From positions 64,501 to 128,500 of the forward strand of contig NZ_CABFWF030000012.1 in NCBI RefSeq assembly GCF_902153245.2: 64,000 bases of DNA. The letters run 5' to 3'. Source of the stretch: Pseudorhizobium endolithicum. Lineage in GTDB: Bacteria; Pseudomonadota; Alphaproteobacteria; Rhizobiales; Rhizobiaceae. Of this stretch, positions 1 through 64,000 are shown piece by piece. Below the pieces are notes generated by a model. It searched no databases, had not been told where the DNA came from, and saw nothing but the letters and a program-made list of their open reading frames with translations. Numbering within the stretch: the stretch's first letter is position 1; every line of letters begins with the position of its first letter. A program made the position numbers and the translations under genes.

Positions 1-1
1 C

Positions 2-673
2 TCCTCCCTCACGCGCTCCGGCAAGACAGCCCAGGTCGCACAGCTGGAAAAGATGCTGCCGGTCGCCGGGACCGTCAGCTATACGCGCCAGCAGGTTCCT
101 CTCGGTCTCGGCCACGCCGTATGGTGCGCCCGCGAACTCGTCGGCGACGAGCCCTTCGCGCTCCTGCTTCCCGACATGGTCTCCTTTGGCTCGCAAGGCT
201 GCATGGCCGGCCTCATGGATCTCTATCACGAGGTCGGCGGCAACGTGATCGCGGTCGAGGAATGCGTGCCGCAGGAAACCTCCAGCTACGGCATCGTCGG
301 TGTCGGCAGACAGGTCGAGCACGGTTTCGAGGTGACTGACATGGTCGAAAAACCCGATCCGGCTGTCGCGCCGTCCAATTACTACCTGAACGGACGGTAT
401 ATCCTGCAGCCGGAGATTTTCGAGCTTCTAGCCTCGCAGGAGCGCGGTGCCGGAAACGAGATCCAGTTGACCGACAGCATGCAGCGGCTGGCAAGAATTC
501 AGCCGTTCCACGCTCATCGCTATGCCGGTCGTACCTTCGATTGCGGCAGCAAGCGTGGTTTCATCGAAGCGAATGTCGCCTTCGCCCTGTTGAGGTCGGA
601 TATGGGGGATGAACTCGCCCTCTCGATCCAGGAACTGGTGAACGACCGCAACCGTCAAATGAAGGCGGCCTGA
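2..673 (+). CDS. galU: UTP--glucose-1-phosphate uridylyltransferase, C-terminal part (cut by window edge)
   Basis: Makes UDP-glucose from UTP and glucose-1-phosphate, the sugar donor for exopolysaccharide and envelope glycans (rhizobial name exoN). The frame is open from base 2 with no stop, so the start and the N-terminal nucleotide-binding motif lie outside the window. Visible family signatures are [31 protein letters not shown], the VEKPDP motif and the terminal [12 protein letters not shown] segment that binds the sugar phosphate. It ends 56 bases before the Wzz/BY-kinase gene on the same strand, so the two may form one exopolysaccharide unit. Family assignment is secure; only the gene name (galU versus exoN) is open. 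Confidence 0.93.
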
Positions 674-729
674 GTAGAGATATGCGGGAGGCGCCGCCGC
701 GGTGCCTCCCCACCCATAGCCGAGGCGAT

Positions 730-3057
730 ATGACCATGGACCAGCTAAACTTTCGACCGAAGCCGGGTTTTCACAACCAGGGCCCCGAGAGCGACAGCTT
801 CATCGATCTGGACAAGCTGTGGAGCGCGGTTCTCCGCCGGCTGGGGATCATCATCGCCTGCGTGATGGCCGCGATCGTCGTCGCCGGGCTCTATCTGTTC
901 ATGGCGCAGCCGATCTACACGGCGATGACGCAGATCCTCATAGACGAGAACCTCTCCCGCTTTGCGGAGGAGGAGGAAAACGTCCAGACGGCCCAGCAGA
1001 TCGACAACCGCATGTCGAGCGCGGTGGAGATCCTGAAGTCGAAGACGCTGGCGCTGAGGGTGGTGGACGAGGCCGAGCTCGCGCAGAACGACCTCATCGT
1101 CGATCCGCCGAAATCACCTGGTGATCTGGCCAAGGGCGCGGTTCGCAGCGTTATTTCCGCCTTCCTGCCCGGAGGGCCGCCCGCGAGCGAGGAAGCTGCC
1201 CGGGCGGGGCGCCGGGAGAAGGCTGCGGCGGTCCTGCAGCAGTCGCTGACCGTGGAGCGGGTGGGGCGCAGTTCCGTCATCGCCCTTGCCATTCGCTCTC
1301 CGGATCCGCTGCTCTCGGCAAAAATCGCCAAGACCTATGCGAATGCCTATCTGGAAGAACAGCTCAATGCCAACTTCGACGCGACGGAGCGTGCCTCCGT
1401 CTGGCTGCAGGAGCGACTGACGGATCTCAATGCGCGTTCGCAGCAGGCCGCCCTGGCGGTCGAGCAGTACAAGATCGAACACGGACTGGTATCGCCGCGT
1501 GGCGAACTGCTCTCGACGCAGCAACTGGCAGACCTCAACAGTCAGCTGATCGTGGCACAGGCCGATGCCGCCACAGCCTCCGCACGCTACGAGCAGTACA
1601 AGGCGATCCTGGATCAGGGACCGGACGCAGCCGTGAAGAATGCCGTCGTTTCGTCGAGAGATACGGATAATTCGATCCTGCAGGATCTGCGGAAGCGGTA
1701 CACAGCGATCGATGATCGCGAGCGGGCTATCGTCCAGCAGTACGGCGCCGACCATCCACAGGCCCTGGCCCTGAAGACGGAGAAGGAGGATCTGTCCCGG
1801 CAGATCTTCGCCGAGCTTCAACAACTGACCGGAAGCTTCCGGAACGAATACGAGGTCGCCAGTTCACGCGAGAAATCTCTTCGCGAGAGCATAGAAAAGG
1901 TGGCGGGAAACAATTCCGAAGCCAATGTCTCCATGGTGCAGCTTGCCGAACTGGAGCAGAAGGCGGCTGCCCTGAAGACGCTGTACCAGTCCTATCTCGC
2001 CCGCTTCGAGCAGGCATCTCAACAGCAATCCTTTCCGATCGCAAAGGCGCGGGTGATTTCGGAGGCGGGCGTGCCGACCGCGCCATCCAGCCCGAGAAAG
2101 ACGCTGACCATGGCGCTCTCGGTGGTGATCGGACTGCTGGCTGGTGGTGCGGCCGCCGCCCTGCTGGAGTTCCGCGAGCGCTTCTTCCGCACCGGCGAGG
2201 ACGTCCAGGAGAAGCTGGGTTTGCGCTTCCTCGGCTATCTTCCGCATGTCGGCACGTCAAAGAGCGGTCCGGTTGCTGCGGCGGCCCCTGCCGATGCCGA
2301 TGTGAAGCAGTCGCCTTCCGGCGAGGGAGAGCCGGCAGACTTCCGGCAGATGATGCGTATTGCAGTCGATTCGCCGCGCTCCTACTTCGCGGAAACCCTC
2401 CGCAACACGCGGCTGGCCTGCGATGTCGTGCTGCAAGGCAGGAAGTGCCGTGTCATCGGCGTGGTCTCCTGCCTTCCCGGCGAGGGTAAATCCACCGTCT
2501 CGGCCAATTTCGCAGGCCTGCTTGCATCGAGCGGGCTGCGCACGCTCGTCATCGATGCGGATCTTCGTAATCCCGGCCTGACGAAGATGCTGGCGACCGA
2601 ACCCGAGAGCGGGCTTGTGGAAGTGGCTTTGCAGGAGACGGATTGGACGAAGGCAGTTCGGGTCGACCGCCGATCGAAGCTCGCGATCATGCCGATCGCA
2701 AGCCGGGGAAAGAAGGTCGCCCATACGAGCGAGCTCCTGTCTTCCTCGGGCATGGCGCAGTTCCTCGACAGCGTCCGGGAAACTTTCGATGTCATCGTGG
2801 TGGATCTGGCGCCGCTCGTGCCGGTCATCGATGCGAAGGCCTTCGAGCCTTACGTCGATGGGTTCATCTTCGTGGCGAAATGGGGCGTCACGCCGGTAAA
2901 GACCGTGCAGAACGTGCTGTGGGCCGAGCCGGAAATCGCCGCCAAGACGATCGGCCTGGTGCTGAACGACACGGAGATGTCGCAACTGTCGCGATATGCC
3001 GATCCGGGAGCGCCGGAGCAGTTTCGCGAGCAGTATATGGCCTACTACCAGAGCTGA
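730..3057 (+). CDS. Exopolysaccharide chain-length/export protein with BY-kinase domain (ExoP/Wzc-like)
   Basis: Inner-membrane polysaccharide co-polymerase of about 775 aa that controls polymer length and export. Layout: Wzz segment with a first membrane helix near residues 40-59, a long periplasmic coiled-coil region rich in Gln, Ala and Glu (about 150-440), a second helix near 458-478, then a cytoplasmic tyrosine-kinase ATPase. Walker A GEGKST is at 584-589, Walker A' (VIDADLRNP) near D609 and Walker B (VIVVDLAPL) near D692. Four tyrosines in the last 22 residues could be the autophosphorylated tail. The start at 730 (atgaccatggac) is preferred over an upstream ATG at 682 because a purine-rich GAGGCG lies just before it. 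The stop lies one base from the convergent ubiV stop. Confidence 0.9.
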   Translation: MTMDQLNFRPKPGFHNQGPESDSFIDLDKLWSAVLRRLGIIIACVMAAIVVAGLYLFMAQPIYTAMTQILIDENLSRFAEEEENVQTAQQIDNRMSSAVEILKSKTLALRVVDEAELAQNDLIVDPPKSPGDLAKGAVRSVISAFLPGGPPASEEAARAGRREKAAAVLQQSLTVERVGRSSVIALAIRSPDPLLSAKIAKTYANAYLEEQLNANFDATERASVWLQERLTDLNARSQQAALAVEQYKIEHGLVSPRGELLSTQQLADLNSQLIVAQADAATASARYEQYKAILDQGPDAAVKNAVVSSRDTDNSILQDLRKRYTAIDDRERAIVQQYGADHPQALALKTEKEDLSRQIFAELQQLTGSFRNEYEVASSREKSLRESIEKVAGNNSEANVSMVQLAELEQKAAALKTLYQSYLARFEQASQQQSFPIAKARVISEAGVPTAPSSPRKTLTMALSVVIGLLAGGAAAALLEFRERFFRTGEDVQEKLGLRFLGYLPHVGTSKSGPVAAAAPADADVKQSPSGEGEPADFRQMMRIAVDSPRSYFAETLRNTRLACDVVLQGRKCRVIGVVSCLPGEGKSTVSANFAGLLASSGLRTLVIDADLRNPGLTKMLATEPESGLVEVALQETDWTKAVRVDRRSKLAIMPIASRGKKVAHTSELLSSSGMAQFLDSVRETFDVIVVDLAPLVPVIDAKAFEPYVDGFIFVAKWGVTPVKTVQNVLWAEPEIAAKTIGLVLNDTEMSQLSRYADPGAPEQFREQYMAYYQS

Positions 3058-3058
3058 C

Positions 3059-3994
3059 CTACAGCGCCGACTGAGCCGCCACATTGCGCGCCCGCGAAAC
3101 CCAGGCCGCACCCTCGCGTGCATGGAGGAAGCCGTTCGACAGGGGAGCGCCGGGATAGATGGTTTCGACCCGAGCGATGGCCTCCTCCACACCGACACGA
3201 TCCTGCAGGAGGTCGTTGAACACGGCGGCGATCCCGACCATGTCGCAATCCTGCGGCGACAGCCGGAAACGAGAGATGCCGGCTTCCCGCAAGGCGCGCA
3301 TCTCGGCGGCCACCATCTGGCAGGTGTGGGAGACGGTCTGGACACCGTTCAGCACCAGGAAGGACTGCCGGTCGAGGGTGCGGACCGGGAGGCCGTCCGG
3401 TTCGTCGGCGCACACGAACTGGCAGTTGTCCTTGATATGTCCCTTGGATCTGGCATGGGCGCATCGCGCCGAGATGGCCAGCGGCATCCGGCCGAAAGCG
3501 AAGATCTCGTAGTCCACGTCCGGCGCCCCTGCCGCGATCGCGGAGATAGAATCCATCGGAAGTTCCGGAGGCAGGCAGATCGTTCTTGCTCCCCGCGCGG
3601 CGAGGAGGCGTGCGGTTGCCGCGTTGTAGACATTGATGAGCGGTCCGATCACGTGAGGCTTCCCGTTCAGGAGCCCCAGTGCGGAAAGGTCGCTGGCCTC
3701 CACCAGGTCCGCCGCGTTCGCGATCAGATTGCGCACATGCTGGGTTTCCCGCTCCAGCGTCACCATGGCGAGCGTCGAAAAGACGACTTCCTTTCCAGCG
3801 GCCGTAAGCCGCTCGACCACCTCCGCGATATGGGGTTCCGTGAAATGCAGTCGCTTCGAGCAGACGGTCTCGCCGATCACCACCCGACTCACATCGGCCT
3901 CATCTGCGATCCGGAAGTAGAAGTCACGCCACTTCGGCCCGTCCCAGAGATAGAGGACGGGGCCGAGCGTCAGGGTTGCGGTAGTTTGCGGCAT
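3059..3994 (-). CDS. ubiV: UbiV, O2-independent ubiquinone hydroxylation protein (U32 family)
   Basis: Partner of UbiU in the oxygen-independent hydroxylation steps of ubiquinone synthesis. UbiU-UbiV is a heterodimer with a [4Fe-4S] cluster in each subunit. The four expected cysteines are present at 45, 178, 191 and 195, and the C-x12-C-x3-C spacing of the last three matches the characterised protein. The start at 3994 (MPQTTATL, 311 aa) is chosen because GGAG lies 8 bases upstream and it begins just after the ubiU stop. An upstream ATG at 4018 would overlap ubiU. It is the last gene of ubiT-ubiU-ubiV. U32 proteins are often annotated as peptidases or collagenases; the cysteine pattern and neighbours argue for UbiV. 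Confidence 0.93.
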   Translation of the reverse strand: MPQTTATLTLGPVLYLWDGPKWRDFYFRIADEADVSRVVIGETVCSKRLHFTEPHIAEVVERLTAAGKEVVFSTLAMVTLERETQHVRNLIANAADLVEASDLSALGLLNGKPHVIGPLINVYNAATARLLAARGARTICLPPELPMDSISAIAAGAPDVDYEIFAFGRMPLAISARCAHARSKGHIKDNCQFVCADEPDGLPVRTLDRQSFLVLNGVQTVSHTCQMVAAEMRALREAGISRFRLSPQDCDMVGIAAVFNDLLQDRVGVEEAIARVETIYPGAPLSNGFLHAREGAAWVSRARNVAAQSAL

Positions 3995-3998
3995 GCGC

Positions 3999-4976
3999 CT
4001 ATCTCCATCGTTTTTCATAGGCGCCCGAGGTCGTCTTCTGCCCCTCGCTCAGGTGGCGCAGCTTGCTCAGAAGCGCTTGCCGCTCCGCTCCCTGCGCCGT
4101 CAGCGATCGCCTCAAGGTGGACACGACTTCGGCGACATAGGCCTTGCCGCGCTGGCGGCCTTCCACCTTGAGCGCACTTACGCCGGCTTCGCGCAGAGCG
4201 TCGATATGATCCATGATGTCGAGGGAGACGGGGTCCTCGAATGCGTAGCCGTGGCTGTCGCCGACTTCGAAGCGCCCCTTGCACAGAGTTGGATATCCTG
4301 CCGCCTCTCCGGGAGGGAAACGATTGATCGTATAGTCACCCAGCTCGGAAACCAGTTCGCCCCCATCCTGCCGGTATCGCACATGCGTTGCCGGCGAACA
4401 GACGCCGTTCATGTTCGGCGACTTGCCCGTGGCATAGGAGGACAGAGAACAGCGTCCCTCCGCCATCACGCACAACCCGCCGAAGACGAAGACCTCGATC
4501 TCACAGTCGATCTTGCGCGCGATGCGCGCGATGTCCGGAATGGTCAGCGTGCGGGGCAATACCACCCGCTTCACGCCGAAGGCGGTGACGAGGAAACGGA
4601 TCGCCTCCACATTCGAGGCCGACGCCTGTACCGAGGCATGCAAGCGCTGCTCCGGGTAGGTTTCCGCAACATGGGCCATCAAGCCGAAGTCGGCGACGAT
4701 CAGGGCGTCGACGCCGAGGGCGACCGCATCGGCGGCCCGTTGATACCAGAGTGCCTCGCTCCCCGCCCGCATGAAGGTGTTGAGCGCCACCAGCGTCTGC
4801 ACGCCCTTCTGCCGGGCATAGGCTATGGAGTTCCTCAGTTCCTCTCGGCTGAAGTTCAGCCCCGGAAAATTGCGTGCGTTGGTCTCGTCGTTGAAGCCGC
4901 AGTAGACCGCATCTGCGCCGGCGTCCACGGCTTCCCGGAAGGCGGCCGGTGTTCCTGCGGGACAAATCAGTTCCAT
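3999..4976 (-). CDS. ubiU: UbiU, O2-independent ubiquinone hydroxylation protein (U32 family)
   Basis: Second subunit of the anaerobic ubiquinone hydroxylase with UbiV, 325 aa. The sequence opens with MELICPAGTP as usual for U32 proteins and carries cysteines at 169, 176, 193 and 232. As I recall the E. coli protein, these are the same positions as its cluster ligands. The start overlaps the 3' end of ubiT by 10 bases and the stop lies 4 bases before the chosen ubiV start, so the three genes are translationally coupled. The prephenate or another non-O2 oxygen donor used by this system is known from E. coli work, not visible here. Confidence 0.94.
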   Translation of the reverse strand: MELICPAGTPAAFREAVDAGADAVYCGFNDETNARNFPGLNFSREELRNSIAYARQKGVQTLVALNTFMRAGSEALWYQRAADAVALGVDALIVADFGLMAHVAETYPEQRLHASVQASASNVEAIRFLVTAFGVKRVVLPRTLTIPDIARIARKIDCEIEVFVFGGLCVMAEGRCSLSSYATGKSPNMNGVCSPATHVRYRQDGGELVSELGDYTINRFPPGEAAGYPTLCKGRFEVGDSHGYAFEDPVSLDIMDHIDALREAGVSALKVEGRQRGKAYVAEVVSTLRRSLTAQGAERQALLSKLRHLSEGQKTTSGAYEKRWR

Positions 4977-5473
4977 CGATGCTGCTCCTGGGGAAGAACC
5001 CTGCCGCGAACGCCGGCGGCCGCCTTGCTTACGAGTGAAGCGAATGGCCCGGCGAGCTTGCCGAGTTCCGTCGGCAGGTCGATCAGGCTGTCGTCCAGGG
5101 CATTGCGCAGGGCGAGCATCGCCTCCATGTCCCCCGTCACCGTGATCTCACGAGCAAAGAACAGGGCATCGGCGTCGCACCGACCTTCCAGGAGGGAGAG
5201 AAGGTGAACGATCTTTGCTTCCACGGTACAGTCCGCCTTCGCGTCGTCCGATTTTCTCAGGACGGAGAGGGAAGGCCGCGAGGGGTCGACGACGAAGGCA
5301 ACAGGCAGGTCGGTCGGACGAAAGGCGAACCGCTTTTCCCGATAAGTTCCCAATCGCGCGAAAAGATCGGGATGTTCCGAAAGGACCTTGCTGAAGACGA
5401 TCCGCGTCACGCGTTCGATCAGGGGGATCGGTACGAAGTGCAGAGGCGCGGAGACCATTGGGGGAATTTTCAT
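4967..5473 (-). CDS. ubiT: UbiT, SCP2-domain lipid-binding accessory protein for anaerobic ubiquinone synthesis
   Basis: Sterol-carrier-protein-2 fold protein (168 aa) that is thought to present hydrophobic ubiquinone intermediates to the anaerobic enzymes. The hydrophobic N-terminal segment, the LxARLGxYREKRFAFRPTDLPVAFVV stretch (described here only in part) and the ITVTGDMEAMLALRNALD segment are typical. The start at 5473 (MKIPPMVS) is preferred over 5494 because AAGGA sits 8 bases upstream of it and lies inside the longer version. It is the first gene of the ubiTUV operon and faces ubiD across a gap that contains an FNR-like site. The order differs from E. coli, where ubiT is divergent from ubiUV. 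Confidence 0.88.
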   Translation of the reverse strand: MKIPPMVSAPLHFVPIPLIERVTRIVFSKVLSEHPDLFARLGTYREKRFAFRPTDLPVAFVVDPSRPSLSVLRKSDDAKADCTVEAKIVHLLSLLEGRCDADALFFAREITVTGDMEAMLALRNALDDSLIDLPTELGKLAGPFASLVSKAAAGVRGRVLPQEQHRWN

Positions 5474-5524
5474 GTGACGTATCCTTGGAGGCATCCGAAC
5501 CTAGCCACGATTCGTCAAAGGTAC

Positions 5525-5538
5525 TTGAGCTAGAGCAA
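5525..5538. promoter_or_regulatory. FNR/FnrL/Anr-like site between ubiT and ubiD
   Basis: The sequence TTGAG-CTAG-AGCAA matches the dyad TTGAT-N4-ATCAA at 8 of 10 defined bases. It lies in the gap of about 100 bases between divergent ubiTUV and ubiDX, where an oxygen-responsive regulator would be expected. It is an inference from one imperfect site; no promoter elements were assigned. Confidence 0.4.
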
Positions 5539-5572
5539 AGACATCTTCGTTTTTGCTCGCGACAGACGGCGC

Positions 5573-7078
5573 ATGGATATGCACCCTACGCCCCGCCGAT
5601 ACGCATCGCTCCGCCATTTCGCGGAGGAACTCGAACGACGCGGGCGGTTGAAGCGCATCGCCCGGCCGGTCAGTCTCGTGCACGAGGTGACCGAGATTCA
5701 CCGGCGCGTGCTGCTGGCCGGCGGGCCGGCTCTTCTGTTCGAGAAGCCCGTGGACGCTTGCGGCCGCGTATCGGACGTCCCTCTGCTGACCAACCTGTTC
5801 GGTACCCAGGAGCGGATAGAATGGGGGTTCGGGTTGGAGAGCGGCGGTATCGGCCACCTTGCTGAGACCCTCGCTGCGCTGCGTCATCCGGAGCCACCGA
5901 AATCCTTCCGGGACGTGATGGCGAAGGTGCCCCTCCTCACCGCGGCGCTTTCGATGCGGACGAAACAGGTTGCTGAGATCCCGGCGCAGGAAGTCGTTTG
6001 GCGGGGGGAGGACATCGATCTTTCGCGGCTGCCGATCCAGTGGTGCTGGCCCGGCGAGCCTGCACCTTTGGTGACCTGGCCCCTGGTGATTACGCGCAGC
6101 CCCGATGATCCGTCGGACGTCAATGTCGGCGTCTATCGTATGCAGGTGCTGGGAAAGGACCGGCTCATCATGCGCTGGCTCGCCCATCGCGGCGGCGCCC
6201 GTCACCACCGCATGTGGCAGCGGCGCGGGGAGGACATGCCGGTGGCGGTCGTCATCGGCGCCGATCCGGCCATGCTTCTTGCTGCCGTCATGCCACTGCC
6301 GGAGGGAATGAGCGAGATCGCGTTCTCGGGCGTCCTTCGCGGGCAGCGCACCCGCAGCGCCTCGGCCCTCACGGTGCCGATCTCCGTTCCGGCGAGCGCG
6401 GAGATCGTTCTGGAAGGCCGGGTCTCCGCCACGGATACGGCAGATGAAGGCCCCTATGGAGACCATACCGGCTATTACAACTCGGTGGAGCCGTTCCCCG
6501 TCATGACGCTGTCAGCCATCACCAGCCGGCGGGATCCGCTCTATCTCTCGACCTTCACCGGCCGGCCGCCTGACGAGCCTTCCGTGTTGGGGGAGGCGAT
6601 GATGGAACTCTTCCTGCCGCTCGCAAAGCGGCAGTTCCCGGAGATCGTCGACCTGTGGATGCCGCCGGAGGCCTGTTCCTACAGGGCGATGGTCGTCTCT
6701 ATCGACAAGCGATACCCCGGACAAGCCCGGCGGATCATGATGGGACTCTGGTCGATGCTGCCGCAGTTCAGCTACACCAAGCTGATCATCGCGGTGGATC
6801 CGGACATCAACGTGCGGAGCTGGAGCGATGTGATCTGGGCCCTGTCGACGCGGTTCGACGCGAGCCGCGATCTTCTGGTGATCCGCGACACCCCGATCGA
6901 TTATCTCGACTTCGCGTCACCCCAGCCGGGGCTCGGGGGGAAACTCGGTCTCGATGCGACCACCAAGCTTCCTCCGGAAACGGATCGGGAGTGGGGGAGG
7001 GTTCTGTCCATGCCGCCGGAAATCGTCTCCAAGATGGATGCCCTCTGGGCGGATCTCGGGCTGGAGCAGCGGCCATGA
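5573..7078 (+). CDS. ubiD: UbiD, 4-hydroxy-3-polyprenylbenzoate decarboxylase
   Basis: Prenyl-FMN-dependent decarboxylase (501 aa) that removes the carboxyl group from the ubiquinone head-group precursor. The length matches characterised UbiD. Diagnostic segments are NVGVYRMQVLGKDRLIMRW, which continues into HRGGARHH and carries the catalytic arginine region, and EGPYGDHTGYYN, which carries the catalytic glutamates. ATG 5573 has a second ATG at 5579 in frame; neither has a strong Shine-Dalgarno sequence. It overlaps ubiX by four bases (ATGA), so the decarboxylase and its cofactor-making partner are coupled. Divergent placement from ubiTUV suggests a shared ubiquinone supply module. Confidence 0.93.
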   Translation: MDMHPTPRRYASLRHFAEELERRGRLKRIARPVSLVHEVTEIHRRVLLAGGPALLFEKPVDACGRVSDVPLLTNLFGTQERIEWGFGLESGGIGHLAETLAALRHPEPPKSFRDVMAKVPLLTAALSMRTKQVAEIPAQEVVWRGEDIDLSRLPIQWCWPGEPAPLVTWPLVITRSPDDPSDVNVGVYRMQVLGKDRLIMRWLAHRGGARHHRMWQRRGEDMPVAVVIGADPAMLLAAVMPLPEGMSEIAFSGVLRGQRTRSASALTVPISVPASAEIVLEGRVSATDTADEGPYGDHTGYYNSVEPFPVMTLSAITSRRDPLYLSTFTGRPPDEPSVLGEAMMELFLPLAKRQFPEIVDLWMPPEACSYRAMVVSIDKRYPGQARRIMMGLWSMLPQFSYTKLIIAVDPDINVRSWSDVIWALSTRFDASRDLLVIRDTPIDYLDFASPQPGLGGKLGLDATTKLPPETDREWGRVLSMPPEIVSKMDALWADLGLEQRP

Positions 7079-7656
7079 GCAGCTTCAGGGTCGTCATCGG
7101 TATCTCGGGAGCGTCCGGCGCTCTGATACCACTCAGGATCATGCGGCTGCTGGCGGAGACGGGCTCGGTGGAAACCCATGTCGTGGTCTCGCCCTCGGCC
7201 GAGCGGACGCTCGCCCACGAGGTCGGTGCCGATGGAATGGAGCAGGTCAGGCAAGTTGCGCATCGCATCTACCGGCCCGACGATATCGGTGCGGCGATCG
7301 CCAGCGGCTCTTTCCGCACGGAGGGAATGATCATCGCGCCCTGTTCCATGCGCACCCTCGCCGCGGTCTCTGCCGGCACGTCGGACAATCTGCTTCTGAG
7401 AGCGGCCGACGTGCACCTGAAGGAGCGCAGGAAGCTCGTTCTGCTGGCGCGGGAGACTCCGCTGCATCTCGGCCATCTGCGTAACATGTGCGCCGTCACG
7501 GAAATGGGCGGCATCATCATGCCGCCGGTGCCGGCCTTCTATCATCGGCCGAAGACGGTGGAGGACATCGTCGATCACCTTGCCGCCCGCGCCGTAGACC
7601 AGTTGCAACTGCCGATCGTTTCCCGAACGCGGGAATGGGACCCGGACCGCGGCTAG
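7075..7656 (+). CDS. ubiX: UbiX, flavin prenyltransferase
   Basis: Makes the prenylated FMN cofactor that UbiD needs, from FMN and dimethylallyl phosphate. 193 aa, the normal size for the family. The Rossmann-like start VVIGISGASGALIPLRIM, the IIAPCSMRTLAAVSAGTSDN motif and the LARETPLHLGHLRNM segment are all present. Its ATG overlaps the ubiD stop (ATGA). The stop lies one base from the stop of the convergent TRAP permease gene. Confidence 0.95.
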   Translation: MSSFRVVIGISGASGALIPLRIMRLLAETGSVETHVVVSPSAERTLAHEVGADGMEQVRQVAHRIYRPDDIGAAIASGSFRTEGMIIAPCSMRTLAAVSAGTSDNLLLRAADVHLKERRKLVLLARETPLHLGHLRNMCAVTEMGGIIMPPVPAFYHRPKTVEDIVDHLAARAVDQLQLPIVSRTREWDPDRG

Positions 7657-7657
7657 A

Positions 7658-8941
7658 CTAGAAGCCGGCGATCCGCGGCAGCCAGGTGGAAAGGGCGGGA
7701 ATGAAGGTCACGAGAAGCAGGACCACGAGATAGGCGATGAGGAAGGGCGATATCTCGCGGGTGATTTCGCTGACCCTGATCTTGACGACGGACGACACCA
7801 CGAAGAGCAGCGCGCCAACGGGCGGCGTGATCAAACCCACCGTGAGGTTCAGGATCACGATCATCGCGAACTGGATCGGGTCGATACCAAGCTGGAAGGA
7901 GATGGGGGCGAGGATCGGCACCAGGATCATGACGCCCGGCAGCGGGTCCATGAACATCCCGAACAACAACAGAAGTATGTTGACGGCCAGCAGGAAAACG
8001 ATCGGGCTGAGGTCCCAGCCGATGATCGTGTCGGCAAGGAACTGCGGAACGCCCTCGATGATCAGCACCCAGGCGAACGCACGGGCGGAAGCGAGGATCA
8101 GCAGGATCCCCACGGTAACCATTGCAGAGCGGAAGATGATCTCGGGCAGGTCCTTCACCTTCAGGGACCGGTAGATGAACATGCCGCAGAAGAGTGCGTA
8201 GAAGACCGCGATCACGGAGGCTTCGGTGGGCGTGAACCAGCCGAGGCGGATGCCGCCGACGACGATGACGATGAGGGCCAGGGCAGGGACGGCATAGAGC
8301 GTGTTCGCCGCCATCTCCTTCACGCTCGGCCGGATGTCCATGGAGCGATAGTTGCGCTTGCGGGAGATGTAGAAGTTCACGACGCACATCGCCGCCGAAA
8401 TGACCAGGCCCGGAACGACGCCTGCCAGGAATAGGCCGCCCACGGAGACCCGCTGGTCCTGCAGCGCATAGATGATCATGGTGATGGAGGGCGGGATGAT
8501 GGGATCGACGACCGCGACCGCCGCCGCGAGAGCGGAGGCATACCGCTTGTCGTAGCCGCTCTTTTCCATCATGCGGCTCGACATCGCGCCAGGCCCGGCG
8601 GCAGCGGCGAGAGCCGAACCCGAGATTCCGGCAAACAGCGTTGTGGAGATGATGCTCGCATAGCCCAGGCCGCCGCGGGCCCTGCCGACGAACTGGGAGG
8701 CCAGTCGCAGGAGATGATGGGTCAGCGCGCCGCCGGTCATCAGTTCAGCCGCGAGAATGAAGAAGGGTACGGCCAGGAGCGGGAAACTGTCCACGCCGGT
8801 GAACATCTCCTTGATCACCACGATCTGCGGATAGTTGCTGCCGAGCACGACGGCGAGCCAGGTGGCAATGGCCAGCGTGAAGGCGACCGGCACGCCGAGG
8901 GCCAGCAGGATGAAGAACGAGGCGAAGAGGATGATGATCAT
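7658..8941 (-). CDS. TRAP transporter large permease (DctM type)
   Basis: Twelve-helix sodium-coupled large membrane subunit of a tripartite ATP-independent transporter, 427 aa, the usual length. It carries the family landmarks SLPLLAVPFFILAAELMTGG in part, the GxSGSALAAAAGPG segment (GISGSALAAAAGPGAM), and the C-terminal GLITPPVGALLFV motif. It is the last gene of a dctP-dctQ-dctM set read right to left. The substrate is unknown: no catabolic enzyme lies in the same operon, and the binding protein is not diagnostic. Confidence 0.93.
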   Translation of the reverse strand: MIIILFASFFILLALGVPVAFTLAIATWLAVVLGSNYPQIVVIKEMFTGVDSFPLLAVPFFILAAELMTGGALTHHLLRLASQFVGRARGGLGYASIISTTLFAGISGSALAAAAGPGAMSSRMMEKSGYDKRYASALAAAVAVVDPIIPPSITMIIYALQDQRVSVGGLFLAGVVPGLVISAAMCVVNFYISRKRNYRSMDIRPSVKEMAANTLYAVPALALIVIVVGGIRLGWFTPTEASVIAVFYALFCGMFIYRSLKVKDLPEIIFRSAMVTVGILLILASARAFAWVLIIEGVPQFLADTIIGWDLSPIVFLLAVNILLLLFGMFMDPLPGVMILVPILAPISFQLGIDPIQFAMIVILNLTVGLITPPVGALLFVVSSVVKIRVSEITREISPFLIAYLVVLLLVTFIPALSTWLPRIAGF

Positions 8942-8986
8942 GGTGTTCCGGCGTCTTCGGCTGGGCGTGATGGGGAGGGTGCGACG

Positions 8987-9502
8987 TCAACCCGCAACCG
9001 GCGGAACGTCTTCCCCTTGCTGGAGAGCGCCCATTCCGCCGAGAAGGTAGGTTCTAAGGACCAGCAGAAGGTGGGCGATAAGCAGCCCGAAACCGATGGG
9101 CATGGCGAGGTAGATGTAGCCGAAGGGGATCCTGGTCGACGGCGTCGTCTGGAACATCGTCCGTTCCACATAGATCTTTCCGGCCCAGATCATCGTCAGG
9201 AAGAAGGCGATCATGATGAGGGCCACCAGAGCGCGGAGCGCGCGCGCCGATCGCCCGCCCAGCGTGGCCTGCAGATTGTCGATCGCGACAAGACCTCCGT
9301 GGCGGAGCGTCAGGCCTGCGCCGATGAAGGTCAGCCAGATCATCAGATGACGCGATACCTCGTCCGACCAGGTGATGGAGTGGTTGGTGAAGTAACGGAG
9401 GCACACGTTCAGGAATACGAGAACCGCCATGGCCGACAGAATCCCGATCATCGCCCAGCGATTGGCCTCGACGAAGATCATTTCCGCCTTGCGTATCAGC
9501 AT
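8987..9502 (-). CDS. TRAP transporter small permease (DctQ type)
   Basis: Four-helix small membrane subunit that pairs with the DctM protein encoded just downstream. 171 aa from ATG 9502 (MLIRKAEMIF), which has GGGAG 9 bases upstream. An in-frame ATG at 9559 would run back into dctP and is not supported. The RYFTNHSITWSDEVSRHLMIW segment (shown in pieces: LRYFTNHSITW, DEVSRHLMIW) is typical of DctQ. Genes upstream and downstream on the same strand complete the TRAP set. Confidence 0.88.
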   Translation of the reverse strand: MLIRKAEMIFVEANRWAMIGILSAMAVLVFLNVCLRYFTNHSITWSDEVSRHLMIWLTFIGAGLTLRHGGLVAIDNLQATLGGRSARALRALVALIMIAFFLTMIWAGKIYVERTMFQTTPSTRIPFGYIYLAMPIGFGLLIAHLLLVLRTYLLGGMGALQQGEDVPPVAG

Positions 9503-9525
9503 TTTCCGGTCTCCCGTCGGAAGGA

Positions 9526-9545
9526 GCCCCGCAATCCTGCGAGGC
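9526..9545 (-). promoter_or_regulatory. Intercistronic hairpin after the TRAP binding-protein gene
   Basis: GCCCCGC and GCGAGGC form a 7-bp stem with one G-U pair and a 6-base loop, lying 10 bases past the dctP stop and before dctQ. There is no T-run, so RNA stabilisation or partial termination that raises binding-protein level is more likely than full termination. Confidence 0.4.
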
Positions 9546-9555
9546 CCCTCGAAGA

Positions 9556-10548
9556 TCATTTCGTGGCGATGATCTGGTCGATCAGGTCCTTGGAGAAGGT
9601 CTCGTAGTACTGGTCGTACGCGGCCTGGATCGCCTTCTGGAACTGCGCCTTCTGCTCGTCGCTTAGCACGTTCACCTGCATCCCCGCCTGCTTGGCGGTT
9701 TCCACGCCGTTCTTCTCGGAGTTGTCGACGAAGGCGCGCATGGCTTCCTTGCCCTTGAGCGCTCCGTCAGCGAAGATCTTCTTGTCCTCTTCCGACAGGC
9801 TGTCCCAGAAGGTAGGCGAGACGATCAGCATGGCGGGGGAATAGACGTGTCCCGAAACCGTCAGGTACTTCTGCACTTCCCAGAGCTTGGCTGACACGAT
9901 GACCGACAGGGGGTTTTCCTGTCCGTCGATGGCGCCCTGCTGCAGAGCGGGAATGACCTCCGGCCACGACATCGGCGTGGGGGCGGCACCAGCCGTCTCG
10001 AAGGCGGTGATGTGGACGGGATTTTCCATGGTCCGGATCTTCAGGCCGGCAAGATCCTCGGGCTTCTCGATGGGCTGGCGGTTATTGGTAATGTGGCGGA
10101 AGCCCTGCTCGCCCCAGGCGAGCGCAATCAACTGCCGGTCGGTGAACTTCGAGAGGATGTCCTGGCCGATCGGACCGTCGAGCACGGCACGCGCGTGACC
10201 GAGATCGCGGAACAGGAAGGGAATGTCCGTCACGCCGATCTCCGGCACGAAGTTCGACAGTGCGCCCGAGGAAACGACGACGGCCTGGACGCCGGTGCCG
10301 AGCTGCAGGCCCTCGATGACCTCGCGCTCGCCGCCCTGAGCGGAGGAGGGGAAGTGCGTGAAGGTGAACCGGCCGCCGCTGGTCTCGGTGACATATTTGT
10401 CCCAGCCGTCGGCGGCTGCGCCGTAATGCGATTCCCGCGCCAGGGCGTAAGCGATCTTTACTTCGGTACTCTGGGCAAGAGCGCCGCCGGTCCAAAGAGT
10501 GGATGCAGCCAAACCGAGGGCGGCAAAGCGCCCGATGAGTATGTTCAT
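9556..10548 (-). CDS. TRAP transporter solute-binding protein (DctP type)
   Basis: Periplasmic binding subunit, 330 aa. An N-terminal signal peptide (MNILIGRFAALGLAASTLW, cleavage probably after ALA-QS near residue 25) precedes the mature EVKIAYALARESHYG start. The GLKIRTMENPVHI segment carries the arginine that binds the substrate carboxylate in this family. The PMSWPEVIPALQQGAIDGQE motif is a TRAP SBP hallmark. It is the first gene of the operon and is divergent from the ECF sigma gene at 10721 across 172 bases. An organic acid ligand is expected, but which one cannot be told. Confidence 0.92.
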   Translation of the reverse strand: MNILIGRFAALGLAASTLWTGGALAQSTEVKIAYALARESHYGAAADGWDKYVTETSGGRFTFTHFPSSAQGGEREVIEGLQLGTGVQAVVVSSGALSNFVPEIGVTDIPFLFRDLGHARAVLDGPIGQDILSKFTDRQLIALAWGEQGFRHITNNRQPIEKPEDLAGLKIRTMENPVHITAFETAGAAPTPMSWPEVIPALQQGAIDGQENPLSVIVSAKLWEVQKYLTVSGHVYSPAMLIVSPTFWDSLSEEDKKIFADGALKGKEAMRAFVDNSEKNGVETAKQAGMQVNVLSDEQKAQFQKAIQAAYDQYYETFSKDLIDQIIATK

Positions 10549-10659
10549 GAATGTTTCCTCCTTCTTCAGACTGCACGTGCAAGGTTTTCGTCGTCCATCC
10601 GCGAAAACCGTAGCAGGGTCAAGCTGTCGGACAACCAGAGGAGTACGCTTGATCGGCCG

Positions 10660-10678
10660 CTGCAGAAATATTTTGCAG
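10660..10678. repeat. Inverted repeat between dctP and the ECF sigma gene
   Basis: CTGCA and TGCAG arms flank an A/T-rich centre (gaaatattt) in the divergent gap. It is a plausible operator for either the TRAP operon or the sigma gene. No known regulator motif was recognised. Confidence 0.25.
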
Positions 10679-10685
10679 TCTGCGT

Positions 10686-10712
10686 GGAATAGGAAGGCGC
10701 CGCAAGACGTAT
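10686..10712 (+). promoter_or_regulatory. Possible ECF-type promoter of the sigma factor gene
   Basis: GGAAT and CGTAT separated by 17 bases resemble the GGAAC-N16/17-CGTT promoter used by alphaproteobacterial ECF sigma factors. The -10 element is only 8 bases from the proposed ATG at 10721, so the transcript would be leaderless or nearly so. That agrees with the weak Shine-Dalgarno there. Inference only. Confidence 0.3.
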
Positions 10713-10720
10713 ATCAGGGC

Positions 10721-11269
10721 ATGAACTCAGGCAGAGACCCCTTCGACGTCATAGGCCAGTTGGCCGCGCTCCGGCGCTACGCTCGCTCGCTCGCACGCGA
10801 CGGCGACGAGGCGGAGGATCTCGTTCATGACGCGCTGGTCCGGGCTTACGAGAAGAAACAGACGTTCCGGACGGGCGGGAACCTGAGGAACTGGCTGCTG
10901 TCGATCGTCCACAACACCTACATAGACCGGCTTCGGCAATCCCGGTCGCAGCGCCGGAAAGCGGCTGCGGCGGCCGATCTTGCGCAGGCCGATGATTCCT
11001 CCAATCCGGAGCATACGGTGCGGCTCCGGCAGCTGCGGGGGGCCTTTTTTCGTCTGCCGGATGAGCAACGGGATGCGCTTCATCTCGTGGCGATCGAAGG
11101 ACTGTCCTACCAGGAGGCGGCCGAGGCGCTTGGCATACCCATCGGAACGCTGATGTCACGAGTTTCGCGTGCGAGAGAAAAACTGCGGGCTCTCGAGCAG
11201 GATTCTGCAGACCTGCGGCGGAACTCCCATCTCAAGGTCATCGGAGGCGGTAAAGATGAAAATGACTGA
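10721..11269 (+). CDS. ECF-family RNA polymerase sigma factor
   Basis: Small sigma-70 family factor of 182 aa with only regions 2 and 4. Region 2 spans about residues 15-85 (RRYARSLARDGDEAEDLVHDALVRAYEKK; key pieces LVHDALVRAYEK, NLRNWLLSIVHNTYIDRLR). Region 4 carries LPDEQRDALHLVAIEGLSYQ and the helix-turn-helix EALGIPIGTLMSRVSRARE. ATG 10721 (MNSGRDPFDV) is chosen; open sequence upstream lacks sigma homology. It overlaps the anti-sigma gene by 14 bases, the usual paired arrangement. The signal sensed is unknown. It resembles the alphaproteobacterial RpoE/EcfG-like small factors, but no PhyR or NepR gene is in this window. Confidence 0.92.
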   Translation: MNSGRDPFDVIGQLAALRRYARSLARDGDEAEDLVHDALVRAYEKKQTFRTGGNLRNWLLSIVHNTYIDRLRQSRSQRRKAAAAADLAQADDSSNPEHTVRLRQLRGAFFRLPDEQRDALHLVAIEGLSYQEAAEALGIPIGTLMSRVSRAREKLRALEQDSADLRRNSHLKVIGGGKDEND

Positions 11270-12023
11270 TCCGATCGTTGCCGGAGATCTTGATGCCTAT
11301 ATCGACGACCAGCTTGATGTCGGCAGGCGGATCGAGGTCGAGGCGTACCTTTCCGAGCATCCCGAGGCTGCCGCCCGCGTCATGGCCGATCTCCGCGTGA
11401 GGGGAGAGCTGCGGCTGGCGCTTGCGCGCAACGACGTCCACGGCCGAGCCGAAACCCGCGAGGCCGCGCGCCGCCTCCAGGGTGCCCTTTCCAACCGGCG
11501 GCTCTTCAGGGCGATACAGCGAATGGCGGCTGCCGTGGCACTGGTCAGCCTGGGCTGGACGGCCAATGCCTATCTTGAGCCCTTTTCGCCGCGCCAGGTG
11601 GTGGCATCGGTGCCTGTACCCGCCTTCGTCGAGGAGGCCGTCCGCGCCCACAGTACGGCGATGCTGCGGGAGCAGATTTCCCGGCGTGCAATATCGGGAT
11701 TCGATCCCGCGGAGGTTCGGGCGGCGACTGGCATCGTGATGCCGGAGCTTCCGCAGGATTGGGACGTCACGGACATGCAGATCTTTCCGTCCGCCTTCGG
11801 GCCGAGCGTCGAGATGGCCATACTCCGTGACGATCAAAGCCGGCTGTCGCTTTTTGCCGTCAGGCCGGGCCGCTTCTCCGTGCAGCCGGTCACGGTCGCT
11901 CGCATCGACGGAACGGAGGCATCCTACTGGCAAGCGGGAGAGGTCGCCTATGCGCTCGTCGCGAACGACGGCGATTCCGATATTCAACGGCAGGCGGAAC
12001 AGCTTGCCAAAAAACTTTACTAA
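11256..12023 (+). CDS. Membrane-anchored anti-sigma factor
   Basis: Predicted partner that holds the adjacent ECF sigma factor inactive. 255 aa: a cytoplasmic anti-sigma domain at about 1-80 (DPIVAGDLDAYIDDQLD, LSEHPEAAARVMADL), one membrane helix near residues 86-106 (MAAAVALVSLGWTANAYL), and a periplasmic sensor region of about 150 residues of unknown fold. The N-terminal domain lacks the HxxxCxxC zinc motif of ZAS-type anti-sigmas. ATG 11256 follows GGAGG at 11243 by 8 bases and overlaps the sigma gene, so translation is coupled. The role is inferred from gene pairing and topology. Confidence 0.82.
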   Translation: MKMTDPIVAGDLDAYIDDQLDVGRRIEVEAYLSEHPEAAARVMADLRVRGELRLALARNDVHGRAETREAARRLQGALSNRRLFRAIQRMAAAVALVSLGWTANAYLEPFSPRQVVASVPVPAFVEEAVRAHSTAMLREQISRRAISGFDPAEVRAATGIVMPELPQDWDVTDMQIFPSAFGPSVEMAILRDDQSRLSLFAVRPGRFSVQPVTVARIDGTEASYWQAGEVAYALVANDGDSDIQRQAEQLAKKLY

Positions 12024-12038
12024 CCTGAGGAGAAACGC

Positions 12039-12755
12039 ATGAACACCATCCCGCCCCGCTTCGGCTATCAGGCGGCACAGTCGCAGGCCCTGTTCGACGA
12101 GGGGCTGCGCCAGCACATGCTGCGCGTCTACAACTACATGGGCCTCGGGCTCGTTGTCACCGGCATCGTCGCCTTCATCGTCGGCAACACCCCGGCGCTC
12201 TACGTGCCGATCTTCCAGTCGCCGCTCAAGTGGGTGGTAATGCTGGCGCCGCTCGCCTTCGTCTTCTTCTTCTCGTTCCGCATCCAGACGATGTCGGCAT
12301 CGACCGCGCAGATGACCTTCTGGGCTTTCTGCGCCGTCATGGGCCTGTCGCTCGCCTCGGTCTTCCTCGTCTTCACCGGCGCGAGCATCGCCCGCACCTT
12401 CTTCATCGCCGCCACGATGTTCGGCGCCACGAGCCTCTACGGTTACGTCACCAAGCGTGACCTGTCGAAGTTCGGCTCCTTCCTGATCATGGGCCTGATC
12501 GGCGTCGTCATCGCATCCGTCGTGAATATCTTTCTCGGGTCGAGCGCGCTGCAGTTCGCCATCTCGGTGATCGGGATCGTCGTGTTCGTCGGCCTGACGG
12601 CCTGGGACACGCAGAACATCAAGGAACAGTATGCGGAGAACTTCGACCAGGAAGCGCAGCAGAAGATCGCCGTCTTCGGTGCGCTGTCGCTCTACCTGAA
12701 CTTCGTCAACATCTTCCAGCTGCTGCTCAACTTCACAGGCGAACGCGAAGGCTGA
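12039..12755 (+). CDS. Bax inhibitor-1/YccA family membrane protein
   Basis: Seven-helix BI-1 family protein, 238 aa, related to E. coli YbhL and YccA; family members act in membrane stress and calcium leak. Strongly hydrophobic segments begin near residues 30, 62, 87, 113, 139, 166 and 205. The family features FFIAATMFGATSLYGYVTKR, GLTAWDTQNIKEQY and the C-terminal LYLNFVNIFQLLLN are present. It starts 15 bases after the anti-sigma stop with GAGGAG before the ATG, so it may belong to the sigma operon. A hairpin terminator follows. Its cellular role in this organism is not evident. Confidence 0.9.
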   Translation: MNTIPPRFGYQAAQSQALFDEGLRQHMLRVYNYMGLGLVVTGIVAFIVGNTPALYVPIFQSPLKWVVMLAPLAFVFFFSFRIQTMSASTAQMTFWAFCAVMGLSLASVFLVFTGASIARTFFIAATMFGATSLYGYVTKRDLSKFGSFLIMGLIGVVIASVVNIFLGSSALQFAISVIGIVVFVGLTAWDTQNIKEQYAENFDQEAQQKIAVFGALSLYLNFVNIFQLLLNFTGEREG

Positions 12756-12775
12756 TCGATCCGGAGAAGAGATTG

Positions 12776-12806
12776 AAGACGGCGCGGCGCTCCCGCGCCG
12801 TCTTTG
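12776..12806 (+). terminator. Rho-independent terminator after the BI-1 gene
   Basis: A 12-bp GC-rich stem (AAGACGGCGCGG and its complement) with a 5-base loop is followed by a short TTTG tail. It lies 21 bases after the stop at 12755 and before galE. Confidence 0.75.
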
Positions 12807-12904
12807 CGTTCAGCAGCCGGTAACGATCCGACCTCTGCCTTATTTCCATCGTCTCCACCCGGTCTATAGTGCGGCTGTTCGAACCTGTCCGAGAGGGAGC
12901 CTGG

Positions 12905-13894
12905 ATGACGCAGAAAAAGGTGCTGGTGGTTGGCGGAGCCGGCTATATCGGCTCGCATACATGCCTCGTGCTCGCGGAGCGCGGCTATCAGCCGATCGTC
13001 TTCGACAATCTCTCGAATGGCCATGCGGAGTTCGTGCGATGGGGGCCGCTGGAGGAAGGGGACATCCGCGACCGGCAGCGGCTCGACGAGGTTTTCGCAA
13101 AGCATCGGCCCGACGCCGTCCTGCATTTCGCTGCGCTGATCGAGGTCGGCGAATCCGTCAGGGATCCGGCTGCCTTCTACGACAACAACGTCACCGGCGC
13201 TCTCACGCTGCTCGGCGCCGCGCTTTCCGCAGGCTTGGATGCCTTCGTGTTCTCATCCACCTGCGCCACCTATGGCCTGCCTGAGCGGGTGCCGATGGAT
13301 GAAACCCACCGGCAGGCGCCGATCAACCCCTACGGGCGCACCAAGTGGATCATCGAGCAGGCGCTGAAGGACTATGATCGCTACAAGGGGCTGCGTTCGG
13401 TCATGCTGCGCTACTTCAATGCGGCCGGGGCCGATCCGCAGGGGCGGATCGGGGAATGGCATACGCCGGAAACGCATGCCGTCCCGCTTGCCATCGAGGC
13501 GGCTCTCGGTCGTCGGGACGGTTTCAAGGTGTTCGGCAACGACTATGACACGCGGGACGGCACCTGTGTCCGCGACTACATCCATGTCCTCGACCTCGCA
13601 GATGCCCATGTTCGTGCGGTCGACTACCTCCTCGGAGGTGGCGAAACGGTCGAACTGAATCTGGGAACCGGAACAGGCACCACGGTGAAGGAACTGGTCG
13701 GTGCCATTTCCGAAGTGTCCGGACGGCCGTTTTCGGTCGAATATGTCGGACGGCGAGACGGCGACTCCACCTCCCTCGTTGCCAACAACGACAAGGCGCG
13801 CGAGGTACTGGGCTGGCAGCCGCAATACGGTCTCGGAGACATCATCCGCTCGGCCTGGAACTGGCATAGCCGCACCAATCATGGCAGCGGCTGA
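12905..13894 (+). CDS. galE: UDP-glucose 4-epimerase
   Basis: Interconverts UDP-glucose and UDP-galactose for exopolysaccharide and LPS (rhizobial exoB). 329 aa, extended short-chain dehydrogenase fold. The NAD-binding motif GGAGYIGSH is at residues 10-18. The catalytic S/T-YxxxK is represented by the CATYG segment and NPYGRTKWI near residue 147. The C-terminal GWQPQYG motif is present. ATG 12905 follows GAGGGAG by 5 bases; an upstream ATG at 12869 lacks one and adds non-homologous residues. It functionally fits the uridylyltransferase at the window start but is not in its operon. Confidence 0.94.
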   Translation: MTQKKVLVVGGAGYIGSHTCLVLAERGYQPIVFDNLSNGHAEFVRWGPLEEGDIRDRQRLDEVFAKHRPDAVLHFAALIEVGESVRDPAAFYDNNVTGALTLLGAALSAGLDAFVFSSTCATYGLPERVPMDETHRQAPINPYGRTKWIIEQALKDYDRYKGLRSVMLRYFNAAGADPQGRIGEWHTPETHAVPLAIEAALGRRDGFKVFGNDYDTRDGTCVRDYIHVLDLADAHVRAVDYLLGGGETVELNLGTGTGTTVKELVGAISEVSGRPFSVEYVGRRDGDSTSLVANNDKAREVLGWQPQYGLGDIIRSAWNWHSRTNHGSG

Positions 13895-14020
13895 AATAAA
13901 TGTTAACGATCCGTTATCTGCCTCCTTTGGATCATTCTGCCATCACAATCGTTCCCTCCAACTGAAAATCGCATGTGCTCCTCTGGGCGCGTGCGGGGGC
14001 GTTTAACAAGGAGACTACAG

Positions 14021-14548
14021 ATGAAGAAGTTTATCGCGTCCGTTCTTTCTGCGACCATGGCATCGGCAGGCGCTTCGGCGGCCCTGGCGGCCGACGCCGT
14101 GCGTTATGAGGATCCGGCGCCTGTCTACGAGATGGACGCCCGCAACGGTGTGAAGATCGGCTACCTCACCTGCGATATCGGCGGCGGTGTCGGCTACGTA
14201 TTGGGATCGGCCAAGGAGGTAAGTTGCGTCTTCACCTCCACGGACGGCGAGAGCCGGGATGCCTATACCGGCGCCATCCGCAAGATGGGAATCGACCTCG
14301 GCTTCACCACGCGCGGCAGGATGGTATGGGCCGTCTTCGCGCCTACGGCAGGCTACCACACGGGATCGCTCGGCGGCCTCTACCAGGGTGCGACGGCCGA
14401 GGCCACCGTGGGCGCCGGCATCGGCGCCAACATCCTCATCGGCGGTACGTCCGGATCCATCCATTTGCAGACGGTCAGCGTCCAGGGACAACTGGGCCTC
14501 AATGTCGCCGCGACGGGGACCTCCATGACCCTCACGCCCGCCGGCTGA
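14021..14548 (+). CDS. Secreted DUF992 protein
   Basis: 175-aa exported protein of unknown function from a family almost confined to Rhizobiales. A signal peptide (MKKFIASVLSATMASAGASA, cleavage near ALA-A at about 23) is followed by the DUF992 core: GYLTCDIGGGVGYVLGSAKE, a second cysteine in SCVF, the AYTGAIRKMGIDLGFTT motif and a glycine-rich second half. The two cysteines about 20 residues apart could form a disulphide in the periplasm. AAGGAG lies 7 bases before the ATG. It is monocistronic, ending in two hairpins. Recognition is of family only; no activity is known to me. Confidence 0.85.
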   Translation: MKKFIASVLSATMASAGASAALAADAVRYEDPAPVYEMDARNGVKIGYLTCDIGGGVGYVLGSAKEVSCVFTSTDGESRDAYTGAIRKMGIDLGFTTRGRMVWAVFAPTAGYHTGSLGGLYQGATAEATVGAGIGANILIGGTSGSIHLQTVSVQGQLGLNVAATGTSMTLTPAG

Positions 14549-14567
14549 CCGGCTGGCCAGTTATAAG

Positions 14568-14633
14568 CCTTGGGAGTGGCCATCCGGAGGGCCATTCCCA
14601 AGGCTGGTTCGGATTCCGGTGACGGCCGGAATC
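14568..14633 (+). terminator. Tandem hairpins after the DUF992 gene
   Basis: The first stem is 14 bp with one G-U pair (14568-14581 with 14590-14603). The second is 8 bp (14612-14619 with 14626-14633), followed by ATTTCTC. Together they probably end the DUF992 transcript before the polyamine genes. Confidence 0.6.
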
Positions 14634-14736
14634 ATTTCTCCGGCACCACGTCGCGACTAACGTCCTCTTCGGGTTGAGTCTGCAGCCGATCCGGGGTATT
14701 CGCCCCCTTTCTTATGAGCAAGCTCTGAGGTTCGGC

Positions 14737-15843
14737 GTGGCCAGCGGCATCCAGACCCCCTACTATCTGATCGACAAGTCCAAGTTGCTCCGCAACATGG
14801 AGAAGATCGCCCATGTGCGCGAAGCGTCCGGTGCAAAGGCGCTGCTCGCGCTGAAATGCTTTGCCACCTGGTCCGTGTTCGACTTCATGCGCGACTACAT
14901 GGACGGCACGACCTCCTCGTCCTTGAACGAGGTCCGCCTCGGCCACGAGCGGTTTGGCAAGGAAACGCATGCCTACTCCGTCGCCTATGCCGACTACGAG
15001 ATCGACGAGGTGGTCAGCCATGCGGACAAGATCATCTTCAATTCGATCGGCCAGTTGCAGCGTTTCGAGAGCCAGTCCTCCGGCATCGTGCGTGGCCTGC
15101 GCCTGAACCCGGGGGTGTCGTCGTCCAGCTTCGATCTTGCCGACCCGGCCCGACCCTTCTCGCGGCTCGGTGAATGGGACGTCTCGAAGGTCGAGCCGAT
15201 CATGGACATGATCACCGGCTTCATGATCCACAACAACTGCGAGAACAAGGATTTCGGTCTCTTCGACCGCATGCTTGGTCAGATCGAGGAGAGGTTCGGG
15301 TCCCTGCTGGCAAGGGCGGAGTGGGTGAGCCTCGGCGGCGGCATCCATTTCACCGGCGAGGACTATCCGATCGACAGCTTCGTTGAGCGTCTGAAGCGCT
15401 TTGCGGGTGACCATGGCGTCCAGGTCTACCTGGAACCGGGCGAGGCCTCGATCACCAAGTCGACCACGCTCGAAGTGACGGTGCTCGACAGACTTTACAA
15501 CGGCAAGGATCTTGTCGTGGTGGATTCGTCCATCGAAGCGCACATGCTGGATCTTCTCATCTACCGTGAAAGCGCGAAGATCTCCCCTGACCAGGGACCA
15601 CATCGTTACATGGTCTGCGGCAAATCTTGCCTGGCGGGCGACGTCTTCGGCGAGTTCGATTTCCGGAACGAGTTGAAGGTGGGCGACCGGATCTCCATCC
15701 AGGACGCCGCCGGTTATACGATGGTCAAGAAAAACTGGTTCAACGGCGTGAAAATGCCGGCAATCGCCATCCGGGAACTGGATGGCAGCATCAGATCGGT
15801 GCGCGAGTTCAGCTACGCGGACTACGAACAAAGCCTCTCCTGA
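14737..15843 (+). CDS. nspC: Carboxynorspermidine/carboxyspermidine decarboxylase
   Basis: PLP enzyme of the alanine-racemase fold that decarboxylates carboxyspermidine or carboxynorspermidine to spermidine or norspermidine, the last step of the aspartate-semialdehyde route. The PLP lysine lies in LLALKCFATWSVF. Other features are DGTTSSSLNEV, WVSLGGGIHFTG, the YLEPGEA motif that binds PLP phosphate, and the VCGKSCLAGDVFG segment with the active-site cysteine. The start is uncertain: GTG 14737 has GAGG 6 bases upstream and gives the usual N-terminus (VASGIQTPYYLIDK, 368 aa). A TTG at 14674 would add 21 residues. It is followed 38 bases later by the matching dehydrogenase. Confidence 0.92.
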   Translation: MASGIQTPYYLIDKSKLLRNMEKIAHVREASGAKALLALKCFATWSVFDFMRDYMDGTTSSSLNEVRLGHERFGKETHAYSVAYADYEIDEVVSHADKIIFNSIGQLQRFESQSSGIVRGLRLNPGVSSSSFDLADPARPFSRLGEWDVSKVEPIMDMITGFMIHNNCENKDFGLFDRMLGQIEERFGSLLARAEWVSLGGGIHFTGEDYPIDSFVERLKRFAGDHGVQVYLEPGEASITKSTTLEVTVLDRLYNGKDLVVVDSSIEAHMLDLLIYRESAKISPDQGPHRYMVCGKSCLAGDVFGEFDFRNELKVGDRISIQDAAGYTMVKKNWFNGVKMPAIAIRELDGSIRSVREFSYADYEQSLS

Positions 15844-15881
15844 GGCTTCTGACGATTGGACACAAGGAGTTGGTCCCCATC

Positions 15882-17123
15882 ATGAAGAAGAACGTCCTCA
15901 TCATCGGCGCCGGCGGCGTCGCCCAGGTGGTGGCGCACAAGTGCGCCCAGAACAACGACGTGCTGGGCGATATTCATATCGCATCGCGCACCAGGTCGAA
16001 GTGCGACGCCATCATCGCCTCCGTCCACGAGAAGAAGGCGATGAAGCAGCCGGGCGTGCTGGAAGCGCATGCGCTGGATGCGCTCGACATCGAGGCAACC
16101 AAGGATCTGATCCGCAAGACGAAGTCCGAGATCGTCATCAATGTCGGCACCGCCTTTCTCAACATGTCGGTGCTGCGCGCCTGCATGGATACGGGCGTCG
16201 CCTATATCGATACCGCGATCCACGAAGAGCCGAACAAGATCTGCGAAACGCCGCCGTGGTACGGAAACTATGAATGGAAGCGGGCCGCAGAGTGCGAGGA
16301 GAAGGGCATCACCGCCATCCTCGGCGCGGGCTTCGACCCCGGCGTCGTCAATGCCTATGCCCGCCTTGCGAAGGACGAATACCTCGACAAGGTGACGGAC
16401 GTCGATATCGTCGACATCAACGCCGGCAGTCATGGGAAGTACTTCGCCACGAACTTCGACCCGGAGATCAATTTCCGGGAGTTCACCGGCGTGGTCTATT
16501 CTTGGCAGGGTGGCGAATGGAAGGTCAACAAGATGTTCGAGATCGGCAAGGACTACGACCTGCCGGTCGTCGGTACGCGCCGCGCCTATCTCTGCGGCCA
16601 TGACGAGGTCCACTCGCTGGCAAAGAACATGGACGGAGCGGACGTCCGTTTCTGGATGGGCTTCGGCGACCACTACATCAACGTGTTCACGGTGCTGAAG
16701 AACATCGGCCTTCTTTCGGAGCAGCCGGTGAAGCTGGCGGATGGTTCGGAAGTGGTGCCGCTCAAGGTCGTCAAGGCGTGCCTGCCCGATCCGGCTTCGC
16801 TCGCGCCCGATTACGAAGGCAAGACCTGCATCGGCGACTTCGTGAAGGGCATCAAGGATGGCAAGGAGCGGACGGTGTTCATCTATAATGTCGCCGACCA
16901 CAAGGAAGCCTACAACGAAGTCGGCAGCCAGGGCATTTCCTATACGGCGGGCGTGCCGCCGGTCGCCGCCGCCATGCTCGTGGCGACTGGGGAATGGGAT
17001 GTGAAGAAGATGGCCAACGTGGAGGAACTGCCGCCGAAGCCGTTCCTCGACATCCTGAACCGGATCGGGCTTCCGACCTGGATCCGGGACGAGCAGGGCG
17101 AGCGGCCGCTCACCTTCTCCTGA
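15882..17123 (+). CDS. Carboxynorspermidine/carboxyspermidine synthase (saccharopine dehydrogenase family)
   Basis: NADPH-dependent enzyme that joins putrescine (or diaminopropane) with aspartate semialdehyde to give the substrate of NspC. 413 aa. The Rossmann motif NVLIIGAGGVAQVV is at the N-terminus, and the family segments ILGAGFDPGVVNAYA and GTRRAYLCGHDEVHSL are present. The ATG at 15882 follows AAGGAG by 12 bases. It is adjacent to nspC in the same direction, which is the standard synthase-decarboxylase pair replacing the SAM-dependent spermidine route in many alphaproteobacteria. A bidirectional terminator follows. The name lys1-like is often used but would mislead, since lysine metabolism is not implied. 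Confidence 0.92.
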   Translation: MKKNVLIIGAGGVAQVVAHKCAQNNDVLGDIHIASRTRSKCDAIIASVHEKKAMKQPGVLEAHALDALDIEATKDLIRKTKSEIVINVGTAFLNMSVLRACMDTGVAYIDTAIHEEPNKICETPPWYGNYEWKRAAECEEKGITAILGAGFDPGVVNAYARLAKDEYLDKVTDVDIVDINAGSHGKYFATNFDPEINFREFTGVVYSWQGGEWKVNKMFEIGKDYDLPVVGTRRAYLCGHDEVHSLAKNMDGADVRFWMGFGDHYINVFTVLKNIGLLSEQPVKLADGSEVVPLKVVKACLPDPASLAPDYEGKTCIGDFVKGIKDGKERTVFIYNVADHKEAYNEVGSQGISYTAGVPPVAAAMLVATGEWDVKKMANVEELPPKPFLDILNRIGLPTWIRDEQGERPLTFS

Positions 17124-17140
17124 TCTAGCCTCTCTTTAGG

Positions 17141-17167
17141 AACGCCGCGGGAAACCGCGGCGTTTCT
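17141..17167. terminator. Bidirectional terminator between polyamine genes and response regulator
   Basis: A perfect 10-bp stem AACGCCGCGG with GAAA loop is followed by TTTCTC on the plus strand, with a CCTAAAGAG tail on the minus strand. It fills the gap between two converging genes. Confidence 0.8.
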
Positions 17168-17889
17168 CATTTCGCGCCGAGCCAGTCGTTGAGTTCGGCT
17201 TCCGCCCGTTCCAGCGCGCTGTAATTGATGAGCTTGCGCAGAAGCGCCACGGCCACGGCGCGGCTGCGCAGGTTGTAGCGGCCCTCCTCGCCGTCGTCGC
17301 CCACGCGCTGATAGACGTTGAGCTTCTCGTAGAGCTGCTGCAGGCGGTTCTGCACGCTGCGCAGCGACAGGTTGTGGCGCCTGGCGATCATCCGGTCCGT
17401 CAGCCCGAGCGCGATGTCGATCAGGATCTCGTACTCGACATCGGTAAAGCCATTGATGTGGCCGAGGCTTTTCTGCTGCATGCCACGCACTTCGCGGTCA
17501 ATGACGCATTGCGCCTCCATAAAGATGCTGCGCAGCGCCAGCCGCAACCGGTCGTCGGAGGCCGACTTGAGGACGTAGCCATAGGCCGCCCCTTCCGGCA
17601 CGATCCGCGAGACCCCTCGCACATAGGCTTCGTCCGCATAATTGGACCAGAACAGGATGCGGGTATCGGGCCGCTCCTTCCAGATCGTACGGGCAGCCTC
17701 GATGCCGTTGCGCTCCGGCATCTGCAGGTCCATGACGATATGGGCGGAGCGGTGCTGGCGGGCGAGGCTTTCGCCGACACGGCCGTTCTCGGCCTCCAGT
17801 ACGGTGTCACATTCCGGAAGCGCGGCGCGCACGGCATCGTGCAGGTAGGAGCGGTGCAGGGGGTCGTCTTCGACGATGAGGATTTCCAT
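17167..17889 (-). CDS. Response regulator, NarL/LuxR-like with DNA-binding C-terminus
   Basis: 240-aa transcriptional response regulator paired with the histidine kinase just upstream (8 bases apart, same strand). The receiver domain has the acidic pair E7-D8-D9, the phosphoacceptor D54 (HIVMDLQMPERNG) and K108 (YVLKSA). The C-terminal part (about 150-240) has a LuxR-type helix-turn-helix: FTDVEYEILIDIALGLTDR, then RHNLSLRSVQNRLQQLYEKL. The C-terminal tail is longer than in NarL. It probably regulates the divergent sugar ABC operon, but this is inferred from position. Confidence 0.88.
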   Translation of the reverse strand: MEILIVEDDPLHRSYLHDAVRAALPECDTVLEAENGRVGESLARQHRSAHIVMDLQMPERNGIEAARTIWKERPDTRILFWSNYADEAYVRGVSRIVPEGAAYGYVLKSASDDRLRLALRSIFMEAQCVIDREVRGMQQKSLGHINGFTDVEYEILIDIALGLTDRMIARRHNLSLRSVQNRLQQLYEKLNVYQRVGDDGEEGRYNLRSRAVAVALLRKLINYSALERAEAELNDWLGAK

Positions 17890-17897
17890 CGGTCTCT

Positions 17898-19133
17898 CTA
17901 TTGATCCTTGCGCCGGCCGGCGCGGCGAAGCGGCAGGGTGACTTTGACGCCGGTGCCGGGACCATCGGCACTGTTGCCGATCTCGAAGCGGGCGCCGATC
18001 AGCCGGGCGCGCGTGCGCATGTTGTCGATGCCATGACCGATCCGCTCGTGCGGATCGCCGATGCCGGTGCCGTCGTCGGTCACGGTGATGACGACCTCGC
18101 TGTAGCCACAGTGGAGCTGAACTTCGACCCGTGACGGCTGGGCGTGACGGATGGCATTGTTGACGGCCTCCTGAACGATGCGGAACAGCGCGATCGTGAC
18201 GGTCTGCTCCAGCGCATCGAGCTTGCCGTCGCCGTCATCGACCACCTGCCAGTCGATCGGCAGGCCGCTGTCTCGGACGGAGCGCTCAAGATGGTTCTCG
18301 ATGGCCTGAGCGACGCCGAACAGGTGCAGCACCGAAGGCTTGGCTTCCTCGATGATCTGCCGGAGGTCGTGCATGCAGTGCTGCAGGCTGCGGAACAGCG
18401 GTTCCAGCGCATCGCCAGGGACATCCGGCAGATGCGTCAGGCGCTCCATGCGCCGCGCGAGCCGCGTGAGATCGGCCAGCGTCTGGTCATGCAGGTCCAT
18501 GCCGATCCGCTGGCGTTCGGCCTCTAGCGCCTCCGTCAGCTTCAGCGCTCCGAGCCGCAAGCCTTCCTCGCGAGCGCGAGCTTCCGTCTCCACCACGGCA
18601 GACCTCTTCGCCTGTTCGGCTGCCCGCAAGGCAAAGAAATAGGGTGCCAGGAGATCCGCGATGGAGCGTGCGTTCTCCACGTCCTGCATCGTGTAAAAAT
18701 CCGGCTGGTGGCTCGAGCAGCTCAAAGCGCCGATGATGTCGCCCTGCACCCTGAGCGGGACGTGCAGGCGGCTGCGCAAGGAGAGCGCGATGATCGGGCT
18801 GGAGAAGGCGCCGTCGAAGTGGAAGCGGGGGTCGTCGCAGGCATTGCCTGAGAGCAGGTGGCCTACCTCCCCGGACAAGAGGCTGCGGATCGGGCTGCCG
18901 GTCAGGAGGGCCGGAGGCTGTTTGCTCCAAGCCGTTTCCAGGCCGCTTTCGTAGGCGATGTGGTACTTGCCATCGAGCATCTTGATACAGACGTCCAGAT
19001 GGTCGTGCGGGATGATGTGGCCGATCTCGACCGCGACCGCCTGGATGATGGAATTGAAATCGAGCTGGCCGGCGAGCAGGCGGGAGATGCCGAGGTAATG
19101 ATCGAAGAGCGGGCTTCGCGCGGTGTTGAGCAT
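17898..19133 (-). CDS. Soluble GAF-domain histidine kinase (HisKA_3)
   Basis: Cytosolic sensor kinase of 411 aa without membrane helices. A GAF domain occupies about residues 20-165. The HisKA_3 dimerisation domain carries the phospho-accepting H215 in RQRIGMDLHDQTLADLTR. The ATPase domain has the N-box VQEAVNNAIRHA and the G-box DDGTGIGDPHERIGHGIDNM. ATG 19133 is preferred because GGGAGG lies 8 bases upstream; a GTG at 19199 in frame lacks this support. As a NarL-type kinase it should phosphorylate the response regulator encoded 8 bases downstream. The GAF ligand is unknown; an intracellular small molecule such as a sugar phosphate or a redox signal is possible. Confidence 0.88.
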   Translation of the reverse strand: MLNTARSPLFDHYLGISRLLAGQLDFNSIIQAVAVEIGHIIPHDHLDVCIKMLDGKYHIAYESGLETAWSKQPPALLTGSPIRSLLSGEVGHLLSGNACDDPRFHFDGAFSSPIIALSLRSRLHVPLRVQGDIIGALSCSSHQPDFYTMQDVENARSIADLLAPYFFALRAAEQAKRSAVVETEARAREEGLRLGALKLTEALEAERQRIGMDLHDQTLADLTRLARRMERLTHLPDVPGDALEPLFRSLQHCMHDLRQIIEEAKPSVLHLFGVAQAIENHLERSVRDSGLPIDWQVVDDGDGKLDALEQTVTIALFRIVQEAVNNAIRHAQPSRVEVQLHCGYSEVVITVTDDGTGIGDPHERIGHGIDNMRTRARLIGARFEIGNSADGPGTGVKVTLPLRRAGRRKDQ

Positions 19134-19216
19134 GCGGACGTCCTCCCAGCCGTCGGCGGATCGGGTTGCCGTGGTGCTTCCCACCTGATTAAGCGCCACA
19201 GCTTGTCGCTTGTCTT

Positions 19217-19228
19217 GCGGGATCCCGC
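19217..19228. promoter_or_regulatory. Perfect palindrome in the kinase/ABC-transporter gap
   Basis: GCGGGATCCCGC is a perfect 12-bp palindrome in the 264-base gap between the kinase start (19133) and the binding-protein gene (19398). It is a candidate operator for the neighbouring response regulator; a chance palindrome cannot be excluded. Confidence 0.3.
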
Positions 19229-19340
19229 ATATTTTGCGCGCTGATCCGCATTTCTGTTGCTTGGATGCACCTTTGCAAGAGCAGGCATCTCCTTCATTCT
19301 TCTTTTACTGAGCGTGGGAACGCCAGTGCAACATCAATTC

Positions 19341-19376
19341 GCGGGCTCTTGAGGAGTAGCCCCGTGATGAGCCCGC
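19341..19376 (+). promoter_or_regulatory. Leader hairpin before the sugar-binding protein gene
   Basis: GCGGGCTC and GAGCCCGC, 8 bp, enclose a 20-base loop. The structure ends 21 bases before the ATG at 19398 and just before the GAGGGAGGAA ribosome-binding site. It may stabilise the leader or modulate initiation. Confidence 0.3.
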
Positions 19377-19397
19377 AGGGCAAGAGGGAGGAATACC

Positions 19398-20414
19398 ATG
19401 ACCATCAAGAAGATGCTTCTGGCATCCATCGCCATCGTATGCGTAGCCGCACCGTTGTCCGTCTCGGCCGAGACGGCGGATAAGAAGATCGCGCTTTCCA
19501 ACAACTATGCCGGCAATTCCTGGCGTCAGGCGATGCTCACCAGCTGGGACAAGATTACCAAGGAAGCCGTGAGCAACGGCGTCGTCGCTGCGGCCGATGC
19601 GTTCACCACGGCGGAGAACCAGGCGACCGAGCAGGCCGCGCAGATCCAGAACCTCATCCTGCAGGGCTATGATGCCATCGTCATCAACGCCGCATCCCCG
19701 ACCGCGCTGAACGGCGCGGTGAAGGAGGCCTGTGATGCGGGCATGGTCGTCGTGTCATTCGACGGCATCGTCACCGAGCCCTGCGCCTGGCGCATCGCCG
19801 TCGACTTCAAGGCGATGGGCGAGAGCCAGATCGAATACCTCGCTAAGAAGATGCCGGAAGGTGGCAATCTTCTCGAGGTTCGCGGACTTGCAGGCGTCTC
19901 GGTGGATGATGAAATCCATGCTGGCATTCAGGCAGGTGTCGAAAAGAACCCGCAGTTCAAGATCGTCGGATCCGTAAACGGTGACTGGGCCCAGGACGTG
20001 GCGCAGCGCGCGGTTGCCGGCATCCTGCCAAGCCTGCCCGAAATCAAGGCCGTCGTGACTCAGGGTGGTGACGGCTACGGCGCAGCTCAGGCCTTTGCCG
20101 CCGCAAATCGGCCGATCCCGACCATCGTGATGGGCAACCGCGAGGACGAGCTTCTGTGGTGGAAGCAGCAGAAGGATGCCAACGGCTACGAGACCATGTC
20201 GGTGTCGATCGCGCCGGGCGTCTCGACGCTCGCTTTCTGGGTCGCTCAGCAGATCCTCGACGGCAAAGATGTGAAGAAGGACCTCGTTGTGCCCTTCCTT
20301 CGGATCGACCAGGACAACCTCGAAGCCAATCTCGAAAAGACCGAGAAGGGTGGCGTCGCAAACGTCGAATATTCGCTCGAGGATGCCCAGAAGGTCATCG
20401 GCGCGGCCATGTAA
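19398..20414 (+). CDS. Sugar ABC transporter periplasmic binding protein (ribose type)
   Basis: Peripla_BP_4 family binding protein, 338 aa, first gene of an importer operon. The signal peptide (MTIKKMLLASIAIVCVAAP, cleavage after VSA near residue 24) precedes KKIALSNNYAGNSWRQAML. The NLILQGYDAIVINAASPTAL motif and the VVSFDGIV segment are typical of ribose/galactose-type proteins. GAGGGAGGAA precedes the ATG. The divergent two-component system is the likely regulator, since no LacI or ROK gene is adjacent. The ligand is not determinable; the SMP-30 lactonase at the operon end hints at a sugar that is oxidised to a lactone. Confidence 0.9.
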   Translation: MTIKKMLLASIAIVCVAAPLSVSAETADKKIALSNNYAGNSWRQAMLTSWDKITKEAVSNGVVAAADAFTTAENQATEQAAQIQNLILQGYDAIVINAASPTALNGAVKEACDAGMVVVSFDGIVTEPCAWRIAVDFKAMGESQIEYLAKKMPEGGNLLEVRGLAGVSVDDEIHAGIQAGVEKNPQFKIVGSVNGDWAQDVAQRAVAGILPSLPEIKAVVTQGGDGYGAAQAFAAANRPIPTIVMGNREDELLWWKQQKDANGYETMSVSIAPGVSTLAFWVAQQILDGKDVKKDLVVPFLRIDQDNLEANLEKTEKGGVANVEYSLEDAQKVIGAAM

Positions 20415-20439
20415 GGAGCAAAGCTCCTCCTCCCGAGCT

Positions 20440-20470
20440 CCGGATGCGGTTCATGCCGAGCCGCGTCCGG
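20440..20470 (+). promoter_or_regulatory. Intercistronic hairpin after the sugar-binding protein gene
   Basis: CCGGATGCGG pairs with CCGCGTCCGG (10 bp, one G-U) around an 11-base loop in the 96-base gap between binding-protein and ATPase genes. A smaller stem GGAGC/GCTCC (20415-20427) directly follows the stop codon. No T-run follows either. Confidence 0.5.
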
Positions 20471-20510
20471 TGCTTCCTGTCACAGAACCGCAAGGCAAGA
20501 CAGCGTCTCC

Positions 20511-21974
20511 ATGAATGAAGCAGTGATGAGAGAAGAGGTGGTGGCCGCCCGCGGCATCAAGGTCGCCTTTGGAGCGGTCAAGGCGCTCGACGGCGCCGAT
20601 CTGGTGCTCCGGGCAGGCGAATGTGTCGGCCTTGTCGGCCACAACGGCGCCGGCAAGTCGACCATCGTCAACGTCATCAATGGCGGCCTCAGCCCGCAGG
20701 AAGGCACTGTCAGCTATGGAGGTGCGGCTGGGTATCATGGCATTGCCGCCGCGCGCGCCAGCGGCGTCCGCTGCGTCTTCCAGGAACTTTCGCTTTGCCC
20801 GAACCTGACGGTGACGGAGAACGTGCGCGTCATGCACGGCGACCTCAAGGGCTTCGGCTGGCGACGCAGGGGCCTGTCGTTGGTCTCTGGGCAACTCGAC
20901 GAGATATTCCCCGGCCACCGCATCGACTGCGACAGCACCGTGGAAGACCTTTCCATCGCCGAGCGCCAGATGGTGGAGATCGCCATCAGCTTCGCGGCGT
21001 GTACCGAGCGACCGAGGCTGGTCATCCTCGACGAGCCGACCTCCTCGCTCGATGCGGGGCTGGCGGCGCAGTTGATGACCTATGTCCGGCGCTTCGTGGC
21101 GGCGGGCGGATCGGTACTTCTCATCTCGCATATCCTCGGGGAAATCCTTTCCACCTGCGACCGGATCGTCGTGATGAAAGACGGCAAGGTGGTCGCAGAC
21201 AGGCCGGCAACCGACTTCGATACCCGCCGCTTGGTCGAGACCATGGGCAGCGTGGTGCGCGAACACGGCTTTCAGCGGACGGCGAAGGAGAAGGCCCGCG
21301 AGCCGATCCTGTCCATGGAGGCGCGACATGGCTCGCAGCTCGGGCTTCAAGCCTTCAGCGGCGAGATCATCGGCCTCGCCGGGCTTGGCGGTCACGGGCA
21401 GACGGAAGCCCTGCTCGATCTCTATTTGTCCGCCAACAGCAACTGGTGGCCGGCGCGCGAGCCCAAGATGGCCTTCGTTGCCGGAGACCGTGCCCTGAAC
21501 GGAACGTTCTCGTTGTGGAGCATCCGCAGGAACCTCAGCATCTCTTCGCTCAAGGCTCTGTCTTCACGCTCCATGGTCGATCCGGCGCTTGAAGATGGCC
21601 TCAGCGACACCTGGAAGAAGCGGATCGAGATCCGCACCCCGGACATGCACAATCCCATTTTATCACTTTCGGGCGGGAACCAGCAGAAGGTACTGTTTGC
21701 CCGCGCCCTCGCGACGACTGCACGGATTGTGTTGATGGACGATCCGATGCGTGGCGTCGACGTGGGGACCAAACAGGAAGTCTACGAGATCCTGCGGGCG
21801 GAGGCGGCGGCAGGCCGCACGTTCATCTGGTACTCGACCGAGATGGACGAAATCCGGCTTTGCGATCGGGTCTATGTCTTCCGTGACGGTGCGATCGCGG
21901 CCGAACTGGTCGGAGACCAGATTACTGAAGCCAATGTTCTGGCGGCGTCGTTCGCCGGAGGGGAGGCGGCATGA
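20511..21974 (+). CDS. Sugar ABC transporter ATP-binding protein, two-domain (RbsA/MglA type)
   Basis: Energises the importer; 487 aa with two fused nucleotide-binding domains. The first has Walker A GHNGAGKST, an unusual signature region (VEDLSIAERQMVEIA) and Walker B LVILDEPTSSLD. The second, from about residue 265, lacks a Walker A lysine (GLGGHGQTEALL) as usual in this family but keeps LSGGNQQKVLFARAL and VLMDDPMRGVD. The start at 20511 (MNEAVMREE) has no clear Shine-Dalgarno; ATG 20526 is an alternative. It overlaps the next permease gene by four bases. Confidence 0.92.
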   Translation: MNEAVMREEVVAARGIKVAFGAVKALDGADLVLRAGECVGLVGHNGAGKSTIVNVINGGLSPQEGTVSYGGAAGYHGIAAARASGVRCVFQELSLCPNLTVTENVRVMHGDLKGFGWRRRGLSLVSGQLDEIFPGHRIDCDSTVEDLSIAERQMVEIAISFAACTERPRLVILDEPTSSLDAGLAAQLMTYVRRFVAAGGSVLLISHILGEILSTCDRIVVMKDGKVVADRPATDFDTRRLVETMGSVVREHGFQRTAKEKAREPILSMEARHGSQLGLQAFSGEIIGLAGLGGHGQTEALLDLYLSANSNWWPAREPKMAFVAGDRALNGTFSLWSIRRNLSISSLKALSSRSMVDPALEDGLSDTWKKRIEIRTPDMHNPILSLSGGNQQKVLFARALATTARIVLMDDPMRGVDVGTKQEVYEILRAEAAAGRTFIWYSTEMDEIRLCDRVYVFRDGAIAAELVGDQITEANVLAASFAGGEAA

Positions 21975-22912
21975 GACTGTCATCCGGCACCATCCGCATG
22001 ATCATCCCGGCTGCATCGCTCGCTGTGCTGCTGGTTGCCGTCTTCTATATGCAGCCGCGGGCGATGAGCTATACCGGCCTCAACCTGCTCTTCAACCTCG
22101 CGGTGCCGATCGCGCTCGCCACGATCGCCCAGATGCTCATCATGGCGGTCAACGACCTCGACCTTTCGATGGGTACCTTCGTCAGCTTCACGGCCTGCGT
22201 CACGGCGACCTTCCTGCAGTCGTCACCGGCGCTCGGCGTGCTCATCCTGCTTGGAGCTGTCGCGGCCTATGCCCTCATGGGGATCGTCATCTACGTGCGG
22301 CAGCTTCCCTCCATCGTGGTCACGCTCGGCATGAGCTTCGTCTGGGGAGGTCTCGCGGTGCTGATGCTGCCATCGCCGGGCGGAGAGGCGCCGGGCTGGG
22401 CACGGTGGCTGATGACCTCCAAGCCTCCTTATGTGCCCATGGCGATTGTCGCCAGCATCGTCATTGCGGTTCTAACCCACCTGCTCGTCATGCGCTCCTC
22501 GTTCGGCGTGCTGATCCGCGGCGTCGGCGGCAATGCGCGGTCGGTGGAGCGGGCGGGTTGGTCCGTGGTGGGCGTCCGCGCCGCCGCTTACGGCCTTGCG
22601 GGCTTCTTCGGCGTCTTGTCCGGCATTGCCCTCGTCGGCCTGACGACCGCGGCAGATGCCAACATCGCGCTTCGCTACACGCTGCTGTCGATCGCCGGTG
22701 TCATTCTCGGCGGGGGCGAATTCGTCGGCGGACGCATCTCTCCGATCGGCGCGGTGATCGGCGCATTGACGCTGACACTCGCCGGCTCCTTCCTGTCCTT
22801 CATGCGCATCTCGCCGGACTGGCAGATCGGCGCCCAGGGCGCGATCCTGATCGTCGTGCTGGCGCTCCGCCTGCTCCTGAACCGGCTGGAAAAGCGGGAG
22901 AACAACCGATGA
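21971..22912 (+). CDS. Sugar ABC transporter permease 1 (RbsC type)
   Basis: Inner-membrane channel subunit of 313 aa with about eight to ten helices. The MLIMAVNDLDLSMGTFVSFT segment and the RGVGGNARSVERAGW coupling loop are typical of BPD_transp_2 permeases. It overlaps the ATPase gene and the second permease gene by four bases each (ATGA), so the three proteins are made in a coupled way. Together with the next gene it forms a heterodimeric pore. Confidence 0.92.
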   Translation: MRLSSGTIRMIIPAASLAVLLVAVFYMQPRAMSYTGLNLLFNLAVPIALATIAQMLIMAVNDLDLSMGTFVSFTACVTATFLQSSPALGVLILLGAVAAYALMGIVIYVRQLPSIVVTLGMSFVWGGLAVLMLPSPGGEAPGWARWLMTSKPPYVPMAIVASIVIAVLTHLLVMRSSFGVLIRGVGGNARSVERAGWSVVGVRAAAYGLAGFFGVLSGIALVGLTTAADANIALRYTLLSIAGVILGGGEFVGGRISPIGAVIGALTLTLAGSFLSFMRISPDWQIGAQGAILIVVLALRLLLNRLEKRENNR

Positions 22913-23856
22913 CAGCGACCCGTGCATTGTTCGGCAAGGCCTGGATCTGGTCTTTCGCTGCGACCGCCCTCGTGTGGATCGTCACCGTGCTCTTTACCGG
23001 CGGGGCGAGTTCTGTCGGTCTGTCGCAGGCGGCGCTGACGTTTGCCGCCTTCTCCGTCATCGTCGGCATCGGCCAGATGTTCGTCATCACGCTCGGACCC
23101 GGCAACATCGATCTTTCGGTGCCGGCCAACATGACGCTGTCCGGCACCCTCGCGCTCAAGCTGATGGACGTGCAGGACGGGATGATCCTCGCCGGTCTTC
23201 TCGTCTCGATCCTGATCGGGATCGCGATCGGCGTCTGCAATTTCGCGTTGATCAAGCTGCTGCGCATCCCGCCGATCATCGCGACGCTGTCGATGAGCTT
23301 CATCGTGCAGTCGACAGCGATCTGGGCGAACCGCGGCCTGCGCATCAAGCCGCCGGAAACCCTGGCGAGCTTCAGTACCGCCTATACCTTCGGCATCCCG
23401 AACGTGGCGCTTGTGGCTCTCCTCCTGTCGTTCGTCGCCTGGGTGCTCCTGGAAAAGACGATCTATGGTCGCTGGATCGCTGCGATCGGCCAGAGTCCCT
23501 TCGCTGCCCGGATGGCTGGTATCCCCGTCGACGGCACCCGTTTCGTCACCTATGTGCTCTGCGCCGTGCTGGCTGCGATCTGCGGTTACCTGCTCGCAAG
23601 CTTTTCCGGCGGGGCGGCACTCAACATGGGCGCCGAATACCTGCTGATGTCGATCGCCGTCGTCGTGATCGGTGGTACGGCGGTGGCCGGCGGCAACTCC
23701 AATGTTCCGGGGATCTGGGGTGCATCGCTCTTCATGTTCCTGGTGGTGTCTATGCTGAACACCTACGGCTTCGGCGCGGGCATCCGCCTCATCCTCACCG
23801 GTTTTATCATCATCGCAGTCATCCTGGCCGCCGGCGGAAAGCAGGCGACCCGTTGA
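22909..23856 (+). CDS. Sugar ABC transporter permease 2 (RbsC type)
   Basis: Second inner-membrane channel subunit, 315 aa. The start at 22909 (MTATRALFGKAWIW) overlaps the upstream stop as ATGA. Segments FVITLGPGNIDLSVPANMTL and AIGQSPFAARMAGIPVDGTRF (shown in part) mark the coupling region of RbsC-like permeases. It is the last transporter gene before the lactonase. Paired unequal permeases are common in rhizobial importers of this class. Confidence 0.91.
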   Translation: MTATRALFGKAWIWSFAATALVWIVTVLFTGGASSVGLSQAALTFAAFSVIVGIGQMFVITLGPGNIDLSVPANMTLSGTLALKLMDVQDGMILAGLLVSILIGIAIGVCNFALIKLLRIPPIIATLSMSFIVQSTAIWANRGLRIKPPETLASFSTAYTFGIPNVALVALLLSFVAWVLLEKTIYGRWIAAIGQSPFAARMAGIPVDGTRFVTYVLCAVLAAICGYLLASFSGGAALNMGAEYLLMSIAVVVIGGTAVAGGNSNVPGIWGASLFMFLVVSMLNTYGFGAGIRLILTGFIIIAVILAAGGKQATR

Positions 23857-23891
23857 CCACCTTCCCTCATCCCTCGAACGGGACAGTATCC

Positions 23892-24800
23892 ATGCCGCAG
23901 ACGAACTCCATCTACGAAATCCATGACGAACGGTTCCGACGGCTGACGGTCGCAAGTTCGGCCCTCGAGGAGCTTTATTCCGGCTGCCGCTGGGCCGAGG
24001 GCCCGGTATGGTTCGCCGATACGCAATGCCTGATATTCAGCGATATTCCAAACGAGCGCATGCTGCGCTGGGTGCCGGGAGGCGGCGTCTCGGTCTTTCG
24101 CGCTCCCTCCAACTTCGTTAACGGCAATACCCGAGACCGGCAGGGACGGCTCCTTTCCTGCGAGCATGGCGGGCGGCGTGTGGTCCGCACGGAGTTGGAC
24201 GGCTCGTTGACGGTATTGGCGGACAGGTATCGGGGAAAGCGCCTGAACTCCCCGAACGACGTCGTGGTCCGCTCCGACGACAGCATATGGTTCACCGATC
24301 CCACCTACGGGATTATGTCCGATTACGAAGGCTACAAGGCGGAACCCGAGCAGGAAACCCGCAACGTCTACCGCCTGGATCCCAGGACGGGCGAACTGGA
24401 GGCGGTGGTCACCGATTTCGGGCAGCCAAACGGCCTGGCCTTTTCTCCCGATGAGACAAAGCTTTACGTCGCCGATTCTGCATCCAGCCACGACGTCAGG
24501 GCGCCGCGCCATATCCGCGTCTTCGACGTGATCGACGGGCGCCGGCTGGCCAACGGCCGCGTCTTCTGCGATGTGGACAATGGCCTGCCGGACGGCTTCC
24601 GTGTTGACGTGGAGGGCAATGTCTGGACCAGCGCCGGCGACGGCGTGCACTGCTTCTCCCCCGAAGGAAAGCTTCTCGGGAAGATCAGGGTGCCGCAGGT
24701 GGTCGCGAACGTCGCCTTCGGGGGCGCGCGCCGCAACTGCCTGTTCATCACGGCGACCCACAGCCTCTACGCGGTCTATCTGGCCGTCAACGGCATCTGA
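23892..24800 (+). CDS. SMP-30/gluconolactonase family lactonase
   Basis: Six-bladed beta-propeller hydrolase (302 aa) that opens sugar lactones such as gluconolactone or related aldonolactones. The metal-ligand positions can be read: E in CRWAEGPVWF, N in LNSPNDVVV, N in QPNGLAFSPDE and D in LPDGFRVDVEGNVW. It lies 35 bases after the second permease gene on the same strand, so its substrate is probably derived from the imported sugar. ATG 23892 is used; a TTG at 23853 overlapping the permease stop is in frame and possible. Its 3' end overlaps the convergent DUF982 gene by 25 bases. Confidence 0.88.
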   Translation: MPQTNSIYEIHDERFRRLTVASSALEELYSGCRWAEGPVWFADTQCLIFSDIPNERMLRWVPGGGVSVFRAPSNFVNGNTRDRQGRLLSCEHGGRRVVRTELDGSLTVLADRYRGKRLNSPNDVVVRSDDSIWFTDPTYGIMSDYEGYKAEPEQETRNVYRLDPRTGELEAVVTDFGQPNGLAFSPDETKLYVADSASSHDVRAPRHIRVFDVIDGRRLANGRVFCDVDNGLPDGFRVDVEGNVWTSAGDGVHCFSPEGKLLGKIRVPQVVANVAFGGARRNCLFITATHSLYAVYLAVNGI

Positions 24801-25066
24801 GAGGGAGCCTCATCCAGCATCTTTGCCTCGATGCAGGCGTGCAGGAAGGCTTCGCGGGCTGCCTCTGTCAGTCCAGGGTGCTCGACGGCTTCAGCGCAGA
24901 GCACCTTCGCCTGGCGGTAGTGGTCGCCATCGACCGCCGGCCAGCGGTAGTGGAGATAGCTGAGCGCTTCGTGCGGAGTTCTGATGGTTTCCGGAAATCC
25001 GTAGCCGATGCGGACACGCACGGGAGTAAGCCAGCGAACGTCGCTGGTCCTGATCATCATGTTCAT
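24776..25066 (-). CDS. DUF982 protein
   Basis: 96-aa protein of the DUF982 family, which is abundant in Rhizobiaceae and has no known function. The family pattern is visible: W at the start of WLTPVRVRIGYG, EALSYLHYRWP, then YRQAKVLCAEAV and AREAFLHACIEA. AGGG lies 8 bases before ATG 25066. It is a single gene converging on the lactonase with a 25-base 3' overlap. DUF982 proteins usually occur as many paralogues per genome; this one gives no clue to function. Confidence 0.8.
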   Translation of the reverse strand: MNMMIRTSDVRWLTPVRVRIGYGFPETIRTPHEALSYLHYRWPAVDGDHYRQAKVLCAEAVEHPGLTEAAREAFLHACIEAKMLDEAPSQMPLTAR

Positions 25067-25186
25067 TGCAGTACCCTGAGTTCGGGCGAATGAACGTGGA
25101 GGACGGGAAAAAGTTGCATGCTGCCGGGAAAATTCAAAAGTGTCCGGGTCCGGCGCCGAGGCGCCGGATCCGGTCGGTCCTTGCGC

Positions 25187-25666
25187 TTACAGGCTGACCT
25201 TTTCGTTCTCGCCCATGTCCGGCTTGGCGCTGGAAACGGCGGCGGCAGCCATCTTGATATAGCTCATCACGGTGCCGGGACTATCCCAGTATTCGGCGAA
25301 GGACGGCGTGATCTTGAGGACGCGGATGGAAGGGTCTTCCGCACTTTCCCACCAGGCCTTGGCAGGCGTAGACCATATCTCGCGGATCAACTCGCGATCG
25401 TTGGAAATCTCCGCGGAGCCGGAGACGGAGACGTATTTCTGTCCCTTGGTGTCGGCGAACGCGAGGCAGACATTGGGCCAGCGGGCAACTTCATCGTCCT
25501 TGTGGCTGGCGAGGTCGGTGAGGAAGTAGATGGCGTTGTCATTCTTCTTCGTGTAGGCCGACATGGGACGCGAGCGGATGTCCCGGCCATCCTGGGTTGC
25601 CAGCATGCAGAAGCCGATCCGGTCGATGAGTTCCCACACCTTCGCAATGTCGTCGTGATTGGACAT
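25187..25666 (-). CDS. Pyridoxamine 5'-phosphate oxidase-like FMN-binding split-barrel protein
   Basis: 159-aa general-stress-protein-26-like member of the PNPOx superfamily. Segments IGFCMLATQDGRDIRSRPMS and IYFLTDLASHKDDEV are typical of the FMN-binding split barrel, followed by YVSVSGSAEI. ATG 25666 (MSNHDDIAK) has AAGGAG 9 bases upstream; the open sequence further upstream is not supported. Such proteins are often stress-induced; activity is not established. It is monocistronic and divergent from the GGDEF-EAL gene. Confidence 0.85.
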   Translation of the reverse strand: MSNHDDIAKVWELIDRIGFCMLATQDGRDIRSRPMSAYTKKNDNAIYFLTDLASHKDDEVARWPNVCLAFADTKGQKYVSVSGSAEISNDRELIREIWSTPAKAWWESAEDPSIRVLKITPSFAEYWDSPGTVMSYIKMAAAAVSSAKPDMGENEKVSL

Positions 25667-25801
25667 GGAATGATCTCCTTTGATTGAGATCAGGAGAAAC
25701 CCCCGGCGTGGCGACCGGTTCCCCTTCATCCCATACAACTCCCCCGTGAACGTCTCGTTCAGCAATTGCTGATACCGTTACTGGAGGGTGGAGTGTGCGG
25801 T

Positions 25802-27364
25802 ATGCGTGAGTTTCTAAGAAGCCGTGCGGGCAAACAGTTCTTGTTCGCCTGCCTTGCTGCATTTGTTCTGTGGGGTGCAGCGTTCACCTTCAGGAGCGAG
25901 ATCGTCGAGCAACTGCGCGCCATCAGCGGCGACAAGGCTGTGATCCTGCTTATTACGGCCAACGTCGCAGGCTTGATCAGCTTCGTCTACTCCGTCCTTC
26001 GCATCCTCGACATGAAGAACGAGATGCTTCGGCGCCGCGAGGCGGAACGGCGTGCGGACTATATCGCAACTCATGATCATCTGACGAAGCTGCCCAACCG
26101 GTATGCGTTCGATCGGCAGGGCCTTTGCGCGGTCGCGTCGCCGGCGGTCGATGACGAAGAGGCCGTAGCTTCCTCTGCAACAGTCTATTCCATAGATCTG
26201 GACGGCTTCAAGAAAGTCAACGACCTCATGGGGCACCAGGGTGGGGATGCCCTGCTCAAGGAGGTCGCGCGGCGGATTTGCGCGCTGGCGGAGCAGGACT
26301 GCGTCTTCCGGTTCGGCGGCGACGAATTCATCGCGATCGGCAGGAACCTGACGCGGGAGAAGGAGGAGCGGTTCGCGCAGTTGCTCATCCAATCCATCAC
26401 CCGGCCCGTTAGGATCGGCAGCCTTACCGCCGAAGTGGGGGCCAGCATCGGCTATGCGCGCTTGCCGGATCATGGTGCCACGCTGGAGGAGGTCTCGCAT
26501 GTTTCCGACATCGCTCTTTATGAGGCCAAGAGCCGAGGTCCCAACAACTACATTCTGTTCGAACCGGAGATGCAGGCGAAAGTGGCCCGAAGGGCGAAGC
26601 TCGAAGGTGAGCTCCGCCGCGCGATCGATCAGGATCGGCTCGCTGTTCACTATCAGCCGCTCGTCGATCTGAGGACGGGAGACGTCTGCGGCTTCGAAGC
26701 CCTCGCACGCTGGACGAATGAGGATGGCGAGCAGGTGCCGCCCAACGTCTTCATCCCCCTGGCCGAGGAGACCGGGCTGATCACCTTGCTGTTCCAGCAA
26801 CTCCTGCGCCAGGCCTGCGAAGCGGCAAAATCCTGGTCCGACGAGATGGTTCTTTCCTTCAACCTGTCACCCGTGCAGATGGAGGATCGGATGCTTCCCG
26901 CCCGTATCCTGGATATTCTCGGGAAGGCGGGCCTGCCGCCTCAAAGACTGGAGATCGAGATCACCGAAAACGCGCTCATCGCGGATCCTGCCCTGGCGGA
27001 ACAGATCATGCAAAGCCTGAACGCGGCCGGCATCCAGATCGCGCTCGACGACTTCGGCACCGGATACTCCAACCTTTCGCAGCTTGCCCGCTTCCGCTTC
27101 GACAAGATCAAGATCGACAAGAGCTTCGTGGCGACCTGCGGCAAGGATGAGCGATCGGAGAAGATCATCCAGGCAATGCTGAGCCTCAGCCGCAGCCTCC
27201 ATGCCCGGACGACCGTGGAAGGAGTGGAGGACTATGGGCAGCTTGCCCATTTCGTCAGTCATGGCTGCGATATCGGCCAGGGCTATTTCTTTGGAAAGCC
27301 TATACCCGCGGAAGAGGTTCCGGGTTTTCTGCGGAGACGGGAACGGGTGCTCAGCACAGCCTAG
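25802..27364 (+). CDS. Membrane GGDEF-EAL protein (c-di-GMP synthesis/breakdown)
   Basis: 520-aa bifunctional-type c-di-GMP enzyme. Two membrane helices lie at about 12-29 (FLFACLAAFVLWGAAFTF) and 46-69, with a very short periplasmic part and no recognisable sensor domain. The GGDEF motif is intact near residue 172 (FRFGGDEFIAIG); the inhibitory-site arginine position reads AEQD, so the I-site is lost. The EAL domain is intact (GFEALARW near 298, later DDFGTGYSNLSQL and KIDKSF). Either or both activities may operate. ATG 25802 has GGAG about 10 bases upstream; a TTG at 25766 is in frame but weak. Confidence 0.92.
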   Translation: MREFLRSRAGKQFLFACLAAFVLWGAAFTFRSEIVEQLRAISGDKAVILLITANVAGLISFVYSVLRILDMKNEMLRRREAERRADYIATHDHLTKLPNRYAFDRQGLCAVASPAVDDEEAVASSATVYSIDLDGFKKVNDLMGHQGGDALLKEVARRICALAEQDCVFRFGGDEFIAIGRNLTREKEERFAQLLIQSITRPVRIGSLTAEVGASIGYARLPDHGATLEEVSHVSDIALYEAKSRGPNNYILFEPEMQAKVARRAKLEGELRRAIDQDRLAVHYQPLVDLRTGDVCGFEALARWTNEDGEQVPPNVFIPLAEETGLITLLFQQLLRQACEAAKSWSDEMVLSFNLSPVQMEDRMLPARILDILGKAGLPPQRLEIEITENALIADPALAEQIMQSLNAAGIQIALDDFGTGYSNLSQLARFRFDKIKIDKSFVATCGKDERSEKIIQAMLSLSRSLHARTTVEGVEDYGQLAHFVSHGCDIGQGYFFGKPIPAEEVPGFLRRRERVLSTA

Positions 27365-27449
27365 GTGCAGCCCGCCGTCTATCGGGGATTGCACCGGGCT
27401 CACGGCGGTCGTAAGCAAGCCGGTGACTTCAGAGTGCAACGGATCGACG

Positions 27450-28271
27450 ATGAGCGAGAATACCTATTTTTCCAGACTTGGCGGCCTTCCGGGGCAGGCG
27501 GAACTGCTGTCCAGCAAGGCGGTATTCACCACCGCCTATGCCGTCATCCCGCGTTCCGTGATGACCGATATCGTCACCAGCGTTCTGCCGCACTGGGAAA
27601 AGACGCGGGCCTGGATCATCTCCCGGCCGCTGACCGGTTTCTCGGAGACCTTCGCGCAATATGTCATGGAGGTCGAGGCGGGCGGCGGCAGCGAGCGGCC
27701 GGAGCCGGATCCTCGTGCCCAGGCTGCGCTCTTCATGACGGAGGGCGAGATGACGGTGGAACTGGACGGGGAGGCGCATGAGCTGAGGGCGGGTTCCTTC
27801 GCCTATCTTCCCGCGGGCGCAAGATGGCGCCTGTATAACCAAACCTCTGCTGCCGCCCGTTTCCACTGGATCCGGAAAGCGTTCCAGACGGTAGACGGGC
27901 TCGAACCGCCGTCACCGATCTTCACGCACGAAAGCGAGCTGCAGATGGTCGCCATGCCGGATACGGACGGCACATGGGCGACGACGCGTTTCATCGACCC
28001 GGCGGATGTCCGCTACGACATGCATGTCAACATCGTGACCTTCGAGCCCGGCGGCACGATCCCGTTCATGGAAACCCATGTCATGGAGCACGGCCTTTAC
28101 GTGCTCGAGGGCAAGGCAGTCTACCGGCTTAACAAGGACTGGGTGGAGGTGGAAGCCGGAGACTTCATGTGGCTGCGCGCCTTCTGCCCGCAGGCCTGCT
28201 ATGCGGGTGGCCCCGGCCGTTTCCGCTACCTCCTCTACAAGGACGTCAATCGGCACGTACCGCTTTGGTAG
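27450..28271 (+). CDS. allE: (S)-ureidoglycine aminohydrolase
   Basis: Bicupin manganese enzyme (273 aa) of purine catabolism that releases ammonia from (S)-ureidoglycine to form (S)-ureidoglycolate after allantoate breakdown. The C-terminal cupin keeps the expected ligands as E-T-H-V-M-E-H (E, H and H) and the glutamine in FCPQACYAGG. The N-terminal cupin reads FMTEGEMTVELDGEAHELRAG in part. No other ureide gene lies in the window; it stands alone between the GGDEF-EAL gene and frcK. The start at ATG 27450 fits the family N-terminus; the ribosome-binding site is weak. Confidence 0.88.
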   Translation: MSENTYFSRLGGLPGQAELLSSKAVFTTAYAVIPRSVMTDIVTSVLPHWEKTRAWIISRPLTGFSETFAQYVMEVEAGGGSERPEPDPRAQAALFMTEGEMTVELDGEAHELRAGSFAYLPAGARWRLYNQTSAAARFHWIRKAFQTVDGLEPPSPIFTHESELQMVAMPDTDGTWATTRFIDPADVRYDMHVNIVTFEPGGTIPFMETHVMEHGLYVLEGKAVYRLNKDWVEVEAGDFMWLRAFCPQACYAGGPGRFRYLLYKDVNRHVPLW

Positions 28272-28299
28272 ACCAGAATTGTAACGCCTGGCAGTCGCG

Positions 28300-28320
28300 G
28301 CAGGGGACTGGTTCCCCTGC
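28300..28320. terminator. Hairpin between convergent allE and frcK
   Basis: GCAGGGGA and TCCCCTGC form an 8-bp stem with a CTGGT loop in the 73-base gap. There is no strong T-run on either side, so terminator function is likely but weak. Confidence 0.5.
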
Positions 28321-28344
28321 AAGGATGCCGGCTTCACGGGACTG

Positions 28345-28965
28345 CTAGGACAGCGTGAGGTCTGCCTTCCTGCTTGCCGTCCGCACCAGCAGGCCGTTCG
28401 GCAGGTCGTTCTCCCGCACCTTGGCCCGCGCAGCGGCATCGTCCAGGCCGAGGTCGTGCCAGCGGCGCATGAGACGTTCCTCCAGCACCTCCACCGGCGG
28501 CATCAGCATGATGGACCAGTCAAAGAGATCCGCAATCTGCGCCCAGCCGGGCCGGTCGAGAAGCAGATAGTTGCCCTCGACAAGAACGATCCGGTCGCCG
28601 AGCCCGACTACGTGTGCCGCGGCGATGGCGAGTTCGCGGGACCGGTCGAAGAGAGGAACCAGTACCTCCTCCTCGTTCTTCCGCAACGCTCGGAGAATGT
28701 CCGCCAGACCTCGCCGGTCGAAGGTCTCCGGCGCGCCCTTCCGTCTCGCCAGATCTTTTTCCCGCAAGACGCGGTCGTCCATGTGGAACCCGTCCATGGG
28801 CACGACGGCCGTGGGCTGTCCGATAGCCCGCAGTGCCTCCGCCAGTTCCTCTACGAAGGTCGACTTGCCGGCTCCCGGCGGCCCGGCGATCGCCACCAGG
28901 AATCGCTTTCTGTCTCTCGCTTCGGCGAGAAGTGTTGCCGCAACGGCCTCAGCATCCGGAGTCAT
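28345..28965 (-). CDS. frcK: FrcK, kinase-like protein of the fructose transport operon
   Basis: P-loop protein of 206 aa related to uridine kinase and pantothenate kinase. Walker A GPPGAGKST is near residue 28, followed by PMDGFHMDDRVL and GNYLLLD. In Sinorhizobium meliloti the frcBCAK operon encodes a fructose/mannose/ribose ABC importer, and FrcK is annotated as a fructose-transport kinase. Same order and orientation here. The ATG overlaps the frcA stop by four bases. Its exact substrate is not shown by the sequence. Confidence 0.87.
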   Translation of the reverse strand: MTPDAEAVAATLLAEARDRKRFLVAIAGPPGAGKSTFVEELAEALRAIGQPTAVVPMDGFHMDDRVLREKDLARRKGAPETFDRRGLADILRALRKNEEEVLVPLFDRSRELAIAAAHVVGLGDRIVLVEGNYLLLDRPGWAQIADLFDWSIMLMPPVEVLEERLMRRWHDLGLDDAAARAKVRENDLPNGLLVRTASRKADLTLS

Positions 28966-29741
28966 GCGGCGACGGGTTCGGCAGGCGTCTTCGCGCCGGT
29001 CATGAAGGCGACCGCATCCGACATGCTGTAGTCCTTGGGGTTGATGACGCAAAGACGGCGCCCCAGCCGGTGAATGTGGATCCGGTCGGCCACCTCGAAC
29101 ACGTGCGGCATGTTGTGCGAGATCAGCACGATGGGAATGCCTCGGCGGCGGACATCGAGGATCAGTTCGAGGACGCGGCGGCTTTCCTTGACACCGAGGG
29201 CGGCCGTCGGCTCGTCGAGGATGATCACCTTCGAGCCGAAGGCGGCGGCCCGCGCCACGGCGACGCCCTGCCGCTGGCCGCCCGAGAGGGTTTCCACCGC
29301 CTGATTGATGTTCTGGATGGTCATCAGGCCGAGCTCCGACAGCTTGTCGCGGGAGAAGCGTTCCATGGCGGAACGGTCGAGCTTGCGGAACCATTTGCCC
29401 ATCGGGCCGGGCTTGCGCAGCTCGCGACCGAGGAACATGTTATCGGCAATGGACAGCGCCGGAGACAGGGCGAGGTTCTGGTAGACCGTCTCGATACCTG
29501 CCTTGCGGGCCTCGATGGGCGAACGGAACTGCACCGGCTTTCCTTCCAGCCGGATTTCCCCCTCATCCGGGGTGATGGCCCCGGAGATCGCCTTGATCAT
29601 GGAGGATTTTCCGGCACCGTTATCGCCGATCACTGCCAGGATCTCGCCGGGATAGAGATCGAAATCGGCGTTGTCGAGGGCGGTTACCCGGCCGTACCGC
29701 TTGACGAGACCGCGGGCGCTGAGAATGGGGTCCTGAACCAT
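28962..29741 (-). CDS. frcA: FrcA, fructose ABC transporter ATP-binding protein
   Basis: Single-domain ATPase, 259 aa, unlike the double-domain RbsA-type at 20511. Walker A GDNGAGKSSMI, signature LSGGQRQGVAVARA, Walker B VIILDEPTAALG and switch histidine LISHNM are all intact. It lies between frcC and frcK with a 1-base overlap with the frcC stop and a four-base overlap with frcK. It hydrolyses ATP to drive fructose uptake with FrcC and FrcB. Confidence 0.92.
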   Translation of the reverse strand: MVQDPILSARGLVKRYGRVTALDNADFDLYPGEILAVIGDNGAGKSSMIKAISGAITPDEGEIRLEGKPVQFRSPIEARKAGIETVYQNLALSPALSIADNMFLGRELRKPGPMGKWFRKLDRSAMERFSRDKLSELGLMTIQNINQAVETLSGGQRQGVAVARAAAFGSKVIILDEPTAALGVKESRRVLELILDVRRRGIPIVLISHNMPHVFEVADRIHIHRLGRRLCVINPKDYSMSDAVAFMTGAKTPAEPVAA

Positions 29742-30823
29742 CAGCCTGCCACCTTTCTAATCCACTGGTCGATCGCGACCGCCGTGATGATGAGGACGCC
29801 GATCAGCAGATAGGTCCATTGGGGATCGGTGCCGATCAGCCGCAGCCCGAGCGAGAAGACGCCGACGATCAGTGCCCCGAAGAGCATGCCGAGGATGGAG
29901 CCGCGGCCGCCGAAAAGAGACAACCCGCCAATGACAACGGCCGTGATGGATTCGATGTTGGCAAACTGGCCGGCCGTAGGGGAGACCGAGCCGATGCGGC
30001 CGATGAGAGCCCAGCCCGCCAGGGCACAGATGAGGCCGGAAAGGGTGTAGACGGAGACCAGCATGCGCCTGACGTTGACGCCGGCGAGTTCGGCTGCGTC
30101 CGGATCATCACCGACAGCATAGACGTGCCTGCCCCAGGCGGTCTGGTTGAGCACGTACCAGAGCAGGGCGACCAGCAGCACCATGGCAATCACGCCATAG
30201 GTGAACACGGCTCCGCCGAGACGCAGGTTCTGCCCGAAGAACTGCAGGATCGGTGCCTGTGCCGAGATGTCCTGAGCGCGGATGGTTTCGTTGGCGGAGT
30301 AGAGGAAGTTGGAGGCGAGCACGATCTGCCACATGCCGAGCGTGACGATGAAGGGCGGCAGCTTCATGCGCGCCACCAACTGTCCGTTGATCCAGCCGCA
30401 CAGCGCGCCAACCGCAAAGCCGCAGGCGATCGCAAGCGTCGGCGGCAACCCGTATCGGAAGGTGAACTGGCCCATGACCACCGAGGACAGCACCATGATG
30501 GCGCCGACGGAGAGATCGATGCCCGCGGTCAGGATGACCAGCGTCTGCGCTGCCCCGACGATGCCGACGATCGCCACCTGCTGGAGGATAAGCGTCAGTG
30601 TGAAGGCCGAGAAGAACTTGCCTCCGAGCACCAGGCCGAAGATAGCGAGCGACAGGACGAGGACGATGAGCGGTACGGCGGCAGGGTTGGAGTGCAGGAA
30701 ATGCTGGCACTGCTGCAGCCATGTCTTGTCATGGGTCTCGAAGGACGCGACCTCCTTGGCGCTACCCGACAGAACCGTTTCGTACTCGTGCTGATGATGT
30801 GCGGTTGCCTGTGGCTCGCCCAT
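29741..30823 (-). CDS. frcC: FrcC, fructose ABC transporter permease
   Basis: Inner-membrane permease of the RbsC class, 360 aa, the same length as I recall for S. meliloti FrcC. A hydrophilic N-terminus of about 50 residues precedes the first helix (AAVPLIVLVLSLAIFGLVL). The LVILTAGIDLSVGAIMVLSS and YAVGDDPDAAELAGVNVRRM segments are diagnostic. ATG 30823 (MGEPQATAHH) has GGGAGG 8 bases upstream; the open frame continuing to 30913 is not supported. A hairpin separates it from frcB. Confidence 0.92.
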   Translation of the reverse strand: MGEPQATAHHQHEYETVLSGSAKEVASFETHDKTWLQQCQHFLHSNPAAVPLIVLVLSLAIFGLVLGGKFFSAFTLTLILQQVAIVGIVGAAQTLVILTAGIDLSVGAIMVLSSVVMGQFTFRYGLPPTLAIACGFAVGALCGWINGQLVARMKLPPFIVTLGMWQIVLASNFLYSANETIRAQDISAQAPILQFFGQNLRLGGAVFTYGVIAMVLLVALLWYVLNQTAWGRHVYAVGDDPDAAELAGVNVRRMLVSVYTLSGLICALAGWALIGRIGSVSPTAGQFANIESITAVVIGGLSLFGGRGSILGMLFGALIVGVFSLGLRLIGTDPQWTYLLIGVLIITAVAIDQWIRKVAG

Positions 30824-30935
30824 GACTTTTCCTCCCAACGGCCCTCTCCCAGGGGTTGATGGCTGACGCATATTACCACGAGTGCGGCGGAGCAGTAGAA
30901 ATGCCCGGTACATACCGGGGGTGTGGCAAAGCGTG

Positions 30936-30966
30936 CGGGAAGGGCAGGCTGAGGCTGCCCTTCCCG
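30936..30966 (-). promoter_or_regulatory. Intercistronic hairpin between frcB and frcC
   Basis: CGGGAAGGGCAG and its exact complement form a 12-bp stem with a 7-base loop, 18 bases past the frcB stop in the 161-base gap before frcC. There is no T-run on the minus strand. This is the place where an RNA stem would protect the frcB message and keep binding protein in excess. Confidence 0.6.
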
Positions 30967-30984
30967 ATCGTCAGAGGGCTGCCG

Positions 30985-32010
30985 TCAGCCCCAGCACTTA
31001 TCCATGCCTTCCTTGGTGTCGATGGATTCGACGCCTTCGGCCGGCTTGTCGGTCACCAGCGCCACGCCGGTATCGAAGAAGTTCTTGCCTTCGGTCGCCG
31101 CCGGCTTTTCGCCGGTGTCGGCGAACTTCTTGATCGCTTCGATGCCCATGGATGCCATCAGCAGGGGATATTGCTGCGACGTGGCGCCGATGACGCCTTC
31201 GGCGACGTTCTTCACTCCCGGGCAGCCGCCGTCGACGGAGACGATCAGCACGTCGCTCTCACGCCCTACCGACTTCAGCGCCTCATAGGCCCCGGCCGCC
31301 GCCGGTTCGTTGATCGTGTGAACGACGTTGACGGTCGGGTCCTTCTGCAGAAGGTTCTCCATCGCCGTGCGACCGCCTTCCTCGTTGCCGTTCGTCACGT
31401 CATGGCCGACGATACGCGGATCATTCTCGTCTCCGATCTTGTTGATGTCGGCCACGTCGATCCCGAAGCCCTTCATGAAACCCTGGTTGCGCAGCACATC
31501 GACGGAGGGCTGCGACGGAGTGAGGTTCAGGAAGGCGATCCTTGCATCCTTGGCCGCATCGCCCAAGGTCGCTGCCGCCCACTTGCCGATCAGTTCGCCG
31601 GCAAGCAGGTTGTCGGTCGCGAAGGTCATGTCGGCGGAATCGATGGGTTCCAGCGGCGTGTCGAGGGCGATTACCAGGATGCCCGCATCCCGTGCTTTCT
31701 GAACGGCGGGGACGATGCCCTTCGTATCGGAGGCCGTCAGCAGGATGCCCTTGGCGCCGTCGGCGATGCAGGTTTCGATCGCGGCGACCTGGCTTTCGGA
31801 ATCGCCATCGATCTTGCCGGCATAGGATTTGAGCGTCACGCCCAATTCCTGGGCCTTGGCGGTCGCGCCTTCCTTCATCTTCACGAAGAAGGGATTGGTG
31901 TCGGTCTTGGTGATAAGGCAGGCGGATACGCTTTGTGCCTTGGCAGGCGCGCAAAAGGCCACGCCCATTGCAAGGGCTGCAAAGGCGGTAGCGTAGACGG
32001 TTTTCCTCAT
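30985..32010 (-). CDS. frcB: FrcB, fructose-binding periplasmic protein
   Basis: Binding protein of 341 aa that delivers fructose (and in S. meliloti also mannose and ribose) to FrcC-FrcA. The signal peptide [19 protein letters not shown] ends near AKA-QS at about residue 25. The mature part shows [20 protein letters not shown] and [16 protein letters not shown] as in Peripla_BP_4 sugar binders. ATG 32010 follows GGGAGGAGACC. It is the first gene of frcBCAK, divergent from frcR across an AT-rich palindrome. Confidence 0.92.
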
Positions 32011-32138
32011 GGTCTCCTCCCAGAGAATACAGGTGGCCGATGGTCGGATGGGGTCTCGGACGCAATCCGGCGGAAAGCCTCCTCCAAAGCCGCCGAACCC
32101 AACGCTCAACATTAAGGAAGAAGACCGCAGCCTTGTCA

Positions 32139-32165
32139 ATAAATAATTCGGATTGATTTATTTAT
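32139..32165. promoter_or_regulatory. Likely FrcR operator between frcB and frcR
   Basis: ATAAATAA and TTATTTAT form 8-bp arms around an 11-base centre, in an AT-rich island unlike the surrounding DNA. The style matches operators of ROK repressors such as Mlc and NagC (TTATTT/AAATAA half-sites). Position between the divergent genes would allow control of both frcBCAK and frcR. Confidence 0.6.
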
Positions 32166-32219
32166 CATCCATTGCCAGTCTGTAGGCGGAAATGCTCTGT
32201 GCATTCCTGGGAGCGGACC

Positions 32220-33458
32220 ATGTCGGCAAGGGAAAACGTGTTTCAAACAACCTTGGTGTCCCATCAGGGGAGCCTCACTGGCGGCGCCAACCAGGTTCGC
32301 GTCCGAGCTTACAACGAGCGGCTGGTCCTGTCGCTCGTTCGCCTGCACGGTTCGCTCTCGAAGGCGGACATCACCCGGCGAAGCGGTCTTTCGGCCCAAA
32401 CTGTGTCGGTCATCATGCGCTCGCTGGAGAGGGAAGGACTGCTGCTGCGCGGCGAACCGATTCGGGGAAAGGTCGGGCAGCCCTCTATCCCGCTGCGGCT
32501 CAACCCGGACGCCGTTTATGCTTTCGGCGTGAAGATCGGGCGGCGCAGTGCCGACCTCGTGCTGATGGACTTCCTCGGCCAGATCCGGCTCCAGCACCAC
32601 GAGATCTACGCCTATCCCCAGCCAGACCAGATCATGCAGATCATCACGAGCGGCATCGCGGGGCTCGAAGGGCAACTGAGTGCGGAGAAGCGCGAGCGCA
32701 TTGCAGGCGTTGGCATTGCCGCACCATTCGAGCTGTGGAACTGGGCCGACGAGGTGGGCGCGCCGCCAGGAGCCATGGATGCATGGCGTGATTTCGACCT
32801 GCAGGCGGAAGTGGCCGCACGTGTCGGTCATCCGGTCTACCTGCAGAATGATGCGACGAGCGCCTGCGGCGCAGAACTCGTCTTCGGCGTGGGGCCTTCC
32901 TATCCGGATTTCATATACTTTTTCGTCGGCTCGTTCATCGGCGGCGGGGTGGTGCTGAATTCGGCCCTTTATTCGGGCCGCACAGGCACCGCCGGTGCAG
33001 TCGGTCCCCTGCCGGTGCGCGGCAAGGCGGGCGAAACCCGGCAGTTGCTCGATATCGCCTCGATCTTTGTCCTGGAAAACCTGTTGCGGGAGCGGGGAAT
33101 GGATCCTCAGCCGCTCTGGTACTCCGCGGACGACTGGATCGATTTCGGTGAACCGCTGGAACTCTGGATACAGGAAAGCGCTGCGGCGCTGGCGCAGGCG
33201 ATCGTTGCGGCGGCTTCCATTATCGACTTCGGTGCTGCGGTGATCGACGGAGGCTTCCCCGAATGGGTGCGCGAGCGGCTGGTCACGGCAACGATCGAGG
33301 CCGTGGCACGGCTCGATCTGCAGGGCGTCATCATCCCGGATATCATCGAGGGCAAGGTGGGTGCTCAGGCGCGCGCGATCGGCGGAGCAAGCCTGCCGAT
33401 CTTCGCGCGGTATCTCGTCGACCAGAACGTGCTTTTCAAGAACCTGGCCGAGCTCTGA
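32220..33458 (+). CDS. frcR: FrcR, ROK-family transcriptional repressor
   Basis: 412-aa ROK regulator. The N-terminal winged helix (about 20-90) reads VRLHGSLSKADITRRSGLSA then TVSVIMRSLEREGLLLRG. The rest is the sugar-kinase-like ROK domain (VYAFGVKIGRR, VGIAAPFELW, YLQNDATSACGAEL, FFVGSFIGGG). The zinc-binding CxCGxxGC motif of sugar-kinase ROK proteins is absent, as is frequent in repressors. ATG 32220 (MSAREN) has GGGAG upstream. Divergent placement from frcBCAK indicates it controls fructose uptake, with a sugar or sugar phosphate as inducer. Confidence 0.9.
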   Translation: MSARENVFQTTLVSHQGSLTGGANQVRVRAYNERLVLSLVRLHGSLSKADITRRSGLSAQTVSVIMRSLEREGLLLRGEPIRGKVGQPSIPLRLNPDAVYAFGVKIGRRSADLVLMDFLGQIRLQHHEIYAYPQPDQIMQIITSGIAGLEGQLSAEKRERIAGVGIAAPFELWNWADEVGAPPGAMDAWRDFDLQAEVAARVGHPVYLQNDATSACGAELVFGVGPSYPDFIYFFVGSFIGGGVVLNSALYSGRTGTAGAVGPLPVRGKAGETRQLLDIASIFVLENLLRERGMDPQPLWYSADDWIDFGEPLELWIQESAAALAQAIVAAASIIDFGAAVIDGGFPEWVRERLVTATIEAVARLDLQGVIIPDIIEGKVGAQARAIGGASLPIFARYLVDQNVLFKNLAEL

Positions 33459-33485
33459 TTCCCCCAGGTCAACCGAGGCTGAGGG

Positions 33486-33510
33486 GAGGGCGGAGGTTTG
33501 CTCCGCCCTC
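33486..33510. terminator. Bidirectional terminator between frcR and glpV
   Basis: GAGGGCGGAG pairs perfectly with CTCCGCCCTC around GTTTG, 27 bases past the frcR stop and 9 bases from the glpV stop. It serves the two converging transcripts. Confidence 0.7.
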
Positions 33511-33518
33511 GGCTTGCA

Positions 33519-35243
33519 TCAGTTGGACTGCCAGCTCTTCACCAGTTCGTCGTAGTTGACGGTGATCGGCTTTTCCTTCTCGTTCTCGATCTTCAACTGC
33601 GGCGCAAGATTGCCCTTGGCTACCGCATCCTTGTTCCAGTATTCGAGATCATGCTCCTCGGCGAGCTTGGGTCCGATGTCACCCTGGACGCCAGCCCGTT
33701 CCAGCCGCTGCAGGACCTTTTCCTGCTCGGCGCAGAGCGAATCCATCGCCTCCTGAGCGGTCTTGGCGCCCGAGGACGCATCCCCGATTGCCTGCCACCA
33801 CAGCTGTGCTAGCTTCGGATAGTCGGGAATATTCGTGCCCGTCGGCGACCACTGGACACGCGCCGGCGAGCGGTAGAATTCGATCAGGCCGCCGAGCTTC
33901 GGCGCACGATCGGTGAAGCTCTGATGCTGGATCGAGCTTTCGCGCGTGAGCGTCAGACCGACATGGCTCTTCTTGACGTCGACGGTCTTGGACGTGACGA
34001 ACTGCGCATAGAGCCAGGCCGCCTTGGCGCGATCGTCGGGCGTGGATTTCAGAAGCGTCCAGGAGCCTACATCCTGATAGCCGAGCTTCATGCCCTCCTT
34101 CCAGTAGACACCGTGCGGGCTCGGCGCAAAACGCCATTTCGGCGTGCCGTCCTCATTCACGACCGGCAGTCCATCCTTCACGAAGTCGGCCGTAAATGCG
34201 GTGTAGGTGAACATCTGCTGGGCCACTTCGCCCTGTGACGGCACCGGGCCGGATTCCGAGAAGGTCATGCCCGCGGCTGCGGCCGGCGCATAGGCCTTCA
34301 GCCAGTCGAGATACTTCTGGATGGCATAGACCGAGGCCGGCCCGTTGGTGTCGCCCCCGCGTGCGACGCAGGAACCGACCGGACGGGAGTTCTCGTCCAC
34401 CTTGATGCCCCATTCGTCGACGGGAAGCCCATTCGGGAGGCCCCTGTCGCCGTTGCCGGCCATGGAAAGCCAGGCGTCGGTGAAGCGCCAGCCGAGCGAG
34501 GGGTCCTTCTTGCCGTAGTCCATGTGTCCATAGACCTTCTTGCCGTCGATCTCGCGGCCGGTGAAGAACTCCGCGATGTCTTCATAGGCCGACCAGTTGA
34601 CCGGAACGCCGAGGTCGTAGCCGTACTTCTCCTTGAAGTCGGCCTTGTTCTTCTCGTCGTTGAACCAGTCGTAGCGGAACCAGTAGAGGTTCGCGAACTG
34701 CTGGTCGGGAAGCTGGTAGAGGTCGCCGTCCGGTGCTGTCGTGAATTTCAGGCCGATGAAATCCTCGAGGTCGAGACCGGGATTGGTGACGTCCTTGCCT
34801 TCGTTCGCCATCCAGTCGGTCAGCGAGCGGGCCTGCTGATAGCGCCAGTGGGTGCCGATTAGGTCCGAATCGTTGACATAGGCGTCGTAGACGTTTTCCC
34901 CCGACTGCATCTGCGTCTGCAGCTTTTCAACGACGTCGCCCTCGCCGATCAGGTCGTGGGTGATCTTGATCCCGGTGATCGCAGTGAAGGCGGGAGCCAG
35001 CACCTTCGATTCATATTCATGCGTGGTGATCGTCTCGGAGACCACCTTGATATCCATGCCGGCGAAAGGCTTCGCCGCATCGATGAACCACTGCATCTCC
35101 TTCTCCTGGTCGGCGCGGGAAAGCGACGACATGTCGCCGATTTCGGCGTCCAGGAACTGCTTTGCCTCCTCCATGCCCGCGAATGCGGTACCCGTCATTG
35201 CCAGCAGCACGGCTGCGGTCGTTGTCATCAGATGCCGTCGCAT
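33519..35243 (-). CDS. glpV: GlpV, glycerol-binding protein of the ABC importer
   Basis: Large periplasmic binding protein, 574 aa, of the rhizobial glycerol ABC transporter class. The signal peptide (MRRHLMTTTAAVLLAMTGTA, cleavage near AFA-GM) is followed by an extracellular-binding-protein family-1 fold. Its length well exceeds the roughly 400 residues of ordinary family-1 binders, which is a mark of this transporter. ATG 35243 has GGGAGGATGAT upstream. Gene order glpR-glpD-glpS-glpT-glpP-glpQ-glpU-glpV matches Rhizobium leguminosarum, where the operon is needed for glycerol use. It is the last gene, 72 bases after glpU. Confidence 0.9.
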   Translation of the reverse strand: MRRHLMTTTAAVLLAMTGTAFAGMEEAKQFLDAEIGDMSSLSRADQEKEMQWFIDAAKPFAGMDIKVVSETITTHEYESKVLAPAFTAITGIKITHDLIGEGDVVEKLQTQMQSGENVYDAYVNDSDLIGTHWRYQQARSLTDWMANEGKDVTNPGLDLEDFIGLKFTTAPDGDLYQLPDQQFANLYWFRYDWFNDEKNKADFKEKYGYDLGVPVNWSAYEDIAEFFTGREIDGKKVYGHMDYGKKDPSLGWRFTDAWLSMAGNGDRGLPNGLPVDEWGIKVDENSRPVGSCVARGGDTNGPASVYAIQKYLDWLKAYAPAAAAGMTFSESGPVPSQGEVAQQMFTYTAFTADFVKDGLPVVNEDGTPKWRFAPSPHGVYWKEGMKLGYQDVGSWTLLKSTPDDRAKAAWLYAQFVTSKTVDVKKSHVGLTLTRESSIQHQSFTDRAPKLGGLIEFYRSPARVQWSPTGTNIPDYPKLAQLWWQAIGDASSGAKTAQEAMDSLCAEQEKVLQRLERAGVQGDIGPKLAEEHDLEYWNKDAVAKGNLAPQLKIENEKEKPITVNYDELVKSWQSN

Positions 35244-35315
35244 ATCATCCTCCCAAGGTTGCGATTGCACTCATTCACGTGGAGGCCGGGCTTTCCGCCT
35301 CCGTATCCGCTTGCC

Positions 35316-35734
35316 TCAGACTGTCCTGAACACGACGATCGCGTAGAGGACGCTGAGGGCAAGAGCCCACCACAGGCTGAGGTCGAACAGTCCCAGCCAT
35401 GCGAGATGGATGAAGGCCGAGCCGAGCAGCGATATGAACAGCCGGTCGCCACGGGTCGTTTCGAAGCGCAGAATACCGATACGGGGATGTCCGCCGGGCC
35501 GCGCATATTCCCACACCGCCATGAGGGCGAGGAGGGCGAAAATCGTCAGGAAGAACATTGCCGTGGGAAAGGACCAAGCCATCCAGCCTCCCGGCACGAG
35601 CGGCGCGAACCAGTCCCGCTCTCCGTCTTCCACCGGGAGGGACAAGGCCATCCAGAGAGCCGCCGCACAGTAGAGGAGAAGGACGACCCCGAGGGCGATC
35701 GGCCAGCGTCGGTTCGAGGCGGATGCTGCAGCCA

Positions 35735-35738
<4 letters not shown>
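35316..35738 (-). CDS. glpU: GlpU, small membrane protein of the glycerol operon
   Basis: 140-aa integral membrane protein with about four helices (VVLLLYCAAALWMALSL; AMFFLTIFALLALMAVW; LISLLGSAFIHLAWLGLF region; WWALALSVLYAIVVF). It matches the DUF2160-type protein encoded at this position in rhizobial glp operons. Its role in transport is not known. Two adjacent ATGs (35738 and 35735) follow GGGGAGGG; the second has better spacing. It overlaps the glpQ stop. Confidence 0.85.
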
Positions 35739-36550
<812 letters not shown>

Positions 36551-36560
36551 GGCCTCTCTC

Positions 36561-37427
36561 CTATCGCTGCGTGTCGTGGCTGGTCATGACGGTATAGAAG
36601 ACCCATGACAGTAGCAGGATGATCAGGAAGTAGATGATCGACATGGCCGCGGCCGGGCCGAGGTCGAACTGGCCGACGGCCATCTTCACGAGGTCGATCG
36701 ACAGGAACGTCGTCGAATTGCCCGGCCCGCCGCCGGTCACGACGAAGGGTTCGGTATAGATCATGAAGCTGTCCATGAAGCGCAAAAGCACGGCGATCAG
36801 CAGGACCCGCTTCATCTTCGGAAGCTGGATGTAGCGGAAGACGGACCAGCGTGACGCGCCATCGATCTTGGCTGCCTGGTAATAGGCGTCCGGGATGGAG
36901 ACCAGGCCGGCATAGCAGAGCAGCACGACAAGGCTCGTCCAGTGCCAGACGTCCATGATGATTACGGTGGCCCAGGCATCCACCGGATCCTGCGTGTAGT
37001 TGTAGTCGACGCCCAGCACGCGCAGGTAATGGCCGAGAAAGCCGATATCGACGCGCCCGAAGACCTGCCAGATGGTGCCGACGACGTTCCAGGGAATGAG
37101 CAGCGGCAATGCCATGAGCACGAGGCATACCGGTACGCCGATCCCGTGCTTCGGCATGTTCAGCGCTATGAAGATGCCGAGCGGAATCTGGATGGCCAGG
37201 ACCACGAAGGAGAAGATCAGGTTGCGACCGAGAGCATCCCAGAAGCGGCCGGAATGCAGGATGTCGCGGAACCAGTCGGTGCCGGCCCAGAAGAACTCGT
37301 TGTTGCCGAAGGTATCCTGCACCGAATAGTTCACGACCGTCATCAACGGCACGATGGCCGAGAAGGCGACGAGAAGCAGTACCGGCAGCACCAGGAACCA
37401 GGCTTTGTTGTTCCACGGCTTGTCCAT
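36561..37427 (-). CDS. glpP: GlpP, glycerol ABC transporter permease
   Basis: 288-aa MalF-type permease with six helices. The EAA loop reads SIPDAYYQAAKIDGASRWSV, and the TGGGPGNSTTFLSID motif follows in the segment before the last helix. ATG 37427 (MDKPWNNKAWF) has GGGAGG 7 bases upstream and lies 2 bases after the glpT stop. It forms the membrane channel with GlpQ. Confidence 0.9.
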   Translation of the reverse strand: MDKPWNNKAWFLVLPVLLLVAFSAIVPLMTVVNYSVQDTFGNNEFFWAGTDWFRDILHSGRFWDALGRNLIFSFVVLAIQIPLGIFIALNMPKHGIGVPVCLVLMALPLLIPWNVVGTIWQVFGRVDIGFLGHYLRVLGVDYNYTQDPVDAWATVIIMDVWHWTSLVVLLCYAGLVSIPDAYYQAAKIDGASRWSVFRYIQLPKMKRVLLIAVLLRFMDSFMIYTEPFVVTGGGPGNSTTFLSIDLVKMAVGQFDLGPAAAMSIIYFLIILLLSWVFYTVMTSHDTQR

Positions 37428-37429
37428 GG

Positions 37430-38500
37430 TCAGCCTCCCGCCTCTACACGCCAGGAGTCGGCGTAGATGTTGATCCCGTGCGGCTCGAAGACGACCCGCG
37501 GATCCGCAGGAATTTCCTGATCTTCGGAGATGATGGCGGCGAGCGGCACGCCTTCGAACAGGGCGCGGACGATCTTCTGTCGCCCGACGTCCTCCACCTT
37601 GGTGACCTGTATGGGCAAGCCTTCCCTGCCGATGCGGACGTATTCCGGACGGATGCCAAGTTCCACCCTTGCTTCCGGTACCACGGTGGGGCCGGAGGAG
37701 AGCGGGATAGTCTGCCTTCCCACCGTTGCGGAGGCTCCCGACAGTTCCGCCGGCAGCAGGTTCATGCCCGGTGATCCGATGAAATATCCTACGAACGTAT
37801 GGCGGGGCTTTTCGAAAAGCTCGACCGGTGTGCCTATCTGCACGATCTCGCCCTCGTACATCACCACCACCTTTTCGGCGAAGGTCAGCGCTTCCGTCTG
37901 ATCGTGGGTCACATAGACCATCGTGTGGCCGAACGTCTGATGCAGACGCTTCAACTGCGAACGCAGTATCCACTTCATATGGGGGTCGATGACCGTCAGC
38001 GGTTCGTCAAACAGGATGGCATTGACATCGCTGCGCACGAGGCCGCGGCCAAGCGAGATCTTCTGCTTCTGGTCCGCCGTCAGGCCGCGTGCCTTGCGGT
38101 CGGCCCAATCCACCAGGTCAATCATCGCAAGCGTCTCGCGTACCCGGCGATCGACCTCTGCTTCGGGCACCTTGCGGTTCCGCAGCGGGAAGGCGAGGTT
38201 GTCGTACACCGTCATGGTGTCGTAGATCACGGGGAACTGGAAAACCTGCGCTATGTTCCGGCTTTCGGTGGGAAGGCGGGTGACGTCGCGGCCGTCGAAC
38301 AGGATTCGCCCCTCGGAGGGCGTCAGCAGGCCGGAGATGATGTTGAGCAAGGTGGTCTTGCCACAGCCGGACGGGCCGAGAAGGGCATAGGCTCCGCCGT
38401 CCTCCCACTGGTGGTGGACTTCCTTCAGCGCGTAATCCTTTTCTGCGGAAGGTTTGGGCCCGTAAGCGTGCCGGATATGGTCGAGGGTAATCCGCGCCAT
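37430..38500 (-). CDS. glpT: GlpT, glycerol ABC transporter ATPase with degenerate signature motif
   Basis: 356-aa MalK-type ATPase with a C-terminal TOBE-like domain. Walker A is GPSGCGKT (42-49), Walker B is ILFDEP with D165 and E166, and the switch histidine H199 is present in VYVTHDQTEAL. The ABC signature, however, reads LTADQ at 140-144 instead of LSGGQ. Its partner GlpS has the opposite defect, so the two probably form a dimer with one consensus and one degenerate ATP site. Name as in rhizobial glp operons; it is not the glycerol-3-phosphate antiporter. Confidence 0.9.
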   Translation of the reverse strand: MARITLDHIRHAYGPKPSAEKDYALKEVHHQWEDGGAYALLGPSGCGKTTLLNIISGLLTPSEGRILFDGRDVTRLPTESRNIAQVFQFPVIYDTMTVYDNLAFPLRNRKVPEAEVDRRVRETLAMIDLVDWADRKARGLTADQKQKISLGRGLVRSDVNAILFDEPLTVIDPHMKWILRSQLKRLHQTFGHTMVYVTHDQTEALTFAEKVVVMYEGEIVQIGTPVELFEKPRHTFVGYFIGSPGMNLLPAELSGASATVGRQTIPLSSGPTVVPEARVELGIRPEYVRIGREGLPIQVTKVEDVGRQKIVRALFEGVPLAAIISEDQEIPADPRVVFEPHGINIYADSWRVEAGG

Positions 38501-38502
38501 CG

Positions 38503-39582
38503 CTACACGTCCTCCCGGGCATTGCTGAGAGCCCTGCCGTCCGTTCCGAAAGCCATGACATGGCGGCTGTCGAGGAAGATCTCGATCTCCCGGTCCGGCG
38601 CGATCTCGTGGACGCCGTGCTCCAGCATGACCCAGCGATTTCCGAGGAAGTCCACATGGACGAAGCTTTCCGAGCCGCCGATTTCGGAGACCAGCGTGGT
38701 GACCGGCAGGCGCGTTGCGGTATCGGTAGGCGGGCGCAGGGACAGGTGGTGGGGCTGGAAGGCGATCGTCAGCGGCCCGTCCGGGACGGCCGACAAGTGT
38801 GGCGGCAGGGCGATCACCTCGCCTCCCCGGGTCACCAATCCCGCTTCCGACTTCCCCACTTCGATCGTGTTGAGAGGAGGATCGGCAAAGGTCCTTGCCG
38901 TCAGAAGATCCGCCGGGCGGCGATAGACGTCGATGGTCCGTCCGAACTGCGTGATCCTTCCCTGGCTGAGGGTGGCGGTGTTGCCGCCCAGCAGCAGCGC
39001 CTCCGTCGGCTCGGTCGTCGCGTAGACGAAGATGGTCCCCGACTCGGCGAAGATCTTCGGAAGCTCCAGGCGCAGTTCCTCGCGCAGCTTGTAGTCGAGG
39101 TTGGCGAGAGGCTCGTCGAGCAGGACCAGGCTGGCATTCTTGACCAAGGCCCGCGCAAGCGCCGTCCGCTGCTGCTGCCCACCCGAGAGGTTCAACGGGG
39201 TCCGGTCCAGATAGGGTGTGAGCTTCAGCAGGTCGGCGGCGCGCCGCACCTCGCGGTCGATCGCAGCCTTGTCCCTTCCGGCAATACGCATCGGGGAGGC
39301 GATGTTCTCGTAGACGGTCATCGCCGGATAGTTGATGAACTGCTGATAGACCATGGCGACGTTGCGATCCTGTACGCGAACGCCCGTCACATCTTTGCCG
39401 TCGAAATGGATGGAGCCGCCGGTCGGCCTGTCGAGGCCTGCCATCAGGCGCATGAGCGACGTCTTACCGGAAAGCGTCGGTCCCAAGAGGACGTTCAACG
39501 TTCCCCGTTCAAGTGCAAGGTTGGTCGGATGAACATGATGTTCACCAGCCACCACTTTTTCGACGTTTCGCAGTTCCAGCAT
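38503..39582 (-). CDS. glpS: GlpS, glycerol ABC transporter ATPase lacking the switch histidine
   Basis: 359-aa MalK-type ATPase. Walker A GPTLSGKT (34-41), an intact LSGGQ signature (132-136) and Walker B VLLDEP (D156, E157) are present. The H-loop that should read VTHDQ is ATTEP, with T190 in place of the switch histidine. ATG 39582 (MLELRNVEKV) is the start of homology; the long open stretch upstream of it is not coding. It is 2 bases from glpT and 41 bases from glpD. Together GlpS and GlpT energise GlpP-GlpQ. Confidence 0.9.
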   Translation of the reverse strand: MLELRNVEKVVAGEHHVHPTNLALERGTLNVLLGPTLSGKTSLMRLMAGLDRPTGGSIHFDGKDVTGVRVQDRNVAMVYQQFINYPAMTVYENIASPMRIAGRDKAAIDREVRRAADLLKLTPYLDRTPLNLSGGQQQRTALARALVKNASLVLLDEPLANLDYKLREELRLELPKIFAESGTIFVYATTEPTEALLLGGNTATLSQGRITQFGRTIDVYRRPADLLTARTFADPPLNTIEVGKSEAGLVTRGGEVIALPPHLSAVPDGPLTIAFQPHHLSLRPPTDTATRLPVTTLVSEIGGSESFVHVDFLGNRWVMLEHGVHEIAPDREIEIFLDSRHVMAFGTDGRALSNAREDV

Positions 39583-39623
39583 TACGGTTCCCGGGCCTCC
39601 TCCTCCGCGGGGACCACATGCGG

Positions 39624-41138
39624 CTAGCCGACGGATGCCGCCGGCACAGCAGCCATGTATTCCTCCAATGCATTCACCTGTTCTGCGGAAAGGCGCAGAC
39701 CCTGCTTGGTCCTGCGCCATAATACATCTTCGGCTCGGTCCGCCCATTCGTGGACCATCAGCCAATCTACCTCGATGCCGTAGAGATCACCCCCGAAATG
39801 TTGCCCGAGGTCATTTCCGGATCGCGCCTGGCCAAGCAGATCGAAAGCTGCCGTTCCATACGCCCGGACGAGGCGCTCGGCATGGGGTCGGTCAAGGAAG
39901 GGATAGGCCGACGAAAGCCGGCGAACCTGTTCCTCGTAGCCCTGGACGGGAAAATCCCCGCCAGGCAGGCGGCTTCCGGCTGTCCACGCAGCACCTATGG
40001 CGCCGATCCGCTCACCGATCTTCTCCAGGGCATGCTCCGCAAGCCTGCGATAGGTGGTCAGCTTGCCGCCGAAAACGTTGAGGAGCGGGGCACCTTCGAT
40101 ATCTTCGACCTTCAGGACGTAGTCCCTGGTCGCCTCTTGGGCCTTCGATGCGCCGTCGTCGTAGAGGGGCCGGACGGCGGAATAGGTCCATACGATATCC
40201 TGCCGTGTCACGGGTGCGGCAAAATACTCGCTCGCCGCGGCGCACAGATAATCGATCTCGTCGGGACTTATTCCGACGTCCGCCGGATCGCCGTGGAAAT
40301 CGCGGTCGGTGGTGCCGATCAGCGTGTAGTCCTTTTCGTAAGGGATGGCGAAGATGATGCGGTTGTCGGGATTCTGGAAGAAATAGGCGCGTGGATCGGC
40401 GAACTTCTTCTTCACCACGATGTGGCTGCCCTGCACAAGCCTCACATTCCGGCGGTCGCCGTATCCGAGCACGCCGGCCAACACCTGATCAACCCAAGGA
40501 CCTGCAGCATTGACAAGCATGCGTGCCGTCAGCGTGCGCCGCGTGCCGGTATTGCCATTCTCCACCGTGATGACCCAGGCGCCGTTCTCCTGCCGCGCCG
40601 AGACGACTTTCGTGCGGGCGAGGATCAGCGCGCCGCGATCTGCCGCATCCCGCGCGTTGAGGACGACGAGGCGGGCATCGTCGACCCAGCCGTCGGAGTA
40701 TTCGAACGCCTTCGTGAAGAGCGGCTTCAGCGGCCTGCCCGCCGGATCGCGCCTCATGTCGAGGCTCCTGGTCGCGGGAAGCAGCTTGCGGCCGCCAAGG
40801 TGATCGTAGAGGAAGAGGCCGAGGCGGATCAGCCAGGCGGGACGCACTCCGCCCTTGTGAAAAGGCAGGACGAAGCGCATCGGCCAGATGATGTGCGGCG
40901 CCATCGCCCACAGAACCTCGCGCTCCATCAGCGCTTCCCGGACAAGGCGGAACTCGTAGTATTCGAGGTAACGGAGGCCCCCGTGAATCAGCTTGGTGGA
41001 ACCGGAGGAGGTGCCGGAGCCGAAATCCTTCATCTCTGCAAGCGCGACCTTGTAGCCCCGGCCGGCGGCGTCACGGGCAATCCCGCATCCGTTGATGCCG
41101 CCGCCAATCACGAAGATGTCGAACTCCGGGTCAGTCAC
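39624..41138 (-). CDS. glpD: GlpD, FAD-dependent glycerol-3-phosphate dehydrogenase
   Basis: Oxidises glycerol-3-phosphate to dihydroxyacetone phosphate and passes electrons to ubiquinone at the inner membrane. 504 aa, the family length. The FAD-binding motif DIFVIGGGINGCGIARDAAG is at the N-terminus, then GTSSGSTKLIHGGLRYLE and the VNAAGPWVDQV segment. It is the first structural gene after glpR, with a probable operator in the 102-base gap. A glycerol kinase gene (glpK), needed to feed this enzyme, is not in the window. Confidence 0.95.
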   Translation of the reverse strand: MTDPEFDIFVIGGGINGCGIARDAAGRGYKVALAEMKDFGSGTSSGSTKLIHGGLRYLEYYEFRLVREALMEREVLWAMAPHIIWPMRFVLPFHKGGVRPAWLIRLGLFLYDHLGGRKLLPATRSLDMRRDPAGRPLKPLFTKAFEYSDGWVDDARLVVLNARDAADRGALILARTKVVSARQENGAWVITVENGNTGTRRTLTARMLVNAAGPWVDQVLAGVLGYGDRRNVRLVQGSHIVVKKKFADPRAYFFQNPDNRIIFAIPYEKDYTLIGTTDRDFHGDPADVGISPDEIDYLCAAASEYFAAPVTRQDIVWTYSAVRPLYDDGASKAQEATRDYVLKVEDIEGAPLLNVFGGKLTTYRRLAEHALEKIGERIGAIGAAWTAGSRLPGGDFPVQGYEEQVRRLSSAYPFLDRPHAERLVRAYGTAAFDLLGQARSGNDLGQHFGGDLYGIEVDWLMVHEWADRAEDVLWRRTKQGLRLSAEQVNALEEYMAAVPAASVG

Positions 41139-41195
41139 ATGCGGTTCCAGTATTTCGGGTATTTTCTGATATGGGCTTGGATCGAAAGTCTCTCC

Positions 41196-41209
41196 ACTTC
41201 ATATGAAGT
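41196..41209. promoter_or_regulatory. Likely GlpR operator upstream of glpD
   Basis: ACTTCATATGAAGT is a perfect 14-bp palindrome in the gap between glpR and glpD, with nearby half-site-like sequences TCGAATGTCAAATGAAAC. Its position fits repression of glpDSTPQUV by GlpR. Inference from symmetry and place only. Confidence 0.5.
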
Positions 41210-41240
41210 TCAATCGAATGTCAAATGAAACGTCTCCCCA

Positions 41241-42011
41241 CTAGTTCACCGCATTCGTCTCGATGAGGTCGACACCGTTCTCGTGGCAGAGGCGACGCAG
41301 CGAGGGAATTGGGCAGCTGTCGGTAATGAACGTCTTCACCTGAGTGATCTGGCCGATGCGCACCGGAGCCGTCCGTTCGAATTTGGTTGAATCGGCAACC
41401 AGGATAACGTGGCGGGCGTTGGCGATGATCGCCTGGGCGACTTTCACCTCGCGGAAATCGAAATCGAGCAGCGCACCGTCCGCATCGATGGCGGAGGCGC
41501 CGATGACGGCGAAATCGACCTTGAACTGACGAATGAAATCGACGGCCGCCTCGCCGACGATGCCGCCGTCGGAACCTCGCACGACGCCGCCCGCAATGAT
41601 CACTTCAATGGATGGGAGTATCCGCAAGCGGTTGGCGACATTGATGTTGTTCGTGATGACCATCATCTCCTGATGGTCGGTCAGCGCTTCGCCCACGGCC
41701 TCTGTGGTCGTCCCAATATTGATGAACAGGGAGGCGTTGTTCGGGATGAGCCCGGCCGCCGCCAGACCGATCGCCTGCTTCTCCTGGGCGGCGATCTTCC
41801 GGCGAGCCTCGTACTGCATGTTTTCGGTGGAGCTTGGAAAGGTGGCTCCGCCGTGGATGCGGTTGAGGAGCTGCTGATCGCACAGATCGTTCAGGTCCTT
41901 GCGGATCGTTTGCGGCGACACGGAGAAGCGTGCCGAAAGGTCTTCCACGAGGATGCGGCCCTGAACTTTCGCAAGTTCGACGATTTCCGCCTGCCTGGGA
42001 GTGAGGAACAT
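41241..42011 (-). CDS. glpR: GlpR, DeoR-family repressor of glycerol genes
   Basis: 256-aa DeoR-type repressor. The N-terminal helix-turn-helix reads VEDLSARFSVSPQTIRKDLN with LLNRIHGGAT after it. The C-terminal phosphosugar-sensing domain has INIGTTTEAVGEAL, NNINVANRL, IAGGVVR and the ILVADSTKF motif. ATG 42011 (MFLTPRQAEI) has AAAGG 8 bases upstream. It lies just upstream of glpD in the same direction. Glycerol-3-phosphate is the likely inducer, by analogy with other GlpR proteins. Confidence 0.9.
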   Translation of the reverse strand: MFLTPRQAEIVELAKVQGRILVEDLSARFSVSPQTIRKDLNDLCDQQLLNRIHGGATFPSSTENMQYEARRKIAAQEKQAIGLAAAGLIPNNASLFINIGTTTEAVGEALTDHQEMMVITNNINVANRLRILPSIEVIIAGGVVRGSDGGIVGEAAVDFIRQFKVDFAVIGASAIDADGALLDFDFREVKVAQAIIANARHVILVADSTKFERTAPVRIGQITQVKTFITDSCPIPSLRRLCHENGVDLIETNAVN

Positions 42012-42107
42012 GAAGTAGCCTTTCGTTTGGCTTCGCAACGAAAGGCCGCATCATGAACGAGATCGAAAGTGAAAGCCAGCGCCTGAACCGGCGCCGGCAT
42101 GGTGGTT

Positions 42108-42293
42108 CTAATGCTGCTTGTCCCCGGCGCTTTGGCCGTCAGCGCTACGGGAACGCTCTTCGAAGCGATCCGGGCCTTTGGCAAGGTCCGATCCTTTCTG
42201 ATGCTCGACCCGCTGTTCTTCCTTCGCGGCGCTTTCCTCGAGGCCGCGAGCGGATTGCTTGCCAGCCCCGGTCGGTGCTCGTTCGGTACCCAT
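42108..42293 (-). CDS. Small hydrophilic protein (61 aa), hypothetical
   Basis: Not recognised. A 61-aa, very hydrophilic open frame rich in Glu, Lys, Arg, Ser and Gln (starts MGTERAPTGAGKQSARG, ends SADGQSAGDKQH), with no predicted hydrophobic segment, so probably disordered. The main support is a strong GGAGGAG three bases before ATG 42293, and the fact that it fills the only gap of more than 300 bases in the window (42012-42422). It would be divergent from the DUF4112 gene. A chance frame in GC-rich DNA remains possible. Confidence 0.45.
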   Translation of the reverse strand: MGTERAPTGAGKQSARGLEESAAKEEQRVEHQKGSDLAKGPDRFEERSRSADGQSAGDKQH

Positions 42294-42422
42294 TGTCTCC
42301 TCCATGGGATGAATGATGGCAAACGCGCGAACGGTCCGCGTGTTCCGGAGCCGAAGGAACCGCCATTGCTTTCAAGCATTTCAACTCGCTACCGGTGTGG
42401 CCCGCGGAGAGAGTGCCGAGCA

Positions 42423-42899
42423 ATGGTCGAGAATGAAGCAAGCTGGAAAGCAGGAACGGATTTCGGTCGCGAACGAGCCCATCTGTTCAGGCGTCTGCGT
42501 CGCCTGAACAACCTGGCCCGTTTCCTGGACACGGCTTTACGCGTTCCCGGCACGAGCACCCGCCTAGGCGCGGATTCCCTGATCGGGCTGTTGCCTATCG
42601 TCGGCGACGCCAGCGGCGCCATCGTCGGACTCGCCATCGTCAACGAAGGACGCAGGCTCGGCCTGCCGTCGGAGAAACTGGCGCGCATGCTGACGAACAT
42701 TGCCGTGGATGCGGTTGTCGGCGCCGTTCCGTTGCTCGGAGATGCCTTCGACATCTATTTCAAGGCGCACCGACGCAATATCGGCATCATCCTCGAGCAC
42801 TTTGGGGTCGATGCCACCGATCTGGAAAGTCCCGGCCGCGAGCGGCGGCAGGGACCGTCTTTCGATGCTAGCCCAAGAAGTCGGCGCGGTGGGGCGTGA
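42423..42899 (+). CDS. DUF4112 protein
   Basis: 158-aa protein with the DUF4112 core at about residues 30-130: LARFLDTALRVPGTSTRLGA, then DSLIGLLPIVGDASGAIVGL, RRLGLPSEKLARMLTNIAVD and GAVPLLGDAFDIYFKAHRRN. The two glycine-rich hydrophobic stretches may lie in the membrane. ATG 42423 has GGAGAG upstream; an in-frame ATG at 42309 would add 38 unrelated residues. Function unknown. Its 3' end overlaps the convergent kdgF gene by 32 bases. The stretch from 42012 to 42422 holds only the small opposite-strand frame at 42108-42293. Confidence 0.8.
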   Translation: MVENEASWKAGTDFGRERAHLFRRLRRLNNLARFLDTALRVPGTSTRLGADSLIGLLPIVGDASGAIVGLAIVNEGRRLGLPSEKLARMLTNIAVDAVVGAVPLLGDAFDIYFKAHRRNIGIILEHFGVDATDLESPGRERRQGPSFDASPRSRRGGA

Positions 42900-43206
42900 A
42901 GGAGTCGACGAGACGACCTTCCTCGAGCGCCTTCACGCCGTGGACGACGTTCGACGGGACGATGAAGGCGTCGCCGGCTTCCAGGACATCCACCCTGTCG
43001 CCGACCGTCACCTCGAAGCGTCCTGCCGCCACGTAGCTTGCCTGAACGTGAGGATGGGAGTGGGGAGCGCCTATTCCGCCCTTCTCGAAGGCGAACTCCA
43101 CCATCATGAGTTCATCGGTATGCAGGAGAACGCGGCGGCGGTTGCCGCTGCCGAGATCGGTCCACTCGCCCTCGCTCTTCCGGCAAAAGATCTTTGCTGC
43201 AGTCAT
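42868..43206 (-). CDS. kdgF: KdgF-like cupin, 4,5-unsaturated uronate hydrolase
   Basis: 112-aa single cupin. The metal site is readable: HSHPHVQASYV gives the histidine cluster plus glutamine (in PHSHPHVQ), and the later histidine is in SNVVHGVKALEEG. KdgF converts delta-4,5-unsaturated galacturonate, released by pectate and alginate lyases, to the linear 5-keto form that KduI then isomerises. It is the last gene of the uronate operon, 24 bases after kduI, which strongly supports the role. Assignment to KdgF rather than a generic cupin rests on size and context. Confidence 0.82.
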   Translation of the reverse strand: MTAAKIFCRKSEGEWTDLGSGNRRRVLLHTDELMMVEFAFEKGGIGAPHSHPHVQASYVAAGRFEVTVGDRVDVLEAGDAFIVPSNVVHGVKALEEGRLVDSFTPHRADFLG

Positions 43207-43230
43207 GTCGAAACCTCGCAGATCAAGCGC

Positions 43231-44079
43231 CTATCGCAGCGTTTCCATGGGGACGGCATCGACGTCGGTGTAGTCGACGTTATCTCCAGCCATGGCCCAG
43301 ATGAAGGCGTAGTTGGCGGTGCCGCATCCGGAGTGGATTGACCAGGGCGGTGAAACGACCGCCTCCTCGTTGGCCATGACAATGTGGCGGGTTTCGGTCG
43401 GTTCACCCATGAAATGAAAGACGCGTGCGGTCTCGGCCAAGTCGAAGTAGAGATATGCCTCCATCCGCCGGTCATGGATATGGCAGGGCATGGTGTTCCA
43501 TACCGAGCCCGGCGCAAGTTGCGTCATCCCCACCACCAATTGGCAGGTCTTGGCGCCTTCCGCATGGATGAACTGGAAGATCGAACGCTCGTTGGAGGTG
43601 GCTTGGCTGCCGAGATCGAGGCGCTTCGCATCGCAGATGCGGATGAGCTTGGTGGGGTATTTCTGGTGCGCCGGGGCACTGAGAAGATAGAACTTCGCCG
43701 GCGCGGATGCGTCGTCGGAGGAGAAGGATACCTTGCTCCCCATGCCGACATAGAGCATGTCCCGGCTATCGAGCGCAAACGTCTCGCCGTCGACCAGGAT
43801 CGAACCCTTGCCGCCGATGTTGACGGCGATCATCTCCCGGCGGTCGAGGAAGTTCGCGGTTCCGGTAGGCTTTATGGCCTCGAGCTCCAGCGCCGATCCC
43901 TGCGGGGTGGCGCCACCCACGACCATGCGGTCATAGTGGGTATAGGTGAGGTTGATACGACCGGGAACGAACAGACCGCCGATATGGAAGTTGGCGCGCA
44001 GTTCGGCGCTACCCATGCGCGCGCCTGCTTCCGGGTCGAAGGCCTGGCGGATGGAATAGTCTGTGTGGCTCGATGTCAT
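43231..44079 (-). CDS. kduI: KduI, 5-keto-4-deoxyuronate isomerase
   Basis: Isomerises 4-deoxy-L-threo-5-hexosulose uronate to 3-deoxy-D-glycero-2,5-hexodiulosonate in pectin breakdown. 282 aa, a bicupin of the normal length. The zinc ligands H-I-H and E appear in PCHIHDRRMEAYLYFD and the fourth in PPWSIHSGCG. ATG 44079 (MTSSHTDYS) is the family start. It lies between the GntR regulator gene and kdgF. The next enzyme, KduD, is not in this window. Confidence 0.94.
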   Translation of the reverse strand: MTSSHTDYSIRQAFDPEAGARMGSAELRANFHIGGLFVPGRINLTYTHYDRMVVGGATPQGSALELEAIKPTGTANFLDRREMIAVNIGGKGSILVDGETFALDSRDMLYVGMGSKVSFSSDDASAPAKFYLLSAPAHQKYPTKLIRICDAKRLDLGSQATSNERSIFQFIHAEGAKTCQLVVGMTQLAPGSVWNTMPCHIHDRRMEAYLYFDLAETARVFHFMGEPTETRHIVMANEEAVVSPPWSIHSGCGTANYAFIWAMAGDNVDYTDVDAVPMETLR

Positions 44080-44113
44080 GACATCCTCGCTCTGGGGGTT
44101 GGGCAAAGGGCGC

Positions 44114-44884
44114 TCAGCGAGCGGCCGTGGATCCGAAGCGGTATTCCGCCTGCTGGTCTGTTAGTCGCTCGCGATAGCGTTGCTGGCTCTCGCTGAGATG
44201 AGCCCGCATCGCCGCACGCGCGGCATCGGCGTCGCCTGCGGAGATCGCCCTCAGGATTGCGAGATGCTCACGTTGCAGCATCACCTGGTATTCCCGGGAG
44301 AGTATGCTCTCCGTCCCCCAGGGAGAGGTGATGTCGCAGGGGATGGCGCGCATGCCGAGTGCGTCGAGAACCTCGACATAGAACGGATTGTTGGTGGCTG
44401 CGGCGATGGCGCGATGAAACATGAAATCGCTGCGGCCGGTGGCCTCGCCGAGGGCCAACAGGCGATCGAACTCGAAGAAGGCCTCGTGGATGGCGGCCTC
44501 CTGGGCGGCGTTCCGCCGGGCGGCGGCGAGGCCGGCGCTTTCGATCTCCAGCCCCATCCGCACCTCGATGACGTTGAGGGCGTGGGAAATCTTCATGCCG
44601 ATTTCCTGGGTGATCGAGGCGAAGGCCATGACGGGGCGTTCGCAGACAAAGACGCCTGCTCCCTGCCGCGATTCCACAAGACCGTCGGCGGCCAGATTGG
44701 CCACAGCTTCCCGGACGACCGTACGGCTGACCCCGAAGGTTTCCGTCAACTGGCTCTCGGTGGGAAGTTTTTCCCCCCCGCGCATTTCACCGGAAATGAT
44801 CTGCGAGCGAAGTGTAGAGGCAACCCTCTCGGATAGCTTCGGCTTTCGCTCGACCTTCAGGGACGCAGGGAGATCCGCCGCCAT
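44114..44884 (-). CDS. GntR-family regulator (FadR/FCD subfamily) of the uronate genes
   Basis: 256-aa repressor. The winged helix at about 15-80 reads LRSQIISGEMRGGEKLPTES then FGVSRTVVREAVANLAADGL. The C-terminal FCD domain binds the effector through a metal site, with histidines in FMFHRAIAAATNN and QREHLAILRA. It is embedded in the uronate operon, 8 bases after dctM and 34 bases before kduI, so it is likely autoregulated. The 35-base inverted repeat at 49322 is the probable binding site. Confidence 0.9.
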   Translation of the reverse strand: MAADLPASLKVERKPKLSERVASTLRSQIISGEMRGGEKLPTESQLTETFGVSRTVVREAVANLAADGLVESRQGAGVFVCERPVMAFASITQEIGMKISHALNVIEVRMGLEIESAGLAAARRNAAQEAAIHEAFFEFDRLLALGEATGRSDFMFHRAIAAATNNPFYVEVLDALGMRAIPCDITSPWGTESILSREYQVMLQREHLAILRAISAGDADAARAAMRAHLSESQQRYRERLTDQQAEYRFGSTAAR

Positions 44885-44892
44885 GTCAGGAC

Positions 44893-46182
44893 CTATCGAA
44901 ATACGCTCGGCAGCCACAGCGATATGGCCGGCACATAGGTGACGAGACCCAGCACGACGACCCCGGCCAGATAGAAAGGCCAGATCGAGCGCATGGCCTG
45001 CCAGACGGTTATCTTGCCCACCGCACAGGCGACGAACTGCACCGCGCCCACGGGCGGAGTGTTGAGGCCGATGCCGAAGTTCAGGATCATGATGACGCCA
45101 AAGTGGACCGGATCGACCCCATACGCCTGCGCCACCGGCAGAAAAATCGGGGTTGCGATGATGATCGTCGGGCCCATGTCCATGAAGGTGCCCAGGAAGA
45201 GCATCAGGACATTGAGAAGCAACAATATGATCAGCGGATTGTCTGAAATGGTATTCATCCAGGCGATCAACGCCGCGGGAACCCTGAGGAAGGCCATCAG
45301 CCACGAGAACGCGGCTGCCATGCCGATGATGAGCAACACCATCGCCGTGGTGCGTACGGCGCCCATCGTGGCGTGAACGAAGCCTTCCCACGTCATCTGC
45401 CGGTAGACGAAGACCGTAATCAGCAGCGCGTAGATGACGGCGATGCAGGAGCTTTCAGTTGCCGTGAATATGCCCGAACGGACGCCGCCGAAGATGATGG
45501 CAATCAGCAGGAGGCCGGGGATCGCGACGGCTCCGAGCTGAAGCGCGACCTGGAAGCCTGGGAAGGATTCCACCGGGTACCCACGGCTGCGGGCGACAAA
45601 ATAGGCGGTGATCATCAACGCGAGCGCGAAGAGGAGACCGGGGATAACGCCCGCGGTGAAAAGATCGGCAATGGAAATCTTCCCGCCGGCGGCGATGGAG
45701 TAGATGATCATGTTATGGGAGGGCGGCAGGAGCAGGGCGATCAACGCGGCCATGGAGGTCACGTTTACAGCATAGTCTGCGCCGTAGCCCCTTTCCTTCA
45801 TTTGCGGGATCATCAAACCACCGACGGCGGCTGCCTCCGCAACTGCCGAACCGGAAATGCCACCGAAAAGGGTTGCGGTCACGATGTTGACCTGACCCAG
45901 GCCGCCGCGCACATGGCCCACGAGGGATGCGGCGAATGCCACGATCTTCTGGGCAATGCCGCCGCGAACCATCAGGTCGCCGGCATAGATGAAGAAGGGA
46001 ATGGCAAGCATCGAAAAGACGCTCATGCCGGAGTTCAACCGTTGGAAAACGACCAGCGGGGGAAGTCCGATATAGGCTACGGTGGCGAAGCTGGCGACGC
46101 CAAGGCAAAAAGCAATCGGGGTGCCGATCAGCATCAAAAGCGTGAAGACGCCAAAGAGGATCCAGTATTCCATGAGCATCAA
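44893..46182 (-). CDS. Uronate TRAP transporter large permease (DctM type)
   Basis: 429-aa large membrane subunit with about twelve helices. Family motifs are FSMLAIPFFIYAGDLMVRGG, FGGISGSAVAEAAAVGG and GIGLNTPPVGAVQFV. It overlaps the small-permease gene by four bases (ATGA). The position between uxaC-dctP-dctQ and gntR-kduI-kdgF indicates import of galacturonate, glucuronate or their unsaturated products. Confidence 0.93.
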   Translation of the reverse strand: MMLMEYWILFGVFTLLMLIGTPIAFCLGVASFATVAYIGLPPLVVFQRLNSGMSVFSMLAIPFFIYAGDLMVRGGIAQKIVAFAASLVGHVRGGLGQVNIVTATLFGGISGSAVAEAAAVGGLMIPQMKERGYGADYAVNVTSMAALIALLLPPSHNMIIYSIAAGGKISIADLFTAGVIPGLLFALALMITAYFVARSRGYPVESFPGFQVALQLGAVAIPGLLLIAIIFGGVRSGIFTATESSCIAVIYALLITVFVYRQMTWEGFVHATMGAVRTTAMVLLIIGMAAAFSWLMAFLRVPAALIAWMNTISDNPLIILLLLNVLMLFLGTFMDMGPTIIIATPIFLPVAQAYGVDPVHFGVIMILNFGIGLNTPPVGAVQFVACAVGKITVWQAMRSIWPFYLAGVVVLGLVTYVPAISLWLPSVFR

Positions 46183-46739
46183 GCCTTCACGTTCGCGGTG
46201 TCGAGTTCGGCCGCCACTTCCGCAGGCGGCGCCTCATCCAGGATATCGTCGATGGGGGCACCGGCGAGCCTCAGCACGATCCGCTCCAGGGTGAACAGCA
46301 CGATCAGGAAACCACCGCCGACCAGCGGAGCGTAGTCCCAAGCGCCTGAAATGCCGAGCGACGGCAGTGTCGTGTTCCAGGTCAGCAGGATGAGCTGCCA
46401 GCCGTACCAGATCATGCCGACGCCGAAGGCGAATGCGACGATGTCAGAGATCATGCGCAGCCATTTCTTGCCGCTGCCGGGCAGGACGTAGAGCAGAACG
46501 TCGAAGCCGAGATGATAGTTTTCCCGCACGCCAACCGCCGAGCCGAGGAAAATGAACCAGCTCATCAGCATGACAGCGCCGGGCTCGGTCCAACTGGGGG
46601 AGTCGTTGAGGACGTAACGGCAGAAAACCTGCCATGCCACGAACGCGGTCATCAGGACGAGGCCGATGCCGGCGCTCCAGAGCGCGAGGGTATTGATGCG
46701 GCCAAGAAAGCCGGCAGCAGCTTTGAGGGGATCGGACAT
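46179..46739 (-). CDS. Uronate TRAP transporter small permease (DctQ type)
   Basis: 186-aa four-helix subunit. The VFCRYVLNDSPSWTEPGAVM segment and the following LMSWFIFLGSAVGVRENYHL are characteristic. It lies 99 bases after dctP, with a stem-loop in the gap, and overlaps dctM by four bases. It forms the membrane complex with the DctM subunit. Confidence 0.9.
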   Translation of the reverse strand: MSDPLKAAAGFLGRINTLALWSAGIGLVLMTAFVAWQVFCRYVLNDSPSWTEPGAVMLMSWFIFLGSAVGVRENYHLGFDVLLYVLPGSGKKWLRMISDIVAFAFGVGMIWYGWQLILLTWNTTLPSLGISGAWDYAPLVGGGFLIVLFTLERIVLRLAGAPIDDILDEAPPAEVAAELDTANVKA

Positions 46740-46800
46740 GGTGCGCTCTTATGCTGATTCACCGGAGTGCAGTTTCGTCGGCAGGAGTGCCTGCCAGATG

Positions 46801-46833
46801 GAGGAGGACGGCTGAAGAACAACCGTCCTCTTC
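46801..46833 (-). promoter_or_regulatory. Intercistronic hairpin between uronate dctP and dctQ
   Basis: GAGGAGGACGG/CCGTCCTCTTC, 11 bp with one G-U pair and an 11-base loop, begins 6 bases past the dctP stop. A second small stem GGCAGG/CCTGCC lies near 46780-46795. Neither has a T-run on the minus strand. Confidence 0.5.
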
Positions 46834-46838
46834 GGCCG

Positions 46839-47816
46839 TTACTGAACAGCCTTGATGTCTTCGACCATCTTGACGAGGACAGGATCTGTCACGTGCTTGG
46901 CGTAGACGGGGGCCATGGCATCGATGAAGCCCTGTTTCTCCGGCGTCGTGATCTGCGCACCCGCCTCTTCAACGATCTTGCGGGACTCGCTCACCTTCGC
47001 TGCCCAAAGCTCGCGCTGCTTGGCGACACTGTCTTTTCCGGCCTGGCGAAAGATTTCCTGATCCTCAGGCGTCAGCTGGTCGAAGGCAGCCTTGTTCATC
47101 ACGAAGACTTCCGGAAGGATGGTGTGCTCGTCGAGCGAGAAGTGCTTGGCCACCTCGTAGTGCTTGGCTGTGTCGTAGCTCGGGAAGTTGTTCTCCGCTC
47201 CGTCGATGACGCCGGTTTCGATCGAAGAATAGACCTCGCCATAGGGCATCGGCGTCGCGTTGGCGCCGAGGGCGGCGACCATGTCGACGAAGATGTCCGA
47301 CTGGATGACGCGGAACTTCAGGCCCTTCATGTCTTCAACGCTGTTGATGGGTTTCGTCCTGTTGTAGAAGGAGCGAGAACCCGCATCGTAGAAGGCCAGG
47401 ACCACGAGACCGGCTCCTTCGAAGGCGGTCTTGATCTGATCGCCGATGGGGCCGTCCATGACCTTGTGCATGTGTTCTTCCGAGCGGAAGAGGTAGGGGA
47501 GGGCCGGAACGATTGATTCCTTCACCGTGCCGTTGAAGGGAGCCATGGAAACGCGGTTGAGTTCGAGAACGCCGGAGCGAACCTGCTCGATCGTATCCTT
47601 TTCCTCGCCGAGCTGGGCGGAGTGGTAGACTTCTACCTCGTAGCGGCCCTCGGTTCGCTCCTTGATCAGCTCGCCGAAATATTTCACGCCCTCAACGGTC
47701 GGATATCCGTCCGGGTGAGTGTCCGATGACTTCAACACTGTTTGCGCCAGCGCGGTGCTAGCAAACAGCGTTGCTGCGACCGTGAAGGCAGCAGCGACCT
47801 TTCCAAAATGCAACAT
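46839..47816 (-). CDS. Uronate TRAP transporter solute-binding protein (DctP type)
   Basis: 325-aa periplasmic binding subunit. The signal peptide (MLHFGKVAAAFTVAATLFAS, cleavage after ALA near residue 24) precedes QTVLKSSDTHPDGYPTVEG. The carboxylate-binding arginine is in GLKFRVIQSDIF, and the PMPYGEVYSSIETGVIDGAE motif follows. ATG 47816 has GGGAGGAGAACATC upstream. It is coded 40 bases after uxaC, so a hexuronate ligand is the best guess. Confidence 0.93.
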   Translation of the reverse strand: MLHFGKVAAAFTVAATLFASTALAQTVLKSSDTHPDGYPTVEGVKYFGELIKERTEGRYEVEVYHSAQLGEEKDTIEQVRSGVLELNRVSMAPFNGTVKESIVPALPYLFRSEEHMHKVMDGPIGDQIKTAFEGAGLVVLAFYDAGSRSFYNRTKPINSVEDMKGLKFRVIQSDIFVDMVAALGANATPMPYGEVYSSIETGVIDGAENNFPSYDTAKHYEVAKHFSLDEHTILPEVFVMNKAAFDQLTPEDQEIFRQAGKDSVAKQRELWAAKVSESRKIVEEAGAQITTPEKQGFIDAMAPVYAKHVTDPVLVKMVEDIKAVQ

Positions 47817-47856
47817 GATGTTCTCCTCCCGTTTGTGTCGGCGCCCTACGCGCCAG

Positions 47857-49266
47857 TCAAAGCCGATACGCCTTCTTTGCCAGCGTATAGGCAAGCTCCT
47901 TGGCCAGATCGAAGGCTTCCTCTTCCCTCAACCTGTGTTCGGCGACGAGGCGCGCCAGGAAGGCGCAGTCCACTCGTCGCGCGATATCATGGCGCGCCGG
48001 TATCGACGGGAAGGCGCGCGTGTCGTCGTTGAATCCCACCGTGTTGTAGAAGCCGGCGGTCTCCGTTGTCATTTCGCGGAAACGGCGCATGCCTTCCGGA
48101 CTGTCATGGAACCACCAAGCAGGACCAAGCTTGAGGGCCGGGTAGACCCCTGCAAGCGGCGCCAGTTCACGGGCATAGGAGGTTTCGTCGAGTGTAAAGA
48201 GGACGACTGTCAGGTCCTTTTCCAGCCCGACCGCGTCCAGCAGCGGCTTCAGCGCGCCCACATAATCGGTGCGGGTCGGGATGTCGAAGCCCATATCGCG
48301 CCCGTGGCGCGTCATCATGGCGGGCGAATGGTTGCGCCAGGAGCCGGGATGGATCTGCAGGACGAGGCCGTCGTCCAGGCTCATCTTCGCCATCTCGGTC
48401 AGCATCTGGCCGCGGAACAGGCGGCGATCGGCGGCCTCGGCCTTGCCGCTGCGCACCCGGTTGAAGAGGGCGGACGCCTCCGCCGTCGACAGGTTCGCCG
48501 TGTCGGCCGTGGCATGTCCATGGTCCGAGGACGTGGCGCCGAAAGACTTGAAATATGCCCGCCGCTGGCGATGGGCAGCGAGATAGCCGGACCAGGTGCC
48601 GGTATCTTCGCCGGTCAGTTGCCCGAACTGGTCGAGATTGGCCGGGAAACCCTCGAAATCCGGATCGACCACCGCATCCGGACGATAGGCCGTGACGACC
48701 CGTCCGTCCCAGCCGCTGTCACGGATCATCCGGTGCCAGCGGAGATCGTCGAGGGCGCCTTCCGTGGTCGCGATCACCTCGATATTGAACCGCTTGAACA
48801 GCGCCCGCGGTCGAAACTCCGGCTGGCGCAGCTTGTCCGCGATCTGCTCGTAGCTGGTCTCCGCGGTCTCCGGTCCGAGAGGTTCGTGGATCTGGAACAG
48901 CGAAGACATGACATAGTCCATCCAAAGCCGGGTCGGGGTGCCGCGGAAGAGATGGTAGTTCTCGGCAAAGAGCCTCCAGATCCGGCGACCATCGGCTTCC
49001 ACCGGAGAGCCGTCCAGGCGGCGCACGCCGAGATCCTCCAAGGCAATGCCTTGACTGAAAAGCATGCGAAAGATGTAGTGATCCGGGACGATCAGCAACT
49101 GGGCGGGGTCGGCAAAGGCTTCGTCGAGGGCGTACCAGCGCGGGTCCGTGTGACCGTGCGGACTGATGATGGGCAGGCCGGCGACCGTCTGGTAAAGCGC
49201 GCGCGCCGTCGCCCGGATGCCGGGGTCGGATGGAAACAGGACGTCCGCATGTACGAGTGAAGTCAT
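47857..49266 (-). CDS. uxaC: UxaC, glucuronate/galacturonate isomerase
   Basis: Converts D-glucuronate to D-fructuronate and D-galacturonate to D-tagaturonate. 469 aa, the family length. The metal-binding HGHTD motif lies near residue 37 (ISPHGHTDPRWYA) and the DDTRAFPSIPARHDIARRVD segment near the C-terminus. It is the first gene of the operon uxaC-dctPQM-gntR-kduI-kdgF, facing the dehydrogenase gene across a strong inverted repeat. The following reductase (uxaB or uxuB) is not in the operon. Confidence 0.95.
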   Translation of the reverse strand: MTSLVHADVLFPSDPGIRATARALYQTVAGLPIISPHGHTDPRWYALDEAFADPAQLLIVPDHYIFRMLFSQGIALEDLGVRRLDGSPVEADGRRIWRLFAENYHLFRGTPTRLWMDYVMSSLFQIHEPLGPETAETSYEQIADKLRQPEFRPRALFKRFNIEVIATTEGALDDLRWHRMIRDSGWDGRVVTAYRPDAVVDPDFEGFPANLDQFGQLTGEDTGTWSGYLAAHRQRRAYFKSFGATSSDHGHATADTANLSTAEASALFNRVRSGKAEAADRRLFRGQMLTEMAKMSLDDGLVLQIHPGSWRNHSPAMMTRHGRDMGFDIPTRTDYVGALKPLLDAVGLEKDLTVVLFTLDETSYARELAPLAGVYPALKLGPAWWFHDSPEGMRRFREMTTETAGFYNTVGFNDDTRAFPSIPARHDIARRVDCAFLARLVAEHRLREEEAFDLAKELAYTLAKKAYRL

Positions 49267-49321
49267 TCCGGTTGCCGCTCCTCCTCGGCCAAGAAAGGGC
49301 TAGAGCAGCAGGGGCCGGTAT

Positions 49322-49356
49322 GTCAACATACAAAAATACGTATTTTGTATGATGAC
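49322..49356. promoter_or_regulatory. Probable operator of the uronate GntR regulator
   Basis: Two 14-base arms, GTCAACATACAAAA and TTTTGTATGATGAC, are inverted repeats with one mismatch, separated by 7 bases (ATACGTA). The site is the only AT-rich part of the 113-base gap between divergent uxaC and the Gfo/Idh/MocA gene. It would let one regulator control both sides. Confidence 0.65.
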
Positions 49357-49379
49357 TTGAAATAGGAGTGGGAGGGGAA

Positions 49380-50393
49380 ATGCGAATTGGTGTGATTGGA
49401 TTGGGCATGGCGTCGGTACCGCATGCGCAGAGCCTTCACGACATGGAAGGTAGAGTGAAGGTCGCGGCAGCCTTCAGTCCCAGTGCAGATCGGCGCGAGG
49501 CTTTCGCCCGCCGATGGGGAATGCCGGTTGTTGAAGACGTCGACACGATCTTCGACAAGTCATCCATAGACGCAGTTCTCATCCTGACACCGCCGAACAC
49601 GCACCGCGAGCTCGTGGAACGGGCGGCGGCATCCGGCCAGCACGTGTTGCTGGAAAAGCCGCTTGAGGTGTCCTTCACCAATGCCGAGGCATTGGTGAAG
49701 GCCGCCGAGAAAACCGGCGTCACCCTGGCTGTCGTGCTGCAGCACCGGTTCAGGCCCGTCAGCGTCGCGCTGTCTCAGATGGTTTCCAATGGCCGGCTCG
49801 GAGAGGTGGTGAGCGCGTCCGCCAAGCTCTCCAACTGGCGGCCTCAAAGCTATTACGATCAGCCGGGTCGCGGCACCAGGGCAAGGGACGGCGGCGGAGT
49901 TCTCCTGACCCAGGGGATCCATACGCTCGACCTCCTGATTTCGGTGGCTGGCCTGCCGGTCGAGGCGATGGCCTATGCCGTGACGACACCCGTTCACCGG
50001 ATGGAAACGGAGGATCTCGTTGCCGGAGCGGTGCGTTTCGAGAATGGTGCGATAGGCACCGTGAGCGCAACGACCTGCGCCTATCCCGGCGTTCCGGATT
50101 CCATCGAGGTGATCGGAACGAAGGGCATGGCGCGGATCGAAGGTGCGACGCTCATCGCGAAGTTCCATGACGGCTCAGACATCGAGATGGACGATGGAGA
50201 GGTCGGAGGTGGTGCCGGAGCCGATCCCATGGCCTTCTCCCACATGCATCATCGAGCGGTGATCGAGGATTTCGTCGACGCGGTGCAGCGCGGCAGGCCA
50301 CCACGGGTCAGCGGGAGGGAGGCGCTCAAGGTCCACCGCCTGATCGGTGCCCTGTTGCGATCTGCCGAAACGGGTCGTCGCGAACCGGTCTGA
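49380..50393 (+). CDS. Gfo/Idh/MocA-family NAD(P)-dependent dehydrogenase
   Basis: 337-aa oxidoreductase. The nucleotide-binding motif GVIGLGMASVPHAQSL is at the N-terminus and the catalytic EKPLE motif near residue 97 (HVLLEKPLEVSF). The C-terminal substrate domain has the HRFRPVS segment. ATG 49380 follows GGGAGGGGAA. It shares the operator region with uxaC, so it likely acts on a uronate or a keto-uronate, perhaps replacing UxaB/UxuB or oxidising galacturonate. The substrate is inferred from context only. It converges on the sulfatase-like gene with a 3-base gap. Confidence 0.85.
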   Translation: MRIGVIGLGMASVPHAQSLHDMEGRVKVAAAFSPSADRREAFARRWGMPVVEDVDTIFDKSSIDAVLILTPPNTHRELVERAAASGQHVLLEKPLEVSFTNAEALVKAAEKTGVTLAVVLQHRFRPVSVALSQMVSNGRLGEVVSASAKLSNWRPQSYYDQPGRGTRARDGGGVLLTQGIHTLDLLISVAGLPVEAMAYAVTTPVHRMETEDLVAGAVRFENGAIGTVSATTCAYPGVPDSIEVIGTKGMARIEGATLIAKFHDGSDIEMDDGEVGGGAGADPMAFSHMHHRAVIEDFVDAVQRGRPPRVSGREALKVHRLIGALLRSAETGRREPV

Positions 50394-50396
50394 GGC

Positions 50397-52061
50397 TCAG
50401 CCGCTTCCGCTGAACGTCCGGACGAAAAGCGCGCGGAACTCGCTCATCGGAAGCGGCGGCCGGTCGTCGTCCGGAAGCGTGCCCCGCGGCCAGTCCCATG
50501 AGGCCGTATGCTCGATGGCAGCCGGCGGACCGATGATGTGGATCGGGACATCCCGGGAGGCGTCCTCGCCGGTAATGATGGCGGCCGGCTGGTGATCGCC
50601 AACGATGACCATCACCGTATTCCGGCCACGTCGCTCGATATAGGACGAGAGCGTTTCCAGCACATAGTCGAGGCATGCGAGGTAATGCTGCCGGACACGG
50701 CCGGGATCGGCCCAGAGCACTGCCGGCGGTTCCCCGGCGAGCGCCTGCTCGTCAAATATGCTGCCGTCCCCGACGTCGTCCCAGTCGATCATCTGCGGAA
50801 CGGGAGTCCAGGGCGCATGGCTGGAGATCAACGCGATCTGCGCCATCACGGGGCCACTCCTTCCCGACCGTTCCAACCGTTCGAAAGCCGATAGTGTGTA
50901 CTGGTCGGGCATCGTCACCCAGTTGAACGGCTTGCCGCGATAACCCAGTCCCTCTGCGTCTCGGACCCTGTCATAGCCGAAATACGCGCTCTCCGGCCAG
51001 GCCATCGTTATGGCGGGCATGATCGCCGTCGTCCGCCATCCGGCCCGTCGGAAGAGGGCATTGATGGTCGGCCGCAGGCTGGCGGTCATCCGGTCGTAGC
51101 GCAACTGGCTGTCGGTCCAGAGACCGGAAAGAAGCGCCCCATGCGCAAGCCAGCTGAGACCCGAGACGGTGGGGGATGTCAGCCAGCCGCTGCGGGCTTC
51201 CAGTCCGGCTGCTGCTGCGCTTGCTTCCATCTGCGCCAGTCTTTTTCGGATGCTGCCTGCATAACGCTGATCCGAAAGTGCACTTCTTCCGTAGGATTCG
51301 ACGAAGATGAACAGAACATCCGTTCCCTCCAGCTTCGAGAAAAGCTGTTGCGGAGGCAGGGCGGCAAGGGGGTCTGTGGCGAGCTCGTGTTGGAATTCGG
51401 CGAGGTCCGCCATCGATTGGCGGATCATCGAGACGCGGCTCAGAAGAAGGGGTAAGGCATCTGCGGATACGCGGGGAATCGACGGAGGCAGGAGGAGTAT
51501 GACGCACCCCAGGAGCAAAGTCCCGGCCATCGCGGCTGCGAGAACGCGCGAGGCTTGAGCCGGAATCTGCCGGAATCCCGCCAGTGACCGGAAGAGAGTT
51601 GCCGCGATGAGCAGGCATGCCGCTATACCTGCCGCAAGGGCAAGAGCCGCCTCAGTCCGCCCGATCGAGCGGCTCAGGAGATCCCAGCCATCGCTGATGA
51701 TCTTCAGATCCAGATAGGGGTTGAACGGTCGCTGGAACGCGGCCTGCGTCCCGAGGTCCGCCAGCTTCAGCAAAAGGAGAAGGATCAGGATGGAAACCAC
51801 CGCAGGCCGGAGGATTGCAAAGCCGGCCCGAGGCAGCAGGAGCGCGGCAAGGGCGATCGCCGGAAGTTCCAGTGGAATGCCGAGCCACCCGCTGAAGGAA
51901 AAATCCGCAAGCCGGCTCGGAAGGTCAAGTATGGCCGCCATGACGGTGAAAGCGATGGCTATCCTCCGCCATGCGGACCTGCCCGAGCCGCCTTTCCGGC
52001 CATGGTCGCCGGCTCTTCCCCGCTCCGGGGTCCGAAGTTTCTTGTCGATATGTTCGGTCAT
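50397..52061 (-). CDS. Membrane sulfatase-like hydrolase/phosphotransferase
   Basis: 554-aa inner-membrane protein of the alkaline-phosphatase superfamily, in the LTA-synthase/phosphoglycerol-transferase style. About five helices in the first 200 residues precede a periplasmic domain. The domain starts TDVLFIFVESYGRSAL (first metal-binding acid), has SPTVSGLSWLAHGALLSGLW with the probable nucleophile, and VMVIVGDHQPAA for the second metal site. ATG 52061 (MTEHIDKKL) is preferred to an upstream TTG. It lies 66 bases after the CDP-alcohol phosphatidyltransferase gene on the same strand, suggesting joint work on a lipid head group. True substrate unknown. Confidence 0.8.
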   Translation of the reverse strand: MTEHIDKKLRTPERGRAGDHGRKGGSGRSAWRRIAIAFTVMAAILDLPSRLADFSFSGWLGIPLELPAIALAALLLPRAGFAILRPAVVSILILLLLLKLADLGTQAAFQRPFNPYLDLKIISDGWDLLSRSIGRTEAALALAAGIAACLLIAATLFRSLAGFRQIPAQASRVLAAAMAGTLLLGCVILLLPPSIPRVSADALPLLLSRVSMIRQSMADLAEFQHELATDPLAALPPQQLFSKLEGTDVLFIFVESYGRSALSDQRYAGSIRKRLAQMEASAAAAGLEARSGWLTSPTVSGLSWLAHGALLSGLWTDSQLRYDRMTASLRPTINALFRRAGWRTTAIMPAITMAWPESAYFGYDRVRDAEGLGYRGKPFNWVTMPDQYTLSAFERLERSGRSGPVMAQIALISSHAPWTPVPQMIDWDDVGDGSIFDEQALAGEPPAVLWADPGRVRQHYLACLDYVLETLSSYIERRGRNTVMVIVGDHQPAAIITGEDASRDVPIHIIGPPAAIEHTASWDWPRGTLPDDDRPPLPMSEFRALFVRTFSGSG

Positions 52062-52127
52062 TGAGCATGCCAAAGGCGCAACCGCTGAGGCGATTTTGCG
52101 CCGTCCGGCCTGATCGCGGCGGTGAAC

Positions 52128-52925
52128 TCAGGCCTCACCTGTGATCTTCCTGTCGTTCAGAAGGTAGGTCACATCGGCCGTAAATGAATAGAAAAGCAAT
52201 GCAAGAGCGAGCCCGAGGAGGGGTGCCGACAGGGCATGGGGAACAATCGGCATAAGCGCGACGGCAAGCGCCGCCCCCTGCAAGACGCAAATCAGTTTGC
52301 GTCGCCACGAGTCCCGCAGGTCTCCCCGCATCCTTGGGATCAGCCACTGGGCGAGGACGAAGGCGTAGCGCATCAATCCGATCATCAGAACCCATGGACC
52401 TGCCTTGCCGGCGAGTGCAGCCAAGGCCGACAGGAGAAGAATGAGGAAGGCATCCACCTCCATGTCGAAGCGGGCGCCATATCGCGAGACGGTCCCGCTT
52501 TTTCGCGCGAGGTGGCCGTCGACACCGTCCAGTCCGAGAAAGACGGCGGCAACACCCGTGACGATCCAGAGCGTGGAGGAGAGGGGAGCCTGCGACGACG
52601 GCAGGGCGGCGGCAACGATTCCGCCGATACCCGCGGCAAGGGCGGCTCGGAACGTGGTCGTGGCGTTCGCGGGCCCGAATGCCCCGTGGGGATAGAGGTG
52701 CAGATACCGAAGAGCAAGAAATCCGATCACGGAGAAGATCATCAGGCCGGCAACCGAAGCCGTTCCCGTTATTCCGGTCGCAGGCCCCATGACGTCTGCC
52801 GCGAGAAAGACGACCAGAGCCGAAGCTGTCATATACAGTACGGCCTGGGCGTGTACAGGCGGAGGCCGGCCGCTCCAACTCCGGCCTGGCTTCAGGGGCC
52901 GGCCTCCGTCAAGATTGCTAACCAT
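52128..52925 (-). CDS. CDP-alcohol phosphatidyltransferase
   Basis: 265-aa integral membrane enzyme that transfers a phosphoalcohol from a CDP-linked donor. The full family signature is present: D-G-x2-A-R-x8-G-x3-D-x3-D, running from DGHLAR to YGARFDMEVD. About six helices surround it. ATG 52925 (MVSNLDGGRP) has GGAG 7 bases upstream. The gene precedes the sulfatase-like gene and is divergent from the pterin-like cluster. It is not in a pgsA or cdsA context, so a specialised lipid or soluble acceptor is likely. Confidence 0.85.
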   Translation of the reverse strand: MVSNLDGGRPLKPGRSWSGRPPPVHAQAVLYMTASALVVFLAADVMGPATGITGTASVAGLMIFSVIGFLALRYLHLYPHGAFGPANATTTFRAALAAGIGGIVAAALPSSQAPLSSTLWIVTGVAAVFLGLDGVDGHLARKSGTVSRYGARFDMEVDAFLILLLSALAALAGKAGPWVLMIGLMRYAFVLAQWLIPRMRGDLRDSWRRKLICVLQGAALAVALMPIVPHALSAPLLGLALALLFYSFTADVTYLLNDRKITGEA

Positions 52926-53124
52926 CTTCCGGCTCCGGCGGGAGATGCAGTTCATCTGAACCGGCCATGCCGTTCCTGCAGACCCGAATTTATGAACTAT
53001 GCATGACAGTCTCCACGGCAGCAATACATGGCGCATTCCTCGCCGCCGGGCAGATAGCGTCAAATTAACGTGAAGCCACCGGGCTTGGTGCAAGTCGAGG
53101 ATCTTGTCCTGACCGCCGTGCCCG

Positions 53125-53144
53125 CTAAGTCCGATGACACTTAG
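53125..53144 (+). promoter_or_regulatory. Leader stem-loop before the uncharacterised cluster
   Basis: CTAAGT and ACTTAG form a 6-bp stem with an 8-base loop ending right before the GGGGAGAGG ribosome-binding sequence of the gene at 53163. The rest of the 237-base divergent gap (52926-53162) shows no riboswitch or operator that I can recognise. Confidence 0.3.
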
Positions 53145-53162
53145 GGGAGAGGATGAACGGAC

Positions 53163-54167
53163 GTGAGGATCGCAGAGATCGGTCGTTTGGCTGGAGACCG
53201 CGACAACCGGGCGAAGGCCCTGTGGTTCGAGGAAGCGCGCACCTGCGTCCTCCGCGATGAGCCGCTGCCGCCTCCGGGTCCGAAGGACGCGACGGTGCGG
53301 GCTTTGTTCAGCGGCATCAGCCGCGGGACGGAGGCATTGGTGTTCGAGGGCCATGTGCCGGAAAGCGAATACGACCGGATGCAGGGACCTCACCAGGGAG
53401 GAAAGCTGCCCTTTCCCGTCAAGTACGGCTATGCGGTGGTGGGCGTCGTGGAAGAGGGGCCGGCGGAGCTTTCAGGGCGCACTGTCTTCTGCCTCCATCC
53501 GCACCAGGACCGGTTCCGGGTCGAAGCGTCGGCGGTCCATCCGGTCCCTGAAGATGTGCCTGCTGGCCGTGCCGTTCTGGCCGCCAACATGGAGACGGCG
53601 CTGAACATCGTGTGGGACGCCGGCATCCTGCCCGGCGATCGGGTGGCGGTGTTCGGCGCGGGGGTGGTAGGCCTCCTGACCGCCTATATCGCATCCCGTA
53701 TCCCCGGTACGGAAACCGTCATCTGCGACACCTCCCCCGTGCGCGGGACGCAGGCCGGCGCTCTGGGGCTGGCCTTCGCTCTGCCGCAGGAGGGGCCGGT
53801 GAACTGCGACGTGCTCGTCAACGCTTCCGCGGCCCCGGAGGCGCTCGCCGGTGCGATCGACCACGCCGGCTTCGAAGCAAAGATCGTCGAGGCGAGCTGG
53901 TACGGCGACAGGTTGGCTTCCCTCTGCCTCGGAGGCGCCTTCCATGCCCGGCGGCTCTCCATCGTCAGTTCCCAGGTCGGCTCCGTCGCGGCGGGTCGCC
54001 GCGCCCGCTGGAACCCTGCAAGACGGCTGCGCAAGGCGCTCGACCTGTTGGCCGATGAGCGGCTGGATGTGCTGATCTCCGGAGAGACGCCCTTCGCAGA
54101 TATCGCCGAACCCTATCCCGGCATCATCGCTTCGCCGGATACGCTGTGTCATCGTATTCGATACTGA
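53163..54167 (+). CDS. Zinc-less medium-chain dehydrogenase-like protein
   Basis: 334-aa MDR-superfamily protein. The N-terminal GroES-like part resembles alcohol dehydrogenases but lacks the catalytic zinc residues: the CGxCGTD region reads SGISRGTE (50-57) and the GHE motif reads GYA (89-91). The Rossmann motif VAVFGAGVVGLLTAYIA is intact, so NAD(P) binding is expected. The SGISRGTE and VKYGYAVVG signatures recall BchC-like reductases. Start GTG 53163 has GGGGAGAGG upstream. It is the first gene of a tightly packed run with the PTPS-like, GT4 and methyltransferase genes. Reaction unknown. Confidence 0.8.
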   Translation: MRIAEIGRLAGDRDNRAKALWFEEARTCVLRDEPLPPPGPKDATVRALFSGISRGTEALVFEGHVPESEYDRMQGPHQGGKLPFPVKYGYAVVGVVEEGPAELSGRTVFCLHPHQDRFRVEASAVHPVPEDVPAGRAVLAANMETALNIVWDAGILPGDRVAVFGAGVVGLLTAYIASRIPGTETVICDTSPVRGTQAGALGLAFALPQEGPVNCDVLVNASAAPEALAGAIDHAGFEAKIVEASWYGDRLASLCLGGAFHARRLSIVSSQVGSVAAGRRARWNPARRLRKALDLLADERLDVLISGETPFADIAEPYPGIIASPDTLCHRIRY

Positions 54168-54177
54168 AAGGAAACCC

Positions 54178-54576
54178 ATGTACGCCGTCGAGGTCCGTGA
54201 CCATATCATGATCGCCCACAGCCTGCCGCGACCGGTGTTCGGTCCGGCGCAGGGCATGCACGGTGCGACCTTTGTCGTCGACGCGGCATTCTTCACCGCT
54301 GATCTCGATGATAACGGGCTGGCGGTCGACATCGGCCTTGCAACGGCAGCGCTGGCCGAGGCTCTGAAGCCGCTGAACTACCAGAACCTGGATGAGCTGG
54401 AGCCTTTCCGCGGCAAGGTCACCACCACCGAATTCCTGGCGAGGCATATCTTCGACCAGTTGGCCGATGCGATCGCGAACGGACGGCTCGGTGAGGGCGG
54501 CAGCCGTATCAGGCGGCTGCGGGTGCTGCTGCACGAGTCGCATGCCGCGCGCGGCTGGTACGAGGGGGAGCTTTGA
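54178..54576 (+). CDS. QueD/6-pyruvoyl-tetrahydropterin synthase-like protein with altered active site
   Basis: 132-aa T-fold protein. H14 and H28 match two zinc ligands of QueD, but the third (HGH) is alanine (HGA, A30). The catalytic cysteine position is A24, and the Asp-His pair of the catalytic triad reads N67-Y68 (PLNYQNLDE). The pterin-anchoring glutamate is kept (E120 in LLHESHAAR). The comparison uses my recollection of E. coli QueD. The fold and ligand pocket seem kept while the classical chemistry is lost. It starts 10 bases after the dehydrogenase gene, with AAGGAAA, and overlaps the GT4 start. No queC, queE or queF is near, so queuosine synthesis is not suggested. Confidence 0.82.
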   Translation: MYAVEVRDHIMIAHSLPRPVFGPAQGMHGATFVVDAAFFTADLDDNGLAVDIGLATAALAEALKPLNYQNLDELEPFRGKVTTTEFLARHIFDQLADAIANGRLGEGGSRIRRLRVLLHESHAARGWYEGEL

Positions 54577-55616
54577 GCGGAACGCTTTATTTCGCCTATC
54601 CGGGCGACCTCCAGGCACGAACCGGGGGATATGGTTACGATCGCAGGCTGGTTGCGGAACTCGGGCACATGGGCTGGGACGTGCGGCTCCTGCCGCTGGG
54701 CAGCGGTTTTCCCGATATTGATCCGCAGCGCCTTTCGAAGGCGGCCGAGGTGCTCGATGCAGTTCCCGACGGGGCACTCGTGCTGGTGGATGGTCTGGCC
54801 TTCGGCGTACTGGATGAATGGGCTGCCCGGCGGCATGACGATGTCCGTCTCCTTGCCCTGGTGCATCACCCGCTGGCGCTGGAGACGGGGCTTCCGGCAA
54901 CCGTTCAGGAGGAATATCGTCGGCGCGAAAAGCACGCGCTTTCATTCGTGCGCGGTGCCATTGTCACCTCCGCCGCCACCGCGCGGGAGCTTGAACAGAA
55001 CTATGGCCTGTCCCAGGCAGCCATCGCGATCGCTTCTCCGGGAACAGATCCGGCCCCGCTCGCTGGAGGCAGCGGCGATATACCGGCCATTCTGAGCGTC
55101 GGATCGCTGATCCGACGGAAGGGACATGACGTGCTGATCGATGCGCTGGCCATGCTGCGTGATCTTTCCTGGACGTGCAGGATCGTCGGCAGCCGGGCAC
55201 TTGATCCCGCAGCCGCCGACGCGCTCGAAGCGCAGATACTTGCCGCGGGTCTGGCTGACCGCATTGCGCTCGTGGGCGAGGTGGAGGACGTGCGCACCGA
55301 ATATATGCGTGCCGATGTCTTTGCGCTGGCAAGCCGTTACGAGGGCTACGGCATGGTGTTTGCGGAAGCCCTGGTACACGGTCTGCCGATCGTGGGCTGC
55401 GCAGCCGGCGCGGTTCCGGACGTGGTGCCGGAAGGGACAGGCCTGCTCGTGCCGCCGGATGACCCGCGGGCTCTGTCTAAGGCACTGCGGCGCGTGTTGA
55501 CGGACACGAATTTGCGCTCCGCAATGGCGGATGCCGCGGCCGTTGGCGGTGCGTCACTTCCGTCCTGGCGCGAGACGGCAGCGGTCGTTGCCCGGTTCCT
55601 GGAGGAGCGCGGATGA
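54573..55616 (+). CDS. Glycosyltransferase family 4 protein
   Basis: 347-aa GT-B glycosyltransferase. The C-terminal donor domain has SVGSLIRRKGHDVLIDAL, the retaining EX7E motif in SRYEGYGMVFAEALVHG, and PDVVPEGTGLLVPPDD. The N-terminal acceptor domain starts LYFAYPGDLQARTGGYGYDR. It begins with TTG at 54573, overlapping the previous stop as TTGA, with a strong GAGGGGGAG just upstream. It is followed by the methyltransferase with a four-base overlap. Sugar donor and acceptor are unknown; the acceptor may be the product of the neighbouring pterin-like enzymes or a lipid. Confidence 0.88.
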   Translation: MSGTLYFAYPGDLQARTGGYGYDRRLVAELGHMGWDVRLLPLGSGFPDIDPQRLSKAAEVLDAVPDGALVLVDGLAFGVLDEWAARRHDDVRLLALVHHPLALETGLPATVQEEYRRREKHALSFVRGAIVTSAATARELEQNYGLSQAAIAIASPGTDPAPLAGGSGDIPAILSVGSLIRRKGHDVLIDALAMLRDLSWTCRIVGSRALDPAAADALEAQILAAGLADRIALVGEVEDVRTEYMRADVFALASRYEGYGMVFAEALVHGLPIVGCAAGAVPDVVPEGTGLLVPPDDPRALSKALRRVLTDTNLRSAMADAAAVGGASLPSWRETAAVVARFLEERG

Positions 55617-56401
55617 GCGGGTTCGACATTCGTTGGCTCGACCTGCGAGAACCCGCCGACCGGCGGGCGCGGGACGCAGGACTATTGGCGGCGGCATTGG
55701 CAGCTATCCATCGGGCAGGAACGGCGCGGGTGCTCGATATCGGCTGCGGCACCGGCTCGACCTATCGCATGCTCAGGACGTGGCTCCGGTCGACGGTGCA
55801 ATGGCAACTTCTCGACCGAGATCCGCGCCTGCTCGCCGAGGCCAGGCGGCGTCATGGCGGAGATGCCCTTACCTTTGTGGAGGGCGATCTGGCCGAACTG
55901 GAGAGGCTGCCATTGGAGGGGGCGGCGCTGGTGACGGCGTCGGCGCTCTTCGATCTCTGCTCTGCCGACTTCATGGCCCGCTTCGTGTGTCGCCTGCGCC
56001 GCGCGGGTGTGGGTCTCTACGCGGCGCTCAACTATGACGGCGAGATGTCATGGTCCCATCGGCATCCCCTGGACGATGAGGTGGTGAAGTCCTTCAACGC
56101 GCATCAGAGCAGGGATAAGGGTTTCGGTGCCGCCGCAGGGCCGGATGCGTGGAGCATCCTTTCCGACAATCTCCACGCGCAGGACTTTCGCATCATGACG
56201 GCGGCCAGCCCGTGGATTCTCGGGGGGCAGGATGCCGAGCTCCAGCGATCGCTGCTGGACGGTATAGTGGAGGCTGTTGCCGAGGAGGGGAACCTGAGCG
56301 CGAAGGACCTGCAGGATTGGCACGCCTACCGGATTGCCGCGATCACCAGTCCGGTAAGCTCATGCCGTGTCGGACATCAGGATGTTCTCGCTCTCTGCTG
56401 A
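55613..56401 (+). CDS. Class I SAM-dependent methyltransferase
   Basis: 262-aa methyltransferase. The SAM-binding motif I is VLDIGCGTGSTYRML near residue 40, followed by the acidic LLDRDPRLL and the GDLAEL loop. ATG 55613 overlaps the GT4 stop as ATGA. It is the last gene of the plus-strand run; its final 42 bases overlap the 3' end of the convergent RibD-like gene. The acceptor is unknown. Confidence 0.87.
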   Translation: MSGFDIRWLDLREPADRRARDAGLLAAALAAIHRAGTARVLDIGCGTGSTYRMLRTWLRSTVQWQLLDRDPRLLAEARRRHGGDALTFVEGDLAELERLPLEGAALVTASALFDLCSADFMARFVCRLRRAGVGLYAALNYDGEMSWSHRHPLDDEVVKSFNAHQSRDKGFGAAAGPDAWSILSDNLHAQDFRIMTAASPWILGGQDAELQRSLLDGIVEAVAEEGNLSAKDLQDWHAYRIAAITSPVSSCRVGHQDVLALC

Positions 56402-57178
56402 CGATACCCTTCGCCGGACGGACCGGAAGTCGCAATCGAAGACGAAGTCGGTGCCGATGTCATAGACATTCACCTTCGGGCGGCGGGCCTCCGAGAGGCG
56501 GTCCACAGGGGCCAGCGTCGTGCCCATCGGCCCTGACCCGATGATGATCGGCGCGATCGAGACATGCAGGCGATCGACGAGATCGGCATCGATGAAGCGG
56601 GCGATGGTCTTTGCGCCACCTTCGACCAGGATGCCGGTCAAGCCGCGGGCTGCCAGTTCATCCAGGATATCGCGGGGATGAAGCCCGCCGCCACGGCGGG
56701 GAAGCCTCACCACCTCGCTCTCCGGAGGTGGCTCGGGAGCATCATCGGCCTGCACGATCAGCACGGGCGCGCCTCCATCCCTCAGCATCTTGGCATTGGG
56801 TGGGATGCGGCCGTTGCAGTCGATCACGACCCGGACCGGATTGGGACCGGGAACGGCGCGAACGGAAAGGCTGGGATCGTCCGCCACCACCGTGCCGACG
56901 CCGACGACAACGGCGTCAACCAGGGCGCGGCAGCGATGAAGATGGGCAATTCCGTCGCAGCCGGAGACGTCCTGTGCGTCTCCCGTCGGCGTCGCGACCC
57001 GGCCGTCGAGGGACTGCCCGACCTGCGCGAGGACCAGGGGACGGTCGCGCAGTGCGATGGGGGCGTAGAGGCGCCACGCCGCTTCCGCGTTGTCGGGCGA
57101 TTGCGATGTTGCCGAAGGGTCTCGGCGAAGGGCAAGGAGCCGCTGCCAGATTTCCTCGGTCATCCTTGCCGCGTACAT
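56360..57178 (-). CDS. RibD-family reductase (no deaminase domain)
   Basis: 272-aa protein with only the RibD C-terminal reductase domain (dihydrofolate-reductase-like fold). Signature segments are LAQVGQSLDGRVATPTG, VVVGVGTVVADDPSLSVR, ILVEGGAKTIARFID and APIIIGSGPMG. The zinc-binding deaminase motifs of full RibD are absent. ATG 57178 follows GGGAGGGGAA, better than ATG 57214. It faces the methyltransferase gene with a 42-base 3' overlap. It should reduce a ribosylated pyrimidine- or pterin-like intermediate with NADPH, matching the PTPS-like neighbour. It is not in a riboflavin operon. Confidence 0.85.
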   Translation of the reverse strand: MYAARMTEEIWQRLLALRRDPSATSQSPDNAEAAWRLYAPIALRDRPLVLAQVGQSLDGRVATPTGDAQDVSGCDGIAHLHRCRALVDAVVVGVGTVVADDPSLSVRAVPGPNPVRVVIDCNGRIPPNAKMLRDGGAPVLIVQADDAPEPPPESEVVRLPRRGGGLHPRDILDELAARGLTGILVEGGAKTIARFIDADLVDRLHVSIAPIIIGSGPMGTTLAPVDRLSEARRPKVNVYDIGTDFVFDCDFRSVRRRVSSAESENILMSDTA

Positions 57179-57301
57179 TTCCCCTCCCAAAAGCATGCGA
57201 TCGATAGCCGTCAATGCCCGGCCGATCCGGATGTTCCGGAGCGGAGGCTGCTTCCAGGCGTACGATCCCTCAACATCCTCCCCGGTGCAAGGCAGCCTGG
57301 A

Positions 57302-58084
57302 TCAGGTGCTCCTTCCACCCAGATCATCGAGATAGGTATTTTCCGCCCGTGACGCCGCATAGGCTGACAGATCGATGTCCGTCACGAGCAGCGCCTCGCC
57401 CTCCGCTGCCGCTTCTGCAAGCAAAGAGCCGTCCGGCGCGGCGATCCGGGAAAGGCCGGCATAGGCGAAATGCGGGTCGGAGCCGCAGTGGTTGACATAG
57501 GCGACGAAGACCTGGTTCTCGAAGGCGCGCACGCGGATCATGTGCTCGGCGATGAAGCGGCCCGACGAGCCGGCCGGCAAAGCCGTCGGGACCACGACCA
57601 GTTCGGCGCCCGCCCGGGCGAGCCGCCGCACGTTTTCAGGGAACTCGACATCGTAGCAGATCAGCATGCCGATCCTGACGCCGTCCACCGATGTGAGGAT
57701 CGAGGCGGGATTGGCCGGGCGGAACCAGCGTTTTTCGTAAGGTCCGTAGAGATGGGACTTTCGGTAGACGGTCTGTTGGCCTTCGCCCTCGGTGAGGAGG
57801 GCGCTGTTGTAGACGTCGTCGCCGTCCCTTTCCGCGAAGCCGGCGACGATGGCAAGGCCATGCCGGCTTGCAATGGCTGCAAGCCGTTCGGGAAGATCAC
57901 CGTCCGCAGAGTCGGCGAGGTCAGGGAAATGCTCGGCCGCGCCATAGCCCGTCAGCGCCAGTTCGGGAGCTATGAGAAGCCGGGCGCCGGTCGCGGCAGC
58001 CTGGGCGGCGGCCGTCTCGATCTTCATGAGGTTGGCGTCGATGTTGCCGACTGTGGCCTGCATCTGCAGCCCGGCGATCTTCAT
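57302..58084 (-). CDS. Nitrilase-family carbon-nitrogen hydrolase (amidase)
   Basis: 260-aa C-N hydrolase with an intact Glu-Lys-Cys triad: E in LIAPELALTGYG, K in VYRKSHLYGPYEKRWF and C in GMLICYDVEFPE. It is the last gene of an ABC importer operon, overlapping the permease stop by four bases, and the same strand carries a ureohydrolase upstream. A 4-guanidinobutyramide or other amide of a guanidino/polyamine compound is therefore a likely substrate. N-carbamoylputrescine amidase is an alternative, but that family is usually nearer 290 aa. Nitrilase or cyanide-hydrolase activity is less likely. Confidence 0.83.
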   Translation of the reverse strand: MKIAGLQMQATVGNIDANLMKIETAAAQAAATGARLLIAPELALTGYGAAEHFPDLADSADGDLPERLAAIASRHGLAIVAGFAERDGDDVYNSALLTEGEGQQTVYRKSHLYGPYEKRWFRPANPASILTSVDGVRIGMLICYDVEFPENVRRLARAGAELVVVPTALPAGSSGRFIAEHMIRVRAFENQVFVAYVNHCGSDPHFAYAGLSRIAAPDGSLLAEAAAEGEALLVTDIDLSAYAASRAENTYLDDLGGRST

Positions 58085-58878
58085 CGCTCGTCTCCCATTG
58101 CTCCCAGGAGCTTCGGCAGGTCACCGAAACGGGCGACGAGGCCGAAGACGAGCGCCGCGATCGCCAGGAACAGGACGGTGACCGAGGCCATGGTCGGCGT
58201 ATATCCGTAGCGCAGCGCGTTGAAGATCTTGATCGGCAGCGTTTCCATCGTGAAGCCGACGGTCATGTAGGCGACGATGTATTCGTTCAGCGACAGCACG
58301 AAGGCGAAGGCATAGCCGGAAACGATGTAGGGCAGGATCAGCGGCAGTACGACCGTGCGGAAAATCACCCGGTCATCGGCGCCCATGGTTGCGGCGGCTT
58401 CGACCAGCGAGCGGTCGATGGCGGAAAAGCCGAGTGACAGCGTGACGAGCGGCAGCGTGACGAAAAAGATGGCATGGCTGATGGCGGCGGTCCAAGGCTG
58501 GCCGTAGAAGCCGGTGGTGGCCCAGAAGGTCAGTAGGCCAAGTGCGGTGATGACCGGCGGCAGGGTGAAGGGCGCCACGCCCAGCAGTTGGAAGATGTTC
58601 GCCCAGGGCGCCACCCGCCGCCACAGGAACCAGGCGAGTGGGAGCGCGATCACCAGCGCAAGCGCTGCCGAAGTCGCGGCAAGCGTCAGGGATGCCACAA
58701 GTGCGCTGCGCCATTCCGGATTGGTGAAGATCTCACTATACCATGACAGCGAGAAACCCTGGGGCGGGAAGGCAAGTGTCTGCTTCTCGTTGATGGACAC
58801 GCCGGCGACGACGATCAGGGGCAGGGCGAGGAACAGCCCCACGGCAAAGAAGAACAGACGCTTCAGCAGGGAAGTCAT
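58081..58878 (-). CDS. Polyamine-type ABC transporter permease 2 (PotC type)
   Basis: 265-aa permease with six helices. The EAA loop reads FSAIDRSLVEAAATMGADDR with VVLPLILPYIVSG. ATG 58878 (MTSLLKRLFFF) has AAGGAGG 4 bases upstream and overlaps the stop of permease 1. It forms the channel with the protein encoded at 58875-59729. The operon order SBP-ATPase-permease-permease is that of Pot and related importers. Confidence 0.9.
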   Translation of the reverse strand: MTSLLKRLFFFAVGLFLALPLIVVAGVSINEKQTLAFPPQGFSLSWYSEIFTNPEWRSALVASLTLAATSAALALVIALPLAWFLWRRVAPWANIFQLLGVAPFTLPPVITALGLLTFWATTGFYGQPWTAAISHAIFFVTLPLVTLSLGFSAIDRSLVEAAATMGADDRVIFRTVVLPLILPYIVSGYAFAFVLSLNEYIVAYMTVGFTMETLPIKIFNALRYGYTPTMASVTVLFLAIAALVFGLVARFGDLPKLLGAMGDER

Positions 58879-59729
58879 GCAGCCTCCTTGCGGCGTCCGG
58901 CATAGACCGCCAGGCCGACGAGTGCGAGCGAGACGAGCACGAGGAAGACGGCCATGGCGGCGGCGAAAGGCATGTTCGACTGGTAGATCGCCTGGTCGGT
59001 GATGAGCACGGAGAGCGTCCAGTGCTGGGGGCGGCCGAGAAGCTGCGGCAGCAGGTAGGAGCCGAGCGCAAAGATGAAGACCATGATCAGCGTCGCCAGG
59101 ATAGTGTTGCGCAGTGCCGGCACCACGACGGTGAAGAAGGCGCGTATCGGGGAGGCGCCGAGGGTGCGGGCAGCTTCCGTCAAGGTGGGATCGAGACGGA
59201 CGAGTGCCGGATAGAGAACCAGGACGGTGTAGGGCAGGGCCTGGTAGGTCATCGCCGTCATCACGGCGCCGAAACTTGGCGTCAGAGCCTGCGGCGTCTC
59301 CATTATGCCGATCGCGACGAGGAGGTTGGTCAGCCCGGCGGTGCGGGAGAACAGGGTGGACCAGGCAAAGCCGATCATCACCTCCGACAGCGACAGGATC
59401 GACAGCAGGGCGACGAGCCAGAGAATCTGCACCTTCCGGGCGGCCCTGGACATCAGATAGGTGAAGGGAACACCGATCACGATGCAGGCAACAGCGACGG
59501 CGACGGCGAGGAAAAGCGAAAAGCCGAGAACCTTGCCGAAGAAGAGGCTGAGGAAGCGGGCGTAATTGTCCCAGACGAAGGCCGGCTGGTAGAAGCCGCC
59601 CTGCTCGCGCTCGAAGAAGGAGACCGCGATCATCGTCGCGAAGGGGATCACGAAGAAGACGATCAGCATCCCCGCCGGGAAGAGGAGCGGGCCGTAGTCG
59701 GCGAGCCGCTGGGGCGGTTCGCGCCTCAT
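58875..59729 (-). CDS. Polyamine-type ABC transporter permease 1 (PotB type)
   Basis: 284-aa inner-membrane permease with six helices. The coupling loop reads VRLDPTLTEAARTLGASPIR with FFTVVVPALRNTIL. It overlaps the ATPase stop by four bases and the second permease gene by four bases. The segment SYLLPQLLGRPQHWTLSVLI is typical of PotB-like subunits. Confidence 0.91.
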   Translation of the reverse strand: MRREPPQRLADYGPLLFPAGMLIVFFVIPFATMIAVSFFEREQGGFYQPAFVWDNYARFLSLFFGKVLGFSLFLAVAVAVACIVIGVPFTYLMSRAARKVQILWLVALLSILSLSEVMIGFAWSTLFSRTAGLTNLLVAIGIMETPQALTPSFGAVMTAMTYQALPYTVLVLYPALVRLDPTLTEAARTLGASPIRAFFTVVVPALRNTILATLIMVFIFALGSYLLPQLLGRPQHWTLSVLITDQAIYQSNMPFAAAMAVFLVLVSLALVGLAVYAGRRKEAA

Positions 59730-60760
59730 CGGGCAAGCACCACGCTGGTCGCGGGGTCGAGCCGGATGCCGACCTGCTGACCGACCGTCACCTCCGGCCG
59801 TGTGCGTGGAGCGGAGACGGCGACGATCTGCTGGCCGGAAGCTTCCACGAAGGTTTCCACGGTGCCGCCGAGGTCGCGGATGAAGGTGACGCTACCGTCG
59901 ATGGTGCCGTTGCCGGGTGCGGTGATCTGCACGTCTTCCGGCCGGACGGAAATCGTCCCCGCCATGGCACCGGCGAGCGCGAGGCCCTCGACAGGCGTTC
60001 CAAACACGGTGGCCCGGCCGCTGCCGTCGACGGTGTAGGGGAGAAGGTTGGTTGAGCCGATGAAATCGGCCACGAAGGAATCCGCCGGCCGGCGGTAGAT
60101 ATCGACGGGTGCGGCGGCCTGGCGGATTTCGCCGCCGTTCATCACCACCACCGTATCGGCCATGGTCATGGCTTCGCGCTGGTCGTGGGTGACGACGATG
60201 GTCGTGATACCGAGCTGCTGCTGCAACTGGCGCAGTTCCACCTGCATTGCCTCGCGCAGCTTTGCGTCGAGCGCCGAAAGCGGCTCGTCGAGCAGGAAGA
60301 GCTTGGGCGAAATAGCCAAGGCACGGGCGATCGCCACGCGCTGGCGCTGCCCGCCGGAGAGCTTCGTGACGGAGCGGTCGGCGAAGCCTCCCAGGTGGAT
60401 CATCGCCAGCAACTCGTCGACCCGTTTCGTCTGCTCCTCCTTCGGCACGCCGCGGATGCGCAGCGCATAGGCGATGTTTTCCCCGACCGTCAGGTGCGGG
60501 AAGAGCGCCAGCGACTGGAAGACCATGCCCAGATTGCGCTTGTGGGTCGCAACCTGGGTAATGTCCTCGCCGCCCAGCCGGATCGAGCCGCGGGTCGGCA
60601 GGTCCAGGCCGGCGATCATGCGCATCAACGTTGTCTTGCCGCAGCCCGAGGGGCCGAGCAGGCACACGAAGGTACCGTCCGGAACCGACAGGCTCACGTC
60701 GTTGACGGCTGTGAACGTGCCGAACTGCTTCGTCACGTTGCTGAGGATAAGTCCAGACAT
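59726..60760 (-). CDS. Polyamine-type ABC transporter ATP-binding protein (PotA type)
   Basis: 344-aa ATPase with an intact set of motifs: Walker A GPSGCGKTTLM, signature LSGGQRQRVAIARAL, Walker B LFLLDEPLSALD and switch histidine VVTHDQREAM. The C-terminal third is a TOBE_2 regulatory domain. It lies 86 bases after the binding-protein gene, with a strong hairpin in the gap, and is coupled to the permease genes. Substrate: a polyamine, putrescine-like or guanidino compound by family and context. Confidence 0.92.
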   Translation of the reverse strand: MSGLILSNVTKQFGTFTAVNDVSLSVPDGTFVCLLGPSGCGKTTLMRMIAGLDLPTRGSIRLGGEDITQVATHKRNLGMVFQSLALFPHLTVGENIAYALRIRGVPKEEQTKRVDELLAMIHLGGFADRSVTKLSGGQRQRVAIARALAISPKLFLLDEPLSALDAKLREAMQVELRQLQQQLGITTIVVTHDQREAMTMADTVVVMNGGEIRQAAAPVDIYRRPADSFVADFIGSTNLLPYTVDGSGRATVFGTPVEGLALAGAMAGTISVRPEDVQITAPGNGTIDGSVTFIRDLGGTVETFVEASGQQIVAVSAPRTRPEVTVGQQVGIRLDPATSVVLAR

Positions 60761-60809
60761 TCGCTCTCCGCTCTGGTTGCGCGGGCGCTCTTAGCTCAAA
60801 GGCATTCAG

Positions 60810-60840
60810 GCGGCCACCCTCTTTCGAAGAAGGCGGCCGC
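60810..60840 (-). promoter_or_regulatory. Intercistronic hairpin after the polyamine-type binding-protein gene
   Basis: GCGGCC and GGCCGC form the base of a stem that is continued, after small bulges, by CCTTCTT/AAAGAGG on the minus strand. It starts 6 bases past the stop of the binding-protein gene and precedes the ATPase gene. Confidence 0.55.
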
Positions 60841-60846
60841 GATATG

Positions 60847-61935
60847 TCAGCCGGCGATCATCTCCGTCCACTTCTGGTTCAGGAAGTCGGACTTCGTTTG
60901 ATAGAGGTCGTAGCGCGGAATGATCGGCTCGATGTCGGACGACACGGCGTTGAATTCCTCTGCCGTCAGGTCAAGCAGGTCGCGCTTGACGGTCGGCGAG
61001 GTGCCGACCTTGCGCGACAGCGTCGCCTGGATCGCGGGCTGGCACATGTAGTCAATGAAGACATGCGCCTCTTCGGTCTTTTCCGAGGCTCGCGACAGCG
61101 CCCAGCAGCCGGAGTCGAGGATGCCGCCTTCCTTCGGGAAGGTCGAGCGGACCGGATGTCCGTCGGAGGCAGCAAGGCCGGTAACATCATGATAATACTG
61201 GCCCATCGGGATCTCGCCCGATTTCAGCGCCTGCTCGAACTGTGCCTCGTCGCGATACCAGAGGCGGACATTCGGCTTTACTTCCGCAAGTTTCTCGAAG
61301 ACCTTGAGGATGCCTTCCTCGGTGTCGAGCGCGTCGGTGCCGCCAAAGTGCGTCTTGGCCGTTACTTCCAGCAGGAAGGAGTTGGACACCAGCGCCAGGA
61401 GGCCGATCTTGTCGACATTGGCCGAGTCCCACAGCGCCGTCCAGGAGGTCGGCGCCTCCTTGTAGACATCCGTGTTGGTGACAAGCGTGATGTACCAGGA
61501 AACAGCCCCGATGCCGGCCACGCGGCCGTCCGGATACTTGTTGACGAATGCGTCGATCAGGCCGGAGGCGTTCTTGATCTTCGCCATGTCGAGCGGCGTC
61601 CAGAGGTCGGTTGCCTGACCCTTGAGCATGGCGACCTGAGACATCATGGAAACATCGGCCGGGGCCTGGCCGGCGCGCGCTGCCTGTTCCAGCTGAACGA
61701 GCCAGGCTTCGCCCGTGGGCTCTGCGATGGATTCCACGGCGATGCCGGTCGCCTTGGTAAATTCCGGGAAAATGTTCTTGTCGAAGGAATCCTTGAAGTA
61801 GCCGCCATAGACGCCGACCTTCAGCGACTTGTCCTGCGCCCGCAGAATGGACGGCATGGCCAGCATTGAGGCGCCCGCGAGGCCGGCGCCGAGGATCGTC
61901 CGGCGGCTGGCCTGGGTCTTGAGGATGTCACGCAT
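60847..61935 (-). CDS. Polyamine-type ABC transporter binding protein (PotD type), Tat-exported
   Basis: 362-aa family-1 binding protein. The N-terminus is a twin-arginine signal (QASRRTILGAGLAG, cleavage after LRA near residue 33), so it is probably exported folded. The mature start KSLKVGVYGGYFKDSF and the C-terminal half with VFIDYMCQPAIQATL resemble PotD/PotF-like proteins. It lies 74 bases after the ureohydrolase gene on the same strand. A cationic guanidino or polyamine ligand is likely but cannot be specified. Confidence 0.9.
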   Translation of the reverse strand: MRDILKTQASRRTILGAGLAGASMLAMPSILRAQDKSLKVGVYGGYFKDSFDKNIFPEFTKATGIAVESIAEPTGEAWLVQLEQAARAGQAPADVSMMSQVAMLKGQATDLWTPLDMAKIKNASGLIDAFVNKYPDGRVAGIGAVSWYITLVTNTDVYKEAPTSWTALWDSANVDKIGLLALVSNSFLLEVTAKTHFGGTDALDTEEGILKVFEKLAEVKPNVRLWYRDEAQFEQALKSGEIPMGQYYHDVTGLAASDGHPVRSTFPKEGGILDSGCWALSRASEKTEEAHVFIDYMCQPAIQATLSRKVGTSPTVKRDLLDLTAEEFNAVSSDIEPIIPRYDLYQTKSDFLNQKWTEMIAG

Positions 61936-62009
61936 TGATGTTCTCCTGTGTTTGCCGGCAGGTTCTTTTCGCCTGCCCGGCGCGTTCCCACTTCGTTTGT
62001 TACCTTACG

Positions 62010-63068
62010 TCAGCCGCGGCCCGTCACGGAAGGGCTGAAGACCATCAGGCTGAGGATTTCGAACAGTATCTGGGCACCAGCCTGCGCCGTGTTGGTCGTG
62101 GCGTCGTATTGCGGAGCCACCTCCACGACATCGCCCCCGACAAGATTGATGCCCTTCAGGCCGCGAACGAGTTCGAGCACCTCGCGCGTCGTCAGCCCGC
62201 CGATTTCCGGCGTCCCGGTGCCCGGTGCGAAGCTCGGGTCGAGGCTGTCTATGTCGAAGGAGAGATAGGTCGGGCCATCGCCAACGACCTGCCGTGCCTT
62301 TTCGATGATCGCCGGCATCCCCATGCCGGTGACCTCTTCCGCATGGATGACGGTCATGCCGGAGGCATAGGAGAACTCCCAGATGTACTCTGCCGCACCC
62401 CGGATACCGATCTGGATGGTGCGGGTGGGGTCGAGGACGCCGTCCAATACCGCATTGCGGAACGGCCCGGCATGATGGAACTTGGTATGGTCGAAGGGGC
62501 CGCCGGTGTCGCAATGGGCGTCGATGTGGATCATGCCCACAGGTGCGTTCCTTCCGACGGCCTTCAGGATCGACTGGCTGATGGAATGATCCCCACCGAC
62601 CGCGAGCGGAACGACACCCGCATCGACGATCTGGTTGAAGCGCTTCTCGATGTCCTCGTGACACATTTCCAGGCTGTAGCGGCTACGCAACGGAACGTCG
62701 CCGATGTCGGCGACCCGCAGATCGAAGACCGGCGCCGTCTTCAGAAAGTGATTGTAGGGGCCGATCCGTTCGATCGCGCGAAGCGCCCGCGGTCCGAAGC
62801 GTGAACCGTTGCGGTTCGTCACGCCGAGATCCATCGGCACGCCGGTGATGGCGACCTGGAGATTCCCGAAATCGGGATTTTCCGCCTCCACCGGCATGTG
62901 CGGCGCTGAAAGGAAAGTCGGAATTCCGGCGTAAGGGGCAAGACGGGTGCCGCTCTTGGAGAAGATCTTGTCCGCGACCTTCTTGAAGTCCGGATCGTAC
63001 AGGTTGCCGCCGTGGCCCGAGCCGTATTTCTCGCGCAGCTCGCGGAGCTTGCTCTCATCCATCGCCAT
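62010..63068 (-). CDS. Ureohydrolase (agmatinase/guanidinobutyrase family)
   Basis: 352-aa manganese enzyme of the arginase superfamily that removes urea from a guanidino compound. The metal motifs are GGDHS, DAHCDT (D-x-H-x-D) and SFDIDSLDP. It is longer at the N-terminus than SpeB-type agmatinase (about 306 aa), as are guanidinobutyrases and guanidinopropionases. Three ATGs are close; 63068 has AGG at the best spacing. It leads the operon with the importer and the nitrilase and is divergent from a LysR gene, an arrangement known for guanidino-acid use. Agmatinase, guanidinobutyrase and guanidine hydrolase cannot be separated by eye. Confidence 0.87.
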   Translation of the reverse strand: MAMDESKLRELREKYGSGHGGNLYDPDFKKVADKIFSKSGTRLAPYAGIPTFLSAPHMPVEAENPDFGNLQVAITGVPMDLGVTNRNGSRFGPRALRAIERIGPYNHFLKTAPVFDLRVADIGDVPLRSRYSLEMCHEDIEKRFNQIVDAGVVPLAVGGDHSISQSILKAVGRNAPVGMIHIDAHCDTGGPFDHTKFHHAGPFRNAVLDGVLDPTRTIQIGIRGAAEYIWEFSYASGMTVIHAEEVTGMGMPAIIEKARQVVGDGPTYLSFDIDSLDPSFAPGTGTPEIGGLTTREVLELVRGLKGINLVGGDVVEVAPQYDATTNTAQAGAQILFEILSLMVFSPSVTGRG

Positions 63069-63123
63069 CATGTCCTGTCGTTGAAGCTGGCTTGCCTAAT
63101 TTTGGTTCCCGGACGTTTTTCGC

Positions 63124-63154
63124 CTCTGTTTTGGGCATTATCGGCAGAACAGAG
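63124..63154. promoter_or_regulatory. Inverted repeat in the LysR/ureohydrolase gap
   Basis: CTCTGTT and AACAGAG are exact inverted 7-base arms separated by 17 bases, in the 149-base gap between the two divergent genes. Spacing and place suit a LysR-type regulator site. Not tested against any motif model. Confidence 0.35.
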
Positions 63155-63217
63155 CTGGAAATGCAATTGACGTTGTTCTAGCAGATGCTGTGAGAAAAAT
63201 TCACGTCAGGCTTATGG

Positions 63218-64000
63218 ATGTCAAACCGTCTTCCCCCGCTCAATCCGTTGAAGGCCTTCGAGGCTGCCGCGCGCCTCGGCTCGGTATCGGCGGCGGCTCG
63301 TGAACTGCGGGTCACCCACGGCGCAATCAGCCATCAACTGAAAACGCTGGAGGAAGCGCTTGCGACCGCGCTCCTCGACCGCAGCGGCAAGCGGCTCAAA
63401 CTGACATCGGCCGGTGCGCTGCTTCTGCCGGCAGTGACGCAGGCATTCGGAGGGATCGCGGCTGCCACGGCCCAGATGAAGCGGCCGGCGACGTCCGGCA
63501 AGCTCGCCATCACCTGCGTACCGGCGCTCCTCTCCTTCTGGATCGTGCCACGGCTCAATTCCTTCACGGAACAGTATCCCGACGTCACGCTGACGCTGGC
63601 GGCGTCCAACGATCCGGCACACCTGCAGTCGCCCGAGGTCGACATCTGCATCCTTTACGGTGACGGGAACTGGCCGGACGTCTGGACGAGGTTGTGGAGC
63701 CATTTGCAGCTTTTCCCGATCGCCAGCCCGACGCTCCTGAACAGCCGGCCGCTTCGCTCGGTGAAGGATCTCGAAGACCATGTGCTCCTGCATGGGGACA
63801 CGGACGGGCGGGAATGGAAGACGTGGCTGGCGGCCGCCGACGGCGCGCACCTGTCTCGTTGCAGGCAGCATTTCATGGGGGACGCACGCTTCTCGACCGA
63901 GGCCGCACTGCATGGCCAAGGCATCGCGCTCGGCGACACGATCACGGCGGCGAAGATGATCGCCCAGGGGGACCTGCTCGTGCCGTTCGATCTCGGCGTG
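63218..64000 (+). CDS. LysR-family transcriptional regulator (GcvA-like), cut by window end
   Basis: The frame starts with MSNRLPPLNPLKAFEAAARL and stays open to the last base (261 codons seen). The LysR helix-turn-helix is clear: SVSAAARELRVTHGAISHQL then KTLEEAL and LTSAGALLLPAV. The effector domain follows with GKLAITCVPALLSFWIVPRL. The NPLKAFEAAAR start marks the GcvA-like branch. It is divergent from the ureohydrolase-transporter operon and is probably its activator. The C-terminus, perhaps 30 to 50 residues, lies outside the window. Confidence 0.92.
   Translation, partial: MSNRLPPLNPLKAFEAAARLGSVSAAARELRVTHGAISHQLKTLEEALATALLDRSGKRLKLTSAGALLLPAVTQAFGGIAAATAQMKRPATSGKLAITCVPALLSFWIVPRLNSFTEQYPDVTLTLAASNDPAHLQSPEVDICILYGDGNWPDVWTRLWSHLQLFPIASPTLLNSRPLRSVKDLEDHVLLHGDTDGREWKTWLAAADGAHLSRCRQHFMGDARFSTEAALHGQGIALGDTITAAKMIAQGDLLVPFDLGV

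Follow-up and report, generated by a model that had tools for sequence, protein, structure and literature searches.

Proteins related to 6-pyruvoyltetrahydropterin synthase (PTPS) include QueD, and both enzymes have a catalytic Cys and an HGH zinc motif whose second His is a zinc position, and a Glu that anchors the 2-amino-4-oxo edge of the ring. SCO6650 of Streptomyces coelicolor (PDB 3d7j) is an orphan structure, and its neighbor SCO6655 is a GTP cyclohydrolase II reported to have Met at the switch position. Spoonamore and Bandarian reportedly obtained results on SCO6655 and SCO6650, and the meaning attached here to the Met switch is the one reportedly given in an abstract. In Sinorhizobium meliloti, BrbF is reported to be a creatininase-family protein that deformylates an early riboflavin intermediate (PMC9478397). 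Here, a locus was analyzed in a 64-kb stretch of DNA, called the window, and no described pathway with its gene set was found in open-licence PMC papers, in keeping with the initial annotation. We give an even chance to the reading that the window holds one version of a widely conserved SCO6650-type module, which branches off riboflavin synthesis before deamination.

Results

Organization of the Locus

Four coupled plus-strand genes facing a reductase-only RibD gene had been annotated, and all of these ORFs were confirmed (Table 1). Direct reading of the DNA verified the 10-base gap between the MDR and PTPS-like genes and the 4-base overlaps at the PTPS-like/GT4 (TTGA) and GT4/methyltransferase (ATGA) junctions. 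The 3′ end of the methyltransferase gene shares 42 bases with the convergent RibD gene, for which a later start near 57178 is possible. The annotated coordinates held, but the cluster was not complete: the divergent CDP-alcohol phosphatidyltransferase gene and the LtaS-like gene, located 54 bases downstream of it, belong to the same module. Profiles made from 40 alphaproteobacterial loci and the window protein matched each cluster gene once in the 64 kb, only at this locus, and detected none of the module's RibA, creatininase, and LPG_synthase_TM genes within the window.

Table 1. Genes of the module in the window.
Feature	Position	Strand	Basis
LtaS-like membrane phosphotransferase, alkaline phosphatase superfamily	50397..52073	-	Pfam Sulfatase; AlphaFold model
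CDP-alcohol phosphatidyltransferase, divergent from the operon	52128..53000	-	start codon not assigned; reading frame open up to 53393
MDR-type dehydrogenase, zinc-less, BchC-like; first gene of the operon	53163..54167	+	ORF
PTPS-like T-fold protein, SCO6650 type, without zinc/Cys catalytic site	54178..54576	+	ORF, Pfam PTPS
GT4 glycosyltransferase, TTG start	54573..55616	+	ORF, Pfam Glycos_transf_1
Class I SAM methyltransferase	55613..56401	+	ORF, Pfam Methyltransf_25
RibD_C reductase-only protein	56360..57214	-	ORF, Pfam RibD_C

Conservation of the Gene Set

Conservation was examined in 125 loci, all chosen for the PTPS-like gene, so that every count is given its presence. An MDR gene was nearby in 123 of them, GT4 in 121, methyltransferase in 107, RibD in 87 (missing in 38), CDP-alcohol phosphatidyltransferase in 85, RibA in 56, the membrane protein LPG_synthase_TM in 52, creatininase in 44, and LtaS-like in 29; the family names of neighbors come from Pfam searches with one or two members per family. 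The MDR-PTPS-GT4-methyltransferase set was complete in 104/125 loci, of which 102 had identical order and strand, and the order is kept even in distant genomes. Distances correlated at r = 0.66–0.83 among these four core genes (73 loci) and least between RibD and the core (0.41–0.62). At least one of RibA, RibD, and creatininase was near in 103/125 loci, with all three missing within 9 kb in 22, and at least one of CDP-alcohol, LPG_synthase_TM, LtaS-like, YceI, and MdoH genes was near in 106/125.

The 40 alphaproteobacterial loci were picked for diversity, 11 from 39/60 PTPS matches (two of which are weak, at 27% identity) and 29 from 45/385, and eight of the 40 are shortened by contig ends. 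The wider sample consists of the best 80 of at least 594 matches (591 confirmed), ranked against a Thiodictyon sequence, and several of these 80 stretches also stop at contig ends. Duplicates were kept: the PTPS proteins are identical in L082/L171 and in L197/L203, which gives 124 distinct sequences among 126. The taxa among the matches listed are Alpha-, Beta-, and Gammaproteobacteria, actinomycetes, and MAGs labelled Acidobacteria and Gemmatimonadales. The distribution is patchy (28/398 in the phylum sample, 45/385 in the class sample), plasmid-borne copies exist (plasmid records, 5/20 examined), and two genomes of 1.4–1.6 Mb (L092, L094) carry the cluster. The gene set is strongly conserved in these loci and recurs in several bacterial phyla. 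That the window profiles match only at this locus, with the remainder of the window as control, and that the order recurs in distant genomes indicates more than chance. The anticipated co-occurrence of the five families in other genomes was thus borne out widely among these PTPS-chosen loci.

The PTPS-like Protein and Its Operon Partners

The PTPS-like protein scored 71.1 bits against Pfam PTPS (cut-off 22.4), and it stayed under the NCBIfam cut-offs for QueD (TIGR03367, 31.2 vs. 89.25) and PTPS (TIGR00039, 21.1 vs. 125.5). SCO6650 was its sole PDB match at E ≤ 0.001 in a single-sequence search (E = 4.2e-37), and a profile search gave the same structure at E = 2.3e-63. Residue positions were assigned by profile alignment with PDB chains, including 4ntk. 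A24, A30, and E120 are invariant in 126/126 sequences; both the catalytic Cys and the second His of the HGH motif are replaced by Ala throughout, the triad His is exchanged for Tyr, Phe, Leu, or Met, and the anchoring Glu is kept as E120. By sequence comparison, the protein is judged to belong with SCO6650 and not with the QueD/PTPS enzymes.

The MDR protein had no Pfam match above cut-off, scored 48.1 bits against NCBIfam BchC, far under the 291 cut-off, and weakly matched sorbitol and alcohol dehydrogenases in the PDB. The conserved S53-R54-G55-T56-E57 and G89-Y90 segments occupy the places of the Cys/His zinc ligands in zinc MDRs. S53 was found in 123/124 sequences, R54 in 119/124, and Y90 in 124/124, so that the annotation as zinc-less stands, and the protein probably lacks the catalytic zinc ligands of zinc-dependent MDR dehydrogenases. 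GT4 scored 108.9 bits against Glycos_transf_1 and retains the E257-x7-E265 motif (E257 in 122/122, E265 in 115/122), while the methyltransferase scored 37.7 bits against Methyltransf_25 (cut-off 27), with D42, G46, and G48 kept in 105–107 of 108 sequences.

Proposed Link to Riboflavin Synthesis

The RibD-like protein scored 142.3 bits against Pfam RibD_C (cut-off 24.1), and Pfam detected no N-terminal deaminase domain in it. Its best PDB matches were 6p8c and then 2azn, placing it closest to diaminopyrimidine reductases, and it remained under the TIGR01508 cut-off (113.8 vs. 186.45). It is hence proposed as a candidate 2,5-diamino-6-ribosylamino-pyrimidinone 5′-phosphate reductase. Elsewhere in the window genome, a full RibD with a deaminase domain adjoins a riboflavin-synthase-type ORF, and a creatininase gene is located close to a CobW gene (approximately 0.8 kb), as described in PMC9478397.

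The initial annotation suggested looking for a GTP cyclohydrolase near the cluster. One is present in 56/125 loci, but it is type II (RibA; Pfam GTP_cyclohydro2 on representatives) and not type I. Of 11 genomes tested in the window's genus group, G009 and G035 alone have a cluster-type RibA, and in each of them it lies within the cluster. Creatininase was linked in 20/20 loci whose RibA has a non-Tyr switch residue (13 Met, 7 His), one of these cases being a likely repeat because duplicate loci were kept, and in 19/35 with Tyr. This association (Fisher p = 1.5e-4; 55 RibAs, without L095, whose weak RibA of 43 bits is gapped at the switch column) is confounded by ancestry, because every non-Tyr RibA is actinomycete; the three actinomycete Tyr RibAs, all Actinoplanes-type, lack creatininase. 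Creatininase may also serve otherwise in the 19 Tyr loci, since their RibAs are expected to be self-deformylating and still carry one.

Lipid-Side Genes

The CDP-alcohol protein contains the D-x2-DG-x2-AR-x8-G-x3-D-x3-D motif, whose D158, D161, G162, A165, R166, G175, D179, and D183 are kept in 80–81 of 86 sequences. Its fold match is phosphatidylglycerol-phosphate (PGP) synthase, and it did not exceed the pgsA cut-off (TIGR00560) for that enzyme. The LtaS-like protein scored 39.5 bits against Pfam Sulfatase, and its AlphaFold model is closest to LtaP/LtaS (4uop: E = 3.2e-9, probability 1.00, TM 0.47 of target, 12% identity). The model has an LtaS/LtaP-type catalytic fold after membrane helices, and the protein is a predicted transferase. 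The CDP-alcohol gene accompanies LPG_synthase_TM in 51/52 loci and the LtaS-like gene in 26/29. It is near in just 15/40 alphaproteobacterial loci, so that lipid attachment is perhaps not general.

Discussion

The module appears to draw off an early precursor of vitamin B2 for a molecule that carries a sugar, is methylated, and is perhaps membrane-linked. A ring opening of the GTP cyclohydrolase II type would convert GTP to 2,5-diamino-6-ribosylamino-4(3H)-pyrimidinone 5′-phosphate, for which many loci encode a RibA of their own, in some cases along with a creatininase-type deformylase; the window genome would depend for its supply on the housekeeping riboflavin route with a BrbF-like creatininase. 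The reductase-only RibD may then turn the ribosyl into a ribityl chain, with the 2-amino group staying. The PTPS-like protein, with its T-fold and an invariant Glu that would suit a 2-amino-4-oxo-pyrimidine edge, may bind the reduced compound, and this protein and the MDR dehydrogenase could help to form a modified pyrimidine or pteridine, which GT4 would glycosylate and the methyltransferase would methylate. In loci with lipid genes, including the window, the CDP-alcohol transferase, which resembles phosphatidylglycerol-phosphate synthase, may attach a diacylglycerol lipid to an alcohol phosphate, which could be the ribityl phosphate itself; the LPG_synthase_TM protein of other loci may flip this lipid, and the LtaS-like enzyme may transfer its head group onward on the outer side of the membrane. 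More speculatively, and in our view improbably, the cluster would make an undescribed class of membrane lipids found across phyla, "pteridine phospholipids" flipped outward, in which a ribityl-pyrimidine or 2-amino-pteridine derived from the riboflavin precursor, glycosylated and methylated, forms the head group and which possibly serve as a membrane-bound redox- or light-active cofactor.

The initial annotation left the core as pterin- or pyrimidine-derived. The diaminopyrimidine from the riboflavin route is now preferred over a pterin made by PTPS, because the PTPS site is altered and the linked cyclohydrolase is type II. A true pterin would require GTP cyclohydrolase I and PTPS chemistry, followed by reduction by RibD with its DHFR-like fold, glycosylation, and methylation, to give a pterin glycoside resembling cyanopterin. 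The PTPS fold with its retained Glu and the intact GT4 and methyltransferase motifs are consistent with it; nevertheless, the Ala/Ala site in 126/126 sequences, the replaced triad His, the missed NCBIfam cut-offs, the type II enzyme, and the absence of type I cyclohydrolases from the additional ORF groups common to at least six loci make it improbable.

We also consider it doubtful that the locus is an envelope glycolipid module, in which a glycosylated phospholipid would be the product of the CDP-alcohol transferase, GT4, methyltransferase, LPG_synthase_TM, and LtaS-like proteins, with unrelated head-group chemistry left to the PTPS-like and RibD-like proteins. The tight linkage of the CDP-alcohol gene with its two lipid partners, the fold matches of the lipid-side proteins, and the altered PTPS-like site argue for it, while RibA (56/125) and creatininase (44/125) within the same clusters, the pattern between them, and the absence of a nearby CDP-alcohol gene in 40/125 loci argue against it. 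A soluble, secreted pyrimidine-type secondary metabolite (antibiotic or signal), with the lipid genes as chance neighbors, would suit the patchy distribution and plasmid-borne copies; it is very unlikely in view of the gene order fixed over long distances, the presence in the 1.4–1.6 Mb genomes, and the lipid genes linked in several phyla, and the only transport or regulation candidates among ORF groups in at least six loci are an ABC ATPase in 18 loci and a response regulator in six.

The gene set remains clustered across four or more bacterial phyla, two of them represented here by MAGs only, and in two genomes of 1.4–1.6 Mb, which implies that the product is useful. If the riboflavin-derived reading is true, the precursor gains a second widespread fate beyond flavins and deazaflavins, the SCO6650 structure acquires a pathway and a substrate, and a T-fold protein functions although the usual zinc/Cys site is missing. 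Bacteria that carry this compact cluster include culturable ones, such as Streptomyces and Methylosinus trichosporium.

Comparison with Known Systems

With QueD and 6-pyruvoyltetrahydropterin synthase, the PTPS-like protein shares the family fold and the Glu anchor, but it differs in its altered zinc/cysteine site and missed NCBIfam cut-offs. The archaeal protein 2azn, a diaminopyrimidine phosphate reductase that the PDB lists as 5-amino-6-(5-phosphoribosylamino)uracil reductase, is likewise a reductase-only RibD_C protein and the second-best PDB match of the window RibD, which however misses the cut-off of that family. The riboflavin route with BrbF (PMC9478397) has in common a creatininase-family deformylase, a RibD-type reductase, and the same early pyrimidine, whereas the cluster adds MDR, PTPS-like, GT4, methyltransferase, and lipid genes, and its window RibD has no deaminase. 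RibB, RibH, and RibE formed no group among the further ORF groups common to at least six loci. SCO6650 is related to the window PTPS-like protein by sequence. Streptomyces loci, e.g., L163, contain PTPS, GT4, methyltransferase, LPG_synthase_TM, creatininase, and RibA in this order, with Met at the RibA switch position; by a numbering argument from these related loci, the order fits the tags SCO6650 to SCO6655. Compared with this probable SCO6650 neighborhood, the window version is without RibA, creatininase, and LPG_synthase_TM, but it carries RibD and the LtaS-like gene.

Gene layout of the cluster

The initial annotation had placed four coupled plus-strand genes opposite a RibD gene, and the open reading frames bear this out; the junctions it described, a 10-base gap and 4-base overlaps, were likewise read from the DNA. 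Its family names agree with both Pfam and NCBIfam, except that the MDR protein was recognised below the cut-offs only. The CDP-alcohol phosphatidyltransferase and LtaS-like genes are further members of the window cluster. The nitrilase-family gene adjoining the RibD gene has no counterpart among the 40 alphaproteobacterial loci.

Positions of the cluster genes and adjoining genes in the window
Feature	Position	Strand	Remark
LtaS-like membrane protein	50397-52073	minus	same strand as CDP-alcohol gene, 54 bases after it
CDP-alcohol phosphatidyltransferase	52128 to about 53000	minus	divergent from operon; part of module
MDR	53163-54167	plus
PTPS-like	54178-54576	plus
GT4	54573-55616	plus
Methyltransferase (MT)	55613-56401	plus
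RibD, reductase only	56360-57214	minus
Nitrilase-family gene, then ABC transporter genes	57302-60760	minus	adjoins RibD gene

Conservation and distribution

Profiles of the recurrent families were built from 40 alphaproteobacterial loci and the window, and were scanned across 125 loci (those 40, 5 plasmid loci and 80 named loci, the best 80 of 591 confirmed PTPS-like matches), where genes ≤9 kb from the PTPS-like gene were counted as neighbours. MDR was found in 123/125 loci, GT4 in 121 and MT in 107, followed by RibD (87), CDP-alcohol (85), RibA (56), LPG_synthase_TM (52; labelled UPF0104 during the scans), creatininase (44), LtaS-like (29), MdoH (25), YceI (21) and cytochrome b561 (15). Pfam confirmed these names on representatives, with the exception of MdoH, for which only a GT2 domain was matched. 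The set MDR, PTPS, GT4 and MT was complete in 104 of the 125 loci, 102 of them with identical order and strand. As the window and those 40 loci were themselves the source of the profiles, the best 80 of 591 are a more independent test, and gave MDR in 80, GT4 in 78, CDP-alcohol in 68, MT in 64, RibD in 53, LPG_synthase_TM in 47, RibA in 39 and creatininase in 36. Pairwise distance correlations were 0.66–0.83 among the four core proteins (73 loci), and 0.41–0.62 between RibD and these four. Clustering of the leftover ORFs gave 5 groups common to at least 6 loci, the biggest being an ABC ATPase (18 loci). No paper with this gene set was found in open-licence PMC text.

The MdoH-type glucan synthase matches (L067–L077, L103 and others) never shared a locus with an LtaS-like gene. 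In the Halomonas-type loci L131, L133, L143, L174 and L196, a second CDP-alcohol-like match lies beyond the creatininase gene, followed by an MdoH match. A Rhodobacteraceae plasmid (L105:10984-13891) carries MDR, PTPS, MT and RibD, with no GT4 found nearby, which suggests a product that is unglycosylated or a glycosyltransferase located elsewhere. Two alphaproteobacterial genomes of 1.6 Mb (L092) and 1.4 Mb (L094) hold RibA, RibD, creatininase, MDR, PTPS, GT4 and MT in a single locus.

Counting the window's own genome each time, the PTPS-like protein occurs in 39/60 relatives (2 at 27% identity only), 45/385 genomes of the class and 28/398 of the phylum. The best 80 of 591 matches include Chromatiaceae, Halomonas, Marinobacter, Variovorax, Streptomyces and Actinomadura, together with MAGs labelled Acidobacteria and Gemmatimonadales. 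Plasmid copies were found in Rhizobium, Methylosinus and Streptomyces; on a Streptomyces anthocyanicus plasmid, the SCO6650-type gene (L101:14001-14426) is an orphan adjoined by MEKHLA and cupin genes, with none of the profiled partners nearby.

RibA and precursor supply

The cyclohydrolase linked to the cluster is the type II enzyme RibA, one of the grounds for reading the module as a possible branch of the riboflavin route. In SCO6655, Met reportedly replaces a Tyr and the reaction halts at a formylated intermediate. Among 55 cluster RibAs with a readable switch position (35 Tyr, 13 Met, 7 His), a creatininase lay near 20/20 non-Tyr vs 19/35 Tyr RibAs (Fisher p=1.5e-4). Within actinomycetes, the three Tyr RibAs (L169, L172 and L205, all Actinoplanes-type) had none in the stretch examined (p=5.6e-4); both tests are weakened by ancestry, because all non-Tyr cases are actinomycetes and these three counter-cases are related. 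The 19 Tyr loci with a creatininase count against the riboflavin-branch reading. According to PMC9478397, BrbF, a creatininase-family protein of Sinorhizobium meliloti, takes the formyl group off this intermediate and neighbours a CobW gene, and a cyclohydrolase 'BrbG' is proposed.

In the window's own genome, a creatininase and a CobW gene lie about 0.8 kb apart, and a complete RibD is encoded separately, beside a lumazine-binding, riboflavin-synthase-type ORF. The one cyclohydrolase II Pfam match in this genome is a RibBA-type protein (L106:865-1965). The Cys motif of the cluster RibAs is absent from the RibA part of this protein, which fits the still missing 'BrbG'; no cluster-type RibA was found in the genome. 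Given these genes, the precursor would derive from the housekeeping route. Among 11 genomes of the genus group, cluster-type RibA occurs in G009 and G035 only, both times inside the cluster.

The PTPS-like protein compared with SCO6650

The cluster protein is the only PTPS-family Pfam match (E≤0.001) in the window's own genome, rated 99.99% complete, and hence no canonical QueD was detected there at this threshold. Against the PDB, the single sequence matched only SCO6650 of S. coelicolor (E≤0.001), and a profile reached PTPS and QueD chains too. In all 126 sequences Ala stands in place of both the catalytic Cys and the zinc motif's second His. The triad His is replaced by Tyr in 96, Phe in 21, Leu in 6 and Met in 3, and His14, His28 and Glu120 are invariant. 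Gene content and order, the range of genomes, the lost residues and the tie between switch residue and creatininase are observed; all reactions proposed for the cluster are ones that we infer. SCO6650 is said to lack zinc, the triad and PTPS activity; together with the residues kept and lost, this makes it likely that the PTPS-like protein can bind a 2-amino-4-oxo ring without carrying out the known reaction.
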